From positions 1 to 64,000 of IMG/VR virus record IMGVR_UViG_3300017917_002969: DNA of 64,000 nt; one strand, written 5' to 3'. Below, one piece after another: positions 1-64,000 of this stretch (the stretch's first letter is position 1; each line of letters starts with the position of its first letter). The notes under the pieces are model-generated. The model ran no database searches. It saw only the letters and a list, made by a program, of their open reading frames with translations, and was not told where the DNA came from. Both the position numbers and the translations under genes were made by a program. This stretch comes from a virus.

Positions 1-102
1 AACTAGTATATAGACACACCTTTTCAAAACTAATTAATTATCAATGTTTTAGAACATGGAAAAAACTAATTATTACGAAATTTGTAAACAAAAATTGAAA
101 CT

Positions 103-423
103 ATGAACTCATTAGACAAACAATACACCGACTTATTACAAGACATTCTTGATAACGGTGTGAAAAAAAGCGACAGAACTGGTACAGGAACCTTATCAGT
201 ATTCGGTAGACAAATCAGACACAAAATGTCAGAAGGCTTTCCGTTGCTTACCACCAAGAAAATGTATTGGAAAGGAATTGTGACGGAGTTGCTCTGGTTC
301 CTTCGTGGTGATACAAATATCAAATACCTTGTTGATAATGATTGTCATATATGGGATGGTGACTGCTACCAAGCCTATTTAAGAGAATGTGAGAAGATGA
401 AAAAAGATGAAAATAATTTATAG
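103..423 (+). CDS. thyA: Thymidylate synthase, N-terminal fragment (fractured thyA)
   Basis: Thymidylate synthase makes dTMP from dUMP and methylene-tetrahydrofolate. This 106-residue fragment holds the N-terminal part: the DRTGTGT folate/phosphate region (residues 24-30), FPLLTTKK (47-54), and the [14 protein letters not shown] helix followed by HIWD. It stops just after IWD, in a segment that is a variable insertion in related enzymes, and ends with a short junk tail. The catalytic Cys is in the downstream gene at 1162-2178. A GIY-YIG endonuclease gene lies between the halves. Only 38 bases separate this stop from the endonuclease start, so a group I intron core does not fit. The leader is A-rich with no Shine-Dalgarno. 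The identity of the fragment is secure; whether the two pieces form an active enzyme is unknown. Confidence 0.93.
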
Positions 424-441
424 TTTTTGTAATCATCACCA

Positions 442-449
442 TATTTATA
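442..449 (+). promoter_or_regulatory. Late-type promoter octamer TATTTATA
   Basis: The octamer TATTTATA, preceded by A, ends 12 bases before the endonuclease start at 462. It sits between the two thyA fragments, so the endonuclease, and by read-through the thyA C-terminal half, would have its own late promoter. Confidence 0.65.
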
Positions 450-461
450 ATAAAAGAAAAT

Positions 462-1175
462 ATGGAAACAAAATACTATTTGTACATCAAAACTAGTCCA
501 TTTGGATTGAAATACTTAGGTAAAACAACTAAGAATCCATTTACCTATTTGGGTAGTGGCAAGATTTGGAAACGTCACATTGCCAAGCATTCTTTAACAT
601 TTGAAGATATTGAGACTGAAGTTGTTTTTGAGACAGATGATATAAATCAATTAATTAAAAAAGGTATAGAACTTAGCCTTTTATATAACATAGTTGAATC
701 AAAAGAGTGGGCCAATTTACGTGAGGAAAGAGGTGATGGTGGAGATACTTCTAAGTTTATAGATTTTTCAAATCCAATATTTCACAACCCAGAGCGTAGT
801 AGGCATTTGAATAGTTTTATTGATGAGGAAGATAAAAAACAGAAACTAAAAGAAAGAGCCTCTAAAATAGATTATAAAAACCCAGAACGTATTAGAAAAA
901 TAAAAGAAAATACAGATTGGGAAGAAAAAGAAAAGAAAAGATTAGAGAACACCGATTACTCAACTTTTTTATGGAAAACTCACGAAAAGAATAAAAAACC
1001 AGTTTTACAGTTTGATATGGATGGTAATTTTTTAAATGAGTTTGATTGTGCAGCAAACGCTGCAAGGTCCTTAGGATTTAATAACGGTGGAAATATAACA
1101 AATTGCTGTAAAGGTAGATGTAAATCATCTATGGGTTACACATGGAAATATAAAGATAAAAATGAAAGCAACTAA
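462..1175 (+). CDS. GIY-YIG homing endonuclease inserted in thyA
   Basis: A 237-residue free-standing homing endonuclease. The N-terminus has the GIY-YIG signature in the variant typical of phage enzymes (YLYIKTS at about residues 6-12, KYLGKTT 17-23, then YLGSGK and a downstream catalytic-region Glu). The C-terminus (about 180-232) is a NUMOD1-like DNA-binding module: KPVLQFDMDGNF, an EFD.A..AARSLG helix, and a GYTWKYKD end. I infer that it cuts intact thyA alleles and spreads by recombination. It overlaps the thyA C-terminal fragment by 14 bases, carries its own late-type promoter, and is not inside a recognisable intron. It resembles T4 Seg-type enzymes in architecture and I-TevI in its choice of target gene. 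Confidence 0.88.
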   Translation: METKYYLYIKTSPFGLKYLGKTTKNPFTYLGSGKIWKRHIAKHSLTFEDIETEVVFETDDINQLIKKGIELSLLYNIVESKEWANLREERGDGGDTSKFIDFSNPIFHNPERSRHLNSFIDEEDKKQKLKERASKIDYKNPERIRKIKENTDWEEKEKKRLENTDYSTFLWKTHEKNKKPVLQFDMDGNFLNEFDCAANAARSLGFNNGGNITNCCKGRCKSSMGYTWKYKDKNESN

Positions 1176-2178
1176 AAAAGATTTACACGAAAGTGGTAGA
1201 GTATTATCTAAAGAAGAATTCATCAACAAAATCAAAACCGATGATGAGTTTGCTAAGAAGTGGGGGTCACTCGGAAAAATATATGGGCATCAATGGAGAA
1301 GTTGGGAAACATACAAAAATTATGATGTGACAAGATATCAAGTAAAACAAATAGACCAAATCGCAAACCTAATCAACGACCTTAAGACAAACCCAGATTC
1401 AAGACGCCTACTTGTGTCAGCTTGGAACCCAGCCGAGCTCGACCAAATGGTGCTCCCTCCTTGTCACTACGGCTTTCAAGTTTATACAAGAGAGTTGAGT
1501 GAAACAGATGGATTGAAAAAGATAAATTTGATAGTGAAGTACAAAGGTAATAATTGTAAAATAATAAGTTACCATAATGCTAATCATGAAGTACTTGTAT
1601 TAGAAACGCCCGAAGGTGAAAGAATAATTCATGAGAACCAATTAGACGAACCTATTGACTACAGTAAGTTTCCAACTAGAGCAATCTCTCTAATGTGGAA
1701 CCAACGTTCAGTAGATACACCACTTGGTTTGCCATTCAACATAGCATCTTACGGATTACTATTGGAAATCATTGCTAAGATGGTAAACATGGTTCCTGAT
1801 GAACTAATAGGTAATTTGGGTGATACACACATTTATTTAAATCAAATTGAAGGTTGTAAAGAACAAATTGGAAGAGAAAGAACACACGAGGAAATGGTTG
1901 AAATTTATAATCAATTAGAAAACAAAAAAGATAGAGATGGTTTTTGGACTTGGGAAACTAGATTTGAAGATAATGACATTACAAAAAGAACAAGAGAACC
2001 TTTTCCACTTCCAACTTTACGAATCAACACAGAATTTTGGCCTACTCAATCAGGCGAATGTGGTGTGGGTGAATTGACAGATAATATTGATTTTCTTATT
2101 AAAGAAATGAGAATCGAAGATTTTCAAATAGAAAATTATCAATCGCATCCAGCAATAAAAATACCATTATCAAATTAA
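1162..2178 (+). CDS. thyA: Thymidylate synthase, C-terminal fragment (fractured thyA)
   Basis: The 338-residue C-terminal part of thymidylate synthase: YGHQWRSW (41-48), the Arg pair in SRRLLVSAWNP (80-90), the catalytic Cys in LPPCHYGFQVY (Cys101), LMWNQRSVDTPLGLPFNIASY, the HIYLNQ segment, and a C-terminal tail. The start ATG lies inside the end of the endonuclease gene. The sequence ATGAAA occurs both at the break in the N-terminal fragment (396-401) and here, as if the insertion site was duplicated and supplied the start codon. Between QVYTREL and RAISLMWNQRS there is an unusual stretch of roughly 50 residues containing a KINLIVKYKGNN-type segment not found in compact synthases. The enzyme needs the N-terminal half in trans; no intein is visible at the break. 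Confidence 0.93.
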   Translation: MKATKKDLHESGRVLSKEEFINKIKTDDEFAKKWGSLGKIYGHQWRSWETYKNYDVTRYQVKQIDQIANLINDLKTNPDSRRLLVSAWNPAELDQMVLPPCHYGFQVYTRELSETDGLKKINLIVKYKGNNCKIISYHNANHEVLVLETPEGERIIHENQLDEPIDYSKFPTRAISLMWNQRSVDTPLGLPFNIASYGLLLEIIAKMVNMVPDELIGNLGDTHIYLNQIEGCKEQIGRERTHEEMVEIYNQLENKKDRDGFWTWETRFEDNDITKRTREPFPLPTLRINTEFWPTQSGECGVGELTDNIDFLIKEMRIEDFQIENYQSHPAIKIPLSN

Positions 2179-2179
2179 A

Positions 2180-2305
2180 ATTATAACTCACGAATACATT
2201 ACAGAAAATTGAGGAAAATTAGAAAAAATAGGATTAAAGTTTGATACCAAATTAGCTTTACAAGTAAAATGAAAATTGATATGGTGAGATATACATAAGC
2301 ATTAA
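2180..2305 (+). pseudogene. Possible decayed ORF interrupted by three TGA codons
   Basis: The gap after thyA reads, in one frame, as about 41 residues interrupted by TGA at 2210, 2270 and 2285. Each TGA would restore a plausible Trp if it were TGG, for example in ENWGKLEK and LIWWDIHKH. I take this as a possible remnant of a lost gene. TGA is a working stop elsewhere in the window (38706, 41191), so recoding is unlikely. Nothing identifies the original product. Confidence 0.25.
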
Positions 2306-2358
2306 AAATAAATTGGTTAAACTAGGTCATGTAATGTGATTTTGTAAAACTAATTATA

Positions 2359-2366
2359 TATTTATA
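2359..2366 (+). promoter_or_regulatory. Late-type promoter octamer TATTTATA
   Basis: TATTTATA ends only 4 bases before the ATG at 2371. A promoter this close implies a leaderless or nearly leaderless transcript. Confidence 0.55.
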
Positions 2367-2370
2367 CTAT

Positions 2371-2859
2371 ATGGGGTTTCAATATATTTCAGACATTATT
2401 TCTAAATTCACACAAAAACAAAGAATACTAGTTCTTTTTTTGCTTCTTTTTTCAATAACACTTATATTTTTGGGACCAGATTTAATGAATAAATTTGGTG
2501 GTGATGTAGACATTTTAAAGTCAAAACTAAGGGAAAAGGATAACGAAATTGATTCTTTAAACTTAAAAATTATAACCATAAGTCGTTCAATGGTGGATAA
2601 CGAACAAAACTGTACAAACAGACTATTAGAAAGGGAGAGAGAAATAATGGCTCAATTGGATACCTTAGAAAAGACCCTAAATAAACAGAATAACAGAATT
2701 TATCAACCACAATTGTCATACATTTTTGAATCAAATGGTCATGTAAGTGAAGCTCAAAGTGTTCCAATTGATATTAACAACAATGATTTTGCAATTAATG
2801 GTATCAAAAAAATAAAGGGTCAAATAAAAAAACATATGGAAACTAACACACCTAGATAA
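2371..2859 (+). CDS. Membrane-anchored coiled-coil protein
   Basis: 162 residues, not recognised by family. The N-terminus is short and basic (ISKFTQKQR, to about 19), followed by one hydrophobic segment (about residues 20-36, LVLFLLLFSITLIFLG). A long charged region of heptad character follows (about 45-105), then a polar tail ending in a KKIKGQIKK basic patch. The layout is that of a type II inner-membrane protein with a periplasmic coiled coil. An inner-membrane spanin is one possibility, because another hydrophobic-N-terminus protein follows 10 bases downstream, but that partner has no lipobox Cys. Role unproven. Confidence 0.6.
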   Translation: MGFQYISDIISKFTQKQRILVLFLLLFSITLIFLGPDLMNKFGGDVDILKSKLREKDNEIDSLNLKIITISRSMVDNEQNCTNRLLEREREIMAQLDTLEKTLNKQNNRIYQPQLSYIFESNGHVSEAQSVPIDINNNDFAINGIKKIKGQIKKHMETNTPR

Positions 2860-2869
2860 AAATAAATCA

Positions 2870-3286
2870 ATGACGAATATACTAATTATCTTTCTAAGTG
2901 TTTTGAACCTTCTACATTATTCTCCAGTATATAGAATTTACCAACCAAATAGACTTCATATATTAGAACAGAATAAAATTGTAAGTGGTGTTGTAAAAAA
3001 AGTTGATTATACAATTGATGGTGACATTCATATTCGTCTAGATGTAATAGATAAATCACTATTAGTCAAAAGAAATATAACAAAAGAAGATGGATGCTTG
3101 GTTTTAGAAATAGTTTGTGGTTGTAAATCTATTTTTCCAGTCTGTAAAGGTTATAAAAACAATATTTTGGTTCCAAACGTAGGGGACACAATAATAACCA
3201 AGGGTTTATTTGTATACGATAAAAGACATAAGATAAATGAAATACACCCAGTTTTAGAACTAACGAAATTTAAAGAAATTAAATAA
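2870..3286 (+). CDS. Exported OB-fold-like protein with EIHPV motif
   Basis: 138 residues. The first ~17 residues (NILIIFLSVLNLLHY) are hydrophobic and look like a signal peptide or anchor. The rest resembles a small OB-fold domain found in many bacterial exported proteins: GVVKKVDYTIDGDIHIRLDV near the start, NVGDTIITKGLFVYD in the middle, and the hallmark NEIHPVLEL near the end, where the usual H-G-W is replaced by HKI. Three Cys (VCGC and VCKGY) are clustered at about 84-92. The gene is co-transcribed with the upstream membrane protein and closed by the terminator at 3315-3341. Function unknown; a periplasmic or lysis-related role is a guess from context. Confidence 0.55.
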   Translation: MTNILIIFLSVLNLLHYSPVYRIYQPNRLHILEQNKIVSGVVKKVDYTIDGDIHIRLDVIDKSLLVKRNITKEDGCLVLEIVCGCKSIFPVCKGYKNNILVPNVGDTIITKGLFVYDKRHKINEIHPVLELTKFKEIK

Positions 3287-3287
3287 A

Positions 3288-3305
3288 AAGTTCCACGTGG
3301 AACTT
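3288..3305. other. parS-like perfect 18-bp palindrome
   Basis: The sequence AAGTTCCACGTGGAACTT is a perfect palindrome whose 14-base core GTTCCACGTGGAAC matches the ParB-binding site (parS) consensus of bacterial chromosomes. It starts 2 bases after a stop codon and ends 10 bases before a separate terminator hairpin. With no loop, it is a poor terminator itself. I saw no second copy and no parA/parB pair in the window. Confidence 0.55.
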
Positions 3306-3314
3306 AATAACGTT

Positions 3315-3341
3315 AAAAGCATCGAATTAGATGCTTTTTTT
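3315..3341 (+). terminator. Rho-independent terminator
   Basis: Stem AAAAGCATC / GATGCTTTT with loop GAATTA, followed by a run of seven T. It closes the 2371-3286 operon just upstream of the next late-type promoter. Confidence 0.85.
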
Positions 3342-3353
3342 GTTTTTTATTGA

Positions 3354-3361
3354 TATTTATA
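3354..3361 (+). promoter_or_regulatory. Late-type promoter octamer TATTTATA
   Basis: TATTTATA preceded by GA, 15 bases before the ATG at 3377 and just after a terminator. It serves the small gene 3377-3631. Confidence 0.65.
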
Positions 3362-3376
3362 AGAAAATTAAAATAT

Positions 3377-3631
3377 ATGGCAATCATTAATGATATACAC
3401 AGTATAATAGTTTCTGCTAACACACCAAACTTAACAGCACATACATATACAGAAGTATATGGTGGGTCAGCTGGTTGTACAGCTGTAATTAACGGAGTAA
3501 CAGTAAATGTTGGTTCTCAATCTACTATTAGAATAAAAGTTAGAACAATAAGTGGTGGTACTGGTTGTTATTTATTAGGGGAAAATCAAGATGTATTTCA
3601 GGGTTCTACTGGATTAGGTGGAATATATTGA
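3377..3631 (+). CDS. Small Gly/Thr-rich virion-type protein
   Basis: 84 residues from the ATG at 3377, chosen because the late-type octamer lies just upstream of it; an upstream in-frame start would overlap the octamer. The sequence is beta-rich and low in charge, with a central EVYGGSAGCTAVINGV stretch and an ISGGTGCYLLGENQDVFQGS stretch, each with one Cys. Short proteins of this look occur among decoration or fibre-tip proteins of Bacteroidota phages, but I cannot name the family. It is monocistronic, between a terminator and the next late promoter, as expected for a highly expressed virion component. Confidence 0.6.
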   Translation: MAIINDIHSIIVSANTPNLTAHTYTEVYGGSAGCTAVINGVTVNVGSQSTIRIKVRTISGGTGCYLLGENQDVFQGSTGLGGIY

Positions 3632-3654
3632 CATAAATTTCACTAACATAAACA

Positions 3655-3662
3655 TATTTATA
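3655..3662 (+). promoter_or_regulatory. Late-type promoter octamer TATTTATA
   Basis: TATTTATA preceded by CA, 21 bases before the ATG at 3684. It heads the operon 3684-12495, which ends at the terminator 12495-12521. Confidence 0.65.
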
Positions 3663-3683
3663 ATAAAAATAAAATATAATAGT

Positions 3684-5495
3684 ATGAAAAAAAATATAAA
3701 CATCAGCCCAGTTGGTCTTAAAGGAAATGAAATCAACGAACGTATGAAACAATTGATGGGAATCCAACCTATCAATGAAAATAAGTCTAATATCGTAATT
3801 GAATTGACCAAGATGGGACCAGACGGTAACGCTTATGCTATCGTTAGAGAAAACCACGAATGGTATATCAAAAAAGCCAATAAGACAAAAAATTTGGTTG
3901 CCGAAGACTTTAAATATATCGGTGGTCTTCAAAACAAAAAACAAGAAGCTTATCCATCATATGCAAAAGCTATAAAGCATTTGAATCTTAAGTTCAGAAG
4001 CCTTGCTGAGGCATATAACTACGATGGAGAGATTAACGTATTTTTAAACGATAATCTTCTAAATGAGAACATGCCAATGGCTGGTGGTTTTGCTGAAATG
4101 AAGACCAATGGATTTACTGGAGAAGGAAATTTATATGGAAACAAACCAATGGATGAAATGTATATGGACGAAGCTAAGTCTAAAAACAATCCATGGGCTA
4201 TTTGCACAGCTAGCGTTGGTAGGGAAGACAAACAAAAATACGAAGCTTGTGTAATGGATGTTAAGAAGAAAATGGGTATGGATGAAATGATTACTAAGGA
4301 AGAATATTCTGACCCAACAAAAAGTGAAATGTTAGACACATTGAAACAGGAATTTGGAGGATTTGAAGGATATGATAATTTTTCAGCTGAAGAGGCTATT
4401 TATTGGTACGCTTATAATAATCATGGGGGGCAAAACTCAAACTTATATAGTACTTTAAGTACCTCAACATATAAACCATCACCGTTAATGAAAAATGCTG
4501 AAGATATTGATGATGATATGGCTATCTCAATGTACAACACATTAGTTGATAAATTTGGTGGCGAGGAAATTGGTCATGGTGATTACGAATTGGATGGTGA
4601 TATTGAAATGACTGAATATGAAAAAGCTATTGATGAAATGATAGCTAAAGATAATAAAAAATCATTTCCAGATTTAACTGAATATATTGTACCTGATTGG
4701 GCTATGTCAGCATTAATAAATGGTGATTATACTGGATTATCTGATGAAGACGAACAAAAATTAGAAATGTTTATAGACGAAGTTATCAAACAAAATGGGA
4801 ACGCTAACTTTATGTTAGGTGACATTGATGGTAAAGATAATTTAGGATTTAAACATAGTAATGATATTGATAATTTAGGTTCAAACGTTTATAGAGTATA
4901 TATTAAACCAGATGAAGAAATTGAAATGACTGAATATAAAAAAGCTATTGATGAAATGATAGCTAAAGAAGAACTTAAGGGTGGTCAGAAAAAACTTGAC
5001 GTTAATAAAAACGGAAAATTGGATGCTGAAGATTTCAAAAAGTTAAGAGCTGGTAAGAAAGGTATGGAAGAAGAATTTCAACCTCATGGTTCTTATACAA
5101 TATCTAATCACGGTGGGTACGAAGTTATGTTAAGCCCTGATGGTGAAATGGCAAAAGTTAGGGATGCTTATGGTTCTGATAACCCTGAAACGTCTGATTG
5201 GTTAGAAATTGAATATGTTTATAATGAAGAAACTGGCGAATTAGAACCAGTTATTGACCCAAATGGTTATAATATACCATTAAATATGGTCATGAGAATC
5301 AATGAAATGACCGCAAAAGAAAAGAAATTTGCTGCATTGGCTGAACCAAAAGATAAGATTACATATGCTGATAAGATTGCTGGTGCAAAGAAAGGTGAAG
5401 TAAAAGAATCTAAATTGAGCATACTTGGTGCTTTAAAGAATATGGACGCAATCATCGACAGTCTCACTGAAGGTGAAGTAAAAAAAAAACTCTAG
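3684..5495 (+). CDS. Large acidic modular protein, possible upstream part of a frameshifted fusion
   Basis: 603 residues from the ATG at 3684, chosen because it follows the promoter octamer. Visible parts: an N-terminal KQLMGI..INE segment; a TASVGREDKQKYEACVMDV motif (about residues 175-193) that recurs in large marine phage proteins; an acidic middle; a module around YIVPDWAMSALINGDYTG flanked by two near-identical copies of IEMTEY[EK]KAIDEMIAK; and an EF-hand or dockerin-like loop DVNKNGKLDAEDF. It ends at a run of ten A, and the -1 frame continues open into the next gene, so the two may be one protein. Probably virion-associated by position; no enzymatic role is visible. Confidence 0.7.
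   Translation: MKKNINISPVGLKGNEINERMKQLMGIQPINENKSNIVIELTKMGPDGNAYAIVRENHEWYIKKANKTKNLVAEDFKYIGGLQNKKQEAYPSYAKAIKHLNLKFRSLAEAYNYDGEINVFLNDNLLNENMPMAGGFAEMKTNGFTGEGNLYGNKPMDEMYMDEAKSKNNPWAICTASVGREDKQKYEACVMDVKKKMGMDEMITKEEYSDPTKSEMLDTLKQEFGGFEGYDNFSAEEAIYWYAYNNHGGQNSNLYSTLSTSTYKPSPLMKNAEDIDDDMAISMYNTLVDKFGGEEIGHGDYELDGDIEMTEYEKAIDEMIAKDNKKSFPDLTEYIVPDWAMSALINGDYTGLSDEDEQKLEMFIDEVIKQNGNANFMLGDIDGKDNLGFKHSNDIDNLGSNVYRVYIKPDEEIEMTEYKKAIDEMIAKEELKGGQKKLDVNKNGKLDAEDFKKLRAGKKGMEEEFQPHGSYTISNHGGYEVMLSPDGEMAKVRDAYGSDNPETSDWLEIEYVYNEETGELEPVIDPNGYNIPLNMVMRINEMTAKEKKFAALAEPKDKITYADKIAGAKKGEVKESKLSILGALKNMDAIIDSLTEGEVKKKL
4602..4969 (+). repeat. 50-bp direct repeat bracketing an internal domain
   Basis: Copies at about 4602-4650 and 4920-4969 differ by a single base (g versus a) and encode IEMTEYEKAIDEMIAK and IEMTEYKKAIDEMIAK. 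They are 318 bases (106 codons) apart in the same frame. The enclosed segment has its own domain character, suggesting insertion or tandem duplication. Confidence 0.85.
5480..5489 (+). other. A10 homopolymer, candidate slippage site
   Basis: Ten A follow GT at the end of gene 3684-5495. In the zero frame translation stops at TAG (5493-5495). After a -1 slip it reads on through TLETNISEETKYKLK into the ATG-less upstream part of gene 5534-6904 without a stop. Programmed slippage, a real mutation and a sequencing error are all possible. Confidence 0.55.
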
Positions 5496-5533
5496 AAACT
5501 AACATAAGCGAGGAAACAAAATATAAATTGAAG

Positions 5534-6904
5534 ATGGCTGGCGCTCCAAAGCCAGCCGCTCCAGCCGCTCCAGCTGCACCAATTGATGACGCTCCACCTG
5601 CTGATGCGTCATTTGACAAGCCTAAATCAAGTGAAAAACCTTTTGATGACACCCCTTTTGATGCTGGTGTTGAGGCTGACGAAGAAACAGACCCAAAAAA
5701 ATTTATTGAGCAATTAACTGGTAAATTGGGCCAGTCATTGAGAAAGTATAGCGAAGAACAAGGTCAACCAGATTTTGAACTTGAGAAATTCGCTATTAAT
5801 TCTCTATTGTCAGCTACTCATACTTCTGAAATGGATGCTGAAGACCAAAAAGACATCATAAACAAAGTTAAAACAGCTGGTAAAGGTGATGAAACTCCAG
5901 AGGAAAAGCCAATGGATGATGAAAAACCAATTGAAGAGCCAGCTGATGATGAAAATTTAGATTTTGGCGATGAAAAAGAATTGGAAGAAAATATGTTTAT
6001 TGAAAACCCTAAAAAACTAAGCATATTTGCGCCAGAAGGTAGCGAAGAGGCTGAATATCAAAAATCACATAATAGTATGGAAAAAGAATCAAACAATTAT
6101 ATGTTTTGGCAAAATCTAAAAACAATCCATCATGCTGCTGGTGAGTTATTAAAAATGAATTACGATGAAGTTGATGCTTTATTATCAGACGGACATGGCT
6201 GGGCTTTGGACCACATGGCAACTTCAGCTGATGATGTTGAGGAAGTTTACCACTTTATTGAGGGTAGATTGAACGATTATCACGTAGATTCAGAAGATGA
6301 ACATGGAATGGAAGATGAATGGTCAGCACCAATGGAACTTCATACAGAAATGCCAGTATCAGATGATTTAAAGTACCATATAGAAAATAACATCCCTTTG
6401 AATGAGACTATTTACAGAATTGGTTCCGATAAGTATTTTAATCTTATTAAAGAAGTTAAAGTGTTATACTCAAAAGGTTTGATAAAGCTAAATGAAAATG
6501 ATACTTTTATTGTTAATGAGTTTGATAATCAATATATTATGCTTGAAGGCAAGAAGGTAAAGATGAATTTTATATATGAAGAAGTTGAAACTGAAGAGCT
6601 ACAAGAAGCCGAATATAAGGGTAAAAAAGTTCAACTAGGTAAACCAAAAAGAGGTGGCTCAAAGAAATTCTATGTTTATGTTAGAGACCCTAAGTCTGGT
6701 AACATTAAAAAAGTTTCTTTCGGTGCTAAGTCTGGTGGTGGTAACTTGGCTGTTAAATTAAGAGACCCTAAAGCTAGAAAAGCTTTTTCTGATAGACATA
6801 ACTGCCCTTCAAAGACTGATAGAACATCTCCAGGATACTGGGCATGCCGTCTACCAAGATATGCTAAATCATTAGGTTTAGCTGGTGGTGGTACATGGTG
6901 GTAA
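5534..6904 (+). CDS. Pro/Ala-rich, acidic protein with C-terminal conserved Cys domain
   Basis: 456 residues from the ATG at 5534. A TTG six bases upstream is also in frame, and the reading frame is open back to the A10 run at 5480. Order: an Ala/Pro-rich linker (about 1-20), an acidic linker rich in Asp/Glu/Pro, a helical segment, a middle region with DGHGWALDHMATSADDVEEV (about 216-235), then a basic C-terminal domain with KKFYVYVRDPKSGNIKKVSF, RHNCPSKTDRTSPGYWACR and LPRYAKSLGL. The C-terminal motif recurs in proteins near T4-like structural genes of environmental phages; its two Cys could bind metal. Function unknown. Confidence 0.7.
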   Translation: MAGAPKPAAPAAPAAPIDDAPPADASFDKPKSSEKPFDDTPFDAGVEADEETDPKKFIEQLTGKLGQSLRKYSEEQGQPDFELEKFAINSLLSATHTSEMDAEDQKDIINKVKTAGKGDETPEEKPMDDEKPIEEPADDENLDFGDEKELEENMFIENPKKLSIFAPEGSEEAEYQKSHNSMEKESNNYMFWQNLKTIHHAAGELLKMNYDEVDALLSDGHGWALDHMATSADDVEEVYHFIEGRLNDYHVDSEDEHGMEDEWSAPMELHTEMPVSDDLKYHIENNIPLNETIYRIGSDKYFNLIKEVKVLYSKGLIKLNENDTFIVNEFDNQYIMLEGKKVKMNFIYEEVETEELQEAEYKGKKVQLGKPKRGGSKKFYVYVRDPKSGNIKKVSFGAKSGGGNLAVKLRDPKARKAFSDRHNCPSKTDRTSPGYWACRLPRYAKSLGLAGGGTWW

Positions 6905-6924
6905 TAAAAAATTAAATATTAAGT

Positions 6925-7377
6925 ATGAGTAGAATATCAAAACAAAAACAACATCTGATTGAGCGTAAAAATAAACAGCTTTTGGGTAAACCAGAAATGG
7001 AATGCCCTGAAGCAACTCAAGATTTGGAGTTAAATACCAAAAATAGAGACGCTGCCATAAGTGAACCACATATTCAATATGGTCCATTAAATGTTGATGA
7101 GCCAGCTGATTTTTGGGAAAAAATAGCTGACCATTGGAATACTAGTGTTGAAGCCGCTATGGAATCTAGATGTGGTAATTGTGTTGCTTTTGATATATCA
7201 CCAAGAATGGATGATTGCATGCCAGGTCCAGTATCTGATGAAGATGGAAGATTAGGGTATTGTTGGATGCATCATTTTAAGTGTCATTCAGCTAGAAGCT
7301 GTAGAACATGGGCGAAGGGTGGTCCAATAGAGGAAGATTCAGTATCATATAAATGGCAAGAAAAAAATGAAAAATAA
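6925..7377 (+). CDS. Cys-rich small protein, possible Fe-S or Zn binder
   Basis: 150 residues. The conserved C-terminal half holds RCGNCVAFDIS, DDCMPGPV, GYCWMHHFKCHSARSC and RTWAKGGPI, with seven Cys and three His. The CxxCxxF and GYCWMH arrangement recalls high-potential iron-sulphur proteins, although Zn binding is equally compatible. It lies in the late operon (3655 promoter) and overlaps the next gene by 11 bases. No family name is claimed; association with the virion or with the neighbouring polyprotein is inferred from context. Confidence 0.65.
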   Translation: MSRISKQKQHLIERKNKQLLGKPEMECPEATQDLELNTKNRDAAISEPHIQYGPLNVDEPADFWEKIADHWNTSVEAAMESRCGNCVAFDISPRMDDCMPGPVSDEDGRLGYCWMHHFKCHSARSCRTWAKGGPIEEDSVSYKWQEKNEK

Positions 7378-9832
7378 TATGAAACCATATAGTGAAGAAA
7401 AAAGTGGTAATATAATTAGAAGAACTTTCTCAAACCTTGTTGAAAGCGAGGAATTGGTATGGCATCGTGATAAAGAAGACAGAATTGTAATTCCTTTAAA
7501 TGAAAATGATTGGTTGGTTCAATTTGACAATGAGCTGCCAAAAAAATTAAATGTTAATGAAGAATTTTTTATACCAAAAAACACTTTTCACAGAGTTATT
7601 AAGGGTTCTGGGGATTTGATGGTGGAGATTATTGAAACGAATTTTGATGATGATTTGGTTGTTTATGAAGCAATTGAAGAAGGAAAGAAGAAAAAGGGTA
7701 AAAAAGACGCTTGTTATCATAAAGTTAGAGCTAGATATGACGTATGGCCATCAGCTTATGCCTGTGTTCCAGAAAATACATCAAAAGCATTAACTAGAGA
7801 TGGTTGGAAACATGTGGATGAATTAAATATTGGTGATGAAATAATGACCTATAATATTGAAAACGATGAATTAGAATTTAAACCAATATTAAATCTCCAC
7901 AGATATAAAGATGTTAAAACAAATGTTGTTAGAAGTGGAAACAATGGCTTTATTTTTGAAGCGACAGATAACCATAAATGGGTTGTTAAATTACCAGAAA
8001 TTAAAGGAAATAGATTGCAAAAATATAATAGAGTAAACGATAAAGCTTTAATTGAGACTAGTGATTTATTAGCAAATAAAAATAATAAAAGTTTGGTTGT
8101 TTCAGCACCATATAATGGTGGTAATAATGTTAAGTTAGATGAAATATTTAAATATGGAACTAACTGGGTTAAATATATTTTAGATATAAGTAGTGAACAA
8201 AGACAAGCGTGGTTATTTAGTGCTATAGTTTATGATGGTAACCAACAAAAAGTAGAAAGATTAACCGAAAATATAAATAATATAGATGACCTAAATTGGC
8301 TATACACTGGTTCACATGGCAAACAATCTTTTGGTTTCAAACAAAAAGATATTGAACATAGAGACGCATTTTTGTTGTCAGCTTTTTTAAACTCTGGCTT
8401 AGTTACTTGGAAAAAAGCTAAAAATAAAGATATTTATTCATGTCATTATACTAGCAATAAACCCCTTAAAAACACATCTAATTTTAAATTAGTTAAAGAA
8501 AATATTTCAGATGTTTGGTGTCCAGAAACAGAAAATGGTACTTGGGTTATGATGCAAGAAACTGAAGGTCGTGGAATTATCACAATAACTGGAAATTCTG
8601 GTGCCCTTGTAAAGTGTCGTAAGGTTGGTGCTGCTAATTGGGGTAATAAGACAAACGAATCAGATGGTGAAAAAATTAATCCAGTTTTTGTAAAAGATTT
8701 TTTAACTGATTTTGGTGTATTAATTTCATTAAATTTTAGTCAAATTACAAAAATGGGTAAAGATTCTGATTCAACAAAAGAATTAGAAGAAATGATGAAA
8801 ACAATTAGAAAACCAATTATAAATGGACAAAATTATTTTGACTTTGTTAAAGATAACATAAATACAATAACTAACAACCCTAAAGTTTTATCAGCTTTAT
8901 TAGGTCAAGTTAGAAATTTATTGATTTATATTGAGCCTAGAGTAGAAAAATTTGTAAAAGACGGACCTGTAAAAATTATTGGTGGTGGTGAAGTTAACTA
9001 TAAAGAAAAGTGGTTAGAAAGAATTAATAAATTAAAAAATGAATATAAAAAAATTATCAATAATTCAGTTAAAGAAGAAACTTCGATTGAAGAAAAGTGG
9101 TCTGAAAAATACAAAAGAAGCATAGATTGCAACAATCCAAAAGGATTTAGTCAAAGAGCGCATTGCCAAGGCAGAAAGAAAACAAATGAATCTGAAGAAG
9201 ACACTAAAGAATTAATTAATTTGGCTCATAGTGCTATTACTAGAAAAAAAGGAAAGGATTATGCACCAGATGTTCATGAATTGCAAGCGTGGATTGATGC
9301 GTATTTAGCTAAAGATAAAAAAATGGATGAGGGAAAAAAGACTGATTTTTCTAAGGAAAAAGAACAAGGTCTTCACGGATGGTTTGCCAGACAAGGTGGT
9401 GAAGGAAAATCACAGGGTTGGGTAGATTGCAACACATGTAGGACAGATAAGGAAACTGGTAGGAAAAAATGCAAACCTTGTGGTAGAAAAGAAGGTGAAA
9501 ACAGAAAATATCCAGCTTGTAGACCAACACCTTCTGCTTGTGGAACACCTAAAAAAGGAAAAAGCTGGGGTAAAAAGGCTGGAAAGGCTAACGAAAACTT
9601 GTCATTACCAGAAAATTTGAGTATTTTTGTTGATAAAACACAAATTAAAAGTATTCTTAGAGAAACATTTAACCAAGAAGATACCATGACAGAACCAATG
9701 ACACAACCAGCGCCAGTTAAACCAAAAGAGGCCCCAACAAAGCCTTTTACTGAACCAGTTAAACCAAGTAGAAAGGATAAACCTTTTCTTCCAATGCCTA
9801 ATGTTCAACCAGACCCAAAAGCTAAAAAATAA
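7367..9832 (+). CDS. Multi-domain cupin-like protein interrupted by an intein
   Basis: 821 residues before splicing. Order: a cupin-like N-terminal domain (about 20-100; ELVWHRDKEDRIVIPL, NDWLVQFDNELPKKL, FIPKNTFHRVIKGSGDL); a small Cys motif ACYHKVRARYDVWPSAYA split from SGALVKCRKVGAANWG by a 278-residue intein; a helical region; EKYKRSIDCNNPKGFSQRAHC; a domain with GLHGWFARQGG, WVDCNTCRTDKETGRKKC and YPACRPTPSACGTP (many Cys); and a Pro-rich tail. A segment near the C-terminus (IKSILRE) resembles the tag of the genes at 25.2-27.3 kb. The first ATG overlaps the previous gene; a second in-frame ATG is at 7379. Role unknown, late operon. Confidence 0.75.
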   Translation: MKNNMKPYSEEKSGNIIRRTFSNLVESEELVWHRDKEDRIVIPLNENDWLVQFDNELPKKLNVNEEFFIPKNTFHRVIKGSGDLMVEIIETNFDDDLVVYEAIEEGKKKKGKKDACYHKVRARYDVWPSAYACVPENTSKALTRDGWKHVDELNIGDEIMTYNIENDELEFKPILNLHRYKDVKTNVVRSGNNGFIFEATDNHKWVVKLPEIKGNRLQKYNRVNDKALIETSDLLANKNNKSLVVSAPYNGGNNVKLDEIFKYGTNWVKYILDISSEQRQAWLFSAIVYDGNQQKVERLTENINNIDDLNWLYTGSHGKQSFGFKQKDIEHRDAFLLSAFLNSGLVTWKKAKNKDIYSCHYTSNKPLKNTSNFKLVKENISDVWCPETENGTWVMMQETEGRGIITITGNSGALVKCRKVGAANWGNKTNESDGEKINPVFVKDFLTDFGVLISLNFSQITKMGKDSDSTKELEEMMKTIRKPIINGQNYFDFVKDNINTITNNPKVLSALLGQVRNLLIYIEPRVEKFVKDGPVKIIGGGEVNYKEKWLERINKLKNEYKKIINNSVKEETSIEEKWSEKYKRSIDCNNPKGFSQRAHCQGRKKTNESEEDTKELINLAHSAITRKKGKDYAPDVHELQAWIDAYLAKDKKMDEGKKTDFSKEKEQGLHGWFARQGGEGKSQGWVDCNTCRTDKETGRKKCKPCGRKEGENRKYPACRPTPSACGTPKKGKSWGKKAGKANENLSLPENLSIFVDKTQIKSILRETFNQEDTMTEPMTQPAPVKPKEAPTKPFTEPVKPSRKDKPFLPMPNVQPDPKAKK
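7763..8596 (+). other. Intein (278 aa) in the cupin-like protein
   Basis: Starts at Cys (residue 133 of the precursor) with CVPENTSKALTRDGW and VDELNIGDEIMTYN (splicing block A). It has a block B-like EATDNHKWVV and a C-terminal end IITITGN followed by Ser, the +1 nucleophile. The usual penultimate His is Gly. The middle holds two weak LAGLIDADG-like stretches (QAWLFSAIVYDG and DAFLLSAFLNSG), suggesting a decayed endonuclease. It splits a short, strongly conserved motif, so splicing is presumably required. Confidence 0.85.
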
Positions 9833-10245
9833 TGGATAAGCTATTTTTGATATATGTTAATATGGTTGGTAAGAATTACAAGGGTGATTATTTATATGAG
9901 TTCATCTTTAGTGATACTACCAAAAATATTGACGGTAATGAGTGGGACACATTTCCAGCTTCTGGTCGACCAGAGGCACCTCATGACCATTTTATCAAAA
10001 AAGTTGGTAGACTTGAATCTGACTTAAAATTAGATGTTATTCAAAATAGTGATACATTTGCTGTTTGGGATGCTGTTGATGGTGTGATAGCTTTGGCTTG
10101 GGAGAACATAAATGCTTATGATTCATACCCAGATAAAAGACTTTGTTTTAGATTTGGCGAACCAATTAAAGATGTTGAGGCCAAACTATATGAAAAAGAC
10201 CTAATACTTAATTATAATAAACAATATCATGGAGAAACAAACTAA
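9832..10245 (+). CDS. Conserved phage protein of unknown function
   Basis: 137 residues, starting at an ATG that overlaps the previous stop (TAATG). Mixed alpha/beta, with YLYEFIFSDTTK, the acidic EWDTFPASGRPEAP stretch, and a conserved-looking TFAVWDAVDGVIALAWENI followed by RLCFRFGEP. I have seen this type of protein in T4-like environmental phages, but I know no function. Tight coupling to its neighbours suggests co-production with the large proteins on either side. It overlaps the next gene by 17 bases. Confidence 0.65.
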   Translation: MDKLFLIYVNMVGKNYKGDYLYEFIFSDTTKNIDGNEWDTFPASGRPEAPHDHFIKKVGRLESDLKLDVIQNSDTFAVWDAVDGVIALAWENINAYDSYPDKRLCFRFGEPIKDVEAKLYEKDLILNYNKQYHGETN

Positions 10246-11221
10246 ACACATATCAGAAGACGATAAATTCAAGATTCACGTTGATAAAAAAACGCTTGAA
10301 GACCCTAACAAAACAAAAGAATTGGTTAGACTTGGTAAGAGAAACCCAAATATTGAATTTGATTTGGAGCATCCAGCAATTTCAAAGACTAGTTCATCAA
10401 TGATTTCAAGTTCTATGATGAAAGAACAACCAGAAGCCGTTATTAAACCGCAAGACCAAGCGACATTAAAATATTTGTCAAATGTTGTTGATAACAAAAC
10501 TGGTGAAATATCACAACCATTTACAATTGGTGACAAAAAGTACCAAATGGTTAGAGGTATCACACCAGACAAAAACGTAATGCTAGGGGTGTATTGTTTT
10601 GATGATGTTGACGACAATGGTGAAAATATTATTCATCCAAGTGATTATTTTGAAAAGACTATCGCTTTACCAATGAAAGAAATGTTGGAGAAAGAATCAA
10701 TGTATTCAGAAAAAAGTTCAGATAGTGAAACTACTTTAGGTTTAAGCGAATACAAACACTATATTGTTAATGAAAAAACTGGTAAATTTAGAAAATTCAA
10801 AACTATCGAAGAATTGGCCAAGGCTAATATGATGGATGAAGAAAGATACATGAATATTAAAGAGTTCAAAAAGTATTTTGAAGGAAAGGTTTTTGGTTCT
10901 AAAAAACAAGTTATGTTTGAAGTTACACCAACTGGTGGTGAAAACGATGAAGAAATGAATGCAAAAGCAAAAAAGCTTATGCAAATAATTCAAAAAAGAA
11001 TTCCATCAAATATTATTGATACAATTAAAACACCTGTTGCTCAAAGAGAAGTTATTGCCGCTTTTGCTGAAATGATAGGTGTTCCTAGAAATGGTTTGTC
11101 TAAATTAATTTCTGGTTTAAAAGATATAGCCATTGGTCAAGGAAAACAACCTGAGCCAACACAACCACAACAAGGTTTGACAGAAAATAAAAAGATTATT
11201 AAAGTAAAAGATATACAATAA
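10229..11221 (+). CDS. Hypothetical virion-region protein
   Basis: 330 residues, not recognised. Polar N-terminus with a Ser/Met-rich stretch (SSSMISSSMM), a central beta-rich part (QPFTIGDKKYQMVRGITPDKN), a segment YKHYIVNEKTGKFRKFKTIE, and a helical C-terminal region (about 235-300: KAKKLMQIIQKR, AFAEMIGVPRNGLSKLIS), then a Gln/Pro tail. The start overlaps the previous gene by 17 bases and the stop overlaps the next start by one base. It belongs to the 3655 late operon. A structural or assembly role is inferred from position only. Confidence 0.6.
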   Translation: MEKQTKHISEDDKFKIHVDKKTLEDPNKTKELVRLGKRNPNIEFDLEHPAISKTSSSMISSSMMKEQPEAVIKPQDQATLKYLSNVVDNKTGEISQPFTIGDKKYQMVRGITPDKNVMLGVYCFDDVDDNGENIIHPSDYFEKTIALPMKEMLEKESMYSEKSSDSETTLGLSEYKHYIVNEKTGKFRKFKTIEELAKANMMDEERYMNIKEFKKYFEGKVFGSKKQVMFEVTPTGGENDEEMNAKAKKLMQIIQKRIPSNIIDTIKTPVAQREVIAAFAEMIGVPRNGLSKLISGLKDIAIGQGKQPEPTQPQQGLTENKKIIKVKDIQ

Positions 11222-12495
11222 TGGCTGATTACAAAAAAATAGTTGAATCTGCATTGAAAAAGGCTAATAAGGGAAAGTCACTTAATGAAGGTGTTCTTTA
11301 TCCAGAAAATATTACCGAAAGAATGCATTCATCTTTAGAAGAAGATTTAAAAAACAGACATCATTCTTTGGGTAAACACCCTGTTTTCCCAGATGATGAT
11401 GAATCTACCTTTGAAGAAAAAATAATGGGTGAAAGATTCAAAGAAGTTGTTAATCGTTACAAGAGAGCCTTTGATGTTGATTCAATAAGCAATACTCATG
11501 CAATGAAAGAAATGATGCCATTGGTATATGAAACAATGGGTCTTGAAAACAAACACAGAAAAGAACTTGAGAAATTGGCTGAGAGAATGGTTAGAGAAGA
11601 ATTTAATATGAGCGAAGACATCGTTGAAATTCACGCTGAATTGACTCCAGAAATCAATATGGAAGGTACCAAGAAGAATCCTAAACCGATGGCAAATGAA
11701 ACACAGTTTAAAAACCATGATGAAATGGTTTCTGCCAAAGAAGAAGTTTACAAGAGAAGATTCTTGAACGCAATGACACAAGGTGCAGCAAAGAAAACAA
11801 ACCACATGTTTCATATGGTTGATGAGGAATTGACTGATTTGGACCCAAGACTTCCAAATAAGTATTCTAAGATGATGGCAGCTGCTGATTATATGTATTA
11901 TATTGTACCAGCGATGGAAAAGGGTGTTAGCGGAGGCGTTGTTAGAGTTCAATTTCCAACAGCATCAAACCCTAAAGCTGTTATTTATGCACAAGCAATG
12001 GTGTTTCCAGTTCTTATTCATGAATTGGTTAAAGGTGTGATGGAATTGATGTCAGCACATGGTTTGCCAAAGAACAAAAGAGTTGGCCAATATGTGATTG
12101 ATAAAGCAGACTTTTTAGCTGCTGAACCATGGGATATGAGACTTGGGCCAGCATTATGGTCAAGATTTACCAACATGATTGACCCAGATGATTTTCATTT
12201 AAAGCATCATTTGTATACTGAATTAGCAGCAATGCCAGTTAGAGAGTTTAATACAAAGATGAGAGAGATTATGGCTGGCACCAAAGAAGGTCAAAAAATA
12301 ATCAAAGGAATACTTGACGAAGTTAAGATTGGTTTGAATGAAGATGAGTTTAACGAAGCAATAAATAAATTAGACGATACTACGGAAACACAAGCTCCTA
12401 CAGATGAAAAATCAAGCTACAGGTTTGATGAATTGTTTGGAGGTATGGATGAAGATGACACATCAGAAGGATATGATTTTGATGAATTATTCTAA
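11221..12495 (+). CDS. Large helical conserved phage protein before the terminase
   Basis: 424 residues. Mostly helical N-terminal third, a central domain with YMYYIVPAMEKGVSGGVVRVQ and VFPVLIHELVKGVMELMSAHG, then PWDMRLGPALWSRFTNMID and YTELAAMPVREFNTKMREI. The C-terminus is acidic and carries the motif FDELF twice, the second at the very end. The gene ends the late operon and abuts terminator 12495-12521. The family appears to be conserved just upstream of terminase genes in environmental myoviruses; a structural role is likely, but I cannot assign it. Confidence 0.65.
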   Translation: MADYKKIVESALKKANKGKSLNEGVLYPENITERMHSSLEEDLKNRHHSLGKHPVFPDDDESTFEEKIMGERFKEVVNRYKRAFDVDSISNTHAMKEMMPLVYETMGLENKHRKELEKLAERMVREEFNMSEDIVEIHAELTPEINMEGTKKNPKPMANETQFKNHDEMVSAKEEVYKRRFLNAMTQGAAKKTNHMFHMVDEELTDLDPRLPNKYSKMMAAADYMYYIVPAMEKGVSGGVVRVQFPTASNPKAVIYAQAMVFPVLIHELVKGVMELMSAHGLPKNKRVGQYVIDKADFLAAEPWDMRLGPALWSRFTNMIDPDDFHLKHHLYTELAAMPVREFNTKMREIMAGTKEGQKIIKGILDEVKIGLNEDEFNEAINKLDDTTETQAPTDEKSSYRFDELFGGMDEDDTSEGYDFDELF

Positions 12496-12521
12496 ATAAG
12501 GGCCCTTTTAGGGCCTTTATT
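12495..12521 (+). terminator. Rho-independent terminator
   Basis: Arms AATAAGGGCCC and GGGCCTTTATT (one G-U pair) with loop TTTTA. It overlaps the last base of the stop codon of the preceding gene and separates the large-protein operon from the packaging genes. Confidence 0.8.
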
Positions 12522-12532
12522 CGTTATTGGCA

Positions 12533-12540
12533 TATTTATA
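12533..12540 (+). promoter_or_regulatory. Late-type promoter octamer TATTTATA
   Basis: TATTTATA preceded by CA, 11 bases before the terminase ATG at 12552 and right after a terminator. Confidence 0.7.
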
Positions 12541-12551
12541 GATAAAATAAT

Positions 12552-15500
12552 ATGCTAACAAAAACAGAGATATTTAAAGAGTATGCGAAGTGTTTGGCTA
12601 GTCCTATCTATGCGATAGAGACTTATCTAGAAACATTCGACAAAACTCAAGAAGGCTTTGTTCCGTTTAAGTTATTCCCAAGACAGAAGGAAATCATACA
12701 TGCTTATGATAAGCATAGGTTTAACCTTATAACCAAACCAAGACAAGCTGGGGTTTCTACAACAACAGCTGCATACATGTCTATTAAGGTTGGTTTTGCC
12801 GATGTAGATAACCCAGAAGCGGTACTAATTATTGCGAACAAACAAGAATTGGCGTTTGAATTCTTAGCCAAGATTAAAGATTTTGTTTCCCAGTTACCTA
12901 GATGGGTTTGGGGAAGCGAATATTACGGAAGCAACAAAAATGAAGAGAAATCAATATTTTTAACAGATTCTAAGAAAGAAATTAAATTGCCTAACGGTAG
13001 TCGTGTAAAGGCAGTTGCCACATCTAAAGATGCGTTGCGTGGTTTTACACCAACATATCTTGTAATGGATGAGGCCGCTTATATTGATAATGGCGCTGAG
13101 GTATTTGGTGCCGCTTTAACTGCGTTAGGTACGGGTGGTAAAGCAACACTTATTTCCACTCCACGTGGTATGGATGCTCTTTATTATAAAACATACGACC
13201 AAGCAAAGAAAAAAGAAAACAACTTCAACATCATTGAGATGAAATGGTATGAAGATTTGCGATACAATAAAGACTTGCGTTGGATTAAGAATGATGTAAT
13301 TGAACCAGAAGTTGAATTTACATTTGGTTCTTATAACCAAAGAATAAGCGAAGGGTGGAAACCCACATCATCTTGGTATGAGGAAATGTGTCGTGGTATG
13401 AACAATGATGCTAAGATGATTGCACAAGAATTGGACGTATCATTTATTGGTTCTGGTGGTAATGTTATTGATGAAGAATACATTGATTTTCAGAACAAAA
13501 ACAATGTTAAAGAACCTTTATATACTGCTGGACCAGAAGGTGAAATATGGATTTGGGCTGAGCCACAAGAAGGTCATCAATACATCATGGGTTGTTTACC
13601 ACCAAATGAAAAAGTGTTAACAAATAATGGGTTAAAAAACATACAAGACGTTGAATTAGATGATATGTTGGTTAGCGAAAATGGTGAATATGTTAACATT
13701 ATTAACAAACAAATTTATCCAGTCATTAATGAAGACATATTTGAAGTTCAAATAGATAATACTTTTAGAACAACAACTTTTACTAAGGAACACCCATTAT
13801 TGGTTAGTAAACCAATACTTAAAAGAAATTATGACAAAAAAAATAATCTTTATAAATTTAACGAGAGATATTGGGATTTTAATTTTAATTTCACTAGAAT
13901 GGAAGAGGTTGAAATTGGAGATTGGGTTAAAGTCCCTAATATTTATAAAAAAGAATTTACTAGTATTTTAGATAATAAATGGTTTATTACGAAAAATATT
14001 AGAAACGATTTTAATATAGCCTCACCATTAAATGATAAAGATTTTTGGTGGTTTATAGGTGTGTGGTTAGGTGATGGATGGTTAGGTAAATTAAATGATA
14101 GTCATACTATATCTATCTGTTTTGATTCTAAAGATGATTATTATTTGAATAAGACAAATGAATTAATTATTAGATTATTTGATAGGTCACCTTCATTTAT
14201 TGATAGAGGTAAAAACACTTTTGAATTGGTGTTCAATTCAAAATTTCTTTACTATTTCATATTAGAAAATTTCGGTCAATATTCTAATGGTAAGAAAATA
14301 AATGAATGGGTTAAATTCATCCCTAAAGATTTTAAAATTGAATTGATTAAAGGTTATTTGGCTAGTGATGGTTCTTGGTTTAAAACTGAAAAAAATGGTA
14401 AGGTAAATTCTAAAATAAGCTTTATTAGTATAAATTTAGAATTATTAGAATCAATTCAAGATATAATATTTTCGTTGGGGGTGATATCGTCATTAAATAA
14501 GTTAAGAAGCGCTAGTAATAGTCATCATATACAAGGCAAACTAGTAAACCAAAAAGAAGCATATAACTTATGTTTGTCCAACCAAGATAGTTTAGATTTG
14601 ATTAATTTATTAAATAATGATGTTTTAGACCCTAAATTAAATAGATTTAAGTTAGATGAATTTAAGACTATTAATAATAGAACTATAAAATCTTGTCATT
14701 TTAGTAAAGATAAAGATTTTATTTATTTTAAAATTAAAAATATTAATAAGAATAAATTTACTGGAAATGTTTATAATTTTGAATGCGATACACACACATT
14801 TATGTGTCATCATATAACAACACATAATTGTGATGTGTCAAGAGGTGATGGAGAGGATTCATCTACAATGGTTATTCTTGATTTTACAACAATGGAACAA
14901 GTTGTTGAATACCAAGGAAAGATACAACCAGATTTGCTAGCTCAAATTGTTGAAGAATACGGAAACCTATACGAAGCATATACGGTTGTCGATGTTACTG
15001 GTGGTATGGGTGTTTCAACGGTTTTAAAGCTTCTTGAGTTCAATTACAAGAGACTTCACTATGATAATCAAAACGGTAAGGTCTTATCTTCAAAACAGAG
15101 AGAATTGTCAAATTATAATAAAGACAATAAAATACCAGGGTTTCACGCAACATCGGTTCGTTTGCCAATGATTTCAAACTTTGAATACAAAATTAGGACT
15201 GATGCTGTTAAGATTCGTTCTGTTAGAATGACATCAGAGATGAAAACATTTATCTATAAGAACGGTAGACCAGACCATATGGAAGGTTATCATGATGATT
15301 TAATTATGGCTATGGCTATGTGTTTATGGGTTGTTGAACATTCATTCAAAAATCTAGAACGTCTTGAGAAGCAGAATAAAGCAATGTTAAGCAGCTGGGT
15401 TATTGGTGGTTCTAATACAATAAAACCAGAATATAAAGCTAATACAACTGATAATCAACCAGTGAATAATAAACCAACAGTTATTAGTAGTTGGATGATT

Positions 15501-15602
15501 GGTGGTGAAAATAAAACCAAACCAAGGGCTAACACATTTGTGAGCAAGAATTTGCAAGACCCAACTGGTCAGTATTCTTGGTTGTTTGGAAGCAAAAAAT
15601 AA
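12552..15602 (+). CDS. Terminase large subunit (gp17-like) with LAGLIDADG intein
   Basis: The packaging motor ATPase and nuclease. 1016 residues as encoded, 604 after intein removal, close to T4 gp17 (610). ATPase: Walker A-like KPRQAGVSTT (62-71), Walker B LVMDEA (170-175), and the coupling-type LISTPRG. Nuclease: the first catalytic Asp lies in CDVSRGDGEDSS, immediately after the intein; later VVDVTGGMG and the acidic YHDDLIMAMAM motif complete the RNase H-like site. The C-terminal tail repeats SSW[VM]IGG twice. It is headed by its own late-type promoter. The T4 order terminase-portal-protease-scaffold-capsid follows. Confidence 0.95.
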   Translation: MLTKTEIFKEYAKCLASPIYAIETYLETFDKTQEGFVPFKLFPRQKEIIHAYDKHRFNLITKPRQAGVSTTTAAYMSIKVGFADVDNPEAVLIIANKQELAFEFLAKIKDFVSQLPRWVWGSEYYGSNKNEEKSIFLTDSKKEIKLPNGSRVKAVATSKDALRGFTPTYLVMDEAAYIDNGAEVFGAALTALGTGGKATLISTPRGMDALYYKTYDQAKKKENNFNIIEMKWYEDLRYNKDLRWIKNDVIEPEVEFTFGSYNQRISEGWKPTSSWYEEMCRGMNNDAKMIAQELDVSFIGSGGNVIDEEYIDFQNKNNVKEPLYTAGPEGEIWIWAEPQEGHQYIMGCLPPNEKVLTNNGLKNIQDVELDDMLVSENGEYVNIINKQIYPVINEDIFEVQIDNTFRTTTFTKEHPLLVSKPILKRNYDKKNNLYKFNERYWDFNFNFTRMEEVEIGDWVKVPNIYKKEFTSILDNKWFITKNIRNDFNIASPLNDKDFWWFIGVWLGDGWLGKLNDSHTISICFDSKDDYYLNKTNELIIRLFDRSPSFIDRGKNTFELVFNSKFLYYFILENFGQYSNGKKINEWVKFIPKDFKIELIKGYLASDGSWFKTEKNGKVNSKISFISINLELLESIQDIIFSLGVISSLNKLRSASNSHHIQGKLVNQKEAYNLCLSNQDSLDLINLLNNDVLDPKLNRFKLDEFKTINNRTIKSCHFSKDKDFIYFKIKNINKNKFTGNVYNFECDTHTFMCHHITTHNCDVSRGDGEDSSTMVILDFTTMEQVVEYQGKIQPDLLAQIVEEYGNLYEAYTVVDVTGGMGVSTVLKLLEFNYKRLHYDNQNGKVLSSKQRELSNYNKDNKIPGFHATSVRLPMISNFEYKIRTDAVKIRSVRMTSEMKTFIYKNGRPDHMEGYHDDLIMAMAMCLWVVEHSFKNLERLEKQNKAMLSSWVIGGSNTIKPEYKANTTDNQPVNNKPTVISSWMIGGENKTKPRANTFVSKNLQDPTGQYSWLFGSKK
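13593..14828 (+). other. Intein (412 aa) with LAGLIDADG endonuclease in terminase
   Basis: Begins CLPPNEKVLTNNGLKNIQ (Cys348 of the precursor) with block B TKEHPLLV, and ends VYNFECDTHTFMCHHITTHN followed by Cys as +1, a canonical class 1 intein. Two LAGLIDADG motifs are clear: FIGVWLGDGWL (DNA about 14050-14083) and LIKGYLASDGSW (about 14342-14378). The insertion point is directly before the nuclease motif CDVSRGDG. Confidence 0.95.
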
Positions 15603-15610
15603 TTATTACT

Positions 15611-15874
15611 ATGTTACCAAGAAGAGATAGATGTCGTAGAGTATTCGTCAGCAAGGGTTATTTACCTCAATTATATAAATGGTCTCCAGGTTGTGAGACA
15701 TATAATCCACTTGAAGGGAATGTCGATAAAGTTAAAATAATTAACCCAAGTTTTTGTGATGCAACTCCTGGGTCACAAGGTCAAGATTGGATAAACACAT
15801 ATGTTTACAATATTTCTATGTTAAATTATGAAAGACAACGTTTGGCATATGTTGCATGTGACTATGTTGAATAA
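15611..15874 (+). CDS. Small conserved protein between terminase and portal
   Basis: 87 residues from the ATG at 15611, chosen over an upstream in-frame start that overlaps the terminase gene. Sequence MLPRRDRCRRVFVSKGYLP, then YKWSPGCETYNP, an INPSFCDATPGSQGQDW stretch and a YNISMLNYERQRLAYVACDY end; four Cys. I do not recognise the family. Its position between gp17-like and gp20-like genes corresponds to tail sheath/tube genes in T4, but it is far too small for those. It ends 42 bases before the portal start, an AT-rich stretch with no obvious signal. Confidence 0.65.
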   Translation: MLPRRDRCRRVFVSKGYLPQLYKWSPGCETYNPLEGNVDKVKIINPSFCDATPGSQGQDWINTYVYNISMLNYERQRLAYVACDYVE

Positions 15875-15916
15875 CCTTTATTTTTAATAAAAAAACACTA
15901 TACTAAAAGAAAAAAT

Positions 15917-18900
15917 ATGGCTGAAAATTTAACAATATTTCAACGACTTGGTAGAATCATCGGGCCAGATGCTATCAAGTCACAACCAAAGCAAACTTCT
16001 CAATCACCAAGATACAATATCAATGGTGATGTTTTGCTTAAAACAGACAACAAAGCTGATTACGAAAGAGCTAAGTTACAAGCCCAGCAAAATAAGTATT
16101 TGGCTCAAATGTGGAAAAAGGTTGAGAGTGGTTTATTCCAACAATCAATCAACTATGAAACAACCCGTATTGGTTCTTATTCAGACTTTGAGGCAATGGA
16201 ATTCTATCCAACCATTGCAGCCGCTTTGGATATTATGATGGAAGAATCGACAACGGTTAACGAAAAAGGTAAAATGCTTAATGTTTATTCAGATAGCAAC
16301 CGTGTTAAGGGTATCCTTGAAGACTTATTTTACAACAGACTTGACATTCATACTTCACTTCCAATGTGGACCAGAAACACACCAATTAGAGAAAATTCAA
16401 TAATTCCGCTATTAGATGGTACCGAATGTACAATTAAAGAATTATCTGATAGGGTTAAAAATGGTGAAGAAATTTGGTCTTACGCTGTCCAAGATAAAAC
16501 AAAAACCATCGTTCCGAGTAAAATTATTTGGTGTGACCTTACTAGGAAAGATAGCGAATTATATAGGGTAACATTAGATGATGGTACTTATATTGATACC
16601 ACGCCAGACCATGAATACATGTTAAGAGATGGTTCTTTTAAAAGAGCAGATAAATTAACTGAAGGTCAATCTTTAATGCCTTTCTATACTAGAAAAAGCG
16701 AAAAAAAGAAAGACAGAATTTCTGGTTATGAAAAAGTTTTTAATCCAAACACTGGAAAATATAAATTCACACACACTATGGTATCTCATGAGTGTGTTAG
16801 AAATTTGGAGAAAGAAAAATTAATTAATGAACAATTTGACACACATCACATTGATTTTAATAAACTAAATAATCACCCAAATAATCTGAAAAGATTGACT
16901 CATTCTGAACATTTCAAACTACATATAGAACATTTTGATAAAATTTTAGGTTCACCAGAAGTTGTTAAAAAAAGAATGGAAGGGATTGATAAATATCTTA
17001 GGTCTGACGAAAGAAGAGAACGTCTTTCGAAAGAAATGAGTGGTTTCTACCCTAAATATTTTAATGAATACAACAATAGCGAATTACACACTAAACATAA
17101 TAAAGTTCGTTCAACTAAAATGTTAAGTAATTGGAGTTCTGATAATTTTATTGTTAAAACTAAAAAAGGAATGACAATTGAAATAACTGATGATTGTTTA
17201 AATTATATTTCTGAATTAATAATATCTAATGAAAAATATGTTGGTGTTAATGAATTGTCTAAGTTACTGAAAAAAGATGAAAAATTTATAAAGTTATTTA
17301 AAATAACTTATACGTTAAAAAAAGATATCCAAAAATCCATAAACCCAACAACAATAAAAAAAGTTATTTTTAGAAAAACGGGTAAAAACTATTTTGATTA
17401 TGCCTTATCAATTAAACCAAGTTTGATTATTGATAAAGCATATATTAAGGCTAAATCTATTTTTATTGGTAAGACCACTTCAAAAATAGTTAATCATAAA
17501 GTTGTTTCGGTTGTTAAATTAGAAGAAACCTCTGATGTTTATTGTTTGGAAGCTGTTGGACCAAATGGAGAACATGATAGACATAATTTTCCTGTCTGTG
17601 GCTTTAACAAAAATAATTCATATTCAAGAAGTTCTGGGGTTTTCTTATCCAACTGTAAGTATGGTGATAACTTTGTTTATTTAAACATTGACGAGAAGTA
17701 TGGTATTCTTAGCGCTAAGCAAATGCCTAACTACGAAATGGAACGTAGAGAAAGTGGATTATTTGATATGATTACTGGTCGTGAAACACCAAACCATCAA
17801 GTTGCTAGTAGCGATAAAACCAAGTTCTATTGGAGAGGACGTGATGTTGAGTTTAATTCGTGGCAAATTGCTCACTTCCGTTTATTGGGTGATGATAGAA
17901 GACTTCCTTACGGTACTTCTGTTTTGGAAAAGGCAAGACGTATTTGGAAGCAACTTATCCTATCTGAAGACTCAATGCTTGTTTATCGTGTTACCCGTGC
18001 ACCAGAAAGACGTGTTTATAAAATCTATGTTGGTAACATAGATGATGCTGATGTACCAGCATATGTAAACGAAATCGCTGATAGATTTAAGCGTATTCCA
18101 ATTGTTGACCCGCAAACTGGTCAAATGGACCTTAGATACAATCAGTTATCTAATGACCAAGATTATTTTATTCCTGTTCGTACTGAAGATGCACCAAATC
18201 CGATTGATACCTTACCAGGTGCTTCAAACTTGGACCAAATTGCAGATATTGAATACTTAAGGAATAACTTATTTACCGCTTTACGTGTACCAAAGCCATT
18301 TTTAGGTTTTGATGAGACTACTGGTGAAGGTAAGAATCTTGCGTTACAAGATATTCGTTTTTCAAGGACGATAAATCGTATCCAGCAATCAATGCTTCAA
18401 GAACTTAACAAGATTGCTATTATTCACTTGTATCTTTTAGGTTTTGAAGAAGACTTTGATAACTTCACAATAACCCTTAATAACCCATCAACACAAGCTG
18501 AAATGCTTAAGGTTGAGCATACACAAGCTAAGGTTACGCTTTACAAGGATGCAGTATCTGATGCTGGTAATGGATTTGCTGCTATGTCAATGACACGTGC
18601 TAAAAGAGAAATTCTTGGTATGTCTGACGATGATATTAAGCAAGACTTGCTTGAACAAAGAATGGAAAAGGCAGCTGCTGCTGAATTGGCTAACTCAGCT
18701 AACGTTATTAAGCATACTGGTATGTTTGATGTTGTTGATAGAATCTATGGTGATATGCAATTGGCTCTACAAGGTGGAGGTGGTGAAGGTGGTGAAAAAG
18801 GTGAAGAAACTAGCAGTGGTGGAGGCGGAGGCGGTGGTCTCGGTGGTTCATTCGGTGGTGGTGGTTTAGGTGGTGAAGACCTAGATTTTGGTGAGGAAGA

Positions 18901-19264
18901 AGCTGGTGGTGAAAGTGAAGCAGCTACAGAAGCTGGTGCTGAAGCAGAGGCTGGTGCTGAACTTGCAGGTGGTGAGGAAGAAGCGGCAGGTGAAGAAGCG
19001 GCTGCTGAAACTGCTCCAACAGAAGTAACAGAATCAATTAAAAAGGTTAATAAATTGCTTAAAGAACAAAAGACTACATTAACCAAAAAAATAAATGATA
19101 GAACCAAAAAATATCAAAACATATTCATAAACAGACTTGTTGAATCAATCAAACCAACAGTTGTTAAAAAGGAAGAGAAGGTTAAGATTTACGACAAGAA
19201 CGTAAAAATAAACAAAGACATTGATACTATGATAAATGATATCAATAAAATGTTGGATGAATAA
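15917..19264 (+). CDS. Portal protein (gp20-like) with HNH intein
   Basis: The dodecameric head vertex through which DNA enters. 1115 residues as encoded, about 691 after splicing. Extein features: TTRIGSYSDFEAMEFYPTI (about residues 80-98), the EDLFYNRLDIHTSLPMWTRN stretch directly before the intein, then CKYGDNFVYLNID, WQIAHFRLLGDDRRLPYG, RAPERRVYKIYVGN and DYFIPVRTEDAPNPIDTLPG, all typical of T4-type portals. After the core (about residue 950) comes a long Gly/Glu/Ala low-complexity linker (DNA 18772-19020) and a basic helical tail, an extension absent from T4 gp20. It lies downstream of terminase without its own octamer. Confidence 0.93.
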   Translation: MAENLTIFQRLGRIIGPDAIKSQPKQTSQSPRYNINGDVLLKTDNKADYERAKLQAQQNKYLAQMWKKVESGLFQQSINYETTRIGSYSDFEAMEFYPTIAAALDIMMEESTTVNEKGKMLNVYSDSNRVKGILEDLFYNRLDIHTSLPMWTRNTPIRENSIIPLLDGTECTIKELSDRVKNGEEIWSYAVQDKTKTIVPSKIIWCDLTRKDSELYRVTLDDGTYIDTTPDHEYMLRDGSFKRADKLTEGQSLMPFYTRKSEKKKDRISGYEKVFNPNTGKYKFTHTMVSHECVRNLEKEKLINEQFDTHHIDFNKLNNHPNNLKRLTHSEHFKLHIEHFDKILGSPEVVKKRMEGIDKYLRSDERRERLSKEMSGFYPKYFNEYNNSELHTKHNKVRSTKMLSNWSSDNFIVKTKKGMTIEITDDCLNYISELIISNEKYVGVNELSKLLKKDEKFIKLFKITYTLKKDIQKSINPTTIKKVIFRKTGKNYFDYALSIKPSLIIDKAYIKAKSIFIGKTTSKIVNHKVVSVVKLEETSDVYCLEAVGPNGEHDRHNFPVCGFNKNNSYSRSSGVFLSNCKYGDNFVYLNIDEKYGILSAKQMPNYEMERRESGLFDMITGRETPNHQVASSDKTKFYWRGRDVEFNSWQIAHFRLLGDDRRLPYGTSVLEKARRIWKQLILSEDSMLVYRVTRAPERRVYKIYVGNIDDADVPAYVNEIADRFKRIPIVDPQTGQMDLRYNQLSNDQDYFIPVRTEDAPNPIDTLPGASNLDQIADIEYLRNNLFTALRVPKPFLGFDETTGEGKNLALQDIRFSRTINRIQQSMLQELNKIAIIHLYLLGFEEDFDNFTITLNNPSTQAEMLKVEHTQAKVTLYKDAVSDAGNGFAAMSMTRAKREILGMSDDDIKQDLLEQRMEKAAAAELANSANVIKHTGMFDVVDRIYGDMQLALQGGGGEGGEKGEETSSGGGGGGGLGGSFGGGGLGGEDLDFGEEEAGGESEAATEAGAEAEAGAELAGGEEEAAGEEAAAETAPTEVTESIKKVNKLLKEQKTTLTKKINDRTKKYQNIFINRLVESIKPTVVKKEEKVKIYDKNVKINKDIDTMINDINKMLDE
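16382..17653 (+). other. Intein (about 424 aa) with HNH endonuclease in portal, atypical ends
   Basis: Starts at about PIRENSIIPLLDGTECTIKE, so its first residue is Pro (or the preceding Thr) instead of Cys or Ser. Block B is TTPDHEYMLRDG. The insert holds an HNH nuclease (THHIDFNKLNNHPNNLKRL, then HSEHFKLH). Block F reads DVYCLEAV and the end is GVFLSN followed by Cys as +1, with Ser in place of the penultimate His. The Cys in block F and the missing nucleophile at position 1 recall class 3 inteins. Confidence 0.88.
18772..19020 (+). repeat. Low-complexity Gly/Glu/Ala coding repeat in portal tail
   Basis: GGT/GGA-rich and GAA/GCT-rich imperfect triplet runs encode a flexible Gly-rich then Ala/Glu-rich linker. 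The region is prone to length change between isolates. Confidence 0.75.
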
Positions 19265-19286
19265 TCCGTTTTTGATTATAGAATGA

Positions 19287-19294
19287 TATTTATT
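19287..19294 (+). promoter_or_regulatory. Late-type promoter octamer, TATTTATT variant
   Basis: TATTTATT preceded by GA, 17 bases before the ATG at 19312, in the gap after the portal gene. Confidence 0.55.
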
Positions 19295-19311
19295 AGGTAA
19301 AAGTTATTATT

Positions 19312-20100
19312 ATGACAAACTTGAAAGAAACCATAAAAAACTTTGGTGCCATTAAAGATACTTTCAACACTATTTTAGCTGAAAGTGTTATGACCAAAGA
19401 TACAGATAAAAAAAAGTTATTTAAACAATATATTGAGTTATTGAAAGAAAATGAAATTCTTAAAACTCAATTTATGGTTTATACCAATATTGAAACCAAA
19501 GTTGAACCAGATGTTGCAAAAGCTACACAATTTGTAAAAGAAAACATTGATTTATTTTCTAAGTTTAGCAAAAAAGCAATATATGAAGCTAATACAAAAT
19601 TGAAAAGTGTGTTACCAACAGAAGAACTTGTTGATGATTTGACTGAGTTACATGAAAATATTGCTAAACTTATTTTTACAGAAAAAAACGCAACTACTAT
19701 AGATACAATCATTGAAGCAACTAGCAAAGTAGTTGATTATATTACAAAAAACAAAGCAAAAGTTGTAAATGAAAGTATAGAATTACCTAACAGTATGCTT
19801 ACCAGTCTTATGGTTGAAAAATATAATGAAAGATATTCAACACTTGATGAGACCGAAAAGAAAGTTATTAAATCTTTGATTGATGCTGATGATACTAAGA
19901 AAAAAGAAATTTATTCAACAACATTAAGAGAATGTATCGATTTAATTAATGAAAAACTAGATACTACTGATTTAGATACCAAAGACAAATTATTAAGAGT
20001 TAAAGATAGATTATTGAATGACAAGCAAGATATAACTGAAGATTTCACCAAGAATATTTCAAAATTAATTGAGCTTAGAAATAATCTTAAAGAAAACTAA
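19312..20100 (+). CDS. Helical head-region protein, possible core component
   Basis: 262 residues, almost entirely predicted helix and rich in Lys/Glu/Asp/Thr, with no Cys or catalytic motif. It lies between portal and protease, where T4 encodes small prohead core proteins (gp67, gp68), so a core or scaffold role is a reasonable guess; sequence similarity to those is not visible. It carries a TATTTATT-type promoter and is followed 11 bases later by a small membrane protein gene. Confidence 0.6.
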   Translation: MTNLKETIKNFGAIKDTFNTILAESVMTKDTDKKKLFKQYIELLKENEILKTQFMVYTNIETKVEPDVAKATQFVKENIDLFSKFSKKAIYEANTKLKSVLPTEELVDDLTELHENIAKLIFTEKNATTIDTIIEATSKVVDYITKNKAKVVNESIELPNSMLTSLMVEKYNERYSTLDETEKKVIKSLIDADDTKKKEIYSTTLRECIDLINEKLDTTDLDTKDKLLRVKDRLLNDKQDITEDFTKNISKLIELRNNLKEN

Positions 20101-20111
20101 TATTTTGTAAC

Positions 20112-20453
20112 ATGGCAGACGAAAGAATTAATACAGTAGACTATTATCAATTGGTGTTAAAAGAATTAGAAAGACTTAATACCAATTATGAAAGAATGAG
20201 AAGTGATATGGATTCTAAGTTTTCAGACTTAAACCAGAAACTAAGCGAATTTAAGAATGTTGAAGGTAAGGTAGAGAGCCATGTTAAATGGATTGAAAGG
20301 GTTAATGATGTTTGGTCTCCTTCTCAGATGAAATCGGCAAAAGATGAAATCTATGAACAAAAAAATAGATGGACAGCAGCTATTGCTGTTATAGGATTTG
20401 TTCAAGTATTATTTGGAATTATTTTAGGGTTATTAACATATTTTCATAATTAG
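20112..20453 (+). CDS. Coiled-coil protein with C-terminal membrane anchor
   Basis: 113 residues: a charged N-terminal coiled coil (about 10-70, RLNTNYERMRSDMDSKFSDL), then a hydrophobic segment (about 87-110, AAIAVIGFVQVLFGIILGLL). The layout resembles haemolysin XhlA-type accessory lysis proteins, but similar tail-anchored proteins have other roles. No partner holin or endolysin gene is visible nearby. It lies in the same transcript as the upstream core-like gene. I leave the function open. Confidence 0.6.
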   Translation: MADERINTVDYYQLVLKELERLNTNYERMRSDMDSKFSDLNQKLSEFKNVEGKVESHVKWIERVNDVWSPSQMKSAKDEIYEQKNRWTAAIAVIGFVQVLFGIILGLLTYFHN

Positions 20454-20507
20454 AATTTATTGAAATTGTTGTTATCATAGTTGTTTACAGCAATTTAAAA
20501 TGGGTAC

Positions 20508-20538
20508 TTGACAGTGTAAAAAAGTTTAATTATACTTG
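20508..20538 (+). promoter_or_regulatory. Host-type promoter, TTG-N20-TATACTTG
   Basis: acTTG (20506-20510; it also reads TTGACA, 20508-20513) is followed after 20 bases by TATACTTG (20531-20538). Read as sigma-70 it is TTGACA-N17-TATACT, a near-perfect promoter; read as a Bacteroidota promoter it is one base off TAnnTTTG. It ends 16 bases before the ATG at 20555. Confidence 0.7.
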
Positions 20539-20554
20539 TAAAAATCCAGGTAAA

Positions 20555-20998
20555 ATGAAAACAGGAAAAGAAGTAAAATCTTCACACTTTAAGGACTATA
20601 ATGTTATATTCGGAAGTGTGAACAACAAACACCCTAAAGCCATCTATATTAACATTTCTTCGTGGCTAGAACCAATTTCTGATGATAATATTAATTATTT
20701 AAGAATCATCAGAAACTTAAACAAAAAAATCAAACAATCAGTCTATAATTTATTCGATAAAACATCGAATGAAATTTTTGAGAAAGAAAGGTCTATAATT
20801 GATTTAGACATTCGTGAATCTGGAATCAAATTTGGAAAAAGAAGTTTTATGAGTTGTGAATTAACATTATTTATAAACATGGAACTTAGTGTTAATTCTG
20901 AATTTATGAAAAGTGAATTGACAGGAATTTCAGACCATATTATTAAAAATGTATTTGAAAAAGATGAATCATTTAAATTTCATAGAAAAAAGAAATAA
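20555..20998 (+). CDS. Unknown protein under a host-type promoter inside the head block
   Basis: 147 residues, not recognised. Mixed alpha/beta with YNVIFGSVNNKHPKAIYINI near the N-terminus, helices in the middle, a FGKRSFMSCELTLFINMEL strand pair and a basic C-terminal end (FHRKKK). Unlike its neighbours it is preceded by a strong host-type promoter and closed by its own terminator (21004-21030), so it forms a separate, probably early or constitutive unit set between late head genes. That arrangement suggests acquisition of an independent gene cassette. Confidence 0.65.
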   Translation: MKTGKEVKSSHFKDYNVIFGSVNNKHPKAIYINISSWLEPISDDNINYLRIIRNLNKKIKQSVYNLFDKTSNEIFEKERSIIDLDIRESGIKFGKRSFMSCELTLFINMELSVNSEFMKSELTGISDHIIKNVFEKDESFKFHRKKK

Positions 20999-21003
20999 TC
21001 AAG

Positions 21004-21030
21004 GCCCTAGCATTAGCTAGGGCTTTTTTT
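21004..21030 (+). terminator. Strong Rho-independent terminator
   Basis: Perfect 8-bp stem GCCCTAGC / GCTAGGGC with loop ATTA, followed by seven T. Confidence 0.92.
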
Positions 21031-21041
21031 ATTATTTGCAA

Positions 21042-21049
21042 TATTTATA
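21042..21049 (+). promoter_or_regulatory. Late-type promoter octamer TATTTATA
   Basis: TATTTATA preceded by AA, 18 bases before the protease ATG at 21068 and directly after a terminator. Confidence 0.65.
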
Positions 21050-21067
21050 TCTATAAGCTTATAGATT

Positions 21068-21790
21068 ATGGATATAAATTACGATAAAATAAAAACGCTT
21101 AGACGTGGACAAACAGGTTTCGGCTATTTAATTGAGCACGATGCTGGTTATATAAGTCCAGATGAACCAAGAAATCAAGCGTTTATCAGTGAACTTAAAA
21201 AATTAGAAACTGGTAAATTGGTTATTGCCGAACCATTGGTCGTATATGTTATATTACAAAAATATGGTGTATTAAATCGTAATGGTAGAGTATATCCAGA
21301 ATCTGTACTTAAAAAACAAGTAGAACTTTATCAAAGAGCTATTAAAGAAAGAGCTGCGGTTGGTGAATTGGACCACCCAGAATCAAGCATTATTGCTGGT
21401 GATAGAATATCACATAATATTTTAGAAACATGGTGGGAAGGTAAAACCCTTATGGGTAAAATGGAAATCCTTATGACACCAGGTTTTATTAATTACGGTA
21501 TTGTATCAACAAAGGGTGATGAAGTTGCAAACTTACTAAGAAACAGAATAAAGATTGGTGTTTCATCAAGAGGTGTTGGTTCATTAAAAGAAGGTAAAAA
21601 TGGTGAACAAATAGTACAGGATGATTTTGAAATCATTTGTTGGGATGTTGTTACTGCCCCATCAACACCAGATGCTTGGATATTTAAAAATGTTGAAGAG
21701 GCAAAACCTTATGTTGAAAATGTAGAATTTAAGAAAGATGTGATTAAAGAAACACTGTCTGACAAATTAAATAAATTCTTATTGGATTAA
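21068..21790 (+). CDS. Prohead core protease (gp21-like, S80 family)
   Basis: 240 residues. The T4-type prohead protease matures capsid and internal proteins by cleaving after an [LI]-x-E sequence. Visible active-site motifs: VGELDHP with His103, and KIGVSSRGVGS with the catalytic Ser at 166 or 167; NRNGRVYP upstream is also typical. It sits upstream of scaffold and capsid genes as in T4. Likely substrates are the capsid protein at 23259 (site after LTE, residue 60) and the tagged proteins at 25220, 25889 and 27294. Confidence 0.9.
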   Translation: MDINYDKIKTLRRGQTGFGYLIEHDAGYISPDEPRNQAFISELKKLETGKLVIAEPLVVYVILQKYGVLNRNGRVYPESVLKKQVELYQRAIKERAAVGELDHPESSIIAGDRISHNILETWWEGKTLMGKMEILMTPGFINYGIVSTKGDEVANLLRNRIKIGVSSRGVGSLKEGKNGEQIVQDDFEIICWDVVTAPSTPDAWIFKNVEEAKPYVENVEFKKDVIKETLSDKLNKFLLD

Positions 21791-21840
21791 GATTTTTATA
21801 TTTTTTTAATAACTTATATGACTTTTCTAAAAAAGGTACA

Positions 21841-21848
21841 TATTTATT
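21841..21848 (+). promoter_or_regulatory. Late-type promoter octamer, TATTTATT variant
   Basis: TATTTATT preceded by CA, 59 bases before the scaffold ATG at 21908. The leader it would produce is the longest among the octamer-driven genes. Confidence 0.5.
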
Positions 21849-21907
21849 ATCAAATAAGGTGAATATTATTTGTATTCATCTAATAATAAAACAAAATAGA
21901 ACACAAA

Positions 21908-23233
21908 ATGGCAGAGAAAAAAACTATCCTTGAAGAAGCACTTTTGGATATTCAAAATATTCAGAATGCTCTCAATGCCAACACAAAAGAAATACTTCGT
22001 AGCGTTGCTAAGGAAGAAATTGACGGTGTTGTGAAAGAATCCATGATGAAGGATTATGAAGAAGAGGAAGTTGAAGAGGCTCTTAACGAAGTGTCACACG
22101 AAGAACATGAGAAGTCTGAAACTCCAGCGGAGGAAAAGAAAGAACATGGTAAGAAAGGTACTGAGAAAAAAGAGAAATCTGAAACTAAATCTAAAAAAAT
22201 GACTGAGGGTGAAATGTCAACAGAAGGTATGTACGAAGAAGGAATGTATGAAGAAGACATGACTGATGAAGGTGCATATGAAGAAGGAATGGACGATGCA
22301 ATGGCATCTGAAGAATTGGACATGACTCAAGCGTCTGATGATGACGTTATCGCTATCTACAAGAAATTGAGTGGTGAAGACGAAATCGAAATCGTGGGTG
22401 ACGAAATTCACTTAAATGTTTCTGAACCAGGCGAGTATATCCTTAAAACTTCTGATTTTAAAGGCGCATCTGAAGAACCAGAAATGGACATGGACATGGA
22501 TATTGACATGGAACCAGAAATGGATGATGAAGATGAGGTTGATTACGAAATCGAAATGGGTGATGAAGATGAGGTTGATGCTGATTCTGAATTTACACCA
22601 GTAGAAGACGAAGAAGAAGGTGAAGAAGAAGAAGGTGAAGAAGAAGAGGAAGAAGAAGAAGAGGAAGAAGAAAAAATTGAGGAAAAAATATCTATTGGTA
22701 CTGGCATGAGCGTGGGTACACACCGTGGTCAAGGTCCTAAATCAATTGGTGCTCCTGAGAATCCAAAATCTGAATCTCTTAATGAGGCAATCGCTGCTAA
22801 AAAACTTGTTTCTGAAACTGCCAAAAAATATAACGCTCTATTAACTGAAGCTAAAAAACTTAAGAGTGAGAATGATGAATTCAGAACTGCTCTTAAAGAA
22901 TTTAGAAATAAGTTAGTAGAAACAGTAGTGTTCAATAGCAACTTAACTTATGTTACAAGATTGTTCATGGAACACTCAACTACCAAGGGTGAAAAACAAA
23001 GTATCATCAAAAGGTTTGATGAGGAAGTTACTAACCTTAAGGAGTCTAAAAAGTTATACAAAACTATTGCCAATGAATTAGCTTCTAGAAAGCCAATTGC
23101 TGAGTCAGTAGAAAACAAAATAATCAAAGAGGCAACTACCAGTTCTTCAAAACAATTAAATGAAAGTACTGCGTATGTTGACCCATCGACTAAGAGAATC
23201 CTTGATTTGATTCAAAGAGTTGAGAAAAAATAA
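21908..23233 (+). CDS. Prohead scaffold protein (gp22-like), very acidic
   Basis: 441 residues. N-terminal helix, then a long acidic low-complexity region (about 55-260) with MYEEGMYEEDM-type repeats and an almost pure Glu run encoded around 22606-22680, then a C-terminal coiled-coil domain (about 290-400) with LLTEAKKLKSENDEF and an AYVDPSTKRILDLIQRVEKK end. It lies between protease and major capsid genes exactly as T4 gene 22, and acidic helical composition is typical of myovirus scaffolds. The assignment rests on position and composition more than on sequence motifs. Confidence 0.82.
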   Translation: MAEKKTILEEALLDIQNIQNALNANTKEILRSVAKEEIDGVVKESMMKDYEEEEVEEALNEVSHEEHEKSETPAEEKKEHGKKGTEKKEKSETKSKKMTEGEMSTEGMYEEGMYEEDMTDEGAYEEGMDDAMASEELDMTQASDDDVIAIYKKLSGEDEIEIVGDEIHLNVSEPGEYILKTSDFKGASEEPEMDMDMDIDMEPEMDDEDEVDYEIEMGDEDEVDADSEFTPVEDEEEGEEEEGEEEEEEEEEEEEKIEEKISIGTGMSVGTHRGQGPKSIGAPENPKSESLNEAIAAKKLVSETAKKYNALLTEAKKLKSENDEFRTALKEFRNKLVETVVFNSNLTYVTRLFMEHSTTKGEKQSIIKRFDEEVTNLKESKKLYKTIANELASRKPIAESVENKIIKEATTSSSKQLNESTAYVDPSTKRILDLIQRVEKK

Positions 23234-23258
23234 CTAAAACAAAAAAAATAAAAAAACT

Positions 23259-25136
23259 ATGTCACATTTATTAACATCTGGACAAGTGGGTAACATCGGA
23301 TTGAACCATATGAAGGCTATCCGTAAAGAAACCCAAGCAAAATGGGATGCTCTAGGCTTCCTTGATGGTCTTAAAGGCCACGTAAAAGAAAACATTGCTC
23401 AGTTATATGAGAACCAAGCTTCTAGCTTGTTAACTGAGTCAACTACCGCAACATCATCTGGTTCATTCGAAACAGTTGTGTTCCCTATCGTAAGACGTGT
23501 ATTCTCTAAATTGCTTGCTAACGACATCGTGTCTGTACAAGCTATGAACATGCCTATCGGTAAATTGTTCTACTTCGTTCCTCAAACTTCTAGCCGTGTT
23601 AATGCTAGCGGAACTGGTGGTGACCCATATGCTACAGTACCTTATGATGGTCAATATTCTGCACACACTGCAATGAATGGTTTAAATAATGGTACCGCAA
23701 CTGGTGCAGCTCTTCCTGATTGTGTTGTTGGTGTTAACTGTAGAGTAACTCAACTTGAAGCTAAAAACCTATACGACATTTTCTACAATGACGGTATGTT
23801 TGACAATTCAAAAGGTACTCTTACAATTAAAACTATGAATAATTTAAGAGCGTTTACTTTTTCTGATAATGGTACACTTAGCGCTGCTGCGCCAACAGCT
23901 ACACTTCCAACTGCTACTGACGGTTCTTTAAGAAGTGTTATTATCGGTTTATCTGGTTTCACTGGTGGTGCTCCAGATAGTAAAGGAACTGGAAACGGTG
24001 GTCGTGAAGTATTAACAGGTCCTGATGGTAACAACATGGATACTGAGTCATTTTTAGCTTCATTGATTGCAGTTACATCATCAAACATTCTTGATAGAGA
24101 TGGTAACGTTATAGTTGCTGCTAATACTGAAGTTCCATTACGTGTTGTTACTCAACAATACAGCAAGAGTATAGTACAAACAACTGGAACTCTAACAACA
24201 CCTAACGGTCTTATGTATGTTGAAGTTGACCTTCGTCACCCTGTGGGTACAAGTGCTGGTTCTACCCCTGCTGCTGCTGGTACTGCAACTTACGATGGTT
24301 ATGTAGGTGCTTCTGCAACTACTGCTTCTGCTTTCACAAGTATCCTTTCATTCGCTTGGGCTGAATACGCTTCTCTTGAATTGGAAACTGAAATGGGTGA
24401 AGTATCATTCACTCTTCAAGAAGTTGTTGTAGCTGTTGAAGAAAGAAAATTACGTGCAACATGGTCACCAGAATTGGCTCAAGACGTTAGTGCATTCCAC
24501 AACATCGATGCTGAAGCTGAATTGACTGCTATGTTGTCTGAGCAAGTTGCTGCTGAAATCGACCGTGAAATCCTTAGAGATTTGCGTAAATTGGCTGCAT
24601 GGCAACTTCGTTGGGATTACAACGGTTGGAGAAAAGCTTCTTCTGCTGCAAGCCCATACACTCAAAAAGACTGGAACCAAACTCTTATCACAAGAATTAA
24701 CCAGTTGAGTGCTCAAATCCACAAATCAACTCTTCGTGGTGGTGCTAACTTCGTTGTTGTTTCTTCTGAAATTTCAGCTGTATTCGATGACTTAGAATAC
24801 TTCCACGTATCTGATGCTAACCCAGAGCAAGACCAATACAACATGGGTATTGAAAGAATCGGTACATTGGGTGGTCGTTATCAAGTATATCGTGACCCAT
24901 ATGCGCCAGCTTACTCAGTAATCGTTGGTCACAAAGGTAAGTCATTGTTGGATACAGGTTACATCTACGCACCATACGTGCCATTGCAACTTACTCCTAC
25001 TATGTACAATCCATTTAACTTTGCTCCAGTTAAAGGTATCATGACTCGTTACGCTAAAAAGTCTGTGAATAATCGCTTCTACGGCCACGTGCGTGTAGAC
25101 GGTGTTCCTACTTTCAACGTAGCAGAATTGAGATAA
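23259..25136 (+). CDS. Major capsid protein (gp23-like)
   Basis: 625 residues, the hexamer-forming shell protein. The N-terminal region (about 1-60) is a propeptide ending SSLLTE before STTATSSG, matching the prohead-protease site; then FETVVFPIVRRVFSKLLANDIVSVQ, VVAVEERKLRATWSPELAQD, IDREILRDLR and a C-terminal FYGHVRVDGVPTF. It contains an insertion domain rich in Gly, Ala and Thr (about 100-360). Its sequence uses more GC-ending codons than the neighbouring genes, as expected for a very highly expressed protein. Terminator 25159-25188 follows. Confidence 0.95.
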   Translation: MSHLLTSGQVGNIGLNHMKAIRKETQAKWDALGFLDGLKGHVKENIAQLYENQASSLLTESTTATSSGSFETVVFPIVRRVFSKLLANDIVSVQAMNMPIGKLFYFVPQTSSRVNASGTGGDPYATVPYDGQYSAHTAMNGLNNGTATGAALPDCVVGVNCRVTQLEAKNLYDIFYNDGMFDNSKGTLTIKTMNNLRAFTFSDNGTLSAAAPTATLPTATDGSLRSVIIGLSGFTGGAPDSKGTGNGGREVLTGPDGNNMDTESFLASLIAVTSSNILDRDGNVIVAANTEVPLRVVTQQYSKSIVQTTGTLTTPNGLMYVEVDLRHPVGTSAGSTPAAAGTATYDGYVGASATTASAFTSILSFAWAEYASLELETEMGEVSFTLQEVVVAVEERKLRATWSPELAQDVSAFHNIDAEAELTAMLSEQVAAEIDREILRDLRKLAAWQLRWDYNGWRKASSAASPYTQKDWNQTLITRINQLSAQIHKSTLRGGANFVVVSSEISAVFDDLEYFHVSDANPEQDQYNMGIERIGTLGGRYQVYRDPYAPAYSVIVGHKGKSLLDTGYIYAPYVPLQLTPTMYNPFNFAPVKGIMTRYAKKSVNNRFYGHVRVDGVPTFNVAELR

Positions 25137-25158
25137 TCGTAAGAAATTCTCTATAAAC

Positions 25159-25188
25159 AAAAAGGCTAGATATTCTCTAGCCTTTTTT
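25159..25188 (+). terminator. Rho-independent terminator after capsid gene
   Basis: Stem AAAAAGGCTAGA / TCTAGCCTTTTT with loop TATTC and a T run. The right arm is the start of a 17-bp sequence repeated at 26651-26667. Confidence 0.9.
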
Positions 25189-25208
25189 GTTTTATATAAT
25201 TGTCAAGA

Positions 25209-25216
25209 TATTTATA
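25209..25216 (+). promoter_or_regulatory. Late-type promoter octamer TATTTATA
   Basis: TATTTATA preceded by GA, 3 bases before the ATG at 25220. The stretch from about 25191 to 25235 is nearly the same as 25860-25904. Confidence 0.65.
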
Positions 25217-25219
25217 GAT

Positions 25220-25852
25220 ATGAAAGCTTTGATTAAAAGATTATTAAAAGAGGAATTAGAAAATTATCGTGGAGAGCATCAAGCCGCAGATAAAGAAGAC
25301 ATTCCAATTTATAATATGACTTTAGGTTATCCAGAGGACATATATTCTAACGAAGCTGCTAAAATGTATGGTGAGCATAGCGATGAATATTCTGACCAAT
25401 ATTCTTTAAGTGTCATTCATTCAGTTAGAAATAAACCAAAGGCTAAAGTTAAAATTTACAGAGCAGTACCAGATATTAATTATGAGGTTAATAAAGACTT
25501 AAAAGATTTAAATAATATTATTGGTTACTATTATAAATTTGGTTTCTTTCCTATGAAGTTAAAATTGATTCATGATTTGGATGATAAATACTATGAACAA
25601 ATACCTGATTATGAAGAAAGGCAAGCTAAGATATTAAGTGATATTGAATCGCAAAGGGATGATATTATAAGTAAAAAAAATAAATCTATCGGTATTAACA
25701 ATGGTGATTGGGTGACAATAAATCCAGATTACGCTAAATCACATGGTAAAAATAATCTTAATAACCGATTTAAGGTTGTTACTAAAACAGTACCAGCAAA
25801 TACTTTATTTACATTTGGCGACAGTATTCATGAATGGGGTTACAATATCTAG
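25220..25852 (+). CDS. Tagged ADP-ribosyltransferase-like protein, candidate injected effector
   Basis: 210 residues from the ATG at 25220; a TTG further upstream lies in the terminator and is unlikely. Residues 1-12 (MKALIKRLLKEE) form a basic amphipathic helix ending in L-K-E, a prohead-protease site, and match the tags of the genes at 25889 and 27294. The body shows an ADP-ribosyltransferase-like pattern seen in phage effector and polyprotein domains: KIYRAVP with Tyr80-Arg81, GDWVTINPDYAKSHG (162-176), and SIHEWGY (202-208) with a candidate catalytic Glu205. By analogy with T4 Alt it could be packaged, trimmed and injected to modify host proteins. The fold is inferred from motifs only. 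Confidence 0.62.
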   Translation: MKALIKRLLKEELENYRGEHQAADKEDIPIYNMTLGYPEDIYSNEAAKMYGEHSDEYSDQYSLSVIHSVRNKPKAKVKIYRAVPDINYEVNKDLKDLNNIIGYYYKFGFFPMKLKLIHDLDDKYYEQIPDYEERQAKILSDIESQRDDIISKKNKSIGINNGDWVTINPDYAKSHGKNNLNNRFKVVTKTVPANTLFTFGDSIHEWGYNI

Positions 25853-25877
25853 CTTTTTATTTATATAATTGACCAGA

Positions 25878-25885
25878 TATTTATA
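25878..25885 (+). promoter_or_regulatory. Late-type promoter octamer TATTTATA
   Basis: TATTTATA preceded by GA, 3 bases before the ATG at 25889, in the same duplicated context as 25209-25216. Confidence 0.65.
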
Positions 25886-25888
25886 GAT

Positions 25889-26647
25889 ATGAAATCTTTA
25901 ATTAAAACATTATTAAGGGAGAATTTAATGGGTGGTAAATATATATATCACGGGACTGGTAAAGGTCAAGCATTAAACATACAACGTGATGGTTATATGA
26001 AACTTAATAAAACTGGTGAAGAAAAGCCATCTATATCGTTCACTAAAGATTTAGATTACGCTAATTACTATGCTAAAGCAAAAGGTGGTAATAAAGCAGT
26101 TATTTTAAGAACAAAACTAACTAAAGATTTTATTTTATCTCCAAGAATAACAAATAACAAAGGGGATGAATTTATCACATTTAAACCAGTTGTATCTAAT
26201 AATTTAGAAATTTTAAGTAAAGATAATAATTGGCAACCGTTGAGTAAATGGGATATTATATTTGATGAACCTAAAAATTTATTTAATGAAAGTTCAAGTG
26301 GTAGTCTGAACCCAACATTATTGTCTAAAGATGATATGATTAAAATGGGTGGTACTGGCCAATTAAATAAGGCGTTTGAAAGATATATTCTTATCGATAA
26401 GATAACTGGATTAGACCCAGACCCAAGTGATTGGACCGATGATAGTGGTAACGTAAGAAAATTTGAAAAAGGTCAACCTATAGAAAAATCAATAGAAGTT
26501 ATTTATGATTCTTTTGATGATTTATATTATTTACAAAATGGAAACCATAGAATAAAACAAGCTAAAATAAATGGTGATAAATATATCAGAGCATTTATAC
26601 AGCCAGATAAAGGAAAAATAGGTGATGACGCTAAATTAACTGTTTAG
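25889..26647 (+). CDS. Tagged two-domain protein: ART-like fold plus ParB/sulfiredoxin-like domain
   Basis: 252 residues. Residues 1-11 (MKSLIKTLLRE) are the shared tag. The N-terminal domain (17-110) looks like a small ADP-ribosyltransferase or RNA 2'-phosphotransferase fold: YHGTGKGQALNI (20-31), SISFTKDLDYANYYA (48-62), AVILRTKL, and EFITFKPVVSNNLEI (94-108). The C-terminal domain (about 135-240) has KMGGTGQLNKAFERYI and a YYLQNGNHRIKQAKINGDKYI signature like the ParB/Srx nuclease-ATPase fold. Different effector domains behind the same promoter and tag as the gene upstream suggest modular exchange. Both domain calls are by eye. Confidence 0.58.
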   Translation: MKSLIKTLLRENLMGGKYIYHGTGKGQALNIQRDGYMKLNKTGEEKPSISFTKDLDYANYYAKAKGGNKAVILRTKLTKDFILSPRITNNKGDEFITFKPVVSNNLEILSKDNNWQPLSKWDIIFDEPKNLFNESSSGSLNPTLLSKDDMIKMGGTGQLNKAFERYILIDKITGLDPDPSDWTDDSGNVRKFEKGQPIEKSIEVIYDSFDDLYYLQNGNHRIKQAKINGDKYIRAFIQPDKGKIGDDAKLTV

Positions 26648-26650
26648 TTG

Positions 26651-26815
26651 CTAGCCTTTTTTGTTTTCATCTATCTTAGTCTTAAACTCTAAGATTGCGC
26701 TTGGTAAACCTAAAAAATAATTTCTAATTTCTTTACCTAAATCCATATCATTAGGATTTTCTTTTACCATTTTTGCTATATCTACCAAAAACGCTTTTAA
26801 TAAATCTTGTTCCAT
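26651..26815 (-). CDS. Small protein (54 aa) under a host-type promoter
   Basis: 54 residues from the ATG at 26815, the first start after the host-type promoter 26832-26862. Helical (MEQDLLKAFLVDIAKMVKEN, then EIRNYFLGLPSAILEFKTKI), no Cys, no motif. It is transcribed convergently with the tagged effector genes, its stop abutting theirs, and its last codons lie in the 17-bp repeat that flanks them. The promoter suggests expression early or throughout infection, unlike the late-promoter genes around it. An antagonist of the neighbouring effector in the producing cell is one idea, unsupported by sequence. Confidence 0.5.
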   Translation of the reverse strand: MEQDLLKAFLVDIAKMVKENPNDMDLGKEIRNYFLGLPSAILEFKTKIDENKKG

Positions 26816-26831
26816 AATAAAATTTTTAATG

Positions 26832-26862
26832 CAAATATACAATAAAAAACCCAAAGAAACAA
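26832..26862 (-). promoter_or_regulatory. Host-type promoter, TTG-N20-TATATTTG
   Basis: On the minus strand acTTG (26862-26860 as CAA on plus) is separated by 20 bases from TATATTTG (26839-26832), a perfect TAnnTTTG. It is 16 bases upstream of the ATG at 26815 and shares the extended sequence TATATTTGCAT with the promoter at 55662. Confidence 0.7.
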
Positions 26863-26874
26863 GTCTTTGGGTTT
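26847..26874 (-). terminator. Rho-independent terminator
   Basis: 11-bp perfect stem AAACCCAAAGA / TCTTTGGGTTT with a 6-base loop, followed on the minus strand by a T run. It ends the baseplate-side transcript 28702-26956; the upstream box of the next promoter lies in its loop. Confidence 0.85.
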
Positions 26875-26955
26875 ATTTATATGTTAACTCTTATATTATT
26901 TTTTACTCATAATATCAATAATAAATATATTAAAATATAGTTTTTTGTCAAGTGA

Positions 26956-27294
26956 TTATTGAAAACTTGAGCCTAATTCACAAATAGTAGATTGAATTTG
27001 GTGCCAGTATGTATCTGCTTCATCAGCCAACGAATCACCAGTCATGTGATACCTATTAATTTCATCATCAAGAGTATTTTGGGTATCTTTTAATCTAGCG
27101 AATGGTTGTCTTAACTTTTCCATTATTTCGCTTTTCTTTTCATCGTTTAGATGTTTAATAGCCTCTTTAGTAAGTTTTAAAGCTTCTTCGTAACTACCAA
27201 TAGTCATTTTATTACAAGCTGTTTTCATTGCTGGTGTCATATATTGTCCATCAATAATTTCCTCACGAAGCCTTTTTTTAATAAAATCTTTCAT
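26956..27294 (-). CDS. Tagged helical protein, candidate packaged protein
   Basis: 112 residues from the ATG at 27294, the first start after the preceding stop (one base away). Residues 1-12 (MKDFIKKRLREE) match the tags of the two plus-strand genes: basic amphipathic helix with L-R-E at 9-11. The rest is helical, with MTIGSYEEALKLTKEAIKHL (TPR-like) and a polar C-terminus ending in TICELGSSFQ. No enzymatic motif. It is the last gene of the transcript that starts at the 28714 octamer. If the tag is a capsid-targeting signal this is a third internal-protein candidate. Confidence 0.6.
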   Translation of the reverse strand: MKDFIKKRLREEIIDGQYMTPAMKTACNKMTIGSYEEALKLTKEAIKHLNDEKKSEIMEKLRQPFARLKDTQNTLDDEINRYHMTGDSLADEADTYWHQIQSTICELGSSFQ

Positions 27295-27295
27295 A

Positions 27296-28702
27296 CTATT
27301 GCGATTTTCTAAGTTCAACTTGGCTGATGATATCAAACTGGCATACATTTTTAAGTGTAGTAACTTCTTGATTAGAGTAAGCTTGTATATCCAAATAGTA
27401 AGTGTTAGGTATAAGGCTTTGTGTATCTAGCAAGAAGTAATAATAGTTGTTGGCCATTTCTACTGGTTGCCAATCAATAACTGTAAGTTCTGGCGCACCT
27501 TCTGTAACATAAAGTCTATATTTTAAACCACTGATATTTTGTGTTTGTTCTACGGTGTATGGTATTCTAGCTGAGACAATAACCTTACGAATATCACCAC
27601 GTTTGACTTGTTCTTTATTTTTAAGTCCGCCTATTGAAACTGCTACCTTTTTAGGTAACATATCATTATTACCAATGTTGTAATAACCAAATGAATCTTT
27701 AACAACAAAATCAAGTGTTATGTCAGGTCTAGAAACTCCATTTACGATTATTCCAGTCCAAACATCATTATACATTGTTTCTATATTGCTAGAGGTAGCT
27801 GGTATAGTAATATCTATTGAATAAACACCTAACGTTACGTGATTAACTTCTGATGTACTGTATGATAATATTATATTACCATTATTATCATATATAACCA
27901 CACTTGGGTTTGTGTCTAAATTTACTGGATTACCAGCTAAATTAACATATAGATACAGTTTATTTGGTTTATCAGCAAAGAAATTATTTCTATCATCTTC
28001 AATATGATTATCATAAATTGTTTCTATGAATGGTTCATAAAATGTTTGTGTGTTATTGGTGAAGAAACCTACATATTGAAGTGTAGTTGTGTTCATTAAT
28101 TCGTATGCTCTGCTATATGCAATACCTAAACCATAATTTGTATCACCAGTCAATAATCCATTAACATAATCGGTAACGTCCATTTCTATATTTTCGTTAC
28201 CTTTATCAAAGTGTTGTGTTGTAACTGTAATCCCAGATGGTGAACCAGAATAAACACCAGTTCCATTATTCCAAACAATACCTGTTTGTGCTTCTATCCA
28301 GTTAGATGGACCAGTATAGTAAGCACCTTCTCCATTTGCTAAAATAGGTACTTCATAATCATAACCGACACCATTATCCCAATTTTGGTCTATTTTGAAT
28401 AAGATTAAATCGAATGATGTAGTTCTGTCTTTACCACCCATTGTTCCATTTAACAATCTTGTATCAAATGAACCAGTATTGGTCATTCTTAAAGTATGTT
28501 TAAGTTTAGTTAAATCGGTGAATGTACCACCAGTATATAATGATTTTAATCTTGATTCATCAAAATGAAACAAGAAACGGCTATATTTTTGTTCACCAAT
28601 AGCACCACCATAGAATAATTCAGTAACTGGGTTAAGACCAGTATTTACGTATTGGTTGCTTACAATGGTGTTATTTTTATCAAAATAAGTGCGGATTACC
28701 AT
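27296..28702 (-). CDS. Tail or fibre structural protein
   Basis: 468 residues. The N-terminal half (about 1-215) resembles a beta-sandwich of the DNRLRE/CBM type found in surface and phage appendage proteins: NQYVNTGLNPVTELFYGG, SRFLFHFDESRL and the DVTDYVNGLLTGDTNYGLGIAY ending. The C-terminal half has Ig-like repeats (SVVIYDNNGNIILSYSTSEV, YSIDITIPA, FVVKDSFGYYNIGNNDMLPK). No transmembrane segment or catalytic motif. It has its own late-type promoter. It sits directly downstream of the gp5-like baseplate gene and is likely a baseplate or tail-associated protein; its exact place is unknown. Confidence 0.6.
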   Translation of the reverse strand: MVIRTYFDKNNTIVSNQYVNTGLNPVTELFYGGAIGEQKYSRFLFHFDESRLKSLYTGGTFTDLTKLKHTLRMTNTGSFDTRLLNGTMGGKDRTTSFDLILFKIDQNWDNGVGYDYEVPILANGEGAYYTGPSNWIEAQTGIVWNNGTGVYSGSPSGITVTTQHFDKGNENIEMDVTDYVNGLLTGDTNYGLGIAYSRAYELMNTTTLQYVGFFTNNTQTFYEPFIETIYDNHIEDDRNNFFADKPNKLYLYVNLAGNPVNLDTNPSVVIYDNNGNIILSYSTSEVNHVTLGVYSIDITIPATSSNIETMYNDVWTGIIVNGVSRPDITLDFVVKDSFGYYNIGNNDMLPKKVAVSIGGLKNKEQVKRGDIRKVIVSARIPYTVEQTQNISGLKYRLYVTEGAPELTVIDWQPVEMANNYYYFLLDTQSLIPNTYYLDIQAYSNQEVTTLKNVCQFDIISQVELRKSQ

Positions 28703-28713
28703 GTTGTTTTTAT

Positions 28714-28721
28714 TATAAATA
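28714..28721 (-). promoter_or_regulatory. Late-type promoter octamer TATTTATA (minus strand)
   Basis: Plus-strand TATAAATA, reading TATTTATA preceded by GA on the minus strand, 11 bases before the ATG at 28702. Confidence 0.65.
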
Positions 28722-28734
28722 TCACGATTCTATG

Positions 28735-29703
28735 TTAATTGATGCGGATATTTTTTGATAGCATGGCTTTTTCTAAGGTGTCAGCTTTTGATTTAAATAT
28801 TGCTAATGCTTGTTTGTTACCAGATGTTGTTAAATCGGTTGGTGGGTTTCCACTACCATTATGAACATGAGAAAATAAAGCTTCTTTCATTAGTTTTAAG
28901 TATTCTAATAATACATCACCAAAAGGTAATTGATGAGCTTCACTAAGTATCATAGATTGTTGTTCATCAGTAATCAAATTGTCTGGGTTTGTTACATCAA
29001 ATCTAGGGCTACCATCTGTATGTGTTATAAGATTAATCTTATTAGCAACAATATTTGTTATAGTACCTTTTCTTTCTGGTTGTTGACTAGAAGCTGGTAC
29101 GATTACAACGTTGTTTTTAATTTGAATATATCCTTGTGTAGCTGGGTTATAAACAAATGGATATGGGTTAGTAGATGTAGGTGTTGTTTCCACAAATTTA
29201 CCAGCTCTAATAACTATTTCATTTCTTTTTTGTGTTATATCTGTATTATATCTACCTTGTATTGATATATCTTCTGGATTTGGAAAAATACCATTTAATT
29301 GAGGAATTTGGTTAGGATTTACTTTAGGTTCACCTGGACCAAATGTAAAACCAGCCAGAGCTGAGTATTCAAATGGGTCTTTATCCAATAAAGGTAGTTG
29401 TGAAATAATTGGGCCTAGATATAATCTATCTGCATGTTTTTGTCTGTTACTAAAAACAAAAACCAATACAACTTCACCCTTCTTAGGTTGAACAAATAAG
29501 TGTTTTGGTAACATTGGAAAACACCATGGTAAATCATCATCTGTTATTGAATCATCACCACCAGTTGGTGCACTACCTTTTATTCTAACTTTAATACGAC
29601 CTAAACCTTTATCAATTAATGAACCAAAATCAGATTCAAGTGCTGTTACAACGGCATATTTTACATTAAAATCAATTTTTAAATCTTTATACAAATCAGA
29701 CAT
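28735..29703 (-). CDS. Baseplate hub/spike OB-fold protein (gp5-like)
   Basis: 322 residues. The N-terminal domain (about 15-115) has the gp5/VgrG OB-fold signature: an A-V-V-T-A-L-E strand, LGRIKVRIKGSAP, the acidic DDLPWCFPMLPK stretch, and KKGEVVLVFVFSNRQKHADRLYLGP. The middle and C-terminus (from about 150) include SIQGRYNTDITQKRNEIVIRAG and beta-strand repeats, then a helical HAHNGSG-like segment (FSHVHNGSGNPPT, about 283-295). No lysozyme domain is visible, unlike T4 gp5. It is part of the baseplate gene block on the minus strand. Confidence 0.75.
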   Translation of the reverse strand: MSDLYKDLKIDFNVKYAVVTALESDFGSLIDKGLGRIKVRIKGSAPTGGDDSITDDDLPWCFPMLPKHLFVQPKKGEVVLVFVFSNRQKHADRLYLGPIISQLPLLDKDPFEYSALAGFTFGPGEPKVNPNQIPQLNGIFPNPEDISIQGRYNTDITQKRNEIVIRAGKFVETTPTSTNPYPFVYNPATQGYIQIKNNVVIVPASSQQPERKGTITNIVANKINLITHTDGSPRFDVTNPDNLITDEQQSMILSEAHQLPFGDVLLEYLKLMKEALFSHVHNGSGNPPTDLTTSGNKQALAIFKSKADTLEKAMLSKNIRIN

Positions 29704-29704
29704 A

Positions 29705-29911
29705 TTACTTGTTTGCTTTTAAACGTTCCAATATTATTCTATTGGCTTTTTCATATTTTTTTTCAATTTCAACCAATGCATCAAAATCTTTAAGCATTTT
29801 TAATTTAAGAGCATCGTAATCAGCTTGCATTTGTTTCATTTCAAATAATATTTCATTATTTGATTTATTTTCTAAATCTTCCATATAACTATTTTTATCT
29901 AATAATTCCAT
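29705..29911 (-). CDS. Small coiled-coil protein
   Basis: 68 residues from the ATG at 29911; the upstream in-frame start would be TTG. Nearly all heptad-rich helix (LENKSNNEILFEMKQMQADY, then DALVEIEKKYEKANRIILER). The start overlaps the end of the upstream gene by 17 bases, and the stop is 1 base from the next gene, so it is translationally embedded between two baseplate-block genes. A chaperone or small structural component is possible. Not recognised. Confidence 0.55.
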   Translation of the reverse strand: MELLDKNSYMEDLENKSNNEILFEMKQMQADYDALKLKMLKDFDALVEIEKKYEKANRIILERLKANK

Positions 29912-30326
29912 CACCAATACCCATTGATGTTGTGGCTCCTTGACAAACTACTGGACCACCAGCATTTCCACCAACTGCTAAAACAGATATACCTGGTGGA
30001 ATAACGACATCAACTTTTGATTGAGTTAGAATAGCATTTATGATTTCTTGTATTCTTATTAGTTCCATAGCTTCTTCAACATTAGGACCATCAGCGAATA
30101 CATCACCAACTACTCTACCAGCATTCGATTGTTTACTAATAATATCAGCAGCTAATGATTGTGCAGATAATCCAGGTCTTAATTTAGCACCAACCATAAC
30201 TAGAGGTGGCGGTAGTGGTTCTACTGGAATATCTGGAACTAAAAAAGCATTAAGGATTAAGTTTAAAATCCCATTCATTGATGAGAAATTAAATCCAGAA
30301 CTAGGTATTAATTTTTCTTCAGCCAT
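29895..30326 (-). CDS. Conserved baseplate-region protein
   Basis: 143 residues. Hydrophobic N-terminal third (NGILNLILNAFLVPDIPVEP), a helix with MVGAKLRPGLSAQSLAADII, an AMELIRIQEIINAILTQSKV helix, then a C-terminal Gly-rich tail of about 30 residues (DVVIPPGISVLAVGGN, TTSMGIGDGIIR). The VxIPPGxxVxAxG tail recurs in homologues near baseplate genes of environmental T4-like phages. Start overlaps the upstream stop by one base (TAATG). A hub- or tail-tube-associated role is inferred from context. Confidence 0.6.
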   Translation of the reverse strand: MAEEKLIPSSGFNFSSMNGILNLILNAFLVPDIPVEPLPPPLVMVGAKLRPGLSAQSLAADIISKQSNAGRVVGDVFADGPNVEEAMELIRIQEIINAILTQSKVDVVIPPGISVLAVGGNAGGPVVCQGATTSMGIGDGIIR

Positions 30327-31753
30327 TATATTAATTTATCTAATAATTGTTGTATTATATTTGTTGGGATTCCAATAAGTGTTTGTAATTGAGCTAGTTT
30401 ATTTACTTGTTTTTCTTTTTGTTTTTTTGCAACAGCTTTTGCCGTTAAAACAGAAATTTGTTTTAAAGCTATTACTAACAAAATTTTAATTAATTCTTCA
30501 GCAATTACTTTCATAATGCCGTTCATTAATTTTTTATTCTTTTTTATAAAATCGACACCATCGGTAAATGTTGATGTTGTACCATAAACTATTTTATAAT
30601 TTATCATAAACACAACTATTACTTTTGGTGACAATACAACATTAACAATAGATTTTATTAAAGTAACTATTATTTGTTGAATAAAATTTAATTTAGAAGA
30701 TACAACATCCACTGGATTTGGAACATTAACCGCACTGGCATTTGCCATACTATTAAGACCATTAGTTATTGCAGATTTTTGTTGTACTACGTTGGTGCCA
30801 GCAGCAGAAAATTCTTGTGTAAAATTAGTTAATTGAGAAACTGGAACTGATGATGGGATATCATTAGAAGTCTTAAGATTTATAGAACCTTTTTTTCTAT
30901 TCAGAGCATCAGCTTGTTGTTTAAGCGTTTCTTCTTTAGTAAATGTAAATGCAGAATCTGGGATAGGGTTTTGATTATTGTTATTAACCATTTTATCAAT
31001 TATGGTATTAACCTTTGCTTCATTTTCGAGTTGTTTAAGTGATTTACCTATTGTTGATGAAATTGAACCATAAATAATATCCATTATTTTATTTACGATA
31101 TTATCACTATTAAATAATATTAAGCTATCAATAAAATCGTTATTTAAATCAGTAAGTGTCTTTGAATCATAATTTTGGTGTGCTTTTATGACAAGGACGT
31201 TGTTTGGTTGACCAATTGTTGCACCATTTTGAACAAACTTAATTGTTATAATATCATTCCAGCTATGTTCAATACCAGCATCTTGTATTACACCATAAAG
31301 AAATGTGTTAAAATCTGAACTATTTAATAATGGTGTGGTTATATCGTTATATATAAGTGGACCAACAGATGACCTTGGGTCTGTTCTTAAAATATCTGAA
31401 AAGTCTATTTTTTTAACTTGTATGACAATCCCACTACCAGTTGATTTTATCCAAGATGGTAAACTAGGGTCAACACCACAACTAACAATACTTTTTAATT
31501 CTACTTTAAGAGCTTTTTTAACAGTTTTTTCTATCCTTGGTAGAGAATGAGTTATTGTATCAACAACTGCCGATACAAGCGCCTCAAAACCAATCAAAGC
31601 TTTAACTAAATCAGTTAAGAACGCTATTACATCTCCACTATTATTGATTGATGAGAATGAAGATGAAAGTTTAAGTTTTGGCATACCTTCAGTTAAAGTT
31701 TTAGATGCCGCAATCTTACCAAAAGCTTTTTTCTTTTTCTCAATAACACTCAT
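30326..31753 (-). CDS. Large baseplate-region protein
   Basis: 475 residues, not recognised as a named family. Helical N-terminus with FLTDLVKALIGFEALVSAVVDT, a conserved-looking LKVELKSIVSCGVDPSLP, then IDFSDILRTDPRSSVGPLIY, a middle helical region and a C-terminal part with strongly hydrophobic stretches (about 365-395, IVTLIKSIVNVVLSPKVIVV, and 425-440, LIKILLVIALKQI). The hydrophobic segments could be membrane-contacting or buried helices. It is flanked by baseplate genes in a tightly overlapped transcript from the 32167 promoter. Probably a baseplate structural protein. Confidence 0.6.
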   Translation of the reverse strand: MSVIEKKKKAFGKIAASKTLTEGMPKLKLSSSFSSINNSGDVIAFLTDLVKALIGFEALVSAVVDTITHSLPRIEKTVKKALKVELKSIVSCGVDPSLPSWIKSTGSGIVIQVKKIDFSDILRTDPRSSVGPLIYNDITTPLLNSSDFNTFLYGVIQDAGIEHSWNDIITIKFVQNGATIGQPNNVLVIKAHQNYDSKTLTDLNNDFIDSLILFNSDNIVNKIMDIIYGSISSTIGKSLKQLENEAKVNTIIDKMVNNNNQNPIPDSAFTFTKEETLKQQADALNRKKGSINLKTSNDIPSSVPVSQLTNFTQEFSAAGTNVVQQKSAITNGLNSMANASAVNVPNPVDVVSSKLNFIQQIIVTLIKSIVNVVLSPKVIVVFMINYKIVYGTTSTFTDGVDFIKKNKKLMNGIMKVIAEELIKILLVIALKQISVLTAKAVAKKQKEKQVNKLAQLQTLIGIPTNIIQQLLDKLI

Positions 31754-32151
31754 TAGAAGTCCATTTCGTCCTCGTTAGTTTTATTTGTGTTTGCTTCATT
31801 TTTAATCATTTCTCTAATTGATTTGAAATCATTTAATGAGGCAGAACCATGACTTCTTTCAGCAACAGCTGCATCTATATCTCCACGATTTTTAATTATA
31901 TCGCTTTGAAGTTTTGCTAATTCTAATTTGATACGAATAGCTGAGTCTTTTACTTTTAGAAGACCAGCTTTTTCTTTTGCAATTTTTGTCAAATCGTCAA
32001 TATCTTGCGGAGTGGCGCTGGTAGCCAATTCATTGATACCTCTTTGGGCATCATTTATTTGTAAACAAGCATCGTTATAGGTTTCTTGCATCAAAGATTC
32101 AAGACTATCGTTATTGTTTACTTTAACGTCTGTTTTTCGTTTTCTGGGCAT
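31753..32151 (-). CDS. Helical protein at the head of the baseplate transcript
   Basis: 132 residues. Basic N-terminal peptide (MPRKRKTDVKV), then long helices with DACLQINDAQRGINELATSA and DDLTKIAKEKAGLLKVKDSA, and an acidic end. It is the first gene after the 32167 late-type octamer. The size and helical nature would fit a small terminase subunit, a tail chaperone or an assembly factor; no motif decides between them. Stop and next start overlap by one base. Confidence 0.55.
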   Translation of the reverse strand: MPRKRKTDVKVNNNDSLESLMQETYNDACLQINDAQRGINELATSATPQDIDDLTKIAKEKAGLLKVKDSAIRIKLELAKLQSDIIKNRGDIDAAVAERSHGSASLNDFKSIREMIKNEANTNKTNEDEMDF

Positions 32152-32166
32152 GGTATTATGTTTTAC

Positions 32167-32174
32167 TATAAATA
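32167..32174 (-). promoter_or_regulatory. Late-type promoter octamer TATTTATA (minus strand)
   Basis: Plus-strand TATAAATA, 15 bases before the ATG at 32151. It heads the baseplate transcript 32151-28735. Confidence 0.65.
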
Positions 32175-32200
32175 CCTAAAAAAGTAGTTTTTATTCATTT

Positions 32201-32923
32201 TTATAATCCAGACTCTTTTAGAAATACATAAAGTTGTTTATAACGTTTCATTGCTAACCTAATATCCTTGGTTGAAAGATTGGTATAATTTCTCATGGTT
32301 TCCAAAACAGAATTTTTATTATATTTAGAACCTCCATTCATAGCTTCAAAAGCTGTCTCCCAATTTTCTAATATATCTATTAAAGCATAACCTACTTTCT
32401 TTTCATTTTCATTTAATTTCTTTTTAGGTGGTTGATTTTCATCGTTTAATTCTTCTTTAACACCTTCAATAAGTTTATAGATAAAATCATCCATTGAAAA
32501 TGAATCTGAATCTATTTCATACGTTAGGTCTTCTCTTTCTTCTAATTCACTTGAAATATCTTCATATGAAGTAGTTTGTTTTAAGTGTTTCTCATCTTTA
32601 ATGAGAAGACCTAGTATGTAATTTTTACTAATGGTCCCAAAATATGAATAAGCTTTTTTACCTTTATCACGCTTGAACCTGTGTACTTTTGTTACTAAAA
32701 AGGATACTGTGTCTGCGTGTAATTCTTCAAACGTAAATCCTTTTCTGTACAATTTGTACCTTCTTATTATCGACTCAATCATTTTATCAAGAGGTCTAAC
32801 AAGATGCTCTTTAAAAATGCGATTCCTTTCTAATTCGTCTGTTGATTCTAAAAATTTAATAACTGCTTCTTCTTCATCTGGACCAAAGTACATTTCATTT
32901 GTTCTTTTGCGTCCTCTACTCAT
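32201..32923 (-). CDS. Late transcription sigma factor (gp55-like)
   Basis: 240 residues. Its core resembles sigma region 2 in the form seen in T4-like gp55 proteins: FTFEELHADTVSFLVTKVHR followed by FKRDKGKKAYSYFGTISKNY (about 68-105) and an IKDEKHLKQTTSYED segment. The C-terminal part (about 170-235) is helical, NKNSVLETMRNYTNLSTKDI. Such proteins bind host core RNA polymerase and recognise a -10-only late promoter. The TATTTATA octamer found throughout this window is the likely target. It is the last gene of the PhoH-led transcript. The start overlaps the stop of the upstream glycosyltransferase by one base. Confidence 0.75.
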   Translation of the reverse strand: MSRGRKRTNEMYFGPDEEEAVIKFLESTDELERNRIFKEHLVRPLDKMIESIIRRYKLYRKGFTFEELHADTVSFLVTKVHRFKRDKGKKAYSYFGTISKNYILGLLIKDEKHLKQTTSYEDISSELEEREDLTYEIDSDSFSMDDFIYKLIEGVKEELNDENQPPKKKLNENEKKVGYALIDILENWETAFEAMNGGSKYNKNSVLETMRNYTNLSTKDIRLAMKRYKQLYVFLKESGL

Positions 32924-33723
32924 TACACAACTGGTTGTTGATATGTTATGTTTCTATCCTTACTAAAATAATATTCTTTTTTAGCTTGACTTAACCACCA
33001 TTTAGCTTCTGTTGGGTCCATAGTTTCTTTATATGATGCAAACAATGAATTTGGTCTTTGATTAACATGCTTATAACCAAATCTAGGGATAACCATAGTT
33101 CTAATAGATTTAAATGTCATACGAAGCAAAAATTCATAAATGAATGTAAGTTTAATGTTTGATTTAAAACCACCAAATTCTTCAATAAGTGATTTCTTAA
33201 TTACCATACCATCAACGTTAAAGTTTTGATAAGTTAATAAAGCATTATTATCTAGGATTCCTAATTCATCTGAAAAACTTTGTGCCCAAACAGCTTCGTT
33301 GGTGAAACCAATAAAATGGCCTTGAGAGTCGACATCTACAACAATTGGCATAAAGATACCAACTTCTGGGTATGCTTCTTTGTATTCGACAACATTTTTA
33401 AGCCAAATTTTAGCTAATTCGTCATCAAATTCTAATAAAGAAACCCATTCTGATTTAGCCACGCTAACACCGTAATTATATTGTGAAGCAAAATCTGTTT
33501 CACCTTCATTTTCTGCAATAACAACAGATGAAGTTAAATCACCATAATCAAAAGTTTTAGCATATTCAGCTACATCGCTACCTTTTGGTACGACAATGAT
33601 TAATTCATCTGGTTTTACAGTTTGTTCTTTAACGCTTTGTACAGCATTAGGGAAAAATTGTTTTGTATCATTAGTCAATTCATGAACTGGAATGATAATA
33701 GAGATATTTGAGTTTGTAGTCAT
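32923..33723 (-). CDS. Glycosyltransferase family 2-like
   Basis: 266 residues. GT-A fold: ISIIIPVHELTNDTKQFFPN at the N-terminus, QTVKPDELIIVV, an ASQYNYGVSVAKSEWVSLLE stretch and FDDELAK as the metal/nucleotide-binding D-D-E region (about 96-105), then FNVDGMVIKKSLIEEFGGF, the usual acceptor-loop pattern. No membrane segment. It and the following GT-B gene are set within the regulatory/late transcript (PhoH to sigma), separate from the main glycan cluster. Sugar and acceptor are unknown. Confidence 0.8.
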   Translation of the reverse strand: MTTNSNISIIIPVHELTNDTKQFFPNAVQSVKEQTVKPDELIIVVPKGSDVAEYAKTFDYGDLTSSVVIAENEGETDFASQYNYGVSVAKSEWVSLLEFDDELAKIWLKNVVEYKEAYPEVGIFMPIVVDVDSQGHFIGFTNEAVWAQSFSDELGILDNNALLTYQNFNVDGMVIKKSLIEEFGGFKSNIKLTFIYEFLLRMTFKSIRTMVIPRFGYKHVNQRPNSLFASYKETMDPTEAKWWLSQAKKEYYFSKDRNITYQQPVV

Positions 33724-33738
33724 TTTTTAACTATTTAA

Positions 33739-34893
33739 TTATTTGTTAGTTTCTTCAAGTGTAGCCAATTGTTTTTCCATATTTGAAACAATATTGGTTA
33801 ATTCAGTTTGTCTATTTGAGAATAGTTGGGAATAAACTGATGATAAAATTTCTTTTTGTTTTTCTTCAGTATATTGACCTTGACTTGTTTTAATACTTTC
33901 CATTAAGTCAGTTGGTACTGAATCTTCAAACCAAAGTTTCATGTATGTTGCAATTAATTCTGGAATATTCAAACTAGTGTTGGTCCAAACACCATTATTT
34001 TTAATAACTTTATTTCCTTCTTCATCTTTACCTTCCATCCATTCTGGAATAAGGTTAGGAATTTTACCAATTACTGGTGTGTTAGTTTCAATAGCTTCTA
34101 ACGGGAATGTACCAAAACCTGATTGGTCATCGACCCAAACAGCCAAACAAGATTTAGCCAACTCGCTAGCAAATTGTTTTCTTGGTAGTCCTCTAAGTTC
34201 TTTGAAGGTAACCCATTTATAAAGTGGATATTGTAGATAAAACATTTTAGCTATTTTAGCAGCATCTCCTTGGTTTCTAGTTAAGATAGCGATAATTGGT
34301 TGTTTTGGTTTATCACTAGGTTTAAAATAGCTAGGAATTGATACTGGGACAACATGTGTTTTAATTGATGGAAATATTGTTTTAAGGTAGTTAGCTTGAT
34401 ATTCGCTAGTAGTGATAACATCATTAAAACCATAATCAGTATTCCATCTTTTACCAATTGGTAAAAGTTCCAACAAATAATCATAACTTTGAGATAACAC
34501 AACTTTTTTACAAGGAAATCCTTTTACTTGGTCCATGATATTTGAAAAGATTTCTGGGATGATAATGAAATCAGCTGGACTAATGCTAAGTTCTTGTTTT
34601 TCGATTGAAACGTGAGGTAATGAAGCATATTCTTCACCTAACCATTCAGCAATACCTTGTCCGTTTGCATCACCTCTTAGTTTATAATCATTCTTTTCAT
34701 GTAAAATAGCTGCTTTGTATCCTAGCTCATTAAGTAATTTTACATGTTCATAAATGTTTGCAATACCAGCAGTTGGGTTTCCTTTGGTATCTAGTGTGAA
34801 AAAATACAAGGTAAAATCTTTATTATTAATTCTTTCGATAACGGACTTACCCTGATTGATTTGTTCTTCAAATTGTTTTTTGTTAACTTGCAT
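33739..34893 (-). CDS. GT-B glycosyltransferase
   Basis: 384 residues. N-terminal Rossmann half with GNPTAGIANIYEHVKLLNEL (acceptor side), KKVVLSQSYDYLLELLP in the centre, linker SIPSYFKP, then a donor-binding half with IIAILTRNQGDAAKIAKMF and the diagnostic GFGTFPLEAIETNTPVIGKI (E-x7-P/E pattern, about residues 274-293). A coiled C-terminal extension (about 350-384) follows. The layout is that of GT4-type glycosyltransferases. Donor and acceptor unknown. Confidence 0.78.
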   Translation of the reverse strand: MQVNKKQFEEQINQGKSVIERINNKDFTLYFFTLDTKGNPTAGIANIYEHVKLLNELGYKAAILHEKNDYKLRGDANGQGIAEWLGEEYASLPHVSIEKQELSISPADFIIIPEIFSNIMDQVKGFPCKKVVLSQSYDYLLELLPIGKRWNTDYGFNDVITTSEYQANYLKTIFPSIKTHVVPVSIPSYFKPSDKPKQPIIAILTRNQGDAAKIAKMFYLQYPLYKWVTFKELRGLPRKQFASELAKSCLAVWVDDQSGFGTFPLEAIETNTPVIGKIPNLIPEWMEGKDEEGNKVIKNNGVWTNTSLNIPELIATYMKLWFEDSVPTDLMESIKTSQGQYTEEKQKEILSSVYSQLFSNRQTELTNIVSNMEKQLATLEETNK

Positions 34894-34914
34894 TTTTAGT
34901 TATTTTATTTATTG

Positions 34915-35283
34915 TTATTCCTTTTCTTTTAAAATACCATAAGCGTATAAGGTATTAAAGGCTAATTGAAAAGAGAGAGGTTTTTTTGATAGGACTCTTT
35001 CAACACCTAATGACATATCTTCTGAGTCATCATCATCAATATTATCTATTAAGACATCTATCATTGTCCTGATTATTTCATATTTTGGACCATCGATTTC
35101 TTTTGGTCTAGTTGTAAATTCGACAGTTTCTTCTTTACCAGTAACCGAACCTTCTTCATCGTAATATGTTTTTACATAGGTTGTTTCAACTTTATCGGTT
35201 AGCTTATAGTGTGTTTTGGGTGTCAAAGCTTTATCTAGAGCATTTAAATCGATATAAAAAATAGTTCCACCAAATTCAATCAT
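34915..35283 (-). CDS. Conserved hypothetical protein
   Basis: 122 residues: MIEFGGTIFYIDLNALDKAL at the start, a beta-rich middle (TTYVKTYYDEEGSVTGKEET), an acidic IDDDDSEDM patch, and a C-terminal helix LSFQLAFNTLYAYGILKEKE. Not recognised. Its start is 2 bases after the degenerate HAD gene's stop, so the two are probably translated together. The gene lies in the PhoH-led transcript. Confidence 0.6.
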   Translation of the reverse strand: MIEFGGTIFYIDLNALDKALTPKTHYKLTDKVETTYVKTYYDEEGSVTGKEETVEFTTRPKEIDGPKYEIIRTMIDVLIDNIDDDDSEDMSLGVERVLSKKPLSFQLAFNTLYAYGILKEKE

Positions 35284-35285
35284 AA

Positions 35286-35891
35286 TTAAATTTCTTCATA
35301 TGTTGTTGTTATTGTTTGACTCAATATTTTATTTCTGAGTTCTTCATTTCTTATAAAATCTAAAATAGAATCTATTTCATAATCAGCAAAAGTTTTTGTG
35401 TTGTAATTTGTTTTTACCTTTACACTAATTTTACCTTTTGGTTTAGCTTCTAGAGCTCTAGGATTTGCTGTGATTAGTATATCAATACCATCCCATTTAT
35501 CTTCATACTTTGTAACAAATCTAATTTTTTTTGCTTTACAACCAGTTTTCGATAGAAAAAACAAAGTAGATGGGATTGCTTTATTTACTTCTCGACTAAC
35601 AATTTCAATTTCATGTTCACCTTCATAATCAATTTCATTTAAAAAATCATTAAATTGATTCATCAATCCGTCAGATAGTTGGTCAGCATGACCAAAAATT
35701 TCTAGAGGAGCTTCCAAATACATAAAAGAATTTAACTTATCTATATTATCAAACTTAAAATAGTTTAATAAATCAAAATCAGTTATGTCTTTTTCAGTAA
35801 TATTTGTTTCGGCAATATATTTGTTATACGTATAAGCAAATTGGCCGATGAAGTCCCTTAATACTTCATTTAAAGTTATACCTATTTTCAT
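35286..35891 (-). CDS. HAD-superfamily-like protein lacking catalytic Asp
   Basis: 201 residues. The frame is that of a phage 5'(3')-nucleotidase-type HAD protein: strand 1 MKIGITLNEVLRDF, a helical cap, TLFFLSKTGCKAKKIRFV (motif II-III region, about 109-126) and WDGIDILITANPRALEAKPKGK (motif IV region, about 135-157). In active enzymes strand 1 reads D-x-D; here Thr6 and Asn8 occupy those places, so phosphatase activity is unlikely. A binding or structural role for the fold is more probable. It is coupled to the 122-residue gene downstream. Confidence 0.62.
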   Translation of the reverse strand: MKIGITLNEVLRDFIGQFAYTYNKYIAETNITEKDITDFDLLNYFKFDNIDKLNSFMYLEAPLEIFGHADQLSDGLMNQFNDFLNEIDYEGEHEIEIVSREVNKAIPSTLFFLSKTGCKAKKIRFVTKYEDKWDGIDILITANPRALEAKPKGKISVKVKTNYNTKTFADYEIDSILDFIRNEELRNKILSQTITTTYEEI

Positions 35892-35944
35892 AAGCCCAAT
35901 CTAAGAGCAAAATCTTAATAAGTAAAGTAAAATTAAAACAATTA

Positions 35945-36754
35945 CTAAAAAATTTTTTTAACTTGTTCAAGAAGTGTTTGTTTTTCTTGTTTTGGCACTA
36001 TTTGCTGTTTTGGTTTTTCAGATTCTTTAAAGATTCCTATAAAATAACTAGTTAATCTATGTCTTACGATTTCAGATTCACTAAATTCTATTACTTCAAC
36101 TCCTTCTGTTGGTGAATTTTTGACATTTGTAATTAAGCGTTCTAATGAACTATCTTCTTTGTGTTTTAAATCAATTTGTCCACTATCACCTAAGACTATT
36201 GTTTTAGTATCATTTGAAAATCTAGTTAGGAAAGTTTTAGCATTGTCGTGAGTTATATTTTGAAATTCATCCACGATTAGAATGGTATTTTCCCATGACC
36301 TACCACGAATTTGTCCAAATACTTCAAATTCAATTAAACCAGCTTCTATAAGTTTATTTGTATTTGTCTCACCAATTAATTTATAAAACGCATCCATAAA
36401 TGACATCATATAGAATTTAAGTTTTTCTTTCTCATCACCAGGTAATATACCCAATTCTTCGTTTCTTAGTTGAACGACAGATTTGACCAACTTAATTTTC
36501 TTGTAAATATTTGGTTTACTCTTTAATAGTATTAGGGCTTCAGCTACACTTAACAACGTTTTACCAGTACCAGCTGGGCCAGAACATATTGTAACGTCAT
36601 TGTTTTTAATTGAGTTTGTGAGCTTTTTTTGGGTTTCGTTTTTGTGTTTTATGTCAACTTTAATTTTTGACAAGAGGCCGTTATTAAATCCTGTAAATAT
36701 GTCTTGTACAATTTCGTCCTCATCCTTTTTTTTAACAACACTTTTTTTTGCCAT
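35945..36754 (-). CDS. phoH: PhoH-like ATPase
   Basis: 269 residues. Walker A GPAGTGKT (about 59-66) and Walker B ILIVDEFQN (about 157-165) with VLGDSGQIDL (sensor region) define the PhoH family of P-loop ATPases, common in marine and freshwater phages and related to helicase superfamily 1 cores. Bacterial relatives are linked to phosphate starvation or RNA metabolism; the phage role is unknown. First gene after the TATTTATT octamer at 36769-36776. A basic, lysine-rich N-terminus precedes the ATPase core. Confidence 0.92.
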   Translation of the reverse strand: MAKKSVVKKKDEDEIVQDIFTGFNNGLLSKIKVDIKHKNETQKKLTNSIKNNDVTICSGPAGTGKTLLSVAEALILLKSKPNIYKKIKLVKSVVQLRNEELGILPGDEKEKLKFYMMSFMDAFYKLIGETNTNKLIEAGLIEFEVFGQIRGRSWENTILIVDEFQNITHDNAKTFLTRFSNDTKTIVLGDSGQIDLKHKEDSSLERLITNVKNSPTEGVEVIEFSESEIVRHRLTSYFIGIFKESEKPKQQIVPKQEKQTLLEQVKKIF

Positions 36755-36768
36755 GCAACTGTTTTATT

Positions 36769-36776
36769 AATAAATA
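36769..36776 (-). promoter_or_regulatory. Late-type promoter octamer, TATTTATT variant (minus strand)
   Basis: Plus-strand AATAAATA preceded on the minus strand by GA, 14 bases before the PhoH ATG at 36754. It heads the transcript PhoH-HAD-GT-GT-sigma. Confidence 0.6.
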
Positions 36777-36778
36777 TC

Positions 36779-37714
36779 TCAACTTCTAACGTTCGGATAA
36801 TTTTTAACAAACCAATCAATAGTTTTTTTAATTCCAACATCAAATGGAGTGAATTTATAGTCTGGCAAAAAAGTCTTAAGTTTACTATTATCACTTGGTT
36901 TTCTGAATTGACCATCTGGTTTAGTATCATCAAAAATTATTTCACCTTTAAAATCCATATACTCAACTATAGTTTCAACGGCTTTTTTTATTGAAATTTC
37001 TTCAGAATTTGAGATAATTATTGGTTCATTTTCATTATAACCATTCAAAATAGATAAAGAAATCTTAGCAACATCTTCTGAATAAATGAATTCTCTTAGT
37101 GGGTTTCCAGAACCCCATACAACCAATGGTGTATTGTCTCTTTTTGCTAAATAACACTTATGAATTAATGATGGTATCACATGACCATTTTTTAAATTAA
37201 AATTATCATTTGGGCCATAAATATTAGTTGGTATAACGCAAGTATAATTTAAACCATATTGTTCTTTATAAGCTCTAACTTGTACTTCAGCCATTCTTTT
37301 AGCATAAGCATAAGCATCATTAGAATAGTGTGGTGGTCCTAAATGTATTTTATTTTCAGTTAAAGGGTAATCTATTTTATCTGGAAAAACACATGTAGAT
37401 AAAAAAACAATTAACTTTTTAATATCATATTTTCTACAAGCTTCTATAACATTTGTATTAATCATAATATTATCATAAAAAAACTCAGCTTTATGATTCA
37501 TATTACCACCAAGACCACCAACTTTTGCGGCTGTGTGTATAACCTTATCAACAACATTTTCTTTTTCTATATTTTTATCTGTATAAAAAGAAAAAATTTC
37601 ATCAACAGATTTTTTATCTCTAAGGTCACAAGTATTGGTGTTGAGACTTACTAAATCTCCTTTAAATTGTGAACCAACTAAGCCATTTCCTCCAGTTATT
37701 AAAAGTCTACCCAT
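36779..37714 (-). CDS. fcl: GDP-L-fucose synthase
   Basis: 311 residues. Short-chain dehydrogenase fold that converts GDP-4-keto-6-deoxy-mannose to GDP-L-fucose by epimerisation and NADPH reduction. Features: nucleotide motif LLITGGNGLVGS (4-15), VIHTAAKVGGLGGNM (about 59-73), FLSTCVFP catalytic Ser region, YAYAKRM with the catalytic YxxxK, IPTNIYGPNDNF, and WGSGNPLREFIY. Full length. It overlaps the gmd gene by 16 bases, giving a two-enzyme unit for GDP-fucose synthesis. The two GT11 genes further upstream are the likely users. Confidence 0.93.
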   Translation of the reverse strand: MGRLLITGGNGLVGSQFKGDLVSLNTNTCDLRDKKSVDEIFSFYTDKNIEKENVVDKVIHTAAKVGGLGGNMNHKAEFFYDNIMINTNVIEACRKYDIKKLIVFLSTCVFPDKIDYPLTENKIHLGPPHYSNDAYAYAKRMAEVQVRAYKEQYGLNYTCVIPTNIYGPNDNFNLKNGHVIPSLIHKCYLAKRDNTPLVVWGSGNPLREFIYSEDVAKISLSILNGYNENEPIIISNSEEISIKKAVETIVEYMDFKGEIIFDDTKPDGQFRKPSDNSKLKTFLPDYKFTPFDVGIKKTIDWFVKNYPNVRS

Positions 37715-38709
37715 GATAATTCTTTTTTATCAACTAGTTTATCTAACCAAAATTCTATCATTTCATCTAACATAGTCTCAAAATTATATTCTAATTCCCA
37801 ACCTAAAATTGTTTTAGCTTTTGTAGCATCTCCTCTCAAATAATGAAGCTCTTCTGCTCTTTCAAATTTTTTATCTGTTTTAACATACTTTTCCACATCT
37901 AATTCTAGTTTATTAAAAACATATTTTACCAAGTCATAAACACTTTTTGACTCACCAGTAGCTAAAACATAATCATCTGGTTTATCTTGTTGTAGCATCA
38001 ACCACATTCCTTTAACATAATCTTTAGCATGTCCCCAGTCTCTTTTAGCGTTTAAATTACCTAAAACCAATTCATCGGACATACCTAATTTAATCTTAAC
38101 TGCTTCCAATACAACTTTATTAGTTACAAAGTTTATACCTCTTCTTGGACTTTCATGATTAAATAAAATTCCTGAGCAAATAAACATATCATAAGCATTT
38201 CTATAATTATGGCATAAGCTATGCGCATATAATTTACTACATCCATATGGTGAAACAGGAACCATTGGTGTTGTTTCTCTTTGAAACATATCTTTATCAC
38301 ATGAGTTACCAAACATTTCAGAAGTAGCTGCGTGATATACTTTTGATTTTGGTGAAAATTTTCTAACAGCTTCAAGCACAGCTAAGGTACCACCAGAATT
38401 AACATCAAGCGTGTACTTTGGTAATTCAAAACTTATTTGAACGTGACTTTGGGCTGCTAAATGGTAAATTTCGTCTGGTTTCAACTCACTTATAATAGAT
38501 TCAACACTAATAGGGTCTGTTAAATCCATGTAGTGTAACGTTATTAATTCTTTTGAACGTAGATGTTCAATTCTGGTAGTTTGTGATTCTGGAACTGAAT
38601 TTCGTCTTATTGTTCCGTGGACAATATATTTTTTCTCAATTAATAATTCAGCCAAATATGAAGCATCTTGACCATTTGCACCTACAATCAACGCTATTTT
38701 TTTCATCAT
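37699..38709 (-). CDS. gmd: GDP-mannose 4,6-dehydratase
   Basis: 336 residues. Extended SDR enzyme making GDP-4-keto-6-deoxy-D-mannose from GDP-mannose. Motifs: LIVGANGQDASYLAELL near the N-terminus, GTIRRNS, HYMDLTDP, YHLAAQSHVQISFE, AATSEMFGN (catalytic Thr region), SPYGCSKLYAH (YxxxK), FNHESPRRG and KRDWGHAKDYV. All the residues I can check for activity are present. The start ATGATG overlaps the stop of the methyltransferase gene (TGATG). GDP-mannose itself must come from the host. Confidence 0.95.
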   Translation of the reverse strand: MMKKIALIVGANGQDASYLAELLIEKKYIVHGTIRRNSVPESQTTRIEHLRSKELITLHYMDLTDPISVESIISELKPDEIYHLAAQSHVQISFELPKYTLDVNSGGTLAVLEAVRKFSPKSKVYHAATSEMFGNSCDKDMFQRETTPMVPVSPYGCSKLYAHSLCHNYRNAYDMFICSGILFNHESPRRGINFVTNKVVLEAVKIKLGMSDELVLGNLNAKRDWGHAKDYVKGMWLMLQQDKPDDYVLATGESKSVYDLVKYVFNKLELDVEKYVKTDKKFERAEELHYLRGDATKAKTILGWELEYNFETMLDEMIEFWLDKLVDKKELSWVDF

Positions 38710-39299
38710 AAAAATTTTTCTTTAAATACATCAACAGATATTAAATTTAAAGCTTCAACTCTACGTTTTTCTAAAAAACCATATTCATAAATATTTTCAT
38801 TTTCGTTAACTTTTAATAATTCTTGTTTACCTTTTTTAATAACACCACAACCCTCATCAGTATCAACCGTGTAAATTTCAATATCTGAGTTTTCACTTCT
38901 TAATTGCACAATCGCTTTCCAAACATCTCCATGCCAAGCATTTGATACTCGTTCTCTTCTTTGTGTTATTTCAGTAATTGGGTTACAATCGTGAACAACA
39001 ATAACACCATTTTCATTTAGATTGTTTAAAGAATTTATGATATCTCTATAAACTTGTTCGTGTAAATGTAAACCATCAACAAAAACAATATCGTATTTTT
39101 GTGTGATATGTTTTTCAAAAAAATCATCCGATGTCATTTTATATGTTGTTTCAACATTTGGGTCAACACCATGTTTGGTTTGTATTTTTACCCCAACCCA
39201 GTTATATCCTGGTTGTGCTGGTGTGTTAACACCGATTTCTAAATAAGAAGTGTAATTGTTTTTTTCAATTAAACCATTGATTATTTCTGTTCTAGTCAT
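38706..39299 (-). CDS. Class I SAM-dependent methyltransferase-like protein
   Basis: 197 residues. Motif I SYLEIGVNTPAQPGY (about 18-32), post-motif acidic VDPNVETTYKM, motif II YDIVFVDGLHLHEQVYRDII (about 69-88) and VIVVHDCNP (motif III) follow the Methyltransf_24-type pattern common in glycan clusters. The C-terminal half is divergent, with WHGDVWKAIVQLR and DEGCGVIKKG. Probably methylates a sugar in the pathway, but acceptor unknown. Its TGA stop overlaps the gmd start, proof that TGA is read as stop here. Confidence 0.78.
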   Translation of the reverse strand: MTRTEIINGLIEKNNYTSYLEIGVNTPAQPGYNWVGVKIQTKHGVDPNVETTYKMTSDDFFEKHITQKYDIVFVDGLHLHEQVYRDIINSLNNLNENGVIVVHDCNPITEITQRRERVSNAWHGDVWKAIVQLRSENSDIEIYTVDTDEGCGVIKKGKQELLKVNENENIYEYGFLEKRRVEALNLISVDVFKEKFL

Positions 39300-39303
39300 A
39301 ATT

Positions 39304-40110
39304 TTAATTTGTTATTTTTGAATATCTTTCTAAAATGTTAGTGTTATCTAATATTAATCTTTGTGGTGAAAAAGCGTAGTGAACAAATAAAGATTCACCA
39401 AAAATAATGTTTGGCATGTTTAATTCTTTTGGTTTGTCACTAGATAACCAAATTTCTTCTGCTGAGCCAACATCACCATTAAATGTTTTAAAAGTTTTAC
39501 CTAACCAAGAAATACTATTGATTGAACATCTTTCAAAATTAGATAAAACCCAATTTTCTATAAAAAAATCAGTTGTTTTATTTTGTTCTTGTTTTTTTAA
39601 AAATACATCGTGAAGATTTGCAGCAAAACCACCACTTCTCCAACCATTTTCATCTTCACAGTTGTAACTTACAGGTGCTAAACCAGACACAATGTTTTTT
39701 AATTGGTAGATGTGGGTTAATAATGCATTGTTAAGAATATTACCATAAACTAAAAAATATTGTTCGTTTTCTATTCTAAATTCAAATAGGTTTTTTATAG
39801 AACCTTTTTCAATATAAACAACATCATCGTCTAAACGCAAATAAACTGTATTTTCATCAATACAATTTTTAAAAAATCTACATATAGTTGCCGTATGACT
39901 ACCATTAGGGTCTACTGGTACATCTGAATATTGTAACTTTATGTAGTCATAATGATTAGATAGAGTTTCTATATAATTAATATCTTCTTGATTGTCAGTA
40001 TTTACCCAAATCACCCATTCGTCAAATTCATCTTTACATTTATAAAGATTTTTGTGTAAAACTTCTAGGTATTTTTTTCTACCAGCTGGTGTTACAATTA
40101 TTTTTTTCAT
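39304..40110 (-). CDS. Glycosyltransferase-like protein (GT-A)
   Basis: 268 residues. Resembles putative rhamnosyltransferase-type GT-A proteins: KKIIVTPAGRKKYLEVL at the start, WVIWVNTDNQEDINYIETL, NTVYLRLDDDVVYIEKG (DxD-type metal site at about residues 92-96), NGWRSGGFAANLHDVFLK and a late GDVGSAEEIWLSSDKP. No membrane segment. ATG overlaps the glf stop (TAATG), indicating translational coupling to the galactofuranose enzyme. Donor and acceptor not determinable from sequence. Confidence 0.72.
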   Translation of the reverse strand: MKKIIVTPAGRKKYLEVLHKNLYKCKDEFDEWVIWVNTDNQEDINYIETLSNHYDYIKLQYSDVPVDPNGSHTATICRFFKNCIDENTVYLRLDDDVVYIEKGSIKNLFEFRIENEQYFLVYGNILNNALLTHIYQLKNIVSGLAPVSYNCEDENGWRSGGFAANLHDVFLKKQEQNKTTDFFIENWVLSNFERCSINSISWLGKTFKTFNGDVGSAEEIWLSSDKPKELNMPNIIFGESLFVHYAFSPQRLILDNTNILERYSKITN

Positions 40111-41201
40111 TATATAAAGTTTTTTGATTTTATTATTGCGGATGCTATTATCTGATGCATGTCATAATATTTATATTCAGCTAATCTACCACCAAATATA
40201 ATATTTGGGAATGATTCTGATAGATTTTTATATTTAAGATATATTTCATTATTTTTATCGTCATTAATTGGGTAGAAAGGTATATCACCTCTTTTGTAAT
40301 CTTTTGAATATTCTTTACTAATCCAAGTAACGTTGCTTTTAGCACCATCAAAATGTTTATGTTCTGTTATTCTAGTATAAGGAACTTCATAGTCGGTGTA
40401 GTTTACAATAGAACACCCTTGATAATCATCCATTTCGTGTTTTTCCATTATAAATTCCAAAGACCTATATTCTAATTCTCCAAACTTATAGTCAAAAAAT
40501 TCATCAATTTTACCAGTAAAAACTATCTTATCAGCCATAGAATCCCATTTTTCCTTTTCACTAAAATAATCAACATCTAGTATAATGTCAATACCATTTA
40601 ACATGTTTTCAAATAATTTCGTATAACCATTTATTGGCATACCTTGATATTTATCAAAAAAATAATTATTGTCAAAATTGGTTCTTATTGGAAGTCTTTT
40701 TATTATACTACTAGGTAAATTTTTAGGGTCCTTGTTCCACTGTTTCATTGTATATCCTTTAATGAATATTTCATAAATATCAGAACCAACTTGTGATAAA
40801 ACCCATTCCTCAAAATTTTTTGGGTCGTTATTTACAGTGACAACTTCTTTTAATTTTAGTTTAGCCTCTTCTGGTGTAGTAACACCCCATAATTGCTGCA
40901 ATGTTAATAAGTTTATAGGAAAAGAAAAAATTTTTCCTTTGTAATTTACCATTGGTGAGTGTTTATAATTATTAAATTCACCAAATTGTTGAATCCAATC
41001 CCAAATTTTCTTATCGTTTGTGTGAAAAATATGTGGGCCGTATGTGTGTATGTTTATATTGTCAATATTTTCAGTATAACAATTTCCACCAATATGTTTA
41101 CGTTTATCAATAACCAAACATTTTTTACCAGCCTTTGTTACTTCGTGTGCAAATGCGGCTCCAAATAAACCAGCACCAACTATTAAAAAATCATATTTCA
41201 T
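40110..41201 (-). CDS. glf: UDP-galactopyranose mutase
   Basis: 363 residues. Flavoenzyme converting UDP-galactopyranose to UDP-galactofuranose. FAD-binding motif DFLIVGAGLFGAAFAHE (4-20), the conserved RKHIGGNCY and GPHIFHTNDKKIWDWI, then FIKGYTMKQWNKDPKNLP and the late FGGRLAEYKYYDMHQ (substrate and FAD contacts). Full length for the family (about 370). It provides the Galf donor for one or more of the neighbouring transferases. Start overlaps the upstream gene's end by 11 bases. Confidence 0.96.
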   Translation of the reverse strand: MKYDFLIVGAGLFGAAFAHEVTKAGKKCLVIDKRKHIGGNCYTENIDNINIHTYGPHIFHTNDKKIWDWIQQFGEFNNYKHSPMVNYKGKIFSFPINLLTLQQLWGVTTPEEAKLKLKEVVTVNNDPKNFEEWVLSQVGSDIYEIFIKGYTMKQWNKDPKNLPSSIIKRLPIRTNFDNNYFFDKYQGMPINGYTKLFENMLNGIDIILDVDYFSEKEKWDSMADKIVFTGKIDEFFDYKFGELEYRSLEFIMEKHEMDDYQGCSIVNYTDYEVPYTRITEHKHFDGAKSNVTWISKEYSKDYKRGDIPFYPINDDKNNEIYLKYKNLSESFPNIIFGGRLAEYKYYDMHQIIASAIIKSKNFI

Positions 41202-42153
41202 CTCTAAAAATTATTTTTTTTATTTGTTCTAATTTTATATTGCTATATTCTACATTGTGAAATTTTTGGTAACCACTGCCAGATTTAAAATGTAAAATAG
41301 GTGCATCATTAATTGAGTGGTTTAAAAGTTGAATAATATCAATATGCACTGGGTCTTGAAAATGGTATGGGTCTACAAATGTTTCTTTTAATTTTAACAC
41401 CTTATCTACTAAATAATCAGAATAATTTTGATTTATTAATTCATAAGGGAATGACCTATCACCCATTTGAATAGTTTCTTTTATTTTTTTAGATGATAGT
41501 TCAAAAGAATAATTTATATTACCGTTCAAAACAAATTGGACCAAGTCATTTGTACAATTATAATAATTCCACATTTCAAAATAACCATAATCCATTGGGT
41601 TTATTTTTTTAAGTAAATCTATTGTTTGACCTCCAACATCACTTATCCCATGAATATAGTCCCAATTAAAATACTGCGTTAAATTGTTACTGTTTAAAAA
41701 CTCGTTATCAAACAATAAAACACCATCCCACATGTAGTAATAGTTGAAATTACCTTCATTTATTCTATGTATAGGTGTATCTCTGTATTGTGGAGTAAAA
41801 TAAAGTTTTTTTTCGTTCATTAAACCATTATAATCAATTTTGTTTATGAAAAACATATCTGAATGTATTAACATAAAATAATCATTAGATGTTGCTTGAA
41901 AAATGTCTCTGAACCAATTAAGTTGTTCTACATAATATCTAGAAAATGGTACGTTTCTAGGCCCAGTATAATTAATACACGTTATTTTATTTTCATAACA
42001 AATATTTTTTATTGTTTGAGCATGTTCGTTTGATGCATTTATTATTATAAATTCAGTTTCAGAATCAAACATATGTTTTTTATATGAATCTATTTGTAAT
42101 TGAAGATACTCTGGATTTTTGTCTGGAAATGAAAATATTTTTAATTTTTTCAT
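41191..42153 (-). CDS. Putative glycosyltransferase
   Basis: 320 residues. GT-A-like: KKLKIFSFPDKNPEYLQLQI N-terminus, SETEFIIINASNEHAQTIKN, a YFMLIHSDMFFINKIDY stretch with an S-D-M in place of DxD (about 112-128), TPQYRDTPIHRINEG and a late PILHFKSGSGYQKFHNV with a His that often closes the active site. It starts after a 160-base gap. Function assigned from pattern and neighbours; the galactofuranose context makes a Galf transferase a possibility, but nothing specific shows this. Confidence 0.62.
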   Translation of the reverse strand: MKKLKIFSFPDKNPEYLQLQIDSYKKHMFDSETEFIIINASNEHAQTIKNICYENKITCINYTGPRNVPFSRYYVEQLNWFRDIFQATSNDYFMLIHSDMFFINKIDYNGLMNEKKLYFTPQYRDTPIHRINEGNFNYYYMWDGVLLFDNEFLNSNNLTQYFNWDYIHGISDVGGQTIDLLKKINPMDYGYFEMWNYYNCTNDLVQFVLNGNINYSFELSSKKIKETIQMGDRSFPYELINQNYSDYLVDKVLKLKETFVDPYHFQDPVHIDIIQLLNHSINDAPILHFKSGSGYQKFHNVEYSNIKLEQIKKIIFRDEI

Positions 42154-42314
42154 ATTTTAAAATAAAATTTTATATATAGCTATTATTTTCTTATTTTTTT
42201 AGTGAGTAAATTATGTTATTTAAAATGTATAACCATACTGAAAGAATTTTGTTTATTTGGTTGCAATTAATTATTAATTAAAAATAATGTTTTACATAAT
42301 ATTGTGTAAAGAAA
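42154..42314. other. AT-rich gap inside the glycan cluster
   Basis: 161 bases with no ORF, no TATTTATA octamer and no TTG-N20-TAnnTTTG promoter. It contains a near-palindromic AATTAATTATTAATT run (about 42269-42283). Possibly a weak promoter or the scar of a lost gene; I see nothing firm. Confidence 0.4.
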
Positions 42315-43154
42315 CTATTTTATTAAGTGTTTATATTTTTCTTTATTATCAATTATAAAATTTGGTAACAAAGAATTATTTATTTTTATAGAATAACCTC
42401 TACCAAAAACATCAAGACTGTTATTTATTTTAGTTTCTATAGTATTCTTTATAAAATCATTATTAAACTCTTGGTGTCCATAAGATTCAATTTTTTCCCT
42501 AACCATTTTTTCACCGCCTTGGAATGTGAAATGCCAACCAGCATTTTCAACTAGTTTATACTGATTTCTATTAGGTGTTCTAATGTGATTTATACTATAG
42601 TTTTTTATATTTTTATATTTTGTACCTACAGTTCCATACCAATGTTCTGAAGATTCTAAGTTTAAATAATATGTAAAAACTTTTTGATTTAATCTTAAAT
42701 TACCATCAAAATTAAATTCATAATTTATATTTGGGTCCCATATTTCATCTAAATCAGACACAAAAACAAAATCATCATCATTAGCTTCTATCAAACCTTT
42801 TTTAATACATTCTTTCTGATAAAATTCTCTTAACCAATGAACTTCATGTTTAGGAACATTAGGTGTTGTTAAACAATCATCAATAATAGAATCTTGTAAA
42901 ACATTTCCGTTTTTCATACTAGATAAATCAAAAGAATCTGGCATATCACTAACAATAATGTGTATTATTTTATGATTAAACTTTTCGAATCTTTTTTTAT
43001 TTTCTAAATAATATAAAGGTTTATGTTTTCCAGTAAATGTTTTAGTTGCTTCAACTAAAACAAAATAATCAACATAATCGTTAAGTATATTTAATCTAAT
43101 CTCTAACAAATCTAGTTCGTTAAAAAAAATAAAAGTATCATAAATTTTTAGCAT
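42315..43154 (-). CDS. Glycosyltransferase family 17-like
   Basis: 279 residues. Matches the GT17 pattern of beta-1,4-mannosyl-glycoprotein N-acetylglucosaminyltransferase relatives: KIYDTFIFFNELDLLEIRLN at the start, DYFVLVEATKTFTGKHKPLY, WLREFYQKECIKKGL, DFVFVSDLDEIWDP (acidic metal site, about 131-144), NLESSEHWYGTVGTKY and the closing NAGWHFTFQGGEKMVREKIE. Full family length. GT17-like genes are rare but known in large phages and viruses. Probable role: transfer of GlcNAc or another sugar onto a glycan made by this cluster. Confidence 0.85.
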   Translation of the reverse strand: MLKIYDTFIFFNELDLLEIRLNILNDYVDYFVLVEATKTFTGKHKPLYYLENKKRFEKFNHKIIHIIVSDMPDSFDLSSMKNGNVLQDSIIDDCLTTPNVPKHEVHWLREFYQKECIKKGLIEANDDDFVFVSDLDEIWDPNINYEFNFDGNLRLNQKVFTYYLNLESSEHWYGTVGTKYKNIKNYSINHIRTPNRNQYKLVENAGWHFTFQGGEKMVREKIESYGHQEFNNDFIKNTIETKINNSLDVFGRGYSIKINNSLLPNFIIDNKEKYKHLIK

Positions 43155-43155
43155 T

Positions 43156-43860
43156 TTAAAATGATTTATGTATATAATAAGAGTTGTTTTTGATTATACC
43201 CCTATATTTTTTATTGGTAATTAAATAATTGGTTAAGCGATATTCAAACGAATTAACCCCATATTGTGGAAAATTATGTAATGGGCTATCGTTGGTGAAA
43301 TCAACTGACATACCTTTATTTTTTGATATAAAGTAAACTTGGTCACTAAAAATTTTAGATAAATAAAAATCATCGTGTTTTTTATCTATTGTTGCTTCTT
43401 CATGTTTTATTGTTTCAGGTAAAAAATTTAAGTCAGCCCAAAATAATGTGGTTGATATTATATCATCGTCATTATCAAAGGTTTTTATCGATTTTTTAAA
43501 AAAATCACTTAAATCTTCGGAATGAATTTCACAATCAGGACCAACATAAAAAATATGTTTTGTTTTACTTAACAGTAACCCACAATAATGTTGTACTGAG
43601 TAATAATATGATTTTTCATTTTGATTTACGTTCAAGTTAAAACGCTCATTAATCTCATCCAAATATTGGTTAGTATAATAGAAATCAAAATGTTTGTTAA
43701 ATTTTTCTTTTAACAAATTAAATCTATCTAAACTTTCTATATTATTTATTAAGACTATTTTTTTAGTAATTAAATCATGAGAATAATTAAAAAACCAACC
43801 ATCAAAATTTAAAACATGTTCAAAATCTTTTTCGTAAACTGTAGTAATTAAAGTAATCAT
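43156..43860 (-). CDS. Putative GT-A-like protein
   Basis: 234 residues. MITLITTVYEKDFEHVL start and the segment HIFYVGPDCEIHSEDLSDFF (about 119-138) look like the first strand and metal-binding region of a GT-A fold. A late NDSPLHNFPQYGVNSFEYR segment could line the acceptor site. Strong family markers are absent. It ends 1 base from the GT17 gene. Likely a glycosyltransferase by pattern and location; donor unknown. Confidence 0.55.
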   Translation of the reverse strand: MITLITTVYEKDFEHVLNFDGWFFNYSHDLITKKIVLINNIESLDRFNLLKEKFNKHFDFYYTNQYLDEINERFNLNVNQNEKSYYYSVQHYCGLLLSKTKHIFYVGPDCEIHSEDLSDFFKKSIKTFDNDDDIISTTLFWADLNFLPETIKHEEATIDKKHDDFYLSKIFSDQVYFISKNKGMSVDFTNDSPLHNFPQYGVNSFEYRLTNYLITNKKYRGIIKNNSYYIHKSF

Positions 43861-43929
43861 CGTATTTCTTTTTTTACACGTTTCATAATCTCTAATAAAG
43901 CTAATTCACTAAAGACAATAAACGTATTA

Positions 43930-44823
43930 TTAATTTTTACCATATTGTTTTAATTTATATTCATTATGTTCTAACAAACACTCATCATAATTATATAAAA
44001 TATTATCTCTACCTAACCAATGTATGTTTCTATAGATATTATAACCACAACTCCAAAAACCATCTGAAATATTGTGCCTAGCCCAATATTTTGGTCCAAT
44101 TACAAATTTTAAAGACTCACTAGTAAAAACTGGAAAAAATGCAAACGAACTATTAGACATAATTAAGTAGTTAGCATTTTTTATTATCGAATAGTCTTTA
44201 GCTATATCAAAATGATAAACTTCTAGATTTGGAAAATAATTTTTAGCAGAAGAAACGTCATCAGTTATAACCACAAATCTAAAATTTTTATTTATTTTTA
44301 ACATATGTTTCATTGCGTTATACCAATATTCTTTATTTAAAAATAAATCAGCTACATTTCTGTATTCACCACCCCTAAAATTAATTATACATATGTTTTC
44401 ATTAGAAAAATCATAACATTCTTTTTCTGGTTTAATTTTAAACCATTTTTTTATCTCTTCTTTTCTATGGTAAAAATAATTTTCAGATTGCATAACACCA
44501 TCTATTTTCGTATTATCTTTAATGTCAATTAAATTTTTATCATATTCTCTTATATCACATTTAAAAATTGGATGGTATAAATTTTTTTCAACATAATAGT
44601 TAACTATTTCATTAGGTAGTTCTATTGGTGGCCCACCTTCTGGACCGTATCCACCAATAACTTCACAACCCATATCTAAATCCATAAAATCTAAACACTT
44701 GAATTTATCACCATTAATTATTCCAAATTGGTAATTATTATCTAAAGCAATTGTTCTGGTCGTAGCATAACAAAATAATTGATTTCCTAACCCTTGACCA
44801 TTGTAAATTTCTGTAACTATCAT
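43930..44823 (-). CDS. Alpha-1,2-fucosyltransferase-like (GT11)
   Basis: 297 residues. GT11 markers: YNGQGLGNQLFCYATTR near the N-terminus (the G-x-GNQ-x-F donor motif), IINFRGGEYRN (equivalent of HxRRxD, here FRGGEY), FVVITDDVSSAK, and ANYLIMSNSSFAFFPVF (the SNSSFSxW equivalent). It differs from the canonical form in the HxRR motif, so the donor or acceptor may differ. It fits with GDP-fucose production by gmd-fcl in the same cluster. A second GT11 gene lies at 46787. Confidence 0.78.
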   Translation of the reverse strand: MIVTEIYNGQGLGNQLFCYATTRTIALDNNYQFGIINGDKFKCLDFMDLDMGCEVIGGYGPEGGPPIELPNEIVNYYVEKNLYHPIFKCDIREYDKNLIDIKDNTKIDGVMQSENYFYHRKEEIKKWFKIKPEKECYDFSNENICIINFRGGEYRNVADLFLNKEYWYNAMKHMLKINKNFRFVVITDDVSSAKNYFPNLEVYHFDIAKDYSIIKNANYLIMSNSSFAFFPVFTSESLKFVIGPKYWARHNISDGFWSCGYNIYRNIHWLGRDNILYNYDECLLEHNEYKLKQYGKN

Positions 44824-44830
44824 ATTTTTT

Positions 44831-45451
44831 TTATTTTTTTATTATATTAACTCCATTATTACCACAGTCTAATAAGCCAGAGCCAGTCATATGACCAATT
44901 TCTGTTAAATCATGTTTCACCCATTTTAATGAATTCCACCAATTTAACATATTGTGATGTGAAGGTGAAAAAACATCATCACATAGTATGTAACCATTAT
45001 AATTCATTTTTTCAATTAAATTTGAGAATAAATTTTCATGTATGCCATCGTGCACAGTATCAAAAAAAATAAATTTACTAGCTAAAAATATTTCTTCTGA
45101 TTCAGTTAATATATCTTTATTTTTAAATGATAAATTTGGATAATCTAACCCAAAAGGCGTGTGTTGATTTTCCCATAATAAACCGTTAAGGTTTTTATCC
45201 TCAATATCATAGGTTATCACCTTATTATTTTTGTTTTGGGCTAAGCATAATGCTGAAATACCTTGATGGGTACCAGCGTCAATTATTAAAGTATTATCAA
45301 ACTTGTATGATAAATATGTTAATAATTTATAGTGTTGTAATGACGGTAATGTATTATTTTGTGCTGTTTGTATATGTCCAATATTATCATAATATTTTAA
45401 CAAAAAACTAACATCAGTGTTTAAAACATCGTTGTAATTAATTTCTATCAT
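44831..45451 (-). CDS. SAM-dependent methyltransferase-like protein
   Basis: 206 residues. Rossmann core: NTLIIDAGTHQGISALCLAQ (motif I, about 53-72), KVITYDIEDKNLNG (motif II acidic residue), KFIFFDTVHDGIHENLFSNL and GYILCDDVFSPSHHNML. The pattern is that of Methyltransf_24/cephalosporin hydroxylase-like proteins found in glycan clusters. It may O-methylate a sugar. Substrate unknown. The gene is closely packed between GT11 and the DUF5672-like gene. Confidence 0.7.
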   Translation of the reverse strand: MIEINYNDVLNTDVSFLLKYYDNIGHIQTAQNNTLPSLQHYKLLTYLSYKFDNTLIIDAGTHQGISALCLAQNKNNKVITYDIEDKNLNGLLWENQHTPFGLDYPNLSFKNKDILTESEEIFLASKFIFFDTVHDGIHENLFSNLIEKMNYNGYILCDDVFSPSHHNMLNWWNSLKWVKHDLTEIGHMTGSGLLDCGNNGVNIIKK

Positions 45452-45454
45452 ATT

Positions 45455-46078
45455 TTATTTTTTATATTTGTGAAAACCAAAAGGTTCGTCAACATCTTCA
45501 TCACAATTTGTTTCATGGCTGAACATTGCTGCTATTTCAGGTGTCGCAAATTTAACCCCATAATTTTCTAATTCTCTTCTGTAATAGTTACATAAAACAC
45601 CATCTTCATTATAGAAGCCAGTTCCATTATCTGTAAATGGTAAATTTAAATCGTTTAAACAATTCATTAACTTTTTGCTTCTTAGAGTAAAACCACCGTT
45701 ACCTACTCTAATATTCAAATCCCCATTGAAATGAACATTTTTAGGCCACGGTGCGCCAATGTAATCATAATTTAAAAACTCATCAATCCATTTATGTGGT
45801 CTTAAAACATAACCATCATATTGAACTACTAGAGCAAAATCACTTTTTATGAAGTTAGCTAGGTCAAATAACATGAACTTACTATACTCGTCAATATTAT
45901 TTATTTTAGGACAATAAATAAATGTGATGTTATCTGGTAAGTTATTTGGTTTTTCATGACTTATGAACAACGCTTCATAAAATTCAATCCCTTCCATAGA
46001 TTTTTGAAGAGCGTTGATAGTTTCTTGAATTTTAACCGAACTAACAGATACCAAAGTTACATTACTTAATTTAATCAT
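45455..46078 (-). CDS. DUF5672-like putative glycosyltransferase
   Basis: 207 residues. Signature FALVVQYDGYVLRPHKWIDE, NYDYIGAPWPKN, RVGNGGFTLRSKKLM and GVKFATPEIAAMFSHE are those of DUF5672 proteins, which have a GT-A-like fold and are linked to polysaccharide genes. The Q-Y-D-G-Y motif takes the place of DxD. Overlaps the upstream GT2 gene by 4 bases (ATGA). Donor unknown. Confidence 0.8.
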   Translation of the reverse strand: MIKLSNVTLVSVSSVKIQETINALQKSMEGIEFYEALFISHEKPNNLPDNITFIYCPKINNIDEYSKFMLFDLANFIKSDFALVVQYDGYVLRPHKWIDEFLNYDYIGAPWPKNVHFNGDLNIRVGNGGFTLRSKKLMNCLNDLNLPFTDNGTGFYNEDGVLCNYYRRELENYGVKFATPEIAAMFSHETNCDEDVDEPFGFHKYKK

Positions 46079-46767
46079 TTAAATTTATTTTTAACATAAT
46101 TTAATTCTTTATTCATTAAATTTGCATTGACTAGTGTATTTGAAACTTGGTGACTTCCAGTTCTATTAACAACCGTAATAATATCTAATATTTTTGGTTC
46201 TCCAAATTTTTCAAAACATCTTTTGTAATATTCACAATCCATTAACCAAATTAAATTTTCATCAAATAGAAAAGGGTTTTTATTTAATATAGTTAATACA
46301 GATGGTGAGCTTATTGTGTTTATACCTAAATGTATGTCTTCATTGTAAATAGGTTTAAAATCACGATAAAATGTAAAACCATCATTTGAATGTTCGCACC
46401 TAGATACAAGCCATTTATCTTTTTTTAAGTCAAAATTATTTACCGTATTAAATAAACTATTATTGTCGTATAAAAAATCATCTTGAAATAAAACCTTGAT
46501 TAACTCACCATTAGAATTTAAAATACAATTATTTATGTTTGCCGATGAACTACCTACATTATTTAGGTTTTTTAAATATTTTATATTTAATACACTTTTG
46601 AAACTTTCACACGTTTTTTGTATTTCATCATTATATGAGTGGTCTGATACAACAATTTCAAAATCTTTAAATGTTTGATTAGTCAATATTTTTAAACTAT
46701 GTTCTAAAAATATAGACCCATTACTCTTCATTTCATATGCTGGAATACAGATGCTTAAATAACTCAT
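46075..46767 (-). CDS. Glycosyltransferase family 2
   Basis: 230 residues. N-terminal LSICIPAYEMKSNGSIFLEH, LTNQTFKDFEIVVSDHSYND, a NNVGSSSANINNCILNSNGE stretch and LIKVLFQDDFLYDNNS (DD metal site, about 89-104), then an acceptor part with IWLMDCEYYKRCFEKFG. A compact GT2 catalytic domain without membrane anchor. Sugar unknown. Confidence 0.85.
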   Translation of the reverse strand: MSYLSICIPAYEMKSNGSIFLEHSLKILTNQTFKDFEIVVSDHSYNDEIQKTCESFKSVLNIKYLKNLNNVGSSSANINNCILNSNGELIKVLFQDDFLYDNNSLFNTVNNFDLKKDKWLVSRCEHSNDGFTFYRDFKPIYNEDIHLGINTISSPSVLTILNKNPFLFDENLIWLMDCEYYKRCFEKFGEPKILDIITVVNRTGSHQVSNTLVNANLMNKELNYVKNKFK

Positions 46768-46786
46768 ATTTAATTATAATTATTCA

Positions 46787-47575
46787 TTAGTTATTGTCAA
46801 TAGTTAACCAATTTTTTTGTATTACGTCATGATAATCTTTTGGTCCTAAAGGTCCAAACCATTTTTTTGGACCTATTTTAATAGAATCAGGTGTTGTATT
46901 TAGATAAGCACCCCACCAACTAAAAGTACTGTTAGATAAAATGTTATTATTACACATTGTCATAATTGTTATATCTAATATTTCATTTTTTAAATCTGGG
47001 AAAATATAATTTTCATCACTATGAAAACTATTTTTAACCCATTCCATATCATCAGACATAAAGATAAAATATGAATCACCAATAATTTCCATAGCATTTT
47101 TAAAATAATTAATTGAACAAACAGTATGATATTCAGAATTTTTTAGATAATCACCCCTTCTAATATTAATAGATGTTATTGGTTTTTGTTGAGTTTTAAA
47201 AATAGGTATTATTTCAGTTATAAGTTTTTTATCATCTTCAGATATATAAAACAAGTCACGTATTTCTTTTTCATAACCAATAAAATATTTTTCACTTTGA
47301 AAAAACCCATTCAATAATATGTTTTTTTGATATACTAATTCTTTGTAACTAAATGTTGGTTCTGTATATATTATTGATGGTGTAAAATCATTTATTGTAT
47401 TTATTTTTTTAAAAATATTATCTTTATATTTACTAGATACATAACCTTGATTTGGTGTGTGACATTGATTAAAATTAAAAACGGACACATCATCATTATT
47501 AAGTGCTAATGCATGTGCTGCTGAAATTTGAAACATTTGGTTTCCTAAACCACCTTGTAATCTACAACTTACCAT
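46787..47575 (-). CDS. Alpha-1,2-fucosyltransferase (GT11)
   Basis: 262 residues. Stronger GT11 match than the gene at 43930: VSCRLQGGLGNQMFQISAAH at the N-terminus, SINIRRGDYLKN (donor-binding motif with Asn replacing the usual His), SYFIFMSDDMEWVKN, and NNILSNSTFSWWGAYLN (motif III). It transfers L-fucose from GDP-fucose to the 2-position of galactose-type acceptors in characterised relatives. With gmd and fcl in the same cluster this gives a self-contained fucosylation route from host GDP-mannose. Overlaps the next upstream gene's 3' end by 14 bases. Confidence 0.88.
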   Translation of the reverse strand: MVSCRLQGGLGNQMFQISAAHALALNNDDVSVFNFNQCHTPNQGYVSSKYKDNIFKKINTINDFTPSIIYTEPTFSYKELVYQKNILLNGFFQSEKYFIGYEKEIRDLFYISEDDKKLITEIIPIFKTQQKPITSINIRRGDYLKNSEYHTVCSINYFKNAMEIIGDSYFIFMSDDMEWVKNSFHSDENYIFPDLKNEILDITIMTMCNNNILSNSTFSWWGAYLNTTPDSIKIGPKKWFGPLGPKDYHDVIQKNWLTIDNN

Positions 47576-48275
47576 ATTTTTGTTTGTTTCTGATTTTTAT
47601 TGCAATTTCATTTACCAAAGTTAAATCAACCTTGTGGTCGTTTAGAGGGTTTTCTTCATTATAGATATAATTTATTTCATTCATAAAATAATATCTTTCT
47701 TCACCAGCCATTTCAAGCATAGGAAACATAAAAGATAAATCACCAGTTACTTTCCAATAAACACCAGTTTCATCTTTTAAATCTTCTTGTTTAATTTTTC
47801 TCCATAAAAAAGCCCTCCATGTTCTTATATGTGAAGCTGTGAATCTAGAAGCTCTTAAGTTATCAAAATTAGTCTGTCTAGACGAAAAACCAATGCTTCC
47901 ATTTGAATAACGAAAACTACCGTTAGCTATCCAAATATTTGGGTTTGAATATACTTTATTAATTCTAGATAATGTATTACCATCTGGTAACCAATCATCA
48001 CCATCAACCTCTATTATTATTTCATTATCAGATATTTTATCATTATTTCTGATTACTTGGTCATAGTTACCTGGTTGGTAAAATTTTGTTTTGTTTTCTA
48101 TTAGAATAAATCTGTCATCACCTTGAATCATTTCTTTGATGATTTTTACAGTATTATCTGTTGACATATCGTCAGTAATGTAACACGTAAAATCACAAAA
48201 CGTTTGACCCATAAGTGAACCAATACACTTTTCAATATAATTGGCACAGTTATATGCTGTTGTAAGTATAACCAT
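47562..48275 (-). CDS. Glycosyltransferase family 2
   Basis: 237 residues. Canonical GT2: VILTTAYNCANYIEKCIGSL, GQTFCDFTCYITDDMSTDNT, and EIIIEVDGDDWLPDGNTLSR with the D-G-D-D metal site (about 89-92), then SRFTASHIRTWRAFLWRKIK and a TGDLSFMFPMLEMAGEERY acceptor-side helix. Single domain, soluble. The start overlaps the upstream gene stop by one base. Donor unknown. Confidence 0.9.
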   Translation of the reverse strand: MVILTTAYNCANYIEKCIGSLMGQTFCDFTCYITDDMSTDNTVKIIKEMIQGDDRFILIENKTKFYQPGNYDQVIRNNDKISDNEIIIEVDGDDWLPDGNTLSRINKVYSNPNIWIANGSFRYSNGSIGFSSRQTNFDNLRASRFTASHIRTWRAFLWRKIKQEDLKDETGVYWKVTGDLSFMFPMLEMAGEERYYFMNEINYIYNEENPLNDHKVDLTLVNEIAIKIRNKQKYGKL

Positions 48276-49024
48276 TATTTTAAAATTTGAATTCTTTTAT
48301 TTAAGTATGTTTTATAATCAGCTTTTTGTTCGTCAACATTGAATAAATAATATAAACCAAAACCGTTTTGTATGTTAAATTGACTTAACCTTTCACCTCT
48401 TATTTTATGTTTTAGCATATGATTTTCAATACCCAAAAATTTAAAATGTAACATTTTTAAAGATGGGTCTGTTGATAAAATAACTTCACCTTGTGGTTGT
48501 GCTGAGTGACACCCAAAACCATAGTTTATATTGGTTATTTTATTACAATCAAACATCATAGGTTTATCCAACACATTTGTTTTAACACCAAACTTTACTT
48601 TTTCAAAAATGTTATCATTTGGTTTTAAATTTAAATCTTCGTCACCAACCATATGATAACCTTCTGGTTTAAATATTGTTATACCATTTTCTTTTGATTT
48701 TATTAAAAAATCAACCATATTTTCATGGTATAAGAATTCATCAGCATCACCTAAAATGACATAATCAGCATACCCAACACTAGATTTCCAAACATGGTTT
48801 TTTAACTTAATGTGCACACCATCATGAAATTCTTCATTAGAATCAAAAGGAATTATTTCAGTATTGGGGAATGATTCAATAATTTCACAACTTTTATCGG
48901 TTGAATTATTGTCCAATATAATAATTTTTTCACAAAAACTAGAATAATATTTTAATAGATGTGGTAATATATTTTCTTCATTATAACAAATAAAAAAAGC
49001 ATGTACTATTGGTTTTTCAATCAT
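48275..49024 (-). CDS. Glycosyltransferase family 2-like
   Basis: 249 residues. VHAFFICYNEENILPHLLKY, EKIIILDNNSTDKSCEIIES, and ADYVILGDADEFLYHENMV (D-A-D-E metal site, about 92-95) are typical of the GT2/GT92-like branch (Glyco_tranf_2_4). A late LKMLHFKFLGIENHMLKHKI follows. No membrane segment. Starts within the end of the gene at 49021 (ATGA overlap). Confidence 0.85.
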   Translation of the reverse strand: MIEKPIVHAFFICYNEENILPHLLKYYSSFCEKIIILDNNSTDKSCEIIESFPNTEIIPFDSNEEFHDGVHIKLKNHVWKSSVGYADYVILGDADEFLYHENMVDFLIKSKENGITIFKPEGYHMVGDEDLNLKPNDNIFEKVKFGVKTNVLDKPMMFDCNKITNINYGFGCHSAQPQGEVILSTDPSLKMLHFKFLGIENHMLKHKIRGERLSQFNIQNGFGLYYLFNVDEQKADYKTYLNKRIQILK

Positions 49025-49983
49025 TTTTTTTCTTTTTTTTCGTATTTTTTATCTAATTCTTTTTGTCTATATTTTTCAAAAATATCTTCACCATTTATCT
49101 CAACTTTAGCTTTAAATTTAATAACATAATTTCCATCAAATTCGATTATCTTATCAAACAATAAATCAGTGTATTTGTAAAAATAAAAATCATCAACACC
49201 AACTGCACCATCTGTAATAAAAGATACAGTAGATATATCTAACATATTTACCAACATAGGATTTTTAATAGCTTTTTTGATTTCTTTTATAAAAAACACA
49301 CTAGTTTTATTATAATCTTTTGGGTACTTACTGACATAAAATTCTAATAACCTTGTATCATTATCAATATATCTAACAGTTAATTTTTTGGTGTATGCCT
49401 CAATATCAAATTTAGGTACAAATTTTCTCTCAACAATAATATGTCTTTTTGATTTATAAGTTGAATAATATTTGTCACCAGAAATAATCCCTAACGTAGT
49501 CGTACCGCTTTTTGTGTGTAGATTTTCTTCCTTTTCTTCAATACAATTATTTGATAGCGTATCACTAACACTTAATGTTATTTCGTCATTATTAACACAC
49601 ATTTCTAACGGGTAAGTGTCATACTCGTCTAATTTTATATTTTCAAGTTCTTTGGTTTTATTTTTTGTATATGTTCTGGTTATTGGATAACCATCTTCAT
49701 CATACCCAATTATTTCAGTTATATGACCAGAACTTTCCTTAAGAATTTTGTATGTTCTCCATCTTAAATTTCTTACTTCTTCACTGACTTCTCCTTGTAT
49801 TAATGAATCAGCTAATTGACCTTGTGTATTTCTTCTTACGTAATTTACATCATCAGCTAAAGTTTCAGTTTTTTGTCCTAGTGCATTTTTTTCTACATTT
49901 GCTAAAGACAATGATAACTTAACCACATTTTTTTGAATTAATTTTTTTAACTTTTTAATCACAATTCTAAAATTTTTATCCAC
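49021..49983 (-). CDS. Conserved phage protein of unknown function
   Basis: 320 residues. N-terminal basic helix (about 1-25), then NALGQKTETLADDVNYVRRN (about 33-52), TQGQLADSLIQGEVSEEVRN and LRWRTYKILKE. Middle and C-terminal parts are beta-rich with YYSTYKSKRHIIVERKFVPK, ending in a charged helix (KYRQKELDKKYEKKEKK). Proteins with this N-terminal pattern occur in environmental myoviruses, but I know no function. Sitting between glycosyltransferase genes and overlapping both, it may be an acceptor or accessory protein for glycosylation; that is only context. Confidence 0.6.
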   Translation of the reverse strand: MDKNFRIVIKKLKKLIQKNVVKLSLSLANVEKNALGQKTETLADDVNYVRRNTQGQLADSLIQGEVSEEVRNLRWRTYKILKESSGHITEIIGYDEDGYPITRTYTKNKTKELENIKLDEYDTYPLEMCVNNDEITLSVSDTLSNNCIEEKEENLHTKSGTTTLGIISGDKYYSTYKSKRHIIVERKFVPKFDIEAYTKKLTVRYIDNDTRLLEFYVSKYPKDYNKTSVFFIKEIKKAIKNPMLVNMLDISTVSFITDGAVGVDDFYFYKYTDLLFDKIIEFDGNYVIKFKAKVEINGEDIFEKYRQKELDKKYEKKEKK

Positions 49984-51965
49984 TCTTTTAAGATGTCGTT
50001 ATTGCTAATATCTATATTATCATATTCGGTAGATTCATTACCATAAAAAGACACACCAGTTGATAAACATTCGTCTTTGACTAAACAAGCAACTTCACTT
50101 TTAGATGAGTGATAAACTCGACCAATCATGTCATACATTTGTTGTTTATTCTCATAAAAACCCATTACAATTACTTTATCGCTTAACAGCGGTTTAACAA
50201 AATTATCATAATAAACACCGCCTATTTCACCGAATAAGTATATTTTTTCACAACCATCAACTAAGGCTCTATTTATCGACACATGTGTTTGTTTATTCTC
50301 ATCAAAAGAGCCTATAACACCAGCAATTTTATCTAAACCAGTTTTGTCTCTTCTAATAAATTCTTGTTTAAAATTAGGTATTATTTGATACGGGCCATTA
50401 TAATCGCTATGGTATTTTCTATGTTTTTCGTTTAAGAAAACAACTTCATCCCAATATTTAGTTATTTTACCAACCTCGAATAAGTTTTTTTCATGACATG
50501 ATAACACTACTTTACCAGCATTTGGTCTTTTTGGTAAATTTATAAAGTGAGTTATTAACCTATCATTTGGTTTTACACTAAAAGTTTCATCTAGCACTCC
50601 GCTTTTACATTTATCCAAATGCCATTTATGAGGTCCATAAAACGTAGCATCGTATCCAGCGTTATTTAATTCTTTAGTAAGTCTTATTAAAGCAAAGGTA
50701 GAACCTCCTTTATCAGACCAACCACTAACTATTTTTATAGGGCCTTTAATATATTTGTTCAATTTTTTTCTAGTTACAACTTTAGGTTCAAACATTTTTA
50801 TATTATTGCTATCAATAGAAAACTTAGTTATTAAATTATTTTTAATAACATCATCTTTTGCAAAATAGCTAATAACCAAAGGGTCGGTAATTGGAGTGTT
50901 TTCAGGAGAACTTTCTACCGATACAAAATCAAAATCACCATAAAGCTTTTTAAAATGTTCAAATAATTGAGGATTTGTGATGTATATCAAATCAAAGCTA
51001 GGTTCATTTATTTTATATAGATTATTTTCTTTGGATAATACGTAACCATTATCAGTATTAAAACCCCATTTACCGTCACCTAATTTAAACCCAGGTGGTT
51101 CTAATAAATTAGCAACTTTAATGTTGTTATTCTTGAACATTAATTCTTGCTTTTTATTTATCTTAGACATAACAGTCACTGAATGATTATTTTCTTTCAA
51201 TTTTTTTATTATATTCAAAAAGTAAGTTTCGTTTTCACTATCATTTTCCAATGACATCGCTATGAATAAAATTTTTAATTTTTCATTTTTTCTTGTCTTT
51301 TTGTCTATTGTTACTGGTAATTTATCTTTAAACTTATCAACAAATTTTTGTCTATTGACTTCCCACTGTTCGTTAGTCATACCAACAGATTGGTGGTTAA
51401 CCCTAATGATAGTTGTAACACCAATTTTAACACCTTCTAAAAAGTTTTCAAAACAAAAAGTAACATCATAGAAATGAAAACCTTCAACATCTTCGTTAAA
51501 AGTCTTTTTTAACTTGGTTTTATCAACAGCAAAGAATAAACCATCAACTAATACCGTTTCTTCAATCTCTTTTCCTAAATCATCAGAATAACTAGATAAC
51601 CATGTCTTACCTTCATGAGTATGTTGAACTCTTCCATACATTTTTTTAGGATTCTCCCACCATTTTCCACTTTGTGAAAGATATTTGGTCCCAGCAACAC
51701 CTATGATTCCATATTCTTGGTTGTTGGACATCAGCTTTAATAACTTATGTCCCCATTGTTTGGTTTCAATCGTAATATCATCATGACAAAACACAACAAT
51801 ATCATTTGTTGCTTGTTGTAAACCTCTATTGTAAGCCTTTGTTAACGCCTCTCCATTGTTTACAATTTCAATTATTTCTAAATGTTTATGTAACCCAGAC
51901 GTTTTGATTAAATGTTCTTTATGTTCTGGTTTTGACTCTCTGGTGCAATATACTATTGTTAACAT
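49959..51965 (-). CDS. Two-domain glycosyltransferase (GT-A plus GT-B)
   Basis: 668 residues. N-terminal GT2-like domain: TIVYCTRESKPEHKEHL, EALTKAYNRGLQQATNDIVV, FCHDDITIETKQWGHKLL with the DD metal site (about 60-64), and HFYDVTFCFENFLEGVKIG. C-terminal GT-B-like part (about 230-668): KLKILFIAMSLENDSEN, GPIKIVSGWSDKGGSTFALI, YNGPYQIIPNFKQEFIR, and YFYGNESTEYDN-like donor-side residues near the end. A bifunctional polymer-building enzyme is plausible. ATG overlaps the upstream stop (TAATG) of the IMPDH fragment, so the glycan cluster is transcriptionally linked to nucleotide metabolism. Confidence 0.78.
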   Translation of the reverse strand: MLTIVYCTRESKPEHKEHLIKTSGLHKHLEIIEIVNNGEALTKAYNRGLQQATNDIVVFCHDDITIETKQWGHKLLKLMSNNQEYGIIGVAGTKYLSQSGKWWENPKKMYGRVQHTHEGKTWLSSYSDDLGKEIEETVLVDGLFFAVDKTKLKKTFNEDVEGFHFYDVTFCFENFLEGVKIGVTTIIRVNHQSVGMTNEQWEVNRQKFVDKFKDKLPVTIDKKTRKNEKLKILFIAMSLENDSENETYFLNIIKKLKENNHSVTVMSKINKKQELMFKNNNIKVANLLEPPGFKLGDGKWGFNTDNGYVLSKENNLYKINEPSFDLIYITNPQLFEHFKKLYGDFDFVSVESSPENTPITDPLVISYFAKDDVIKNNLITKFSIDSNNIKMFEPKVVTRKKLNKYIKGPIKIVSGWSDKGGSTFALIRLTKELNNAGYDATFYGPHKWHLDKCKSGVLDETFSVKPNDRLITHFINLPKRPNAGKVVLSCHEKNLFEVGKITKYWDEVVFLNEKHRKYHSDYNGPYQIIPNFKQEFIRRDKTGLDKIAGVIGSFDENKQTHVSINRALVDGCEKIYLFGEIGGVYYDNFVKPLLSDKVIVMGFYENKQQMYDMIGRVYHSSKSEVACLVKDECLSTGVSFYGNESTEYDNIDISNNDILKEWIKILEL

Positions 51966-52633
51966 TACTTTTTAAATCTATTATATGCGTTATCAGTTAT
52001 TCTAATGATATTTGCTTGACCTATAAATTCATCCAAATTAAGCGCATTAGAATAACTCATTGCTGAACGTAGATAAGCCTCAAAGTTTTCAACCCATTGT
52101 GCTAACCTATATTCAACTTTTCTAAATCTAATAACACCTTCTGAAGTTGTCAATACTTCTTTACCCCATTTTTTCTGAACTTCTTTGGTGCTCATACCTC
52201 TGAATTTTTTAGTAACTGGTATCTTATTGTTATAAGCCCATTCAGCTATCTTTTGATTTACCTTAAGTTTACCCCACAAATAGTTTTCACCACACGATTC
52301 TATTGCTTTGTTAAATAAGCTTCCAACCATTACATAATCAGCACCAAGGGCCAAAGCTTTAATAATGTCACTGTATGTTTGCATACCACCATCAGCCACA
52401 ATCTTTGCAGGTTTATCTAACCACAAAGAAGTATTATAACATTCTTGAATTAAAGATGCCATAGGATAACCAACACCAGTATGAACGGTTGTACTACAAT
52501 TATGTACGATATGTTTATTAACATGGTACGAATGATTTTCATTAACAGTAATATCATATAACATATTATATGATTCTGTCTTAAAAGGCTCAATACTTTC
52601 TATTTCTTTTAGTTTATATTTTTTTAGTTTCAT
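51965..52633 (-). CDS. guaB/guaC-like: IMP dehydrogenase/GMP reductase C-terminal half with C-intein
   Basis: 222 residues. Residues 1-45 form a C-terminal split intein (YNMLYDITVNENHSYHV, ending HIVHN), followed by extein starting at the catalytic Cys: CSTTVHTGVGYPMASLIQE, then KIVADGGMQTYSDIIKALAL (phosphate-binding region), GADYVMVGSLF, and GVIRFRKVEYRLAQWVENFE. The +1 residue of the intein is therefore the enzyme's active-site Cys. No CBS domain in either half; joined length about 330, near GMP reductase size. Needs trans-splicing with the product of 53685-54458. The start overlaps the endonuclease gene by 20 bases. Confidence 0.9.
   Translation of the reverse strand: MKLKKYKLKEIESIEPFKTESYNMLYDITVNENHSYHVNKHIVHNCSTTVHTGVGYPMASLIQECYNTSLWLDKPAKIVADGGMQTYSDIIKALALGADYVMVGSLFNKAIESCGENYLWGKLKVNQKIAEWAYNNKIPVTKKFRGMSTKEVQKKWGKEVLTTSEGVIRFRKVEYRLAQWVENFEAYLRSAMSYSNALNLDEFIGQANIIRITDNAYNRFKK
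52499..52633 (-). other. Split intein, C-terminal part (45 aa)
   Basis: Block F/G: LYDITVNENHSYHV and HIVHN followed by Cys. With the N-part at 53688-53996 it makes a complete split intein lacking any internal endonuclease. The sequence is very similar in layout to the environmental IMPDH-1 split intein. Confidence 0.9.
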
Positions 52634-53645
52634 CGTATATTTTTTTTAATTTATTTATGAAATTTAAAGATTTAACATGTTTATCGCTAACTCTAATTAA
52701 TATAAAGTTATTTAATTTAGCTATTTTATTTTTTAATATATCATTAGTTTTAGCCTCATCTGATGAATGCCAAAACTCACCATCTAATTCAATTAATATT
52801 TTCCCACCTAATTTATAATCAAAAACTTTTCCACCTAATTCAAAAGAACTTGAAACTGATTTACCAAAATAAAATTTTAAAACATTATAAAAATCAATTT
52901 CAATTTGGCTATGTTTAACAAATTTAACTTTTTTTAATTCATCAAATGTTAAATTTTCTTTTAAAAACCAACCAAGATAATTTTTATTAATATCTAACCC
53001 AACGACTGTTATTATTTGATTAAATGTAACCTTATCGTTTTCTTTTAATAGTTCTTTAATTATTGGTAACGAATTATTTAAAAATTCAATAACATTATTA
53101 TTAGGTGTTATTGGTTTATTTAACCATTTTGTTTTAGATTTCAAACATATTCGTTTAAAAATTTCTTTATTTTTAACCAACCCAGCTTTAAACCAATAAC
53201 TTTTTAATGTTCTAAAATCAATTGATATGTTTTTAGATAGGACACTGATTGGTTTATTTAAATTTATGAAATCATCATACGTTTTTTTTAGTTCATCATA
53301 TGTTATACCAGTTTTTTCCAATAAAAAGTTTAAATTATCATATTTTTCTTTCGATTTTTTTATTTTTAATAAAACATCATTAGACTGAACTACAAAATTT
53401 TTATGATTCGAAAAATATTTTAAATATTTACCTTTATGAAATTTAGTTTTATTACCGCAACCGCAAGCGCAAACCCCTTCGTTATCCTTTAAAAAGTATT
53501 TAGTATAATATTCCTCGTTAGTCATATTATGTAACATTTTTAAATGATTACTAAAAGACAAAAAATTTTTATTATCAGTTTCTTTATCAAAGGTTTGGTT
53601 ACATTCCAAACAAACACATTTTTCAAGAAAATATTTTTTTAGCAT
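52614..53645 (-). CDS. Free-standing homing endonuclease in the split IMPDH/GMPR gene
   Basis: 343 residues. N-terminus: a Cys2His2-like finger (CVCLECNQTFD, then FSNHLKMLHNMT), then a second Cys/His cluster GVCACGCGNKTKFHKGKYLK (about 58-77). The middle is helical, with repeat-like DNA-binding helices. The C-terminal nuclease (about 250-335) has SQIEIDFYNVLKFYFG, VFDYKLGGKILIELDGEFWH and IRVSDKHVKS, the Glu, Asp, His and Asp arrangement of Vsr-like EDxHD homing endonucleases described with fractured genes. It has its own late-type promoter and overlaps the downstream fragment by 20 bases. Confidence 0.8.
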   Translation of the reverse strand: MLKKYFLEKCVCLECNQTFDKETDNKNFLSFSNHLKMLHNMTNEEYYTKYFLKDNEGVCACGCGNKTKFHKGKYLKYFSNHKNFVVQSNDVLLKIKKSKEKYDNLNFLLEKTGITYDELKKTYDDFINLNKPISVLSKNISIDFRTLKSYWFKAGLVKNKEIFKRICLKSKTKWLNKPITPNNNVIEFLNNSLPIIKELLKENDKVTFNQIITVVGLDINKNYLGWFLKENLTFDELKKVKFVKHSQIEIDFYNVLKFYFGKSVSSSFELGGKVFDYKLGGKILIELDGEFWHSSDEAKTNDILKNKIAKLNNFILIRVSDKHVKSLNFINKLKKIYDETKKI

Positions 53646-53657
53646 ATCTAGTTTTGT

Positions 53658-53665
53658 TATAAATA
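53658..53665 (-). promoter_or_regulatory. Late-type promoter octamer TATTTATA (minus strand)
   Basis: Plus-strand TATAAATA, reading TATTTATA preceded by CA on the minus strand, 12 bases before the endonuclease ATG at 53645. The spacing matches that of the endonuclease in thyA (octamer 442-449). Confidence 0.65.
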
Positions 53666-53684
53666 TGTCGAACTTATTAAAAAG

Positions 53685-54458
53685 TTAAACATTTTCCACA
53701 TATTCCAATAAAAAATACTCGTTTGTTAAATTTTCAGCTTTAACCCACTCAGCATAATTATGAATATTATCATCATTAATCAAATCAATATGTTTTTTAC
53801 TCACAACATAATATTCATGCGTTTTTGTTGAAACCGAATCATTAATTTTAATTAATTCTTCTCTACTAGGATATGCAATAGTGCTAATAACTTCTTTGTA
53901 TTCACCAGTATGTGTCAAAACAAAATCACCTATTATAACATCTTGAATCGATTTATTACCCGATTTTGTTGTTACAATGGAATTTTCTAAAAAACAACCA
54001 CCACCATTTCCAATACCAACTCTAATATAATCTGCTCCAGCATCTGATAACTCACCATAAGTTTTTGGGTTAGCTATATTACCAACCATCAGTGTTAAAT
54101 TATTGTATTGTTTTTTTATTTTTTTGGTTGTCTCCAAAAGAGTATCCATGTGTCCATTGGCAATATCAATCAAATAAAACCCATTTTTATCTAAGTCATC
54201 ACTTAAATATTTTTCCCACATTTCTTGTAACGAATATGATTCAAAACCTATGTTAGTTTTTTCACCTCTAGGTAAACAAACATTTATTTTTTGGTTGTAA
54301 AAAATTTGTTCATTACCAGAATTAATTACCATATCCATAGGTGCTGTTATCAAAGGTAAAAACCCATTATAATAAGGATTGATATCCTTTCGGCTATTTA
54401 TTTTAGAAACTATCGCTGGTTCAATTAAAATATCGTTAAAATCAAATTTTTCAGTCAT
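53685..54458 (-). CDS. guaB/guaC-like: IMP dehydrogenase/GMP reductase N-terminal half with N-intein
   Basis: 257 residues. Extein 1-154: FDFNDILIEPAIVSKINSRK, PLITAPMDMVINSGNEQIFY, NGFYLIDIANGHMDTLLETT, LTLMVGNIANPKTYGELSDA and DYIRVGIGNGGG, the beta/alpha barrel of the IMPDH/GMPR family up to the catalytic loop. Residues 155-257 are an N-terminal split intein starting CFLENSIVTTKSG. In characterised relatives, the enzyme interconverts IMP with XMP or GMP. Downstream of dut in the host-promoter transcript. Confidence 0.9.
   Translation of the reverse strand: MTEKFDFNDILIEPAIVSKINSRKDINPYYNGFLPLITAPMDMVINSGNEQIFYNQKINVCLPRGEKTNIGFESYSLQEMWEKYLSDDLDKNGFYLIDIANGHMDTLLETTKKIKKQYNNLTLMVGNIANPKTYGELSDAGADYIRVGIGNGGGCFLENSIVTTKSGNKSIQDVIIGDFVLTHTGEYKEVISTIAYPSREELIKINDSVSTKTHEYYVVSKKHIDLINDDNIHNYAEWVKAENLTNEYFLLEYVENV
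53688..53996 (-). other. Split intein, N-terminal part (103 aa)
   Basis: Cys1 with CFLENSIVTTKSGNKSIQ and VIIGDFVLTHTGEYKEV (block A), block B STKTHEYYVV, and a long charged tail with DNIHNYAEWVKAENL. The IHxxAxWVxAE signature and length correspond to the IMPDH-1 split intein from ocean metagenomes. No endonuclease domain; the endonuclease is encoded separately just downstream. Confidence 0.92.
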
Positions 54459-54479
54459 TTTTTATTTTTTGTATGTTAA

Positions 54480-55061
54480 TTAATTTTTTCCAGTGCTACC
54501 AAAACCACCAGAACCTCTTTCTGTAGATGAATTAATATTATCAAGCTTTTCTAACTTAATAATATTCTTTGCTGTTACGGTAGCTATAACACCTTGAGCT
54601 ACTCTATCACCATGATTGATAACAAAATCTTCTTCACCTAAATTGATAAGTATAATCTTTATTTCGCCACGGTAATCTGAATCAACCGTTCCTGGTGTAT
54701 TTAACACAGTAACACCGTTTTTAGCAGCCAAACCACTTCTCGGACGGACTTGGATTTCAAATCCATCTGGCAATTCAAAAAATAAACCAGTTGGTACCAA
54801 GGCTCTTTTGCCAGCCTTAATTGTCATTGGTTCAGAAAGATTTGCTCTAAAATCAAAACCAGATGAACCAGCTGTTGCATATTCTGGGTCTGGGTTGGTT
54901 GATTTATTTGCAAAACCTACTTTTAATTTAAAATAATCTGGGTCATAGAAAATTTCTGTTGGATAAGAAAATTCTCTGTCAAAGTCTTCTTGACTATATG
55001 AGTCATTTGGGTCAGATATTTGTAGGATTCTAGCCCTCATCCTTTCAACTAAATCGTTCAT
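54480..55061 (-). CDS. dut: dUTP diphosphatase
   Basis: 193 residues. Hydrolyses dUTP to dUMP, keeping uracil out of DNA and supplying thymidylate synthase. All five trimeric dUTPase motifs are visible: AGSSGFDFRA (about 64-73), VRPRSGLA, NTPGTVDSDYRGEIKI, GDRVAQGVI and a C-terminal arm ERGSGGFGSTG. An N-terminal helical extension of about 45 residues is longer than in typical enzymes. It lies between the HD-like gene and the split IMPDH gene, in the transcript from the host-type promoter at 55662. Confidence 0.97.
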   Translation of the reverse strand: MNDLVERMRARILQISDPNDSYSQEDFDREFSYPTEIFYDPDYFKLKVGFANKSTNPDPEYATAGSSGFDFRANLSEPMTIKAGKRALVPTGLFFELPDGFEIQVRPRSGLAAKNGVTVLNTPGTVDSDYRGEIKIILINLGEEDFVINHGDRVAQGVIATVTAKNIIKLEKLDNINSSTERGSGGFGSTGKN

Positions 55062-55066
55062 TATTT

Positions 55067-55630
55067 TTATTTTTTTATTTTTGAGCTTTTAATAGCTAGC
55101 ATACTACCCATCTTAAGTAGTTCACCAACCATTGAATTATGGTAATCCGACATTTTATCATCAACTTTATCAAAGAAAAGAATTGCAGAATATTCCTCTT
55201 CAGTTAATTCAATTCCATGTGAAAGAATATAATAAGCACTTCTTTCACCTACTCTCATAGATACAAGGTCATCGTTAAACTCATACATCTTACCTTGGTT
55301 CTTACGGTGCCATTCAGAGGTACATGGTTTATATAATTTAGCTTTACCAATGCCATGTAAAAGACATACTTTTAATAAGGATGTTTGGTCAACCTTTTCT
55401 TCTTCTGGTAATGTGTTATTGATTTTTACAGCATATGAAGCCACTTTGAGTAAATGGTCAATAAGTCCGCCTTCAAAGGCGTTGTGATAATCAGCCATGC
55501 TGCTGGCTGGGGCTTTGATGAAATCTTCACCTAAAAAGGTCATAAGTTCATCATTCATGAAACCGTTTTTGGTCGCAGTTTCAAAGTATTTTTTAGTATT
55601 TGCAACTATTTTAGCTTGGTCTAAAGACAT
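55067..55630 (-). CDS. HD-domain-like phosphohydrolase with altered HD motif
   Basis: 187 residues. The pattern HNAFEGGLIDHLLKVASYAV (about 48-67), VCLLHGIGKAKLY (about 89-101) and MRVGERSAYYILSHGIELTE (about 123-142) follows an HD hydrolase of the nucleotidase type, with the first metal His and later His present. The defining His-Asp is His-Gly (LLHGIGK instead of LLHDIGK), so metal binding must be altered or lost. It is first gene after the host-type promoter, ahead of dut, which suggests a nucleotide-related role. Confidence 0.65.
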   Translation of the reverse strand: MSLDQAKIVANTKKYFETATKNGFMNDELMTFLGEDFIKAPASSMADYHNAFEGGLIDHLLKVASYAVKINNTLPEEEKVDQTSLLKVCLLHGIGKAKLYKPCTSEWHRKNQGKMYEFNDDLVSMRVGERSAYYILSHGIELTEEEYSAILFFDKVDDKMSDYHNSMVGELLKMGSMLAIKSSKIKK

Positions 55631-55633
55631 AAT

Positions 55634-55690
55634 GCTAGTTTAGAAACTTCGTTATTTTATGCAAATATACAAAAAGTTTTCTAAACTAGC
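55634..55690 (-). promoter_or_regulatory. Inverted repeat around the promoter of the nucleotide operon
   Basis: GCTAGTTTAGAAA (55634-55646) and TTTCTAAACTAGC (55678-55690) are perfect inverted arms of 13 bp, extended imperfectly by 4 more, bracketing the -7 element. In RNA the proximal arm ends 3 bases before the ATG. It could be an operator or an RNA hairpin at the start codon. Confidence 0.6.
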
Positions 55691-55692
55691 AA
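55662..55692 (-). promoter_or_regulatory. Host-type promoter, TTG-N20-TATATTTG
   Basis: On the minus strand acTTG (55692-55690 as CAA on plus) then 20 bases to TATATTTG (55669-55662), 31 bases before the ATG at 55630. It shares TATATTTGCAT with the promoter at 26832. It drives the HD-like, dut and IMPDH/GMPR genes. Confidence 0.72.
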
Positions 55693-55700
55693 GTAAATCT

Positions 55701-56336
55701 TTATCTTTTTAAAACACTCTTAAGGTTATTAATCAATTTTTCATGTTTTAACCTTTCTTCTTCCGAATCCCATTCTCTAAGTTGGTTTAAACTGACAATA
55801 TTCACAATATTATCAACTGTATCAAAAAAATCCCCATCAGTTACAGTTTTTTTGTTTGATTTAGGTATTGTATCTGTAGTCCCTCCTACTTTTTTTTCTT
55901 GATTTTTAAGAGAATGTATAACCAAGTTATTTTCATCCATTATTATTCGATGAATACTTTTATTTTTTAAATGTAAGGTTTCATTATGGATATCGCAAAT
56001 TTCTGGTTCATAAAAAAACGGTGTTTTAACAAGAAATTTAGACATGTTATTAACATTTTTACGACCTTCTATCAATTTTTGGTTTAAATAATTAACTTTA
56101 GGTTCGTTTTCATGATAGACTTTTTCGTGAAACATAATATCTTTTATTCTTTGAATACTTACTTTTTGTTTTTCTTCAAATTCTTTTTTTTGTTTAGCAA
56201 TTTTAATAGCATGTTCCCTTTTTAATCTAGGTTCAACGATTAAGCCATAGTAAAAAGGTTTTTTTACATAGTCAAACCAAAGGTTACTAAGATAAATCTT
56301 AATTTTTTTAATAATTGTTAACTGATTATTTTTCAT
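55701..56336 (-). CDS. Unknown basic protein
   Basis: 211 residues from the ATG at 56336, preferred because it follows the upstream stop; an earlier in-frame ATG at 56363 overlaps the previous gene by 23 bases. N-terminal basic region with IKKIKIYLSNLWFDYVKKPF (possible membrane-surface helix), a Lys/Glu-rich helix (about 50-75), a beta-rich middle FFYEPEICDIHNETLHLKNK and an acidic helical end. Not recognised. It follows a glycosyltransferase gene in the same direction. Confidence 0.55.
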   Translation of the reverse strand: MKNNQLTIIKKIKIYLSNLWFDYVKKPFYYGLIVEPRLKREHAIKIAKQKKEFEEKQKVSIQRIKDIMFHEKVYHENEPKVNYLNQKLIEGRKNVNNMSKFLVKTPFFYEPEICDIHNETLHLKNKSIHRIIMDENNLVIHSLKNQEKKVGGTTDTIPKSNKKTVTDGDFFDTVDNIVNIVSLNQLREWDSEEERLKHEKLINNLKSVLKR

Positions 56337-56340
56337 AATT

Positions 56341-57606
56341 TTATACTGTTTTATATAGTTCAACTTTATTTTCTAATTCACTCTTTTTAACAAGATTCAA
56401 ATAAAGTTCTCTTCTTTTTTCCGTAACTTTATTTATTGAATAAGTATCTTTAACCGTATCAAAAAGGTTATTTTGAAGGGTTGTAATCATTTCTGGGTTG
56501 TTTACAAGCTTTTTAATTGCTCCAAACCAATCCTTATGGTTTTTAGTGCTATCAACCAAAATTGCATTAGCAGATGTATCAAATTCACCACCAAATTTAA
56601 TGGCATGGTTCAAATCAATTTGATATGGGCCGTAGTTTTGAGCAATCAACGCTTTTTTATGGAACCCAGCTTCAATCACTTTTAATTGACTCTTAACCTT
56701 ATTAAAGATGTTTTCTTCAAGAGGTGCAAGAGAAACATCAAATAAATTATAGTTGGTTGCATAGGTTGAAATATGCTTGGTCCAAACTCTACGATAAGGT
56801 TCATTAGCAACATTAGGAAATTCCGATTGTTCAAATTTTAACAAGAATTCTTTATATTCTGGACTAATAGATTTGTAATCATCAGTAAAGATTCTTTCAT
56901 ACTGATACCAAACGCTTTCTTTTGGTAGAATATTTCTAACACGTTGCTGTTTTGTTACTGGGTCAATTTCTGTAAATTGTCCTCTTAAATCAAACCCACA
57001 CAACACAAATTGCACTTTATCAAGAAAACCAGCTGTTTGAATTCTATTTACCAAACCTTCAAGTATTTTTAAATCATGTAAGTGTGACGAACCGCCAAGC
57101 CAACCAATCCTAATTCTATCAGAAGGTTCTAATTTTGGTCTAAATTGAGGTTCAGATGGGTCAATTGCATTTGGTAATACAAATACATTCTTGTTAATCT
57201 TTTTGATTTCATCTGCAAAAACACTTGTTGTTGTTGTTACATAATTAGCAACCCTAACATTGTTTTTAATTTTCTCATCCAACTTTGCATTCTTGATTAA
57301 AAGATAGGCAGGGTGGTGTGGACCTGGAGCCCAATAGTCATCAATGTCCATTATTGATATAATACCCATTCTATCTAATTTTTTAGACAGTAGTTCCATT
57401 TCTTCATATGAACCAACAGTTCTATGATAATGGATAATATCGTATTGTTTTAACCAATCATCATTGTTTAGTTGTGGTTCGTAATCAATATGAACCATAA
57501 ATTCTTCTGGATAATTATTTTCTAACGCAAGGTGAGGGTTTATTGACCGAAATGAACCCACACCAGTTCTATCGGATGGTACTACTAAAATATTAAGTTT
57601 TCTCAT
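56341..57606 (-). CDS. GT-B glycosyltransferase
   Basis: 421 residues. N-terminal domain: LNILVVPSDRTGVGSFRSIN, YDIIHYHRTVGSYEEMELLS, MDIDDYWAPGPHHPAYLLIK (about 79-100), VTTTTSVFADEIKKINKNVF and VLPNAIDPSEPQFRP (linker). C-terminal donor domain: RIRIGWLGGSSHLHDLKILE, FDVSLAPLEENIFNKVKSQL and KVIEAGFHKKALIAQNYGPY (acidic donor-site residue, about 312-331). Similar proteins are frequent in T4-like environmental phages. Donor and acceptor unknown; separate from the main glycan cluster. Confidence 0.82.
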   Translation of the reverse strand: MRKLNILVVPSDRTGVGSFRSINPHLALENNYPEEFMVHIDYEPQLNNDDWLKQYDIIHYHRTVGSYEEMELLSKKLDRMGIISIMDIDDYWAPGPHHPAYLLIKNAKLDEKIKNNVRVANYVTTTTSVFADEIKKINKNVFVLPNAIDPSEPQFRPKLEPSDRIRIGWLGGSSHLHDLKILEGLVNRIQTAGFLDKVQFVLCGFDLRGQFTEIDPVTKQQRVRNILPKESVWYQYERIFTDDYKSISPEYKEFLLKFEQSEFPNVANEPYRRVWTKHISTYATNYNLFDVSLAPLEENIFNKVKSQLKVIEAGFHKKALIAQNYGPYQIDLNHAIKFGGEFDTSANAILVDSTKNHKDWFGAIKKLVNNPEMITTLQNNLFDTVKDTYSINKVTEKRRELYLNLVKKSELENKVELYKTV

Positions 57607-57669
57607 TTATTTGTTTTAAAACAGTATTATGAATACACCAATATAGACTTTTTAAAACATTTGTAAATA

Positions 57670-57695
57670 AAAAAAGGGCCTTTCAGCCCTTTTTT
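57670..57695 (-). terminator. Bidirectional Rho-independent terminator
   Basis: Stem AAAAAAGGGC / GCCCTTTTTT with loop CTTTCA; a T run on both strands. It closes the minus-strand transcript 60081-57702. Confidence 0.88.
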
Positions 57696-57701
57696 CTTTA
57701 T

Positions 57702-58310
57702 TTATTTTTTCTTTACATTTAATTTTCCTTCATTTATTAAAGTATTAACTGTTTTCTTTACCGTTTGTTCTGTTAGTGTTTTTACAAACATCTTAGCAAT
57801 CACTTCATTAACTCTTTTATCAATCATTTCGTTTAGTTCATCGACACTAATTGTAACCATACCAGACCCCCAATCTTGTTTTCTTGCACTTTCATTGATT
57901 TGTCTTGGTTGTTGAGTTGGTCTTTGAGCTGGTTTTTCAACCAAATCTTCTAACCCATCAAGACTAAACTTAGAAAATGACAATGAAGCTTTTGGAATTG
58001 GTTTTTTAAGCATAGCTTCTTTTACAATAGGTGGTAATTTAGAATTCATTACATCTTCCTCAGTATAATCTCTAACATTTTGTTCTTCATGCAAAGCATA
58101 TTTAGACATGTCTGGTGTGTGATATTCTGGCTCACGTTCGTCTCTTTCATCATAAATAGGTGTAGATGGTGCATATGTTGAGGACAATCCTTCAGTAACC
58201 CTATTAGCTTTTTTTTCTGGGAATTTCTCGTCCGCAGCTTTCATTATCTTTTTGGCATTACCTAAGATTGATTTAAGTTTATTAATATCTACTGGTGCTG
58301 GTGTATCCAT
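57702..58310 (-). CDS. Conserved phage structural-region protein
   Basis: 202 residues. N-terminal helix DINKLKSILGNAKKIMKAAD, a polar linker with PSTPIYDERDEREPEYHTPD, a MNSKLPPIVKEAMLKKPIPK segment, a Gln/Pro linker, and a C-terminal helical domain with ISVDELNEMIDKRVNEVIAK and FVKTLTEQTVKKTVNTLINE. The repeated helix-linker-helix layout suggests an adaptor or head-associated protein. No match I can name. Last gene of the transcript from the 60095 octamer. Confidence 0.6.
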   Translation of the reverse strand: MDTPAPVDINKLKSILGNAKKIMKAADEKFPEKKANRVTEGLSSTYAPSTPIYDERDEREPEYHTPDMSKYALHEEQNVRDYTEEDVMNSKLPPIVKEAMLKKPIPKASLSFSKFSLDGLEDLVEKPAQRPTQQPRQINESARKQDWGSGMVTISVDELNEMIDKRVNEVIAKMFVKTLTEQTVKKTVNTLINEGKLNVKKK

Positions 58311-58311
58311 A

Positions 58312-58761
58312 TTATATATTTGGTTTTTGTGGTGATTGTGTTTGATTTACGTTCACTTTTTTCAAAACTTGTGAAAAACTATTATCACCATCTTTATTAT
58401 ATTTTGGCAAATTTGCGTCAAAATCAGAAACTGGTCTAGCCCATCTAGCTTTTGTTGGGAACCACCCTTCTATTCTATCAAGTCTGAATATTTTCCAACC
58501 GTAACTTTCACCTTTTTTAGAAGCACCAAATATTTGATACGCTCTAATTGCTCTGTTACCAGCTTTAGTATATCCGTATTGATAAACTTGAATATATCTC
58601 TTGCTGGGTGGAACCCCTTCAAAATCTCGATATAGGATGTTAACATTATACTTTCCATCTATCGCAGCCTTAACCTTGTCTTCAGAAACGCTTTCAAAAA
58701 GAAAACGATTTCTTTCAACTTCTTCCAATATAAGTTCTTCGTATAGATTGTAAAGTTTCAT
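58312..58761 (-). CDS. WYL-like small protein with N-terminal amphipathic helix
   Basis: 149 residues. N-terminus MKLYNLYEELILEEVERN is a helix starting MK and containing an I-L-E at residues 11-13, loosely like the capsid tags but not basic. The body resembles a WYL-type beta-barrel: AAIDGKYNVNILYRDFEG, SKRYIQVYQYGYTKAGNRAI, RAYQIFGASK and WKIFRLDRIEGWFPT. WYL domains bind ligands or nucleic acid ends and often regulate; a stand-alone form in a late structural transcript is unusual. Function unknown. It abuts the gene downstream by one base. Confidence 0.6.
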   Translation of the reverse strand: MKLYNLYEELILEEVERNRFLFESVSEDKVKAAIDGKYNVNILYRDFEGVPPSKRYIQVYQYGYTKAGNRAIRAYQIFGASKKGESYGWKIFRLDRIEGWFPTKARWARPVSDFDANLPKYNKDGDNSFSQVLKKVNVNQTQSPQKPNI

Positions 58762-58767
58762 TTAAAA

Positions 58768-59151
58768 TTATATTACTACTTGACCAATGTTTAATGATGT
58801 GTTTGGATGTGTGTAGTCACTTCCAGCTATCTGTGAAGGACCATAACCCCACAAACCAGCATTAAGAATGATTTCTGGATTTCTACCAGAACCTCCATAT
58901 AGTGCTTGGTTACCATTTATATCATAATCACCACCTACACCACGATAATTGTAGATATCTAGATATTGTCCAGAACCCTTACCATAAACTGGTGTTGTTT
59001 GGTCAGATAACGCTCTTGTATGGGTAGCTGAATATTCGTTGGCTTGAGCAAAATTGTTATAAATGTTAGTTGGAATTAAGAATGCTCTTTGAGCGATAGC
59101 GGCTGCTTCCAAAGGTGTTTGTCCACCGTTATAAGGTACTCCTACTGGCAT
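58768..59151 (-). CDS. Small virion-type protein
   Basis: 127 residues, low charge and rich in Gly, Tyr, Asn: PVGVPYNGGQTPLEAAAIAQ at the start, NEYSATHTRALSDQTTPVYG in the middle, GVGGDYDINGNQALYGGSGR and a final beta-like NAGLWGYGPSQIAGSDY. Composition is that of a structural or decoration protein. I have seen similar short proteins in late operons of environmental myoviruses, without known role. Same transcript as 59605, 59154 and the genes downstream. Confidence 0.6.
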   Translation of the reverse strand: MPVGVPYNGGQTPLEAAAIAQRAFLIPTNIYNNFAQANEYSATHTRALSDQTTPVYGKGSGQYLDIYNYRGVGGDYDINGNQALYGGSGRNPEIILNAGLWGYGPSQIAGSDYTHPNTSLNIGQVVI

Positions 59152-59153
59152 GG

Positions 59154-59603
59154 TTATAAATTTTGTTTTTTGTTGTTATTCATGTATTCTATTAAATATC
59201 TAATTTCAGAAATTTCTTTTGTTAACCCCTCATTGTAAACTTCTTTATTAGACATTATTTTACGATTTATACTACCTTTTGTAATCTTAGGAACACCACC
59301 AACTTTTGTTGGGTTGGCATTATCTTTATCTTTTTGGTGAGTTTTTATGAATTGATTTTCTCTTCCAGCATCCATACCAATCTTTTTTTGTCTATAATTG
59401 GCTTCTTTGGCTGTTTTAACAAGATTTTCAACTTCTTTAAGTCTATTTTCACCACCTAATCGGTTATATTCTTCACAACCATTATTTGTTTCACAAGTTT
59501 CTTTGGCTTTTTTAAGTCTAGATAATTCCATAGCAAAAGCTTGGTGATTTTTCTCTTCACCATCTTTGGTTTTATGGATATCTTTGCTTATTTGTGAGTT
59601 CAT
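59154..59603 (-). CDS. Helical basic protein, unknown
   Basis: 149 residues, highly charged and helical: NHQAFAMELSRLKKAKETCE, CEEYNRLGGENRLKEVENLV, then a basic loop region and a C-terminal helix ISEIRYLIEYMNNNKKQ. Two Cys (about 36 and 43). No motif recognised. The gene stop is 2 bases from the next start. Probably a small structural or assembly protein by position. Confidence 0.55.
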   Translation of the reverse strand: MNSQISKDIHKTKDGEEKNHQAFAMELSRLKKAKETCETNNGCEEYNRLGGENRLKEVENLVKTAKEANYRQKKIGMDAGRENQFIKTHQKDKDNANPTKVGGVPKITKGSINRKIMSNKEVYNEGLTKEISEIRYLIEYMNNNKKQNL

Positions 59604-59604
59604 G

Positions 59605-60081
59605 TTAGATTTTTTTACTAGCTTGTTTTGCTTGAATGGCTTTTTTAAGTTCTTCTAGTTGTTTTTCTGTTAATTCAGCATCTGTTATAGTATCCAATAA
59701 TTTAGCAACTTTAGGATTGTAGTCTTTTGAAGTTACTTCAGAAGTTTTGCTTTTTTTAACTAGGTCTTCTATTTTTTCTTCAACAGCTTTTTTTGTCATT
59801 ATATTACCTTTTTTCTCAGATTCAAATGTTACGATACCACCTTGGCTTCTTCTACCACCATAACTATAAACAGCAAACCAAGGAATATTTTGTCTATAAA
59901 GACCAAAAACTACGTCTGAGGTTGTTGAAACACCTTTTTCATAGTCTGAATAGTCATTGTATGCTTTTTGTACTGGCCCTGTTTCAATTTCTGAATTACC
60001 ATTATATGGTTTATCATTACCCGTGGTATTGATATCTCCTCCAACAAGTTCTTCTAATTGTTTTTTATTCATTGTAGCCAT
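59605..60081 (-). CDS. Unknown protein heading a late transcript
   Basis: 158 residues from the ATG at 60081; another in-frame ATG lies three codons later. Polar N-terminus, then SDVVFGLYRQNIPWFAVYSY and GGRRSQGGIVTFESEKKGNI (beta-rich), followed by a helical Lys/Glu-rich C-terminus with TDAELTEKQLEELKKAIQAK. Not recognised. It is the first gene after the minus-strand octamer 60095-60102. Confidence 0.55.
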   Translation of the reverse strand: MATMNKKQLEELVGGDINTTGNDKPYNGNSEIETGPVQKAYNDYSDYEKGVSTTSDVVFGLYRQNIPWFAVYSYGGRRSQGGIVTFESEKKGNIMTKKAVEEKIEDLVKKSKTSEVTSKDYNPKVAKLLDTITDAELTEKQLEELKKAIQAKQASKKI

Positions 60082-60094
60082 AAATCGTTTTTCT

Positions 60095-60102
60095 TATAAA
60101 TA
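60095..60102 (-). promoter_or_regulatory. Late-type promoter octamer TATTTATA (minus strand)
   Basis: Plus-strand TATAAATA, 13 bases before the ATG at 60081. With the plus-strand octamer at 60119-60126 it makes a divergent pair only 16 bases apart. Confidence 0.65.
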
Positions 60103-60118
60103 TATTCAAAACGTAGAA

Positions 60119-60126
60119 TATTTATA
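60119..60126 (+). promoter_or_regulatory. Late-type promoter octamer TATTTATA
   Basis: TATTTATA preceded by AA, 16 bases before the tail-fibre ATG at 60143. Confidence 0.65.
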
Positions 60127-60142
60127 AGTAAACTCAGAAAAC

Positions 60143-61963
60143 ATGTCATTTATAACCAAATTAGACTTTTCAAGCAATAGACAAGTTAAACAATTCCCAG
60201 AAACCTTCACCGTTCTATCTGGTGGTACAAAATTTGGAGTACCATATAGTGGTTTGGCTACTGGACCAGACTTAACAACAACTGCTGTTACTCAAACATA
60301 TACAAACTTAGTAAGCACATTTTCTGGTAATACTGGAACAACAGTATTTTCTTGGTACGACCCTAACATGGCTTTAGGTGAACCTTACTTATCCGCAATT
60401 ACACCATCAACCAGTGCTATAACCCAAAATACTGGGGTAATCTTTACCGCAAATACATTAGGAACTACGATTGACGGCTATACCTATGCTATAGATTATA
60501 GTGGGGTTAGCTTTGACCTTGTTGGTTTGGCTATGATTGATTTAGGTGGTGGTAACTATAGTGGTAGTGTTCATACAAATACTTTAGAATATTATTCTGC
60601 TGGAACCATAGATTATAGTGGAAGAACAATATGGGTTGATGTATCTGGAATAACAAGAACTGAAGATTTGATAATTACAAATTCGCCAGTAGTTGGTTAT
60701 GTTTGGAAATGTGTTGATGGTGAAGGTAAAGGAGCTTGGGCTCCAGATGCATCAGGGAATACAACTTATTGGACGGCTGGAACACTTACAAATTCAATCA
60801 TACCAATAAATAATTCTTCTAAAAACAATAAATTAGGTATAAATATTGACCCTCAAACAGCCTTTGATTTGATGGCTACTGACGGTAGTGTACGATTATT
60901 GCTTTCTGAATCAATTGCTAGTAATGGTTTTACAACCAGTGGAACAACTTCTGGTTATACACAGATTGGTGTTACAACCAAATCAAACAATACTGGTGGG
61001 TTTGGTTTGTCTATTGGTAGTATAGGTAGTGAAGCGTCTATACCAACTTATGGGCAAACTGGAACAACTTTTATTTTTTCAAGCGGAGAAAGCAACGGGT
61101 TAAATATTATCAAAAATTCTGGGGCTCCATATACTAATAACGATAATTATATAAGATTTTATGCTGGTGGAAACGTTAGTACTATTATTAATGCGCACAT
61201 GCATATTCAAGGTAGTGGTATTACTCAAGGGTATATTGGTCTCAATACATTAACACCAACACAAAGAATTGATGTGAATGGTAGTGCAAGATTTAGAAGT
61301 GTTCAATCACTAGGTGGTGGGAGCGTCTCATTATATATTGATACTGATGGAACTTTATCTTTAACAGCATCAGATGAAAGATTAAAAGAAAATATAACAC
61401 CAATAACAAATGCGTTAGAAACCGTAAAATCATTAAAAGGTGTTAATTTTAATTGGAAAAGTAATGGACAACCTTCATTAGGTTTTATTGCACAAGATGT
61501 TAACTTAGTGGAACCAAAATTAGTATTTACCAACGAAAATACTGAAGAAAAATATATGGGTGTTAATTATGAAATAATAACAGCCCTTTTGGTAGAAGCC
61601 ATTAAAGAACTTACATCTGGCTCAACAGTTTCTGGTAATACATATCTTGAAACGCAGAGTATAATAGCTGAGGACAACAATATAGATTTAAACTATGGTG
61701 GAAACCAACAAACAGCTTTTGAGGGTGGTATCAGAGTATTACATGCATTAGGACAAGATTTATCTGCTGAATTACTTACGGATGAAGATGGAAATTGGAG
61801 AACAAATAATGATTTCAAACCGAAAGCAATTACTATACCAATATTTACACCATTAAATTCAACTGATAAAAGCGGAAACGTTGGAAATATAACAAGGGAT
61901 GAGGATTATTTATACGTTAAAACATCCGATGGTTGGAGAAGAAGTCGTTTAGAAAGTTTTTAA
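60143..61963 (+). CDS. Tail-fibre protein with internal S74 chaperone domain
   Basis: 606 residues. N-terminal virion-attachment part (about 1-60), beta-rich Gly/Thr/Ser repeats with YSGVSFDLVGLAMIDLGGGN, a stem-like middle, then an intramolecular chaperone of the peptidase S74 type: LTASDERLKENITPITNALE (about 409-428), VKSLKGVNFNWKSNGQPSLG, FIAQDVNLVEPKLVF and YEIITALLVEAIKEL. In characterised fibres the domain trimerises and cleaves itself before the Ser-Asp. Here about 120 residues follow it, ending in NITRDEDYLYVKTSDGWRRS, so it is not C-terminal. Host-binding appendage by analogy. Confidence 0.85.
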   Translation: MSFITKLDFSSNRQVKQFPETFTVLSGGTKFGVPYSGLATGPDLTTTAVTQTYTNLVSTFSGNTGTTVFSWYDPNMALGEPYLSAITPSTSAITQNTGVIFTANTLGTTIDGYTYAIDYSGVSFDLVGLAMIDLGGGNYSGSVHTNTLEYYSAGTIDYSGRTIWVDVSGITRTEDLIITNSPVVGYVWKCVDGEGKGAWAPDASGNTTYWTAGTLTNSIIPINNSSKNNKLGINIDPQTAFDLMATDGSVRLLLSESIASNGFTTSGTTSGYTQIGVTTKSNNTGGFGLSIGSIGSEASIPTYGQTGTTFIFSSGESNGLNIIKNSGAPYTNNDNYIRFYAGGNVSTIINAHMHIQGSGITQGYIGLNTLTPTQRIDVNGSARFRSVQSLGGGSVSLYIDTDGTLSLTASDERLKENITPITNALETVKSLKGVNFNWKSNGQPSLGFIAQDVNLVEPKLVFTNENTEEKYMGVNYEIITALLVEAIKELTSGSTVSGNTYLETQSIIAEDNNIDLNYGGNQQTAFEGGIRVLHALGQDLSAELLTDEDGNWRTNNDFKPKAITIPIFTPLNSTDKSGNVGNITRDEDYLYVKTSDGWRRSRLESF

Positions 61964-61966
61964 TAT

Positions 61967-64000
61967 ATGTCATTAATACGTGAAACCAAATTAAATCCTG
62001 TACCAATACAAACTGGATATGGTGTCCCATCACACATATCACCAGCTGGTTCTTTTTATTTTGACTTTAATACTGGTATTGAATATCAAAATAAAGACGG
62101 TGTTAATAATTGGGTTCAATTTTTTGATGGTACAAATAGGGCTACAGATGTGTATGTTACAGGTGGTACGTATTCGTCTGGTTCGGCCACATTTACCAAT
62201 AACACAGGTGGCACATTTAGTGTTACTGGATTTACAACTTCTGCTAGTCTTTTAGGTTCTTATTTACCACTTAGTGGTGGAACTGTAACTGGTAATACAA
62301 TATTCACATCTGGTTTAACGGCAAATACGCTAAACATAACTAATTATATTGATTTTAACACAGGTACAACAAACCCAACACCATTAGGTGGTAGAGTATT
62401 TTTTGATAATGGCACAAAGGCTTTAAGTTATTATGACATATTAGGAAGCAACGTACCGATTGCAATGGGACAACAGTTATATACTAGAGTTTATAACGCA
62501 ACTGGTTCACAAATAGATAAAGGTAAGGTAATTTCAATTACTGGTACATCAAATGGTTTACCTAGTGCTACGCTAGCTGTTAACACACATGCCATAAATT
62601 CTGCAAAACCAATTGGTTTGGCGGCAGAAAATATAGCTAACAATTCAGAAGGTTTGGTTTTAAATAATGGTATTTTAAGTGGTATCACGTTAAACACCTT
62701 TTCAAATGGTGATACATTGTATTTATCGGATACGGTACCTGGTGGTTATGTATCTACAACATCATCCTTGGCATTTACTGCAAGAACTAACGAAATTGGT
62801 TATGTTATCCAAACAGGAACAACTACTGGTAAGATTTATGTTAACATCAACAATGAAGATAGCAATCTTAGTTTAACTGATATTGAAAGAAATATTCTTG
62901 AGGGTAATGTCATATCAACTGGGACATATGCATTTACTGGTTTAACAAGAGTATCAAATACATTATTTTCTATTGCCACAATGAGTGGTTGGGTTGTTAA
63001 GAATACGAATGGGTATGCTACATTACCAGAGGTTATAAACGTTATTTATAGTGGTACAACTGGTATAACAACACCATATCTAACCACAGCTGACGCAACA
63101 TATGTTTTGATAACAAGTGCAGCAACTGTAACATTACAATCAACTTTTCCAACTCCACAAGAAAGAAGACAAAACATATATTTGGGTAAAGTAGTACATC
63201 CAAATAGAAGTACTATTCTAAATGTAAACAACACGGTAGATTTTGACGTTAGTCCGATGTCAGCACTTCGTGATATGTGGACATCATTTAAACTTATTAA
63301 TGTTGGTATTATACCTAGCGCAAATGGTGCAAACTTAAATATAAACACGTCAGCTGGTACACTTTGGGGTAACGGAATTGGATGGGTCACAAATCAGCTT
63401 AATCCTAATAGTGTTAGTTTATCTGGAAAATCACCAGCATCGTTTGCATATAGAACACAAACAGGTGGTACAGGAACAGAAACCACCACAATTGATACTT
63501 TAAATTATGATGTTGGTGGAGTTATTACAAATGTTCCAGGTGCTGGTAACTTTACAACGCAAAGAATTTATCAATTCCCGACTGGATTGGTGAGGATACA
63601 ATATGGTCAACATTATTATCCAACGTTAGCAAAAGCATTGGCTGAATTGCCAAATGAAACATTTGTTGAATACTCAAACAACAGAGATAATGGTATTCTT
63701 ATTGGTTATTTAACAGTAAAAGATGGAACAACAGATTTGTCAAATACCAACGATGCTATTTTTACATTTGTTTCTAAATTTGGTGAGGCTTTAGGTGGTA
63801 CAGCTGGTTTGTCAACAACAACACTTCAGCAAGCGTATGATAATAGTACAACACCAGAAATCATTATAAATGCAGCCTTAGATGGTTTAACCATAAAAAA
63901 CGGTACTGGAAATCCAGACGCAACAACACATTTATTGGAAGGGCAAAATACCGCTGGGGCTGTAACATCATTTATTACAGCTGCTGGCGGTTTTAGTGGT
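61967..64000 (+). CDS. Tail-fibre protein, incomplete at the right edge
   Basis: At least 678 residues, open at the end of the window. ATG at 61967, 3 bases after the stop of the S74 fibre gene. Begins SLIRETKLNPVPIQTGYGVP and SPAGSFYFDFNTGIEYQNKD, a pattern of fibre N-termini in Bacteroidota phages. Then SYLPLSGGTVTGNTIFTSGL, a typical fibre repeat, and GRVFFDNGTKALSYYD leading into a NATGSQIDKGKVISITGTSN / PIGLAAENIANNSEGLVL beta domain that recurs in phage appendage proteins. The later part is Gly/Thr/Asn-rich with no catalytic motif. The C-terminus and any receptor-binding tip are outside the window. Confidence 0.85.
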   Translation, partial: MSLIRETKLNPVPIQTGYGVPSHISPAGSFYFDFNTGIEYQNKDGVNNWVQFFDGTNRATDVYVTGGTYSSGSATFTNNTGGTFSVTGFTTSASLLGSYLPLSGGTVTGNTIFTSGLTANTLNITNYIDFNTGTTNPTPLGGRVFFDNGTKALSYYDILGSNVPIAMGQQLYTRVYNATGSQIDKGKVISITGTSNGLPSATLAVNTHAINSAKPIGLAAENIANNSEGLVLNNGILSGITLNTFSNGDTLYLSDTVPGGYVSTTSSLAFTARTNEIGYVIQTGTTTGKIYVNINNEDSNLSLTDIERNILEGNVISTGTYAFTGLTRVSNTLFSIATMSGWVVKNTNGYATLPEVINVIYSGTTGITTPYLTTADATYVLITSAATVTLQSTFPTPQERRQNIYLGKVVHPNRSTILNVNNTVDFDVSPMSALRDMWTSFKLINVGIIPSANGANLNINTSAGTLWGNGIGWVTNQLNPNSVSLSGKSPASFAYRTQTGGTGTETTTIDTLNYDVGGVITNVPGAGNFTTQRIYQFPTGLVRIQYGQHYYPTLAKALAELPNETFVEYSNNRDNGILIGYLTVKDGTTDLSNTNDAIFTFVSKFGEALGGTAGLSTTTLQQAYDNSTTPEIIINAALDGLTIKNGTGNPDATTHLLEGQNTAGAVTSFITAAGGFSG

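What the first reader, a model, noticed from the sequence alone, without database searches (positions are those of the whole stretch)
51965..54458. IMP dehydrogenase/GMP reductase fractured by an endonuclease gene and rejoined by a split intein
Seen: N-half plus 103-residue N-intein, then a separate EDxHD-type endonuclease gene, then a 45-residue C-intein plus C-half. The splice point lies exactly before the catalytic Cys, which doubles as the +1 nucleophile. Known: this arrangement was described from ocean metagenomes as fractured genes with an IMPDH-1 split intein. Here it can be placed in a T4-like genome, between dut and a glycan cluster.
Basis: partly seen in the sequence, partly recalled or inferred. 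Interest (0 to 1): 0.8.

Follow-up and report, generated by a model that had tools for sequence, protein, structure and literature searches.

The report
Phage enzyme gene split by intein
A T4-like phage carries a GMP-reductase-like enzyme gene broken in two by a mobile cassette (two intein halves around a DNA-cutting enzyme gene), and the two protein halves very probably rejoin themselves at the enzyme's catalytic cysteine; it is a new case of a known arrangement, at a splice site that differs from the published one.

Summary
On the minus strand lie a 257-aa N-precursor (154 N-extein + 103 N-intein), a 343-aa nuclease gene and a 222-aa C-precursor (45 C-intein + 177 C-extein). Without the cassette the flanks make a 331-aa, 37.5-kDa enzyme that aligns without a gap at the junction to intact alleles in phages with the same gene order (HD gene, dut, enzyme, glycosyltransferase). 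Key splicing residues are present; Cys+1 aligns with the catalytic Cys of IMPDH/GMPR. Four more fractured alleles use the same site. In the enzyme tree they lie among intact alleles, and cassette similarity is out of step with the flanking genes, so the cassette spreads horizontally. The nuclease resembles I-Bth0305I, the solved EDxHD/Vsr homing endonuclease. Two corrections: active-site residues fit GMP reductase better than IMP dehydrogenase; and this is not the published IMPDH-1 intein, which splices GGG|SIC with Ser+1, whereas here it is GNGGG|C with Cys+1, two residues further on. A related phage is fractured at another site of the same gene family. Trans-splicing and DNA cutting are inferred, not shown. 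New member of a known kind (fractured genes).

The parts
53997..54458 (-). N-extein (residues 1-154) of the GMP reductase-like enzyme, ending ...VGIGNGGG
53685..53996 (-). N-intein, 103 aa, Cys1 first, block B T57-x-x-H60, plus stop codon
53658..53668 (-). Promoter-like element ACATATTTATA upstream of the nuclease gene; ACATATTTAT kept in all five fractured alleles
   Evidence: function inferred
52614..53645 (-). Free-standing nuclease gene, 343 aa: N-terminal Cys/His (zinc-finger-like) region and C-terminal EDxHD/Vsr-like domain
52617..52901 (-). EDxHD/Vsr-like nuclease domain, residues 249-343 (E249, D276, H293, D302 invariant)
52499..52633 (-). C-intein, 45 aa, ending ...IVHN; its first 20 bp overlap the end of the nuclease gene
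52496..52498 (-). Codon of Cys+1, which aligns with the catalytic Cys of IMPDH/GMPR
51965..52498 (-). C-extein, 177 aa, of the GMP reductase-like enzyme (includes stop codon)
52499..53996 (-). Whole inserted cassette (N-intein, nuclease gene, C-intein), 1498 bp, absent from intact alleles

Best explanation
This is a fractured gene: a GMP reductase-like enzyme gene of a T4-like phage has been invaded at its catalytic loop by a mobile cassette made of a split intein with an EDxHD/Vsr-family homing endonuclease gene between its halves. The two precursors are made separately, the intein halves associate and trans-splice through Cys1, Asn148 and Cys+1, and the joined 331-aa enzyme regains its loop, with the +1 Cys now serving as the catalytic Cys. 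The nuclease, possibly transcribed together with the C-half from a promoter element inside the cassette, would cut intact alleles near the site so that repair copies in the whole cassette. Shown: anatomy, exact empty sites, conserved splicing residues, recurrence in five phages, purifying selection, signs of horizontal spread. Inferred: trans-splicing, cutting, GMP reductase activity, promoter activity.
For: Fragment anatomy and both Hint halves; gap-free joined flanks against intact alleles in the same gene order; splicing residues invariant in the alleles compared; five alleles at the same codon with the same nuclease family; dN/dS 0.07-0.22 in all parts among window, L013 and L014; nuclease model matches I-Bth0305I, probability 1.00; fractured alleles scattered among intact ones in the enzyme tree; cassette and extein-plus-flank proteins support conflicting topologies (AU p 0.029 and 0.041) with reversed similarity ranks; C-x-T, GMS flap and SEG Glu as in GMPR.
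Against: No splicing or cutting was observed. The nuclease matches are weak in sequence (E 0.042) and the Foldseek E-value is 0.022. DNA-level topology tests of the cassette are not significant. The enzyme scores far below curated GMPR cut-offs, so its activity is uncertain. The TATTTATA element is a motif count only.
Confidence: 0.86

Rival explanations
1. It is simply the published IMPDH-1 split intein found again in a phage genome.
For: Same enzyme superfamily, same catalytic loop, similar fragment sizes (106/42 published; 103/45 here), GGG before the junction in both.
Against: GPGSIC of solved enzymes aligns without a gap with GNGGGC here, which puts GGG|SIC two residues upstream; +1 is Ser there and Cys here. 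Homology of the two inteins was not tested because the original sequences are not held.
Confidence: 0.08
2. Dead gene: splicing has been lost and the two halves are decaying remnants; only the nuclease matters.
For: The gene is physically broken and no splicing data exist.
Against: All catalytic and splicing residues are kept in five alleles; extein dN/dS about 0.10-0.17 among window, L013 and L014; both halves open in all five.
Confidence: 0.04
3. The intein spread or was inherited without the nuclease, which is an unrelated free-standing nuclease that entered the intein later and cuts somewhere else.
For: The published model of fractured genes has the nuclease inserted into the intein; L103 carries a related intein with a different 382-aa nuclease.
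Against: At the site studied the same nuclease family accompanies the intein in five of five alleles, and intein and nuclease proteins favour the same topology.
Confidence: 0.1

Closest known systems
Fractured genes with split inteins (Dassa et al. 2009, doi 10.1093/nar/gkp095; paper not held, known here through citations), especially the IMPDH-1 split intein
   Same: Enzyme gene broken by a split intein with a free-standing nuclease gene between the halves; Vsr-related EDxHD nuclease; same enzyme superfamily and same loop
   Different: Splice junction GNGGG|C instead of GGG|SIC, Cys+1 instead of Ser+1, 103/45 instead of 106/42 residues, GMP reductase-like host enzyme
Fractured DNA polymerase B of Pseudomonas phage MIJ3 (PMC6892783)
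   Same: Split intein halves flanking a nuclease gene in a sequenced phage genome
   Different: Other host gene; HNH nuclease
I-Bth0305I homing endonuclease catalytic domain (PDB 3r3p)
   Same: Best sequence-profile and structural match of the nuclease domain
   Different: About 18% identity; 3r3p is annotated as a mobile intron protein, not intein-associated
Human GMP reductase 2 (PDB 2bzn, 2c6q) and bacterial IMP dehydrogenase catalytic domains
   Same: C-x-T loop, GMS flap and SEG Glu as in GMPR2; structural TM-score about 0.80 for the intact relative L001
   Different: About 26% identity; GNGGGC instead of GPGSVC; far below curated GMPR cut-offs

Membership tests
Fractured gene with split intein | Conserved enzyme gene broken in two ORFs whose join restores an intact enzyme | tested here: met
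   Joined flanks align gap-free at the junction to intact alleles
Fractured gene with split intein | N- and C-intein halves with conserved splicing residues at the break | tested here: met
   Cys1, T57, H60, D130, H147, N148 invariant; C-terminal motif over cut-off
Fractured gene with split intein | Free-standing nuclease gene between the halves | tested here: met
   343-aa ORF with own start and stop
Fractured gene with split intein | Protein trans-splicing occurs | not testable with these tools
   Needs expression of both precursors
IMPDH-1 split intein | Insertion between GGG and SIC, Ser at +1 | tested here: not met
   GGG|C with Cys+1, two residues downstream
EDxHD (Vsr-related) homing endonuclease | Fold of the I-Bth0305I catalytic domain with conserved E, D, H, D | tested here: met
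   Best structural match 3r3p, probability 1.00 though E 0.022; E249, D276, H293, D302 invariant in four alleles
EDxHD (Vsr-related) homing endonuclease | Cuts the empty allele at or near the insertion site | not testable with these tools
   Needs purified protein; horizontal spread is indirect support
IMP dehydrogenase | Arg-Tyr catalytic pair in the flap | tested here: not met
   Lys-Glu or similar at the aligned place in intact relatives
GMP reductase | Catalytic Cys, Thr at Cys+2 and Glu of the SEG motif | tested here: met
   Invariant in 60 of 60 intact relatives, aligned with GMPR2
GMP reductase | Passes a curated GMPR family score | tested here: not met
   Best NF003470, 124 bits against a cut-off of 397: a divergent relative only

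The most novel reading that the evidence does not exclude
Because the +1 nucleophile is the catalytic Cys, splicing and catalysis share one thiol: the enzyme stays off until splicing is complete, and oxidation or modification of that Cys could stall both. The split intein may then act as a post-translational, possibly redox-sensitive switch on purine metabolism during infection rather than as a mere parasite.
Probability: 0.08. Interest if true: 0.75.

Novelty: new member of a known kind. Interest (0 to 1): 0.46.

Why it matters
It offers invaded and empty alleles of a fractured gene at one syntenic place in long phage contigs, so homing of a split-intein cassette by an EDxHD nuclease becomes directly testable. 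[quoted passage not shown]

Tried and rejected
Papers on GMP reductase or IMP dehydrogenase inteins in phages: none found. GenBank phages: no relative of the nuclease, and intein relatives only at 42% identity or less. Bacterial and archaeal genomes: only remote intein matches. Rfam: nothing in the window, so no known intron family is involved. T4 late promoter TATAAATA in sense orientation: not upstream of the nuclease; the conserved element is its reverse complement. Fold comparison does not choose between IMPDH and GMPR. DNA-level topology tests of the cassette alone were inconclusive.

Full report
What is there. On the minus strand of the window, between dut (55061..54480) and a glycosyltransferase gene (51965..49959), lie three ORFs (families): 54458..53685 (257 aa), 53645..52614 (343 aa) and 52633..51965 (222 aa). 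The first ends in a 103-residue N-intein that begins with Cys directly after VGIGNGGG; the third begins with a 45-residue C-intein ending IVHN directly before CSTTVHTGVGYP. Joined, the exteins make 331 aa, 37.46 kDa.

Empty sites. Scans of IMG/VR found intact alleles at up to 79% identity. The joined flanks align to them across the junction without a gap, in protein and in DNA. Fifteen of the intact loci checked share the surroundings HD-domain gene - dut - enzyme - glycosyltransferase, and so do the fractured L013 and L014 and L124. The inserted unit is therefore 53996..52499, 1,498 bp. Four further fractured alleles with the same order and the same codon were found: L013 (3300002307_002134), L014 (3300032241_002679), L102 (3300044712_002679, other surroundings) and L124 (3300023242_000003; the stretch fetched is identical to L123 from another sample). 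N-inteins are 103 aa in all five, C-inteins 45-46, nucleases 341-348. In all five the start of the C-precursor overlaps the end of the nuclease gene by 17-23 bp (coordinates), which suggests translational coupling (inference).

Splicing competence. Cys1, T57 and H60 (block B), D130 (block F), H147 and N148 are invariant in the five inteins aligned, which include the L103 intein from another site, and Cys+1 is kept in all five alleles of this site. The C-terminal splicing motif just passes its curated cut-off. Among window, L013 and L014, dN/dS (NG86) is 0.10-0.17 for exteins, 0.07-0.12 for the intein and 0.15-0.22 for the nuclease, so all parts look maintained. Whether splicing happens was not tested.

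The enzyme. The joined protein matches the IMPDH/GMPR superfamily. The predicted structure of the intact relative L001 (mean pLDDT 89) matches IMPDH and GMPR structures almost equally, so the fold does not choose. The residues do: in 60 of 60 intact relatives there are Cys, Thr at Cys+2, a GMS flap and a Glu aligned with the SEG Glu of human GMPR2, while the Arg-Tyr pair of IMPDH is missing (the roles of these residues are general knowledge). I read it as a divergent GMP reductase; it lies far below curated GMPR cut-offs.

Not IMPDH-1. The published IMPDH-1 split intein leaves GGG-SIC (PMC12350263), has Ser at +1 and fragments of 106 and 42 residues (PMC11766414). GPGSIC of solved enzymes aligns gap-free with GNGGGC here, so that site is two residues upstream. 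By insertion site this is a different intein allele; whether the two inteins are homologous could not be tested. I also cannot exclude that the 2009 survey, not held here, lists this site.

The nuclease. It has no match in GenBank phages. A profile of three alleles finds 3r3p, the I-Bth0305I catalytic domain, at E 0.042; a model of the protein (mean pLDDT 69) has 3r3p as best structural match, probability 1.00, E 0.022. E249, D276, H293 and D302 are invariant in four alleles, in line with the EDxHD name. The N-terminal Cys/His region weakly resembles Ros/MucR zinc fingers.

Movement. In the enzyme tree the fractured alleles lie among intact ones. For the four alleles sharing flanking genes, similarity ranks reverse: exteins, window-L124 74% and window-L014 65%; cassette, 61% and 74%. 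Extein plus dut plus HD proteins support window+L013 and reject L013+L014 (AU p 0.041); cassette proteins support L013+L014 and reject window+L013 (p 0.029). DNA-level tests of the cassette are inconclusive. dS between window and L013 is 1.85 in exteins, 0.84 in the intein and 0.76 in the nuclease (exteins are near saturation, and base composition differs). Together this favours horizontal spread of the cassette as a unit; it does not prove cutting.

Control element. ACATATTTAT precedes the nuclease start in all five alleles. TATTTATA occurs within 60 nt upstream of 10 of 64 window genes, against 2 of 64 for its reverse complement, which is equally frequent overall. It is probably a phage promoter element, and the cassette may bring its own. 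From memory, the 2009 paper also reports control elements brought in with the nuclease gene.

Wider picture. L103 (3300037104_000796) has a related split intein in the same enzyme family at another place, KALALG|SDYVM, with a different nuclease of 382 aa; that place is in the most conserved 11-residue window of the enzyme (rank 1 of 320), whereas the window's site ranks 55. L106 (3300020048_000348) has what reads as a fractured type IIA topoisomerase (assigned by eye). A fractured polymerase in an isolated jumbo phage is published (PMC6892783). The window's own phage, T4-like by capsid, portal and terminase, has two more inteins.

Verdict. Observation confirmed; interpretation right in kind, wrong in equating it with IMPDH-1 and probably in the IMPDH half of the name. 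Interest is moderate: the unusual points are the Cys shared by splicing and catalysis, and the invaded and empty alleles side by side.

Noticed in passing
window 15917-19264 (+): The T4-like portal gene carries an intein (residues about 163-546) with HNH-type nuclease matches.
   Followed up: partly
window 12552-15602 (+): The terminase large subunit ORF (1016 aa) contains a LAGLIDADG domain within weak intein matches (about residues 379-759), so the phage probably has three inteins.
   Followed up: partly
L103:3278-6012: A relative of the same enzyme is fractured at a second site (KALALG|SDYVM, Ser+1) by a related split intein with a different 382-aa nuclease.
   Followed up: partly
L106:2480-7199: Apparent fractured type IIA topoisomerase: N-half with N-intein, a 326-aa nuclease gene, C-intein with C-half (assigned by eye).
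   Followed up: no
window, upstream of 462, 2371, 12552, 21068, 25889, 60143 (+) and 28702, 32151, 53645, 60081 (-): TATTTATA, about 11-31 nt before the start codon, precedes 10 of 64 genes, against 2 of 64 for the reverse complement; it looks like a phage promoter element.
   Followed up: partly
L013:3851-4537 and 7277-8110; L014:1189-3342; L001:871-3228: The neighbourhood of the enzyme gene in relatives holds other apparent mobile elements: a nuclease-like gene between dut and the enzyme, another inside the downstream glycosyltransferase region, and an intein or gap in the upstream glycosyltransferase (assigned by eye).
   Followed up: no
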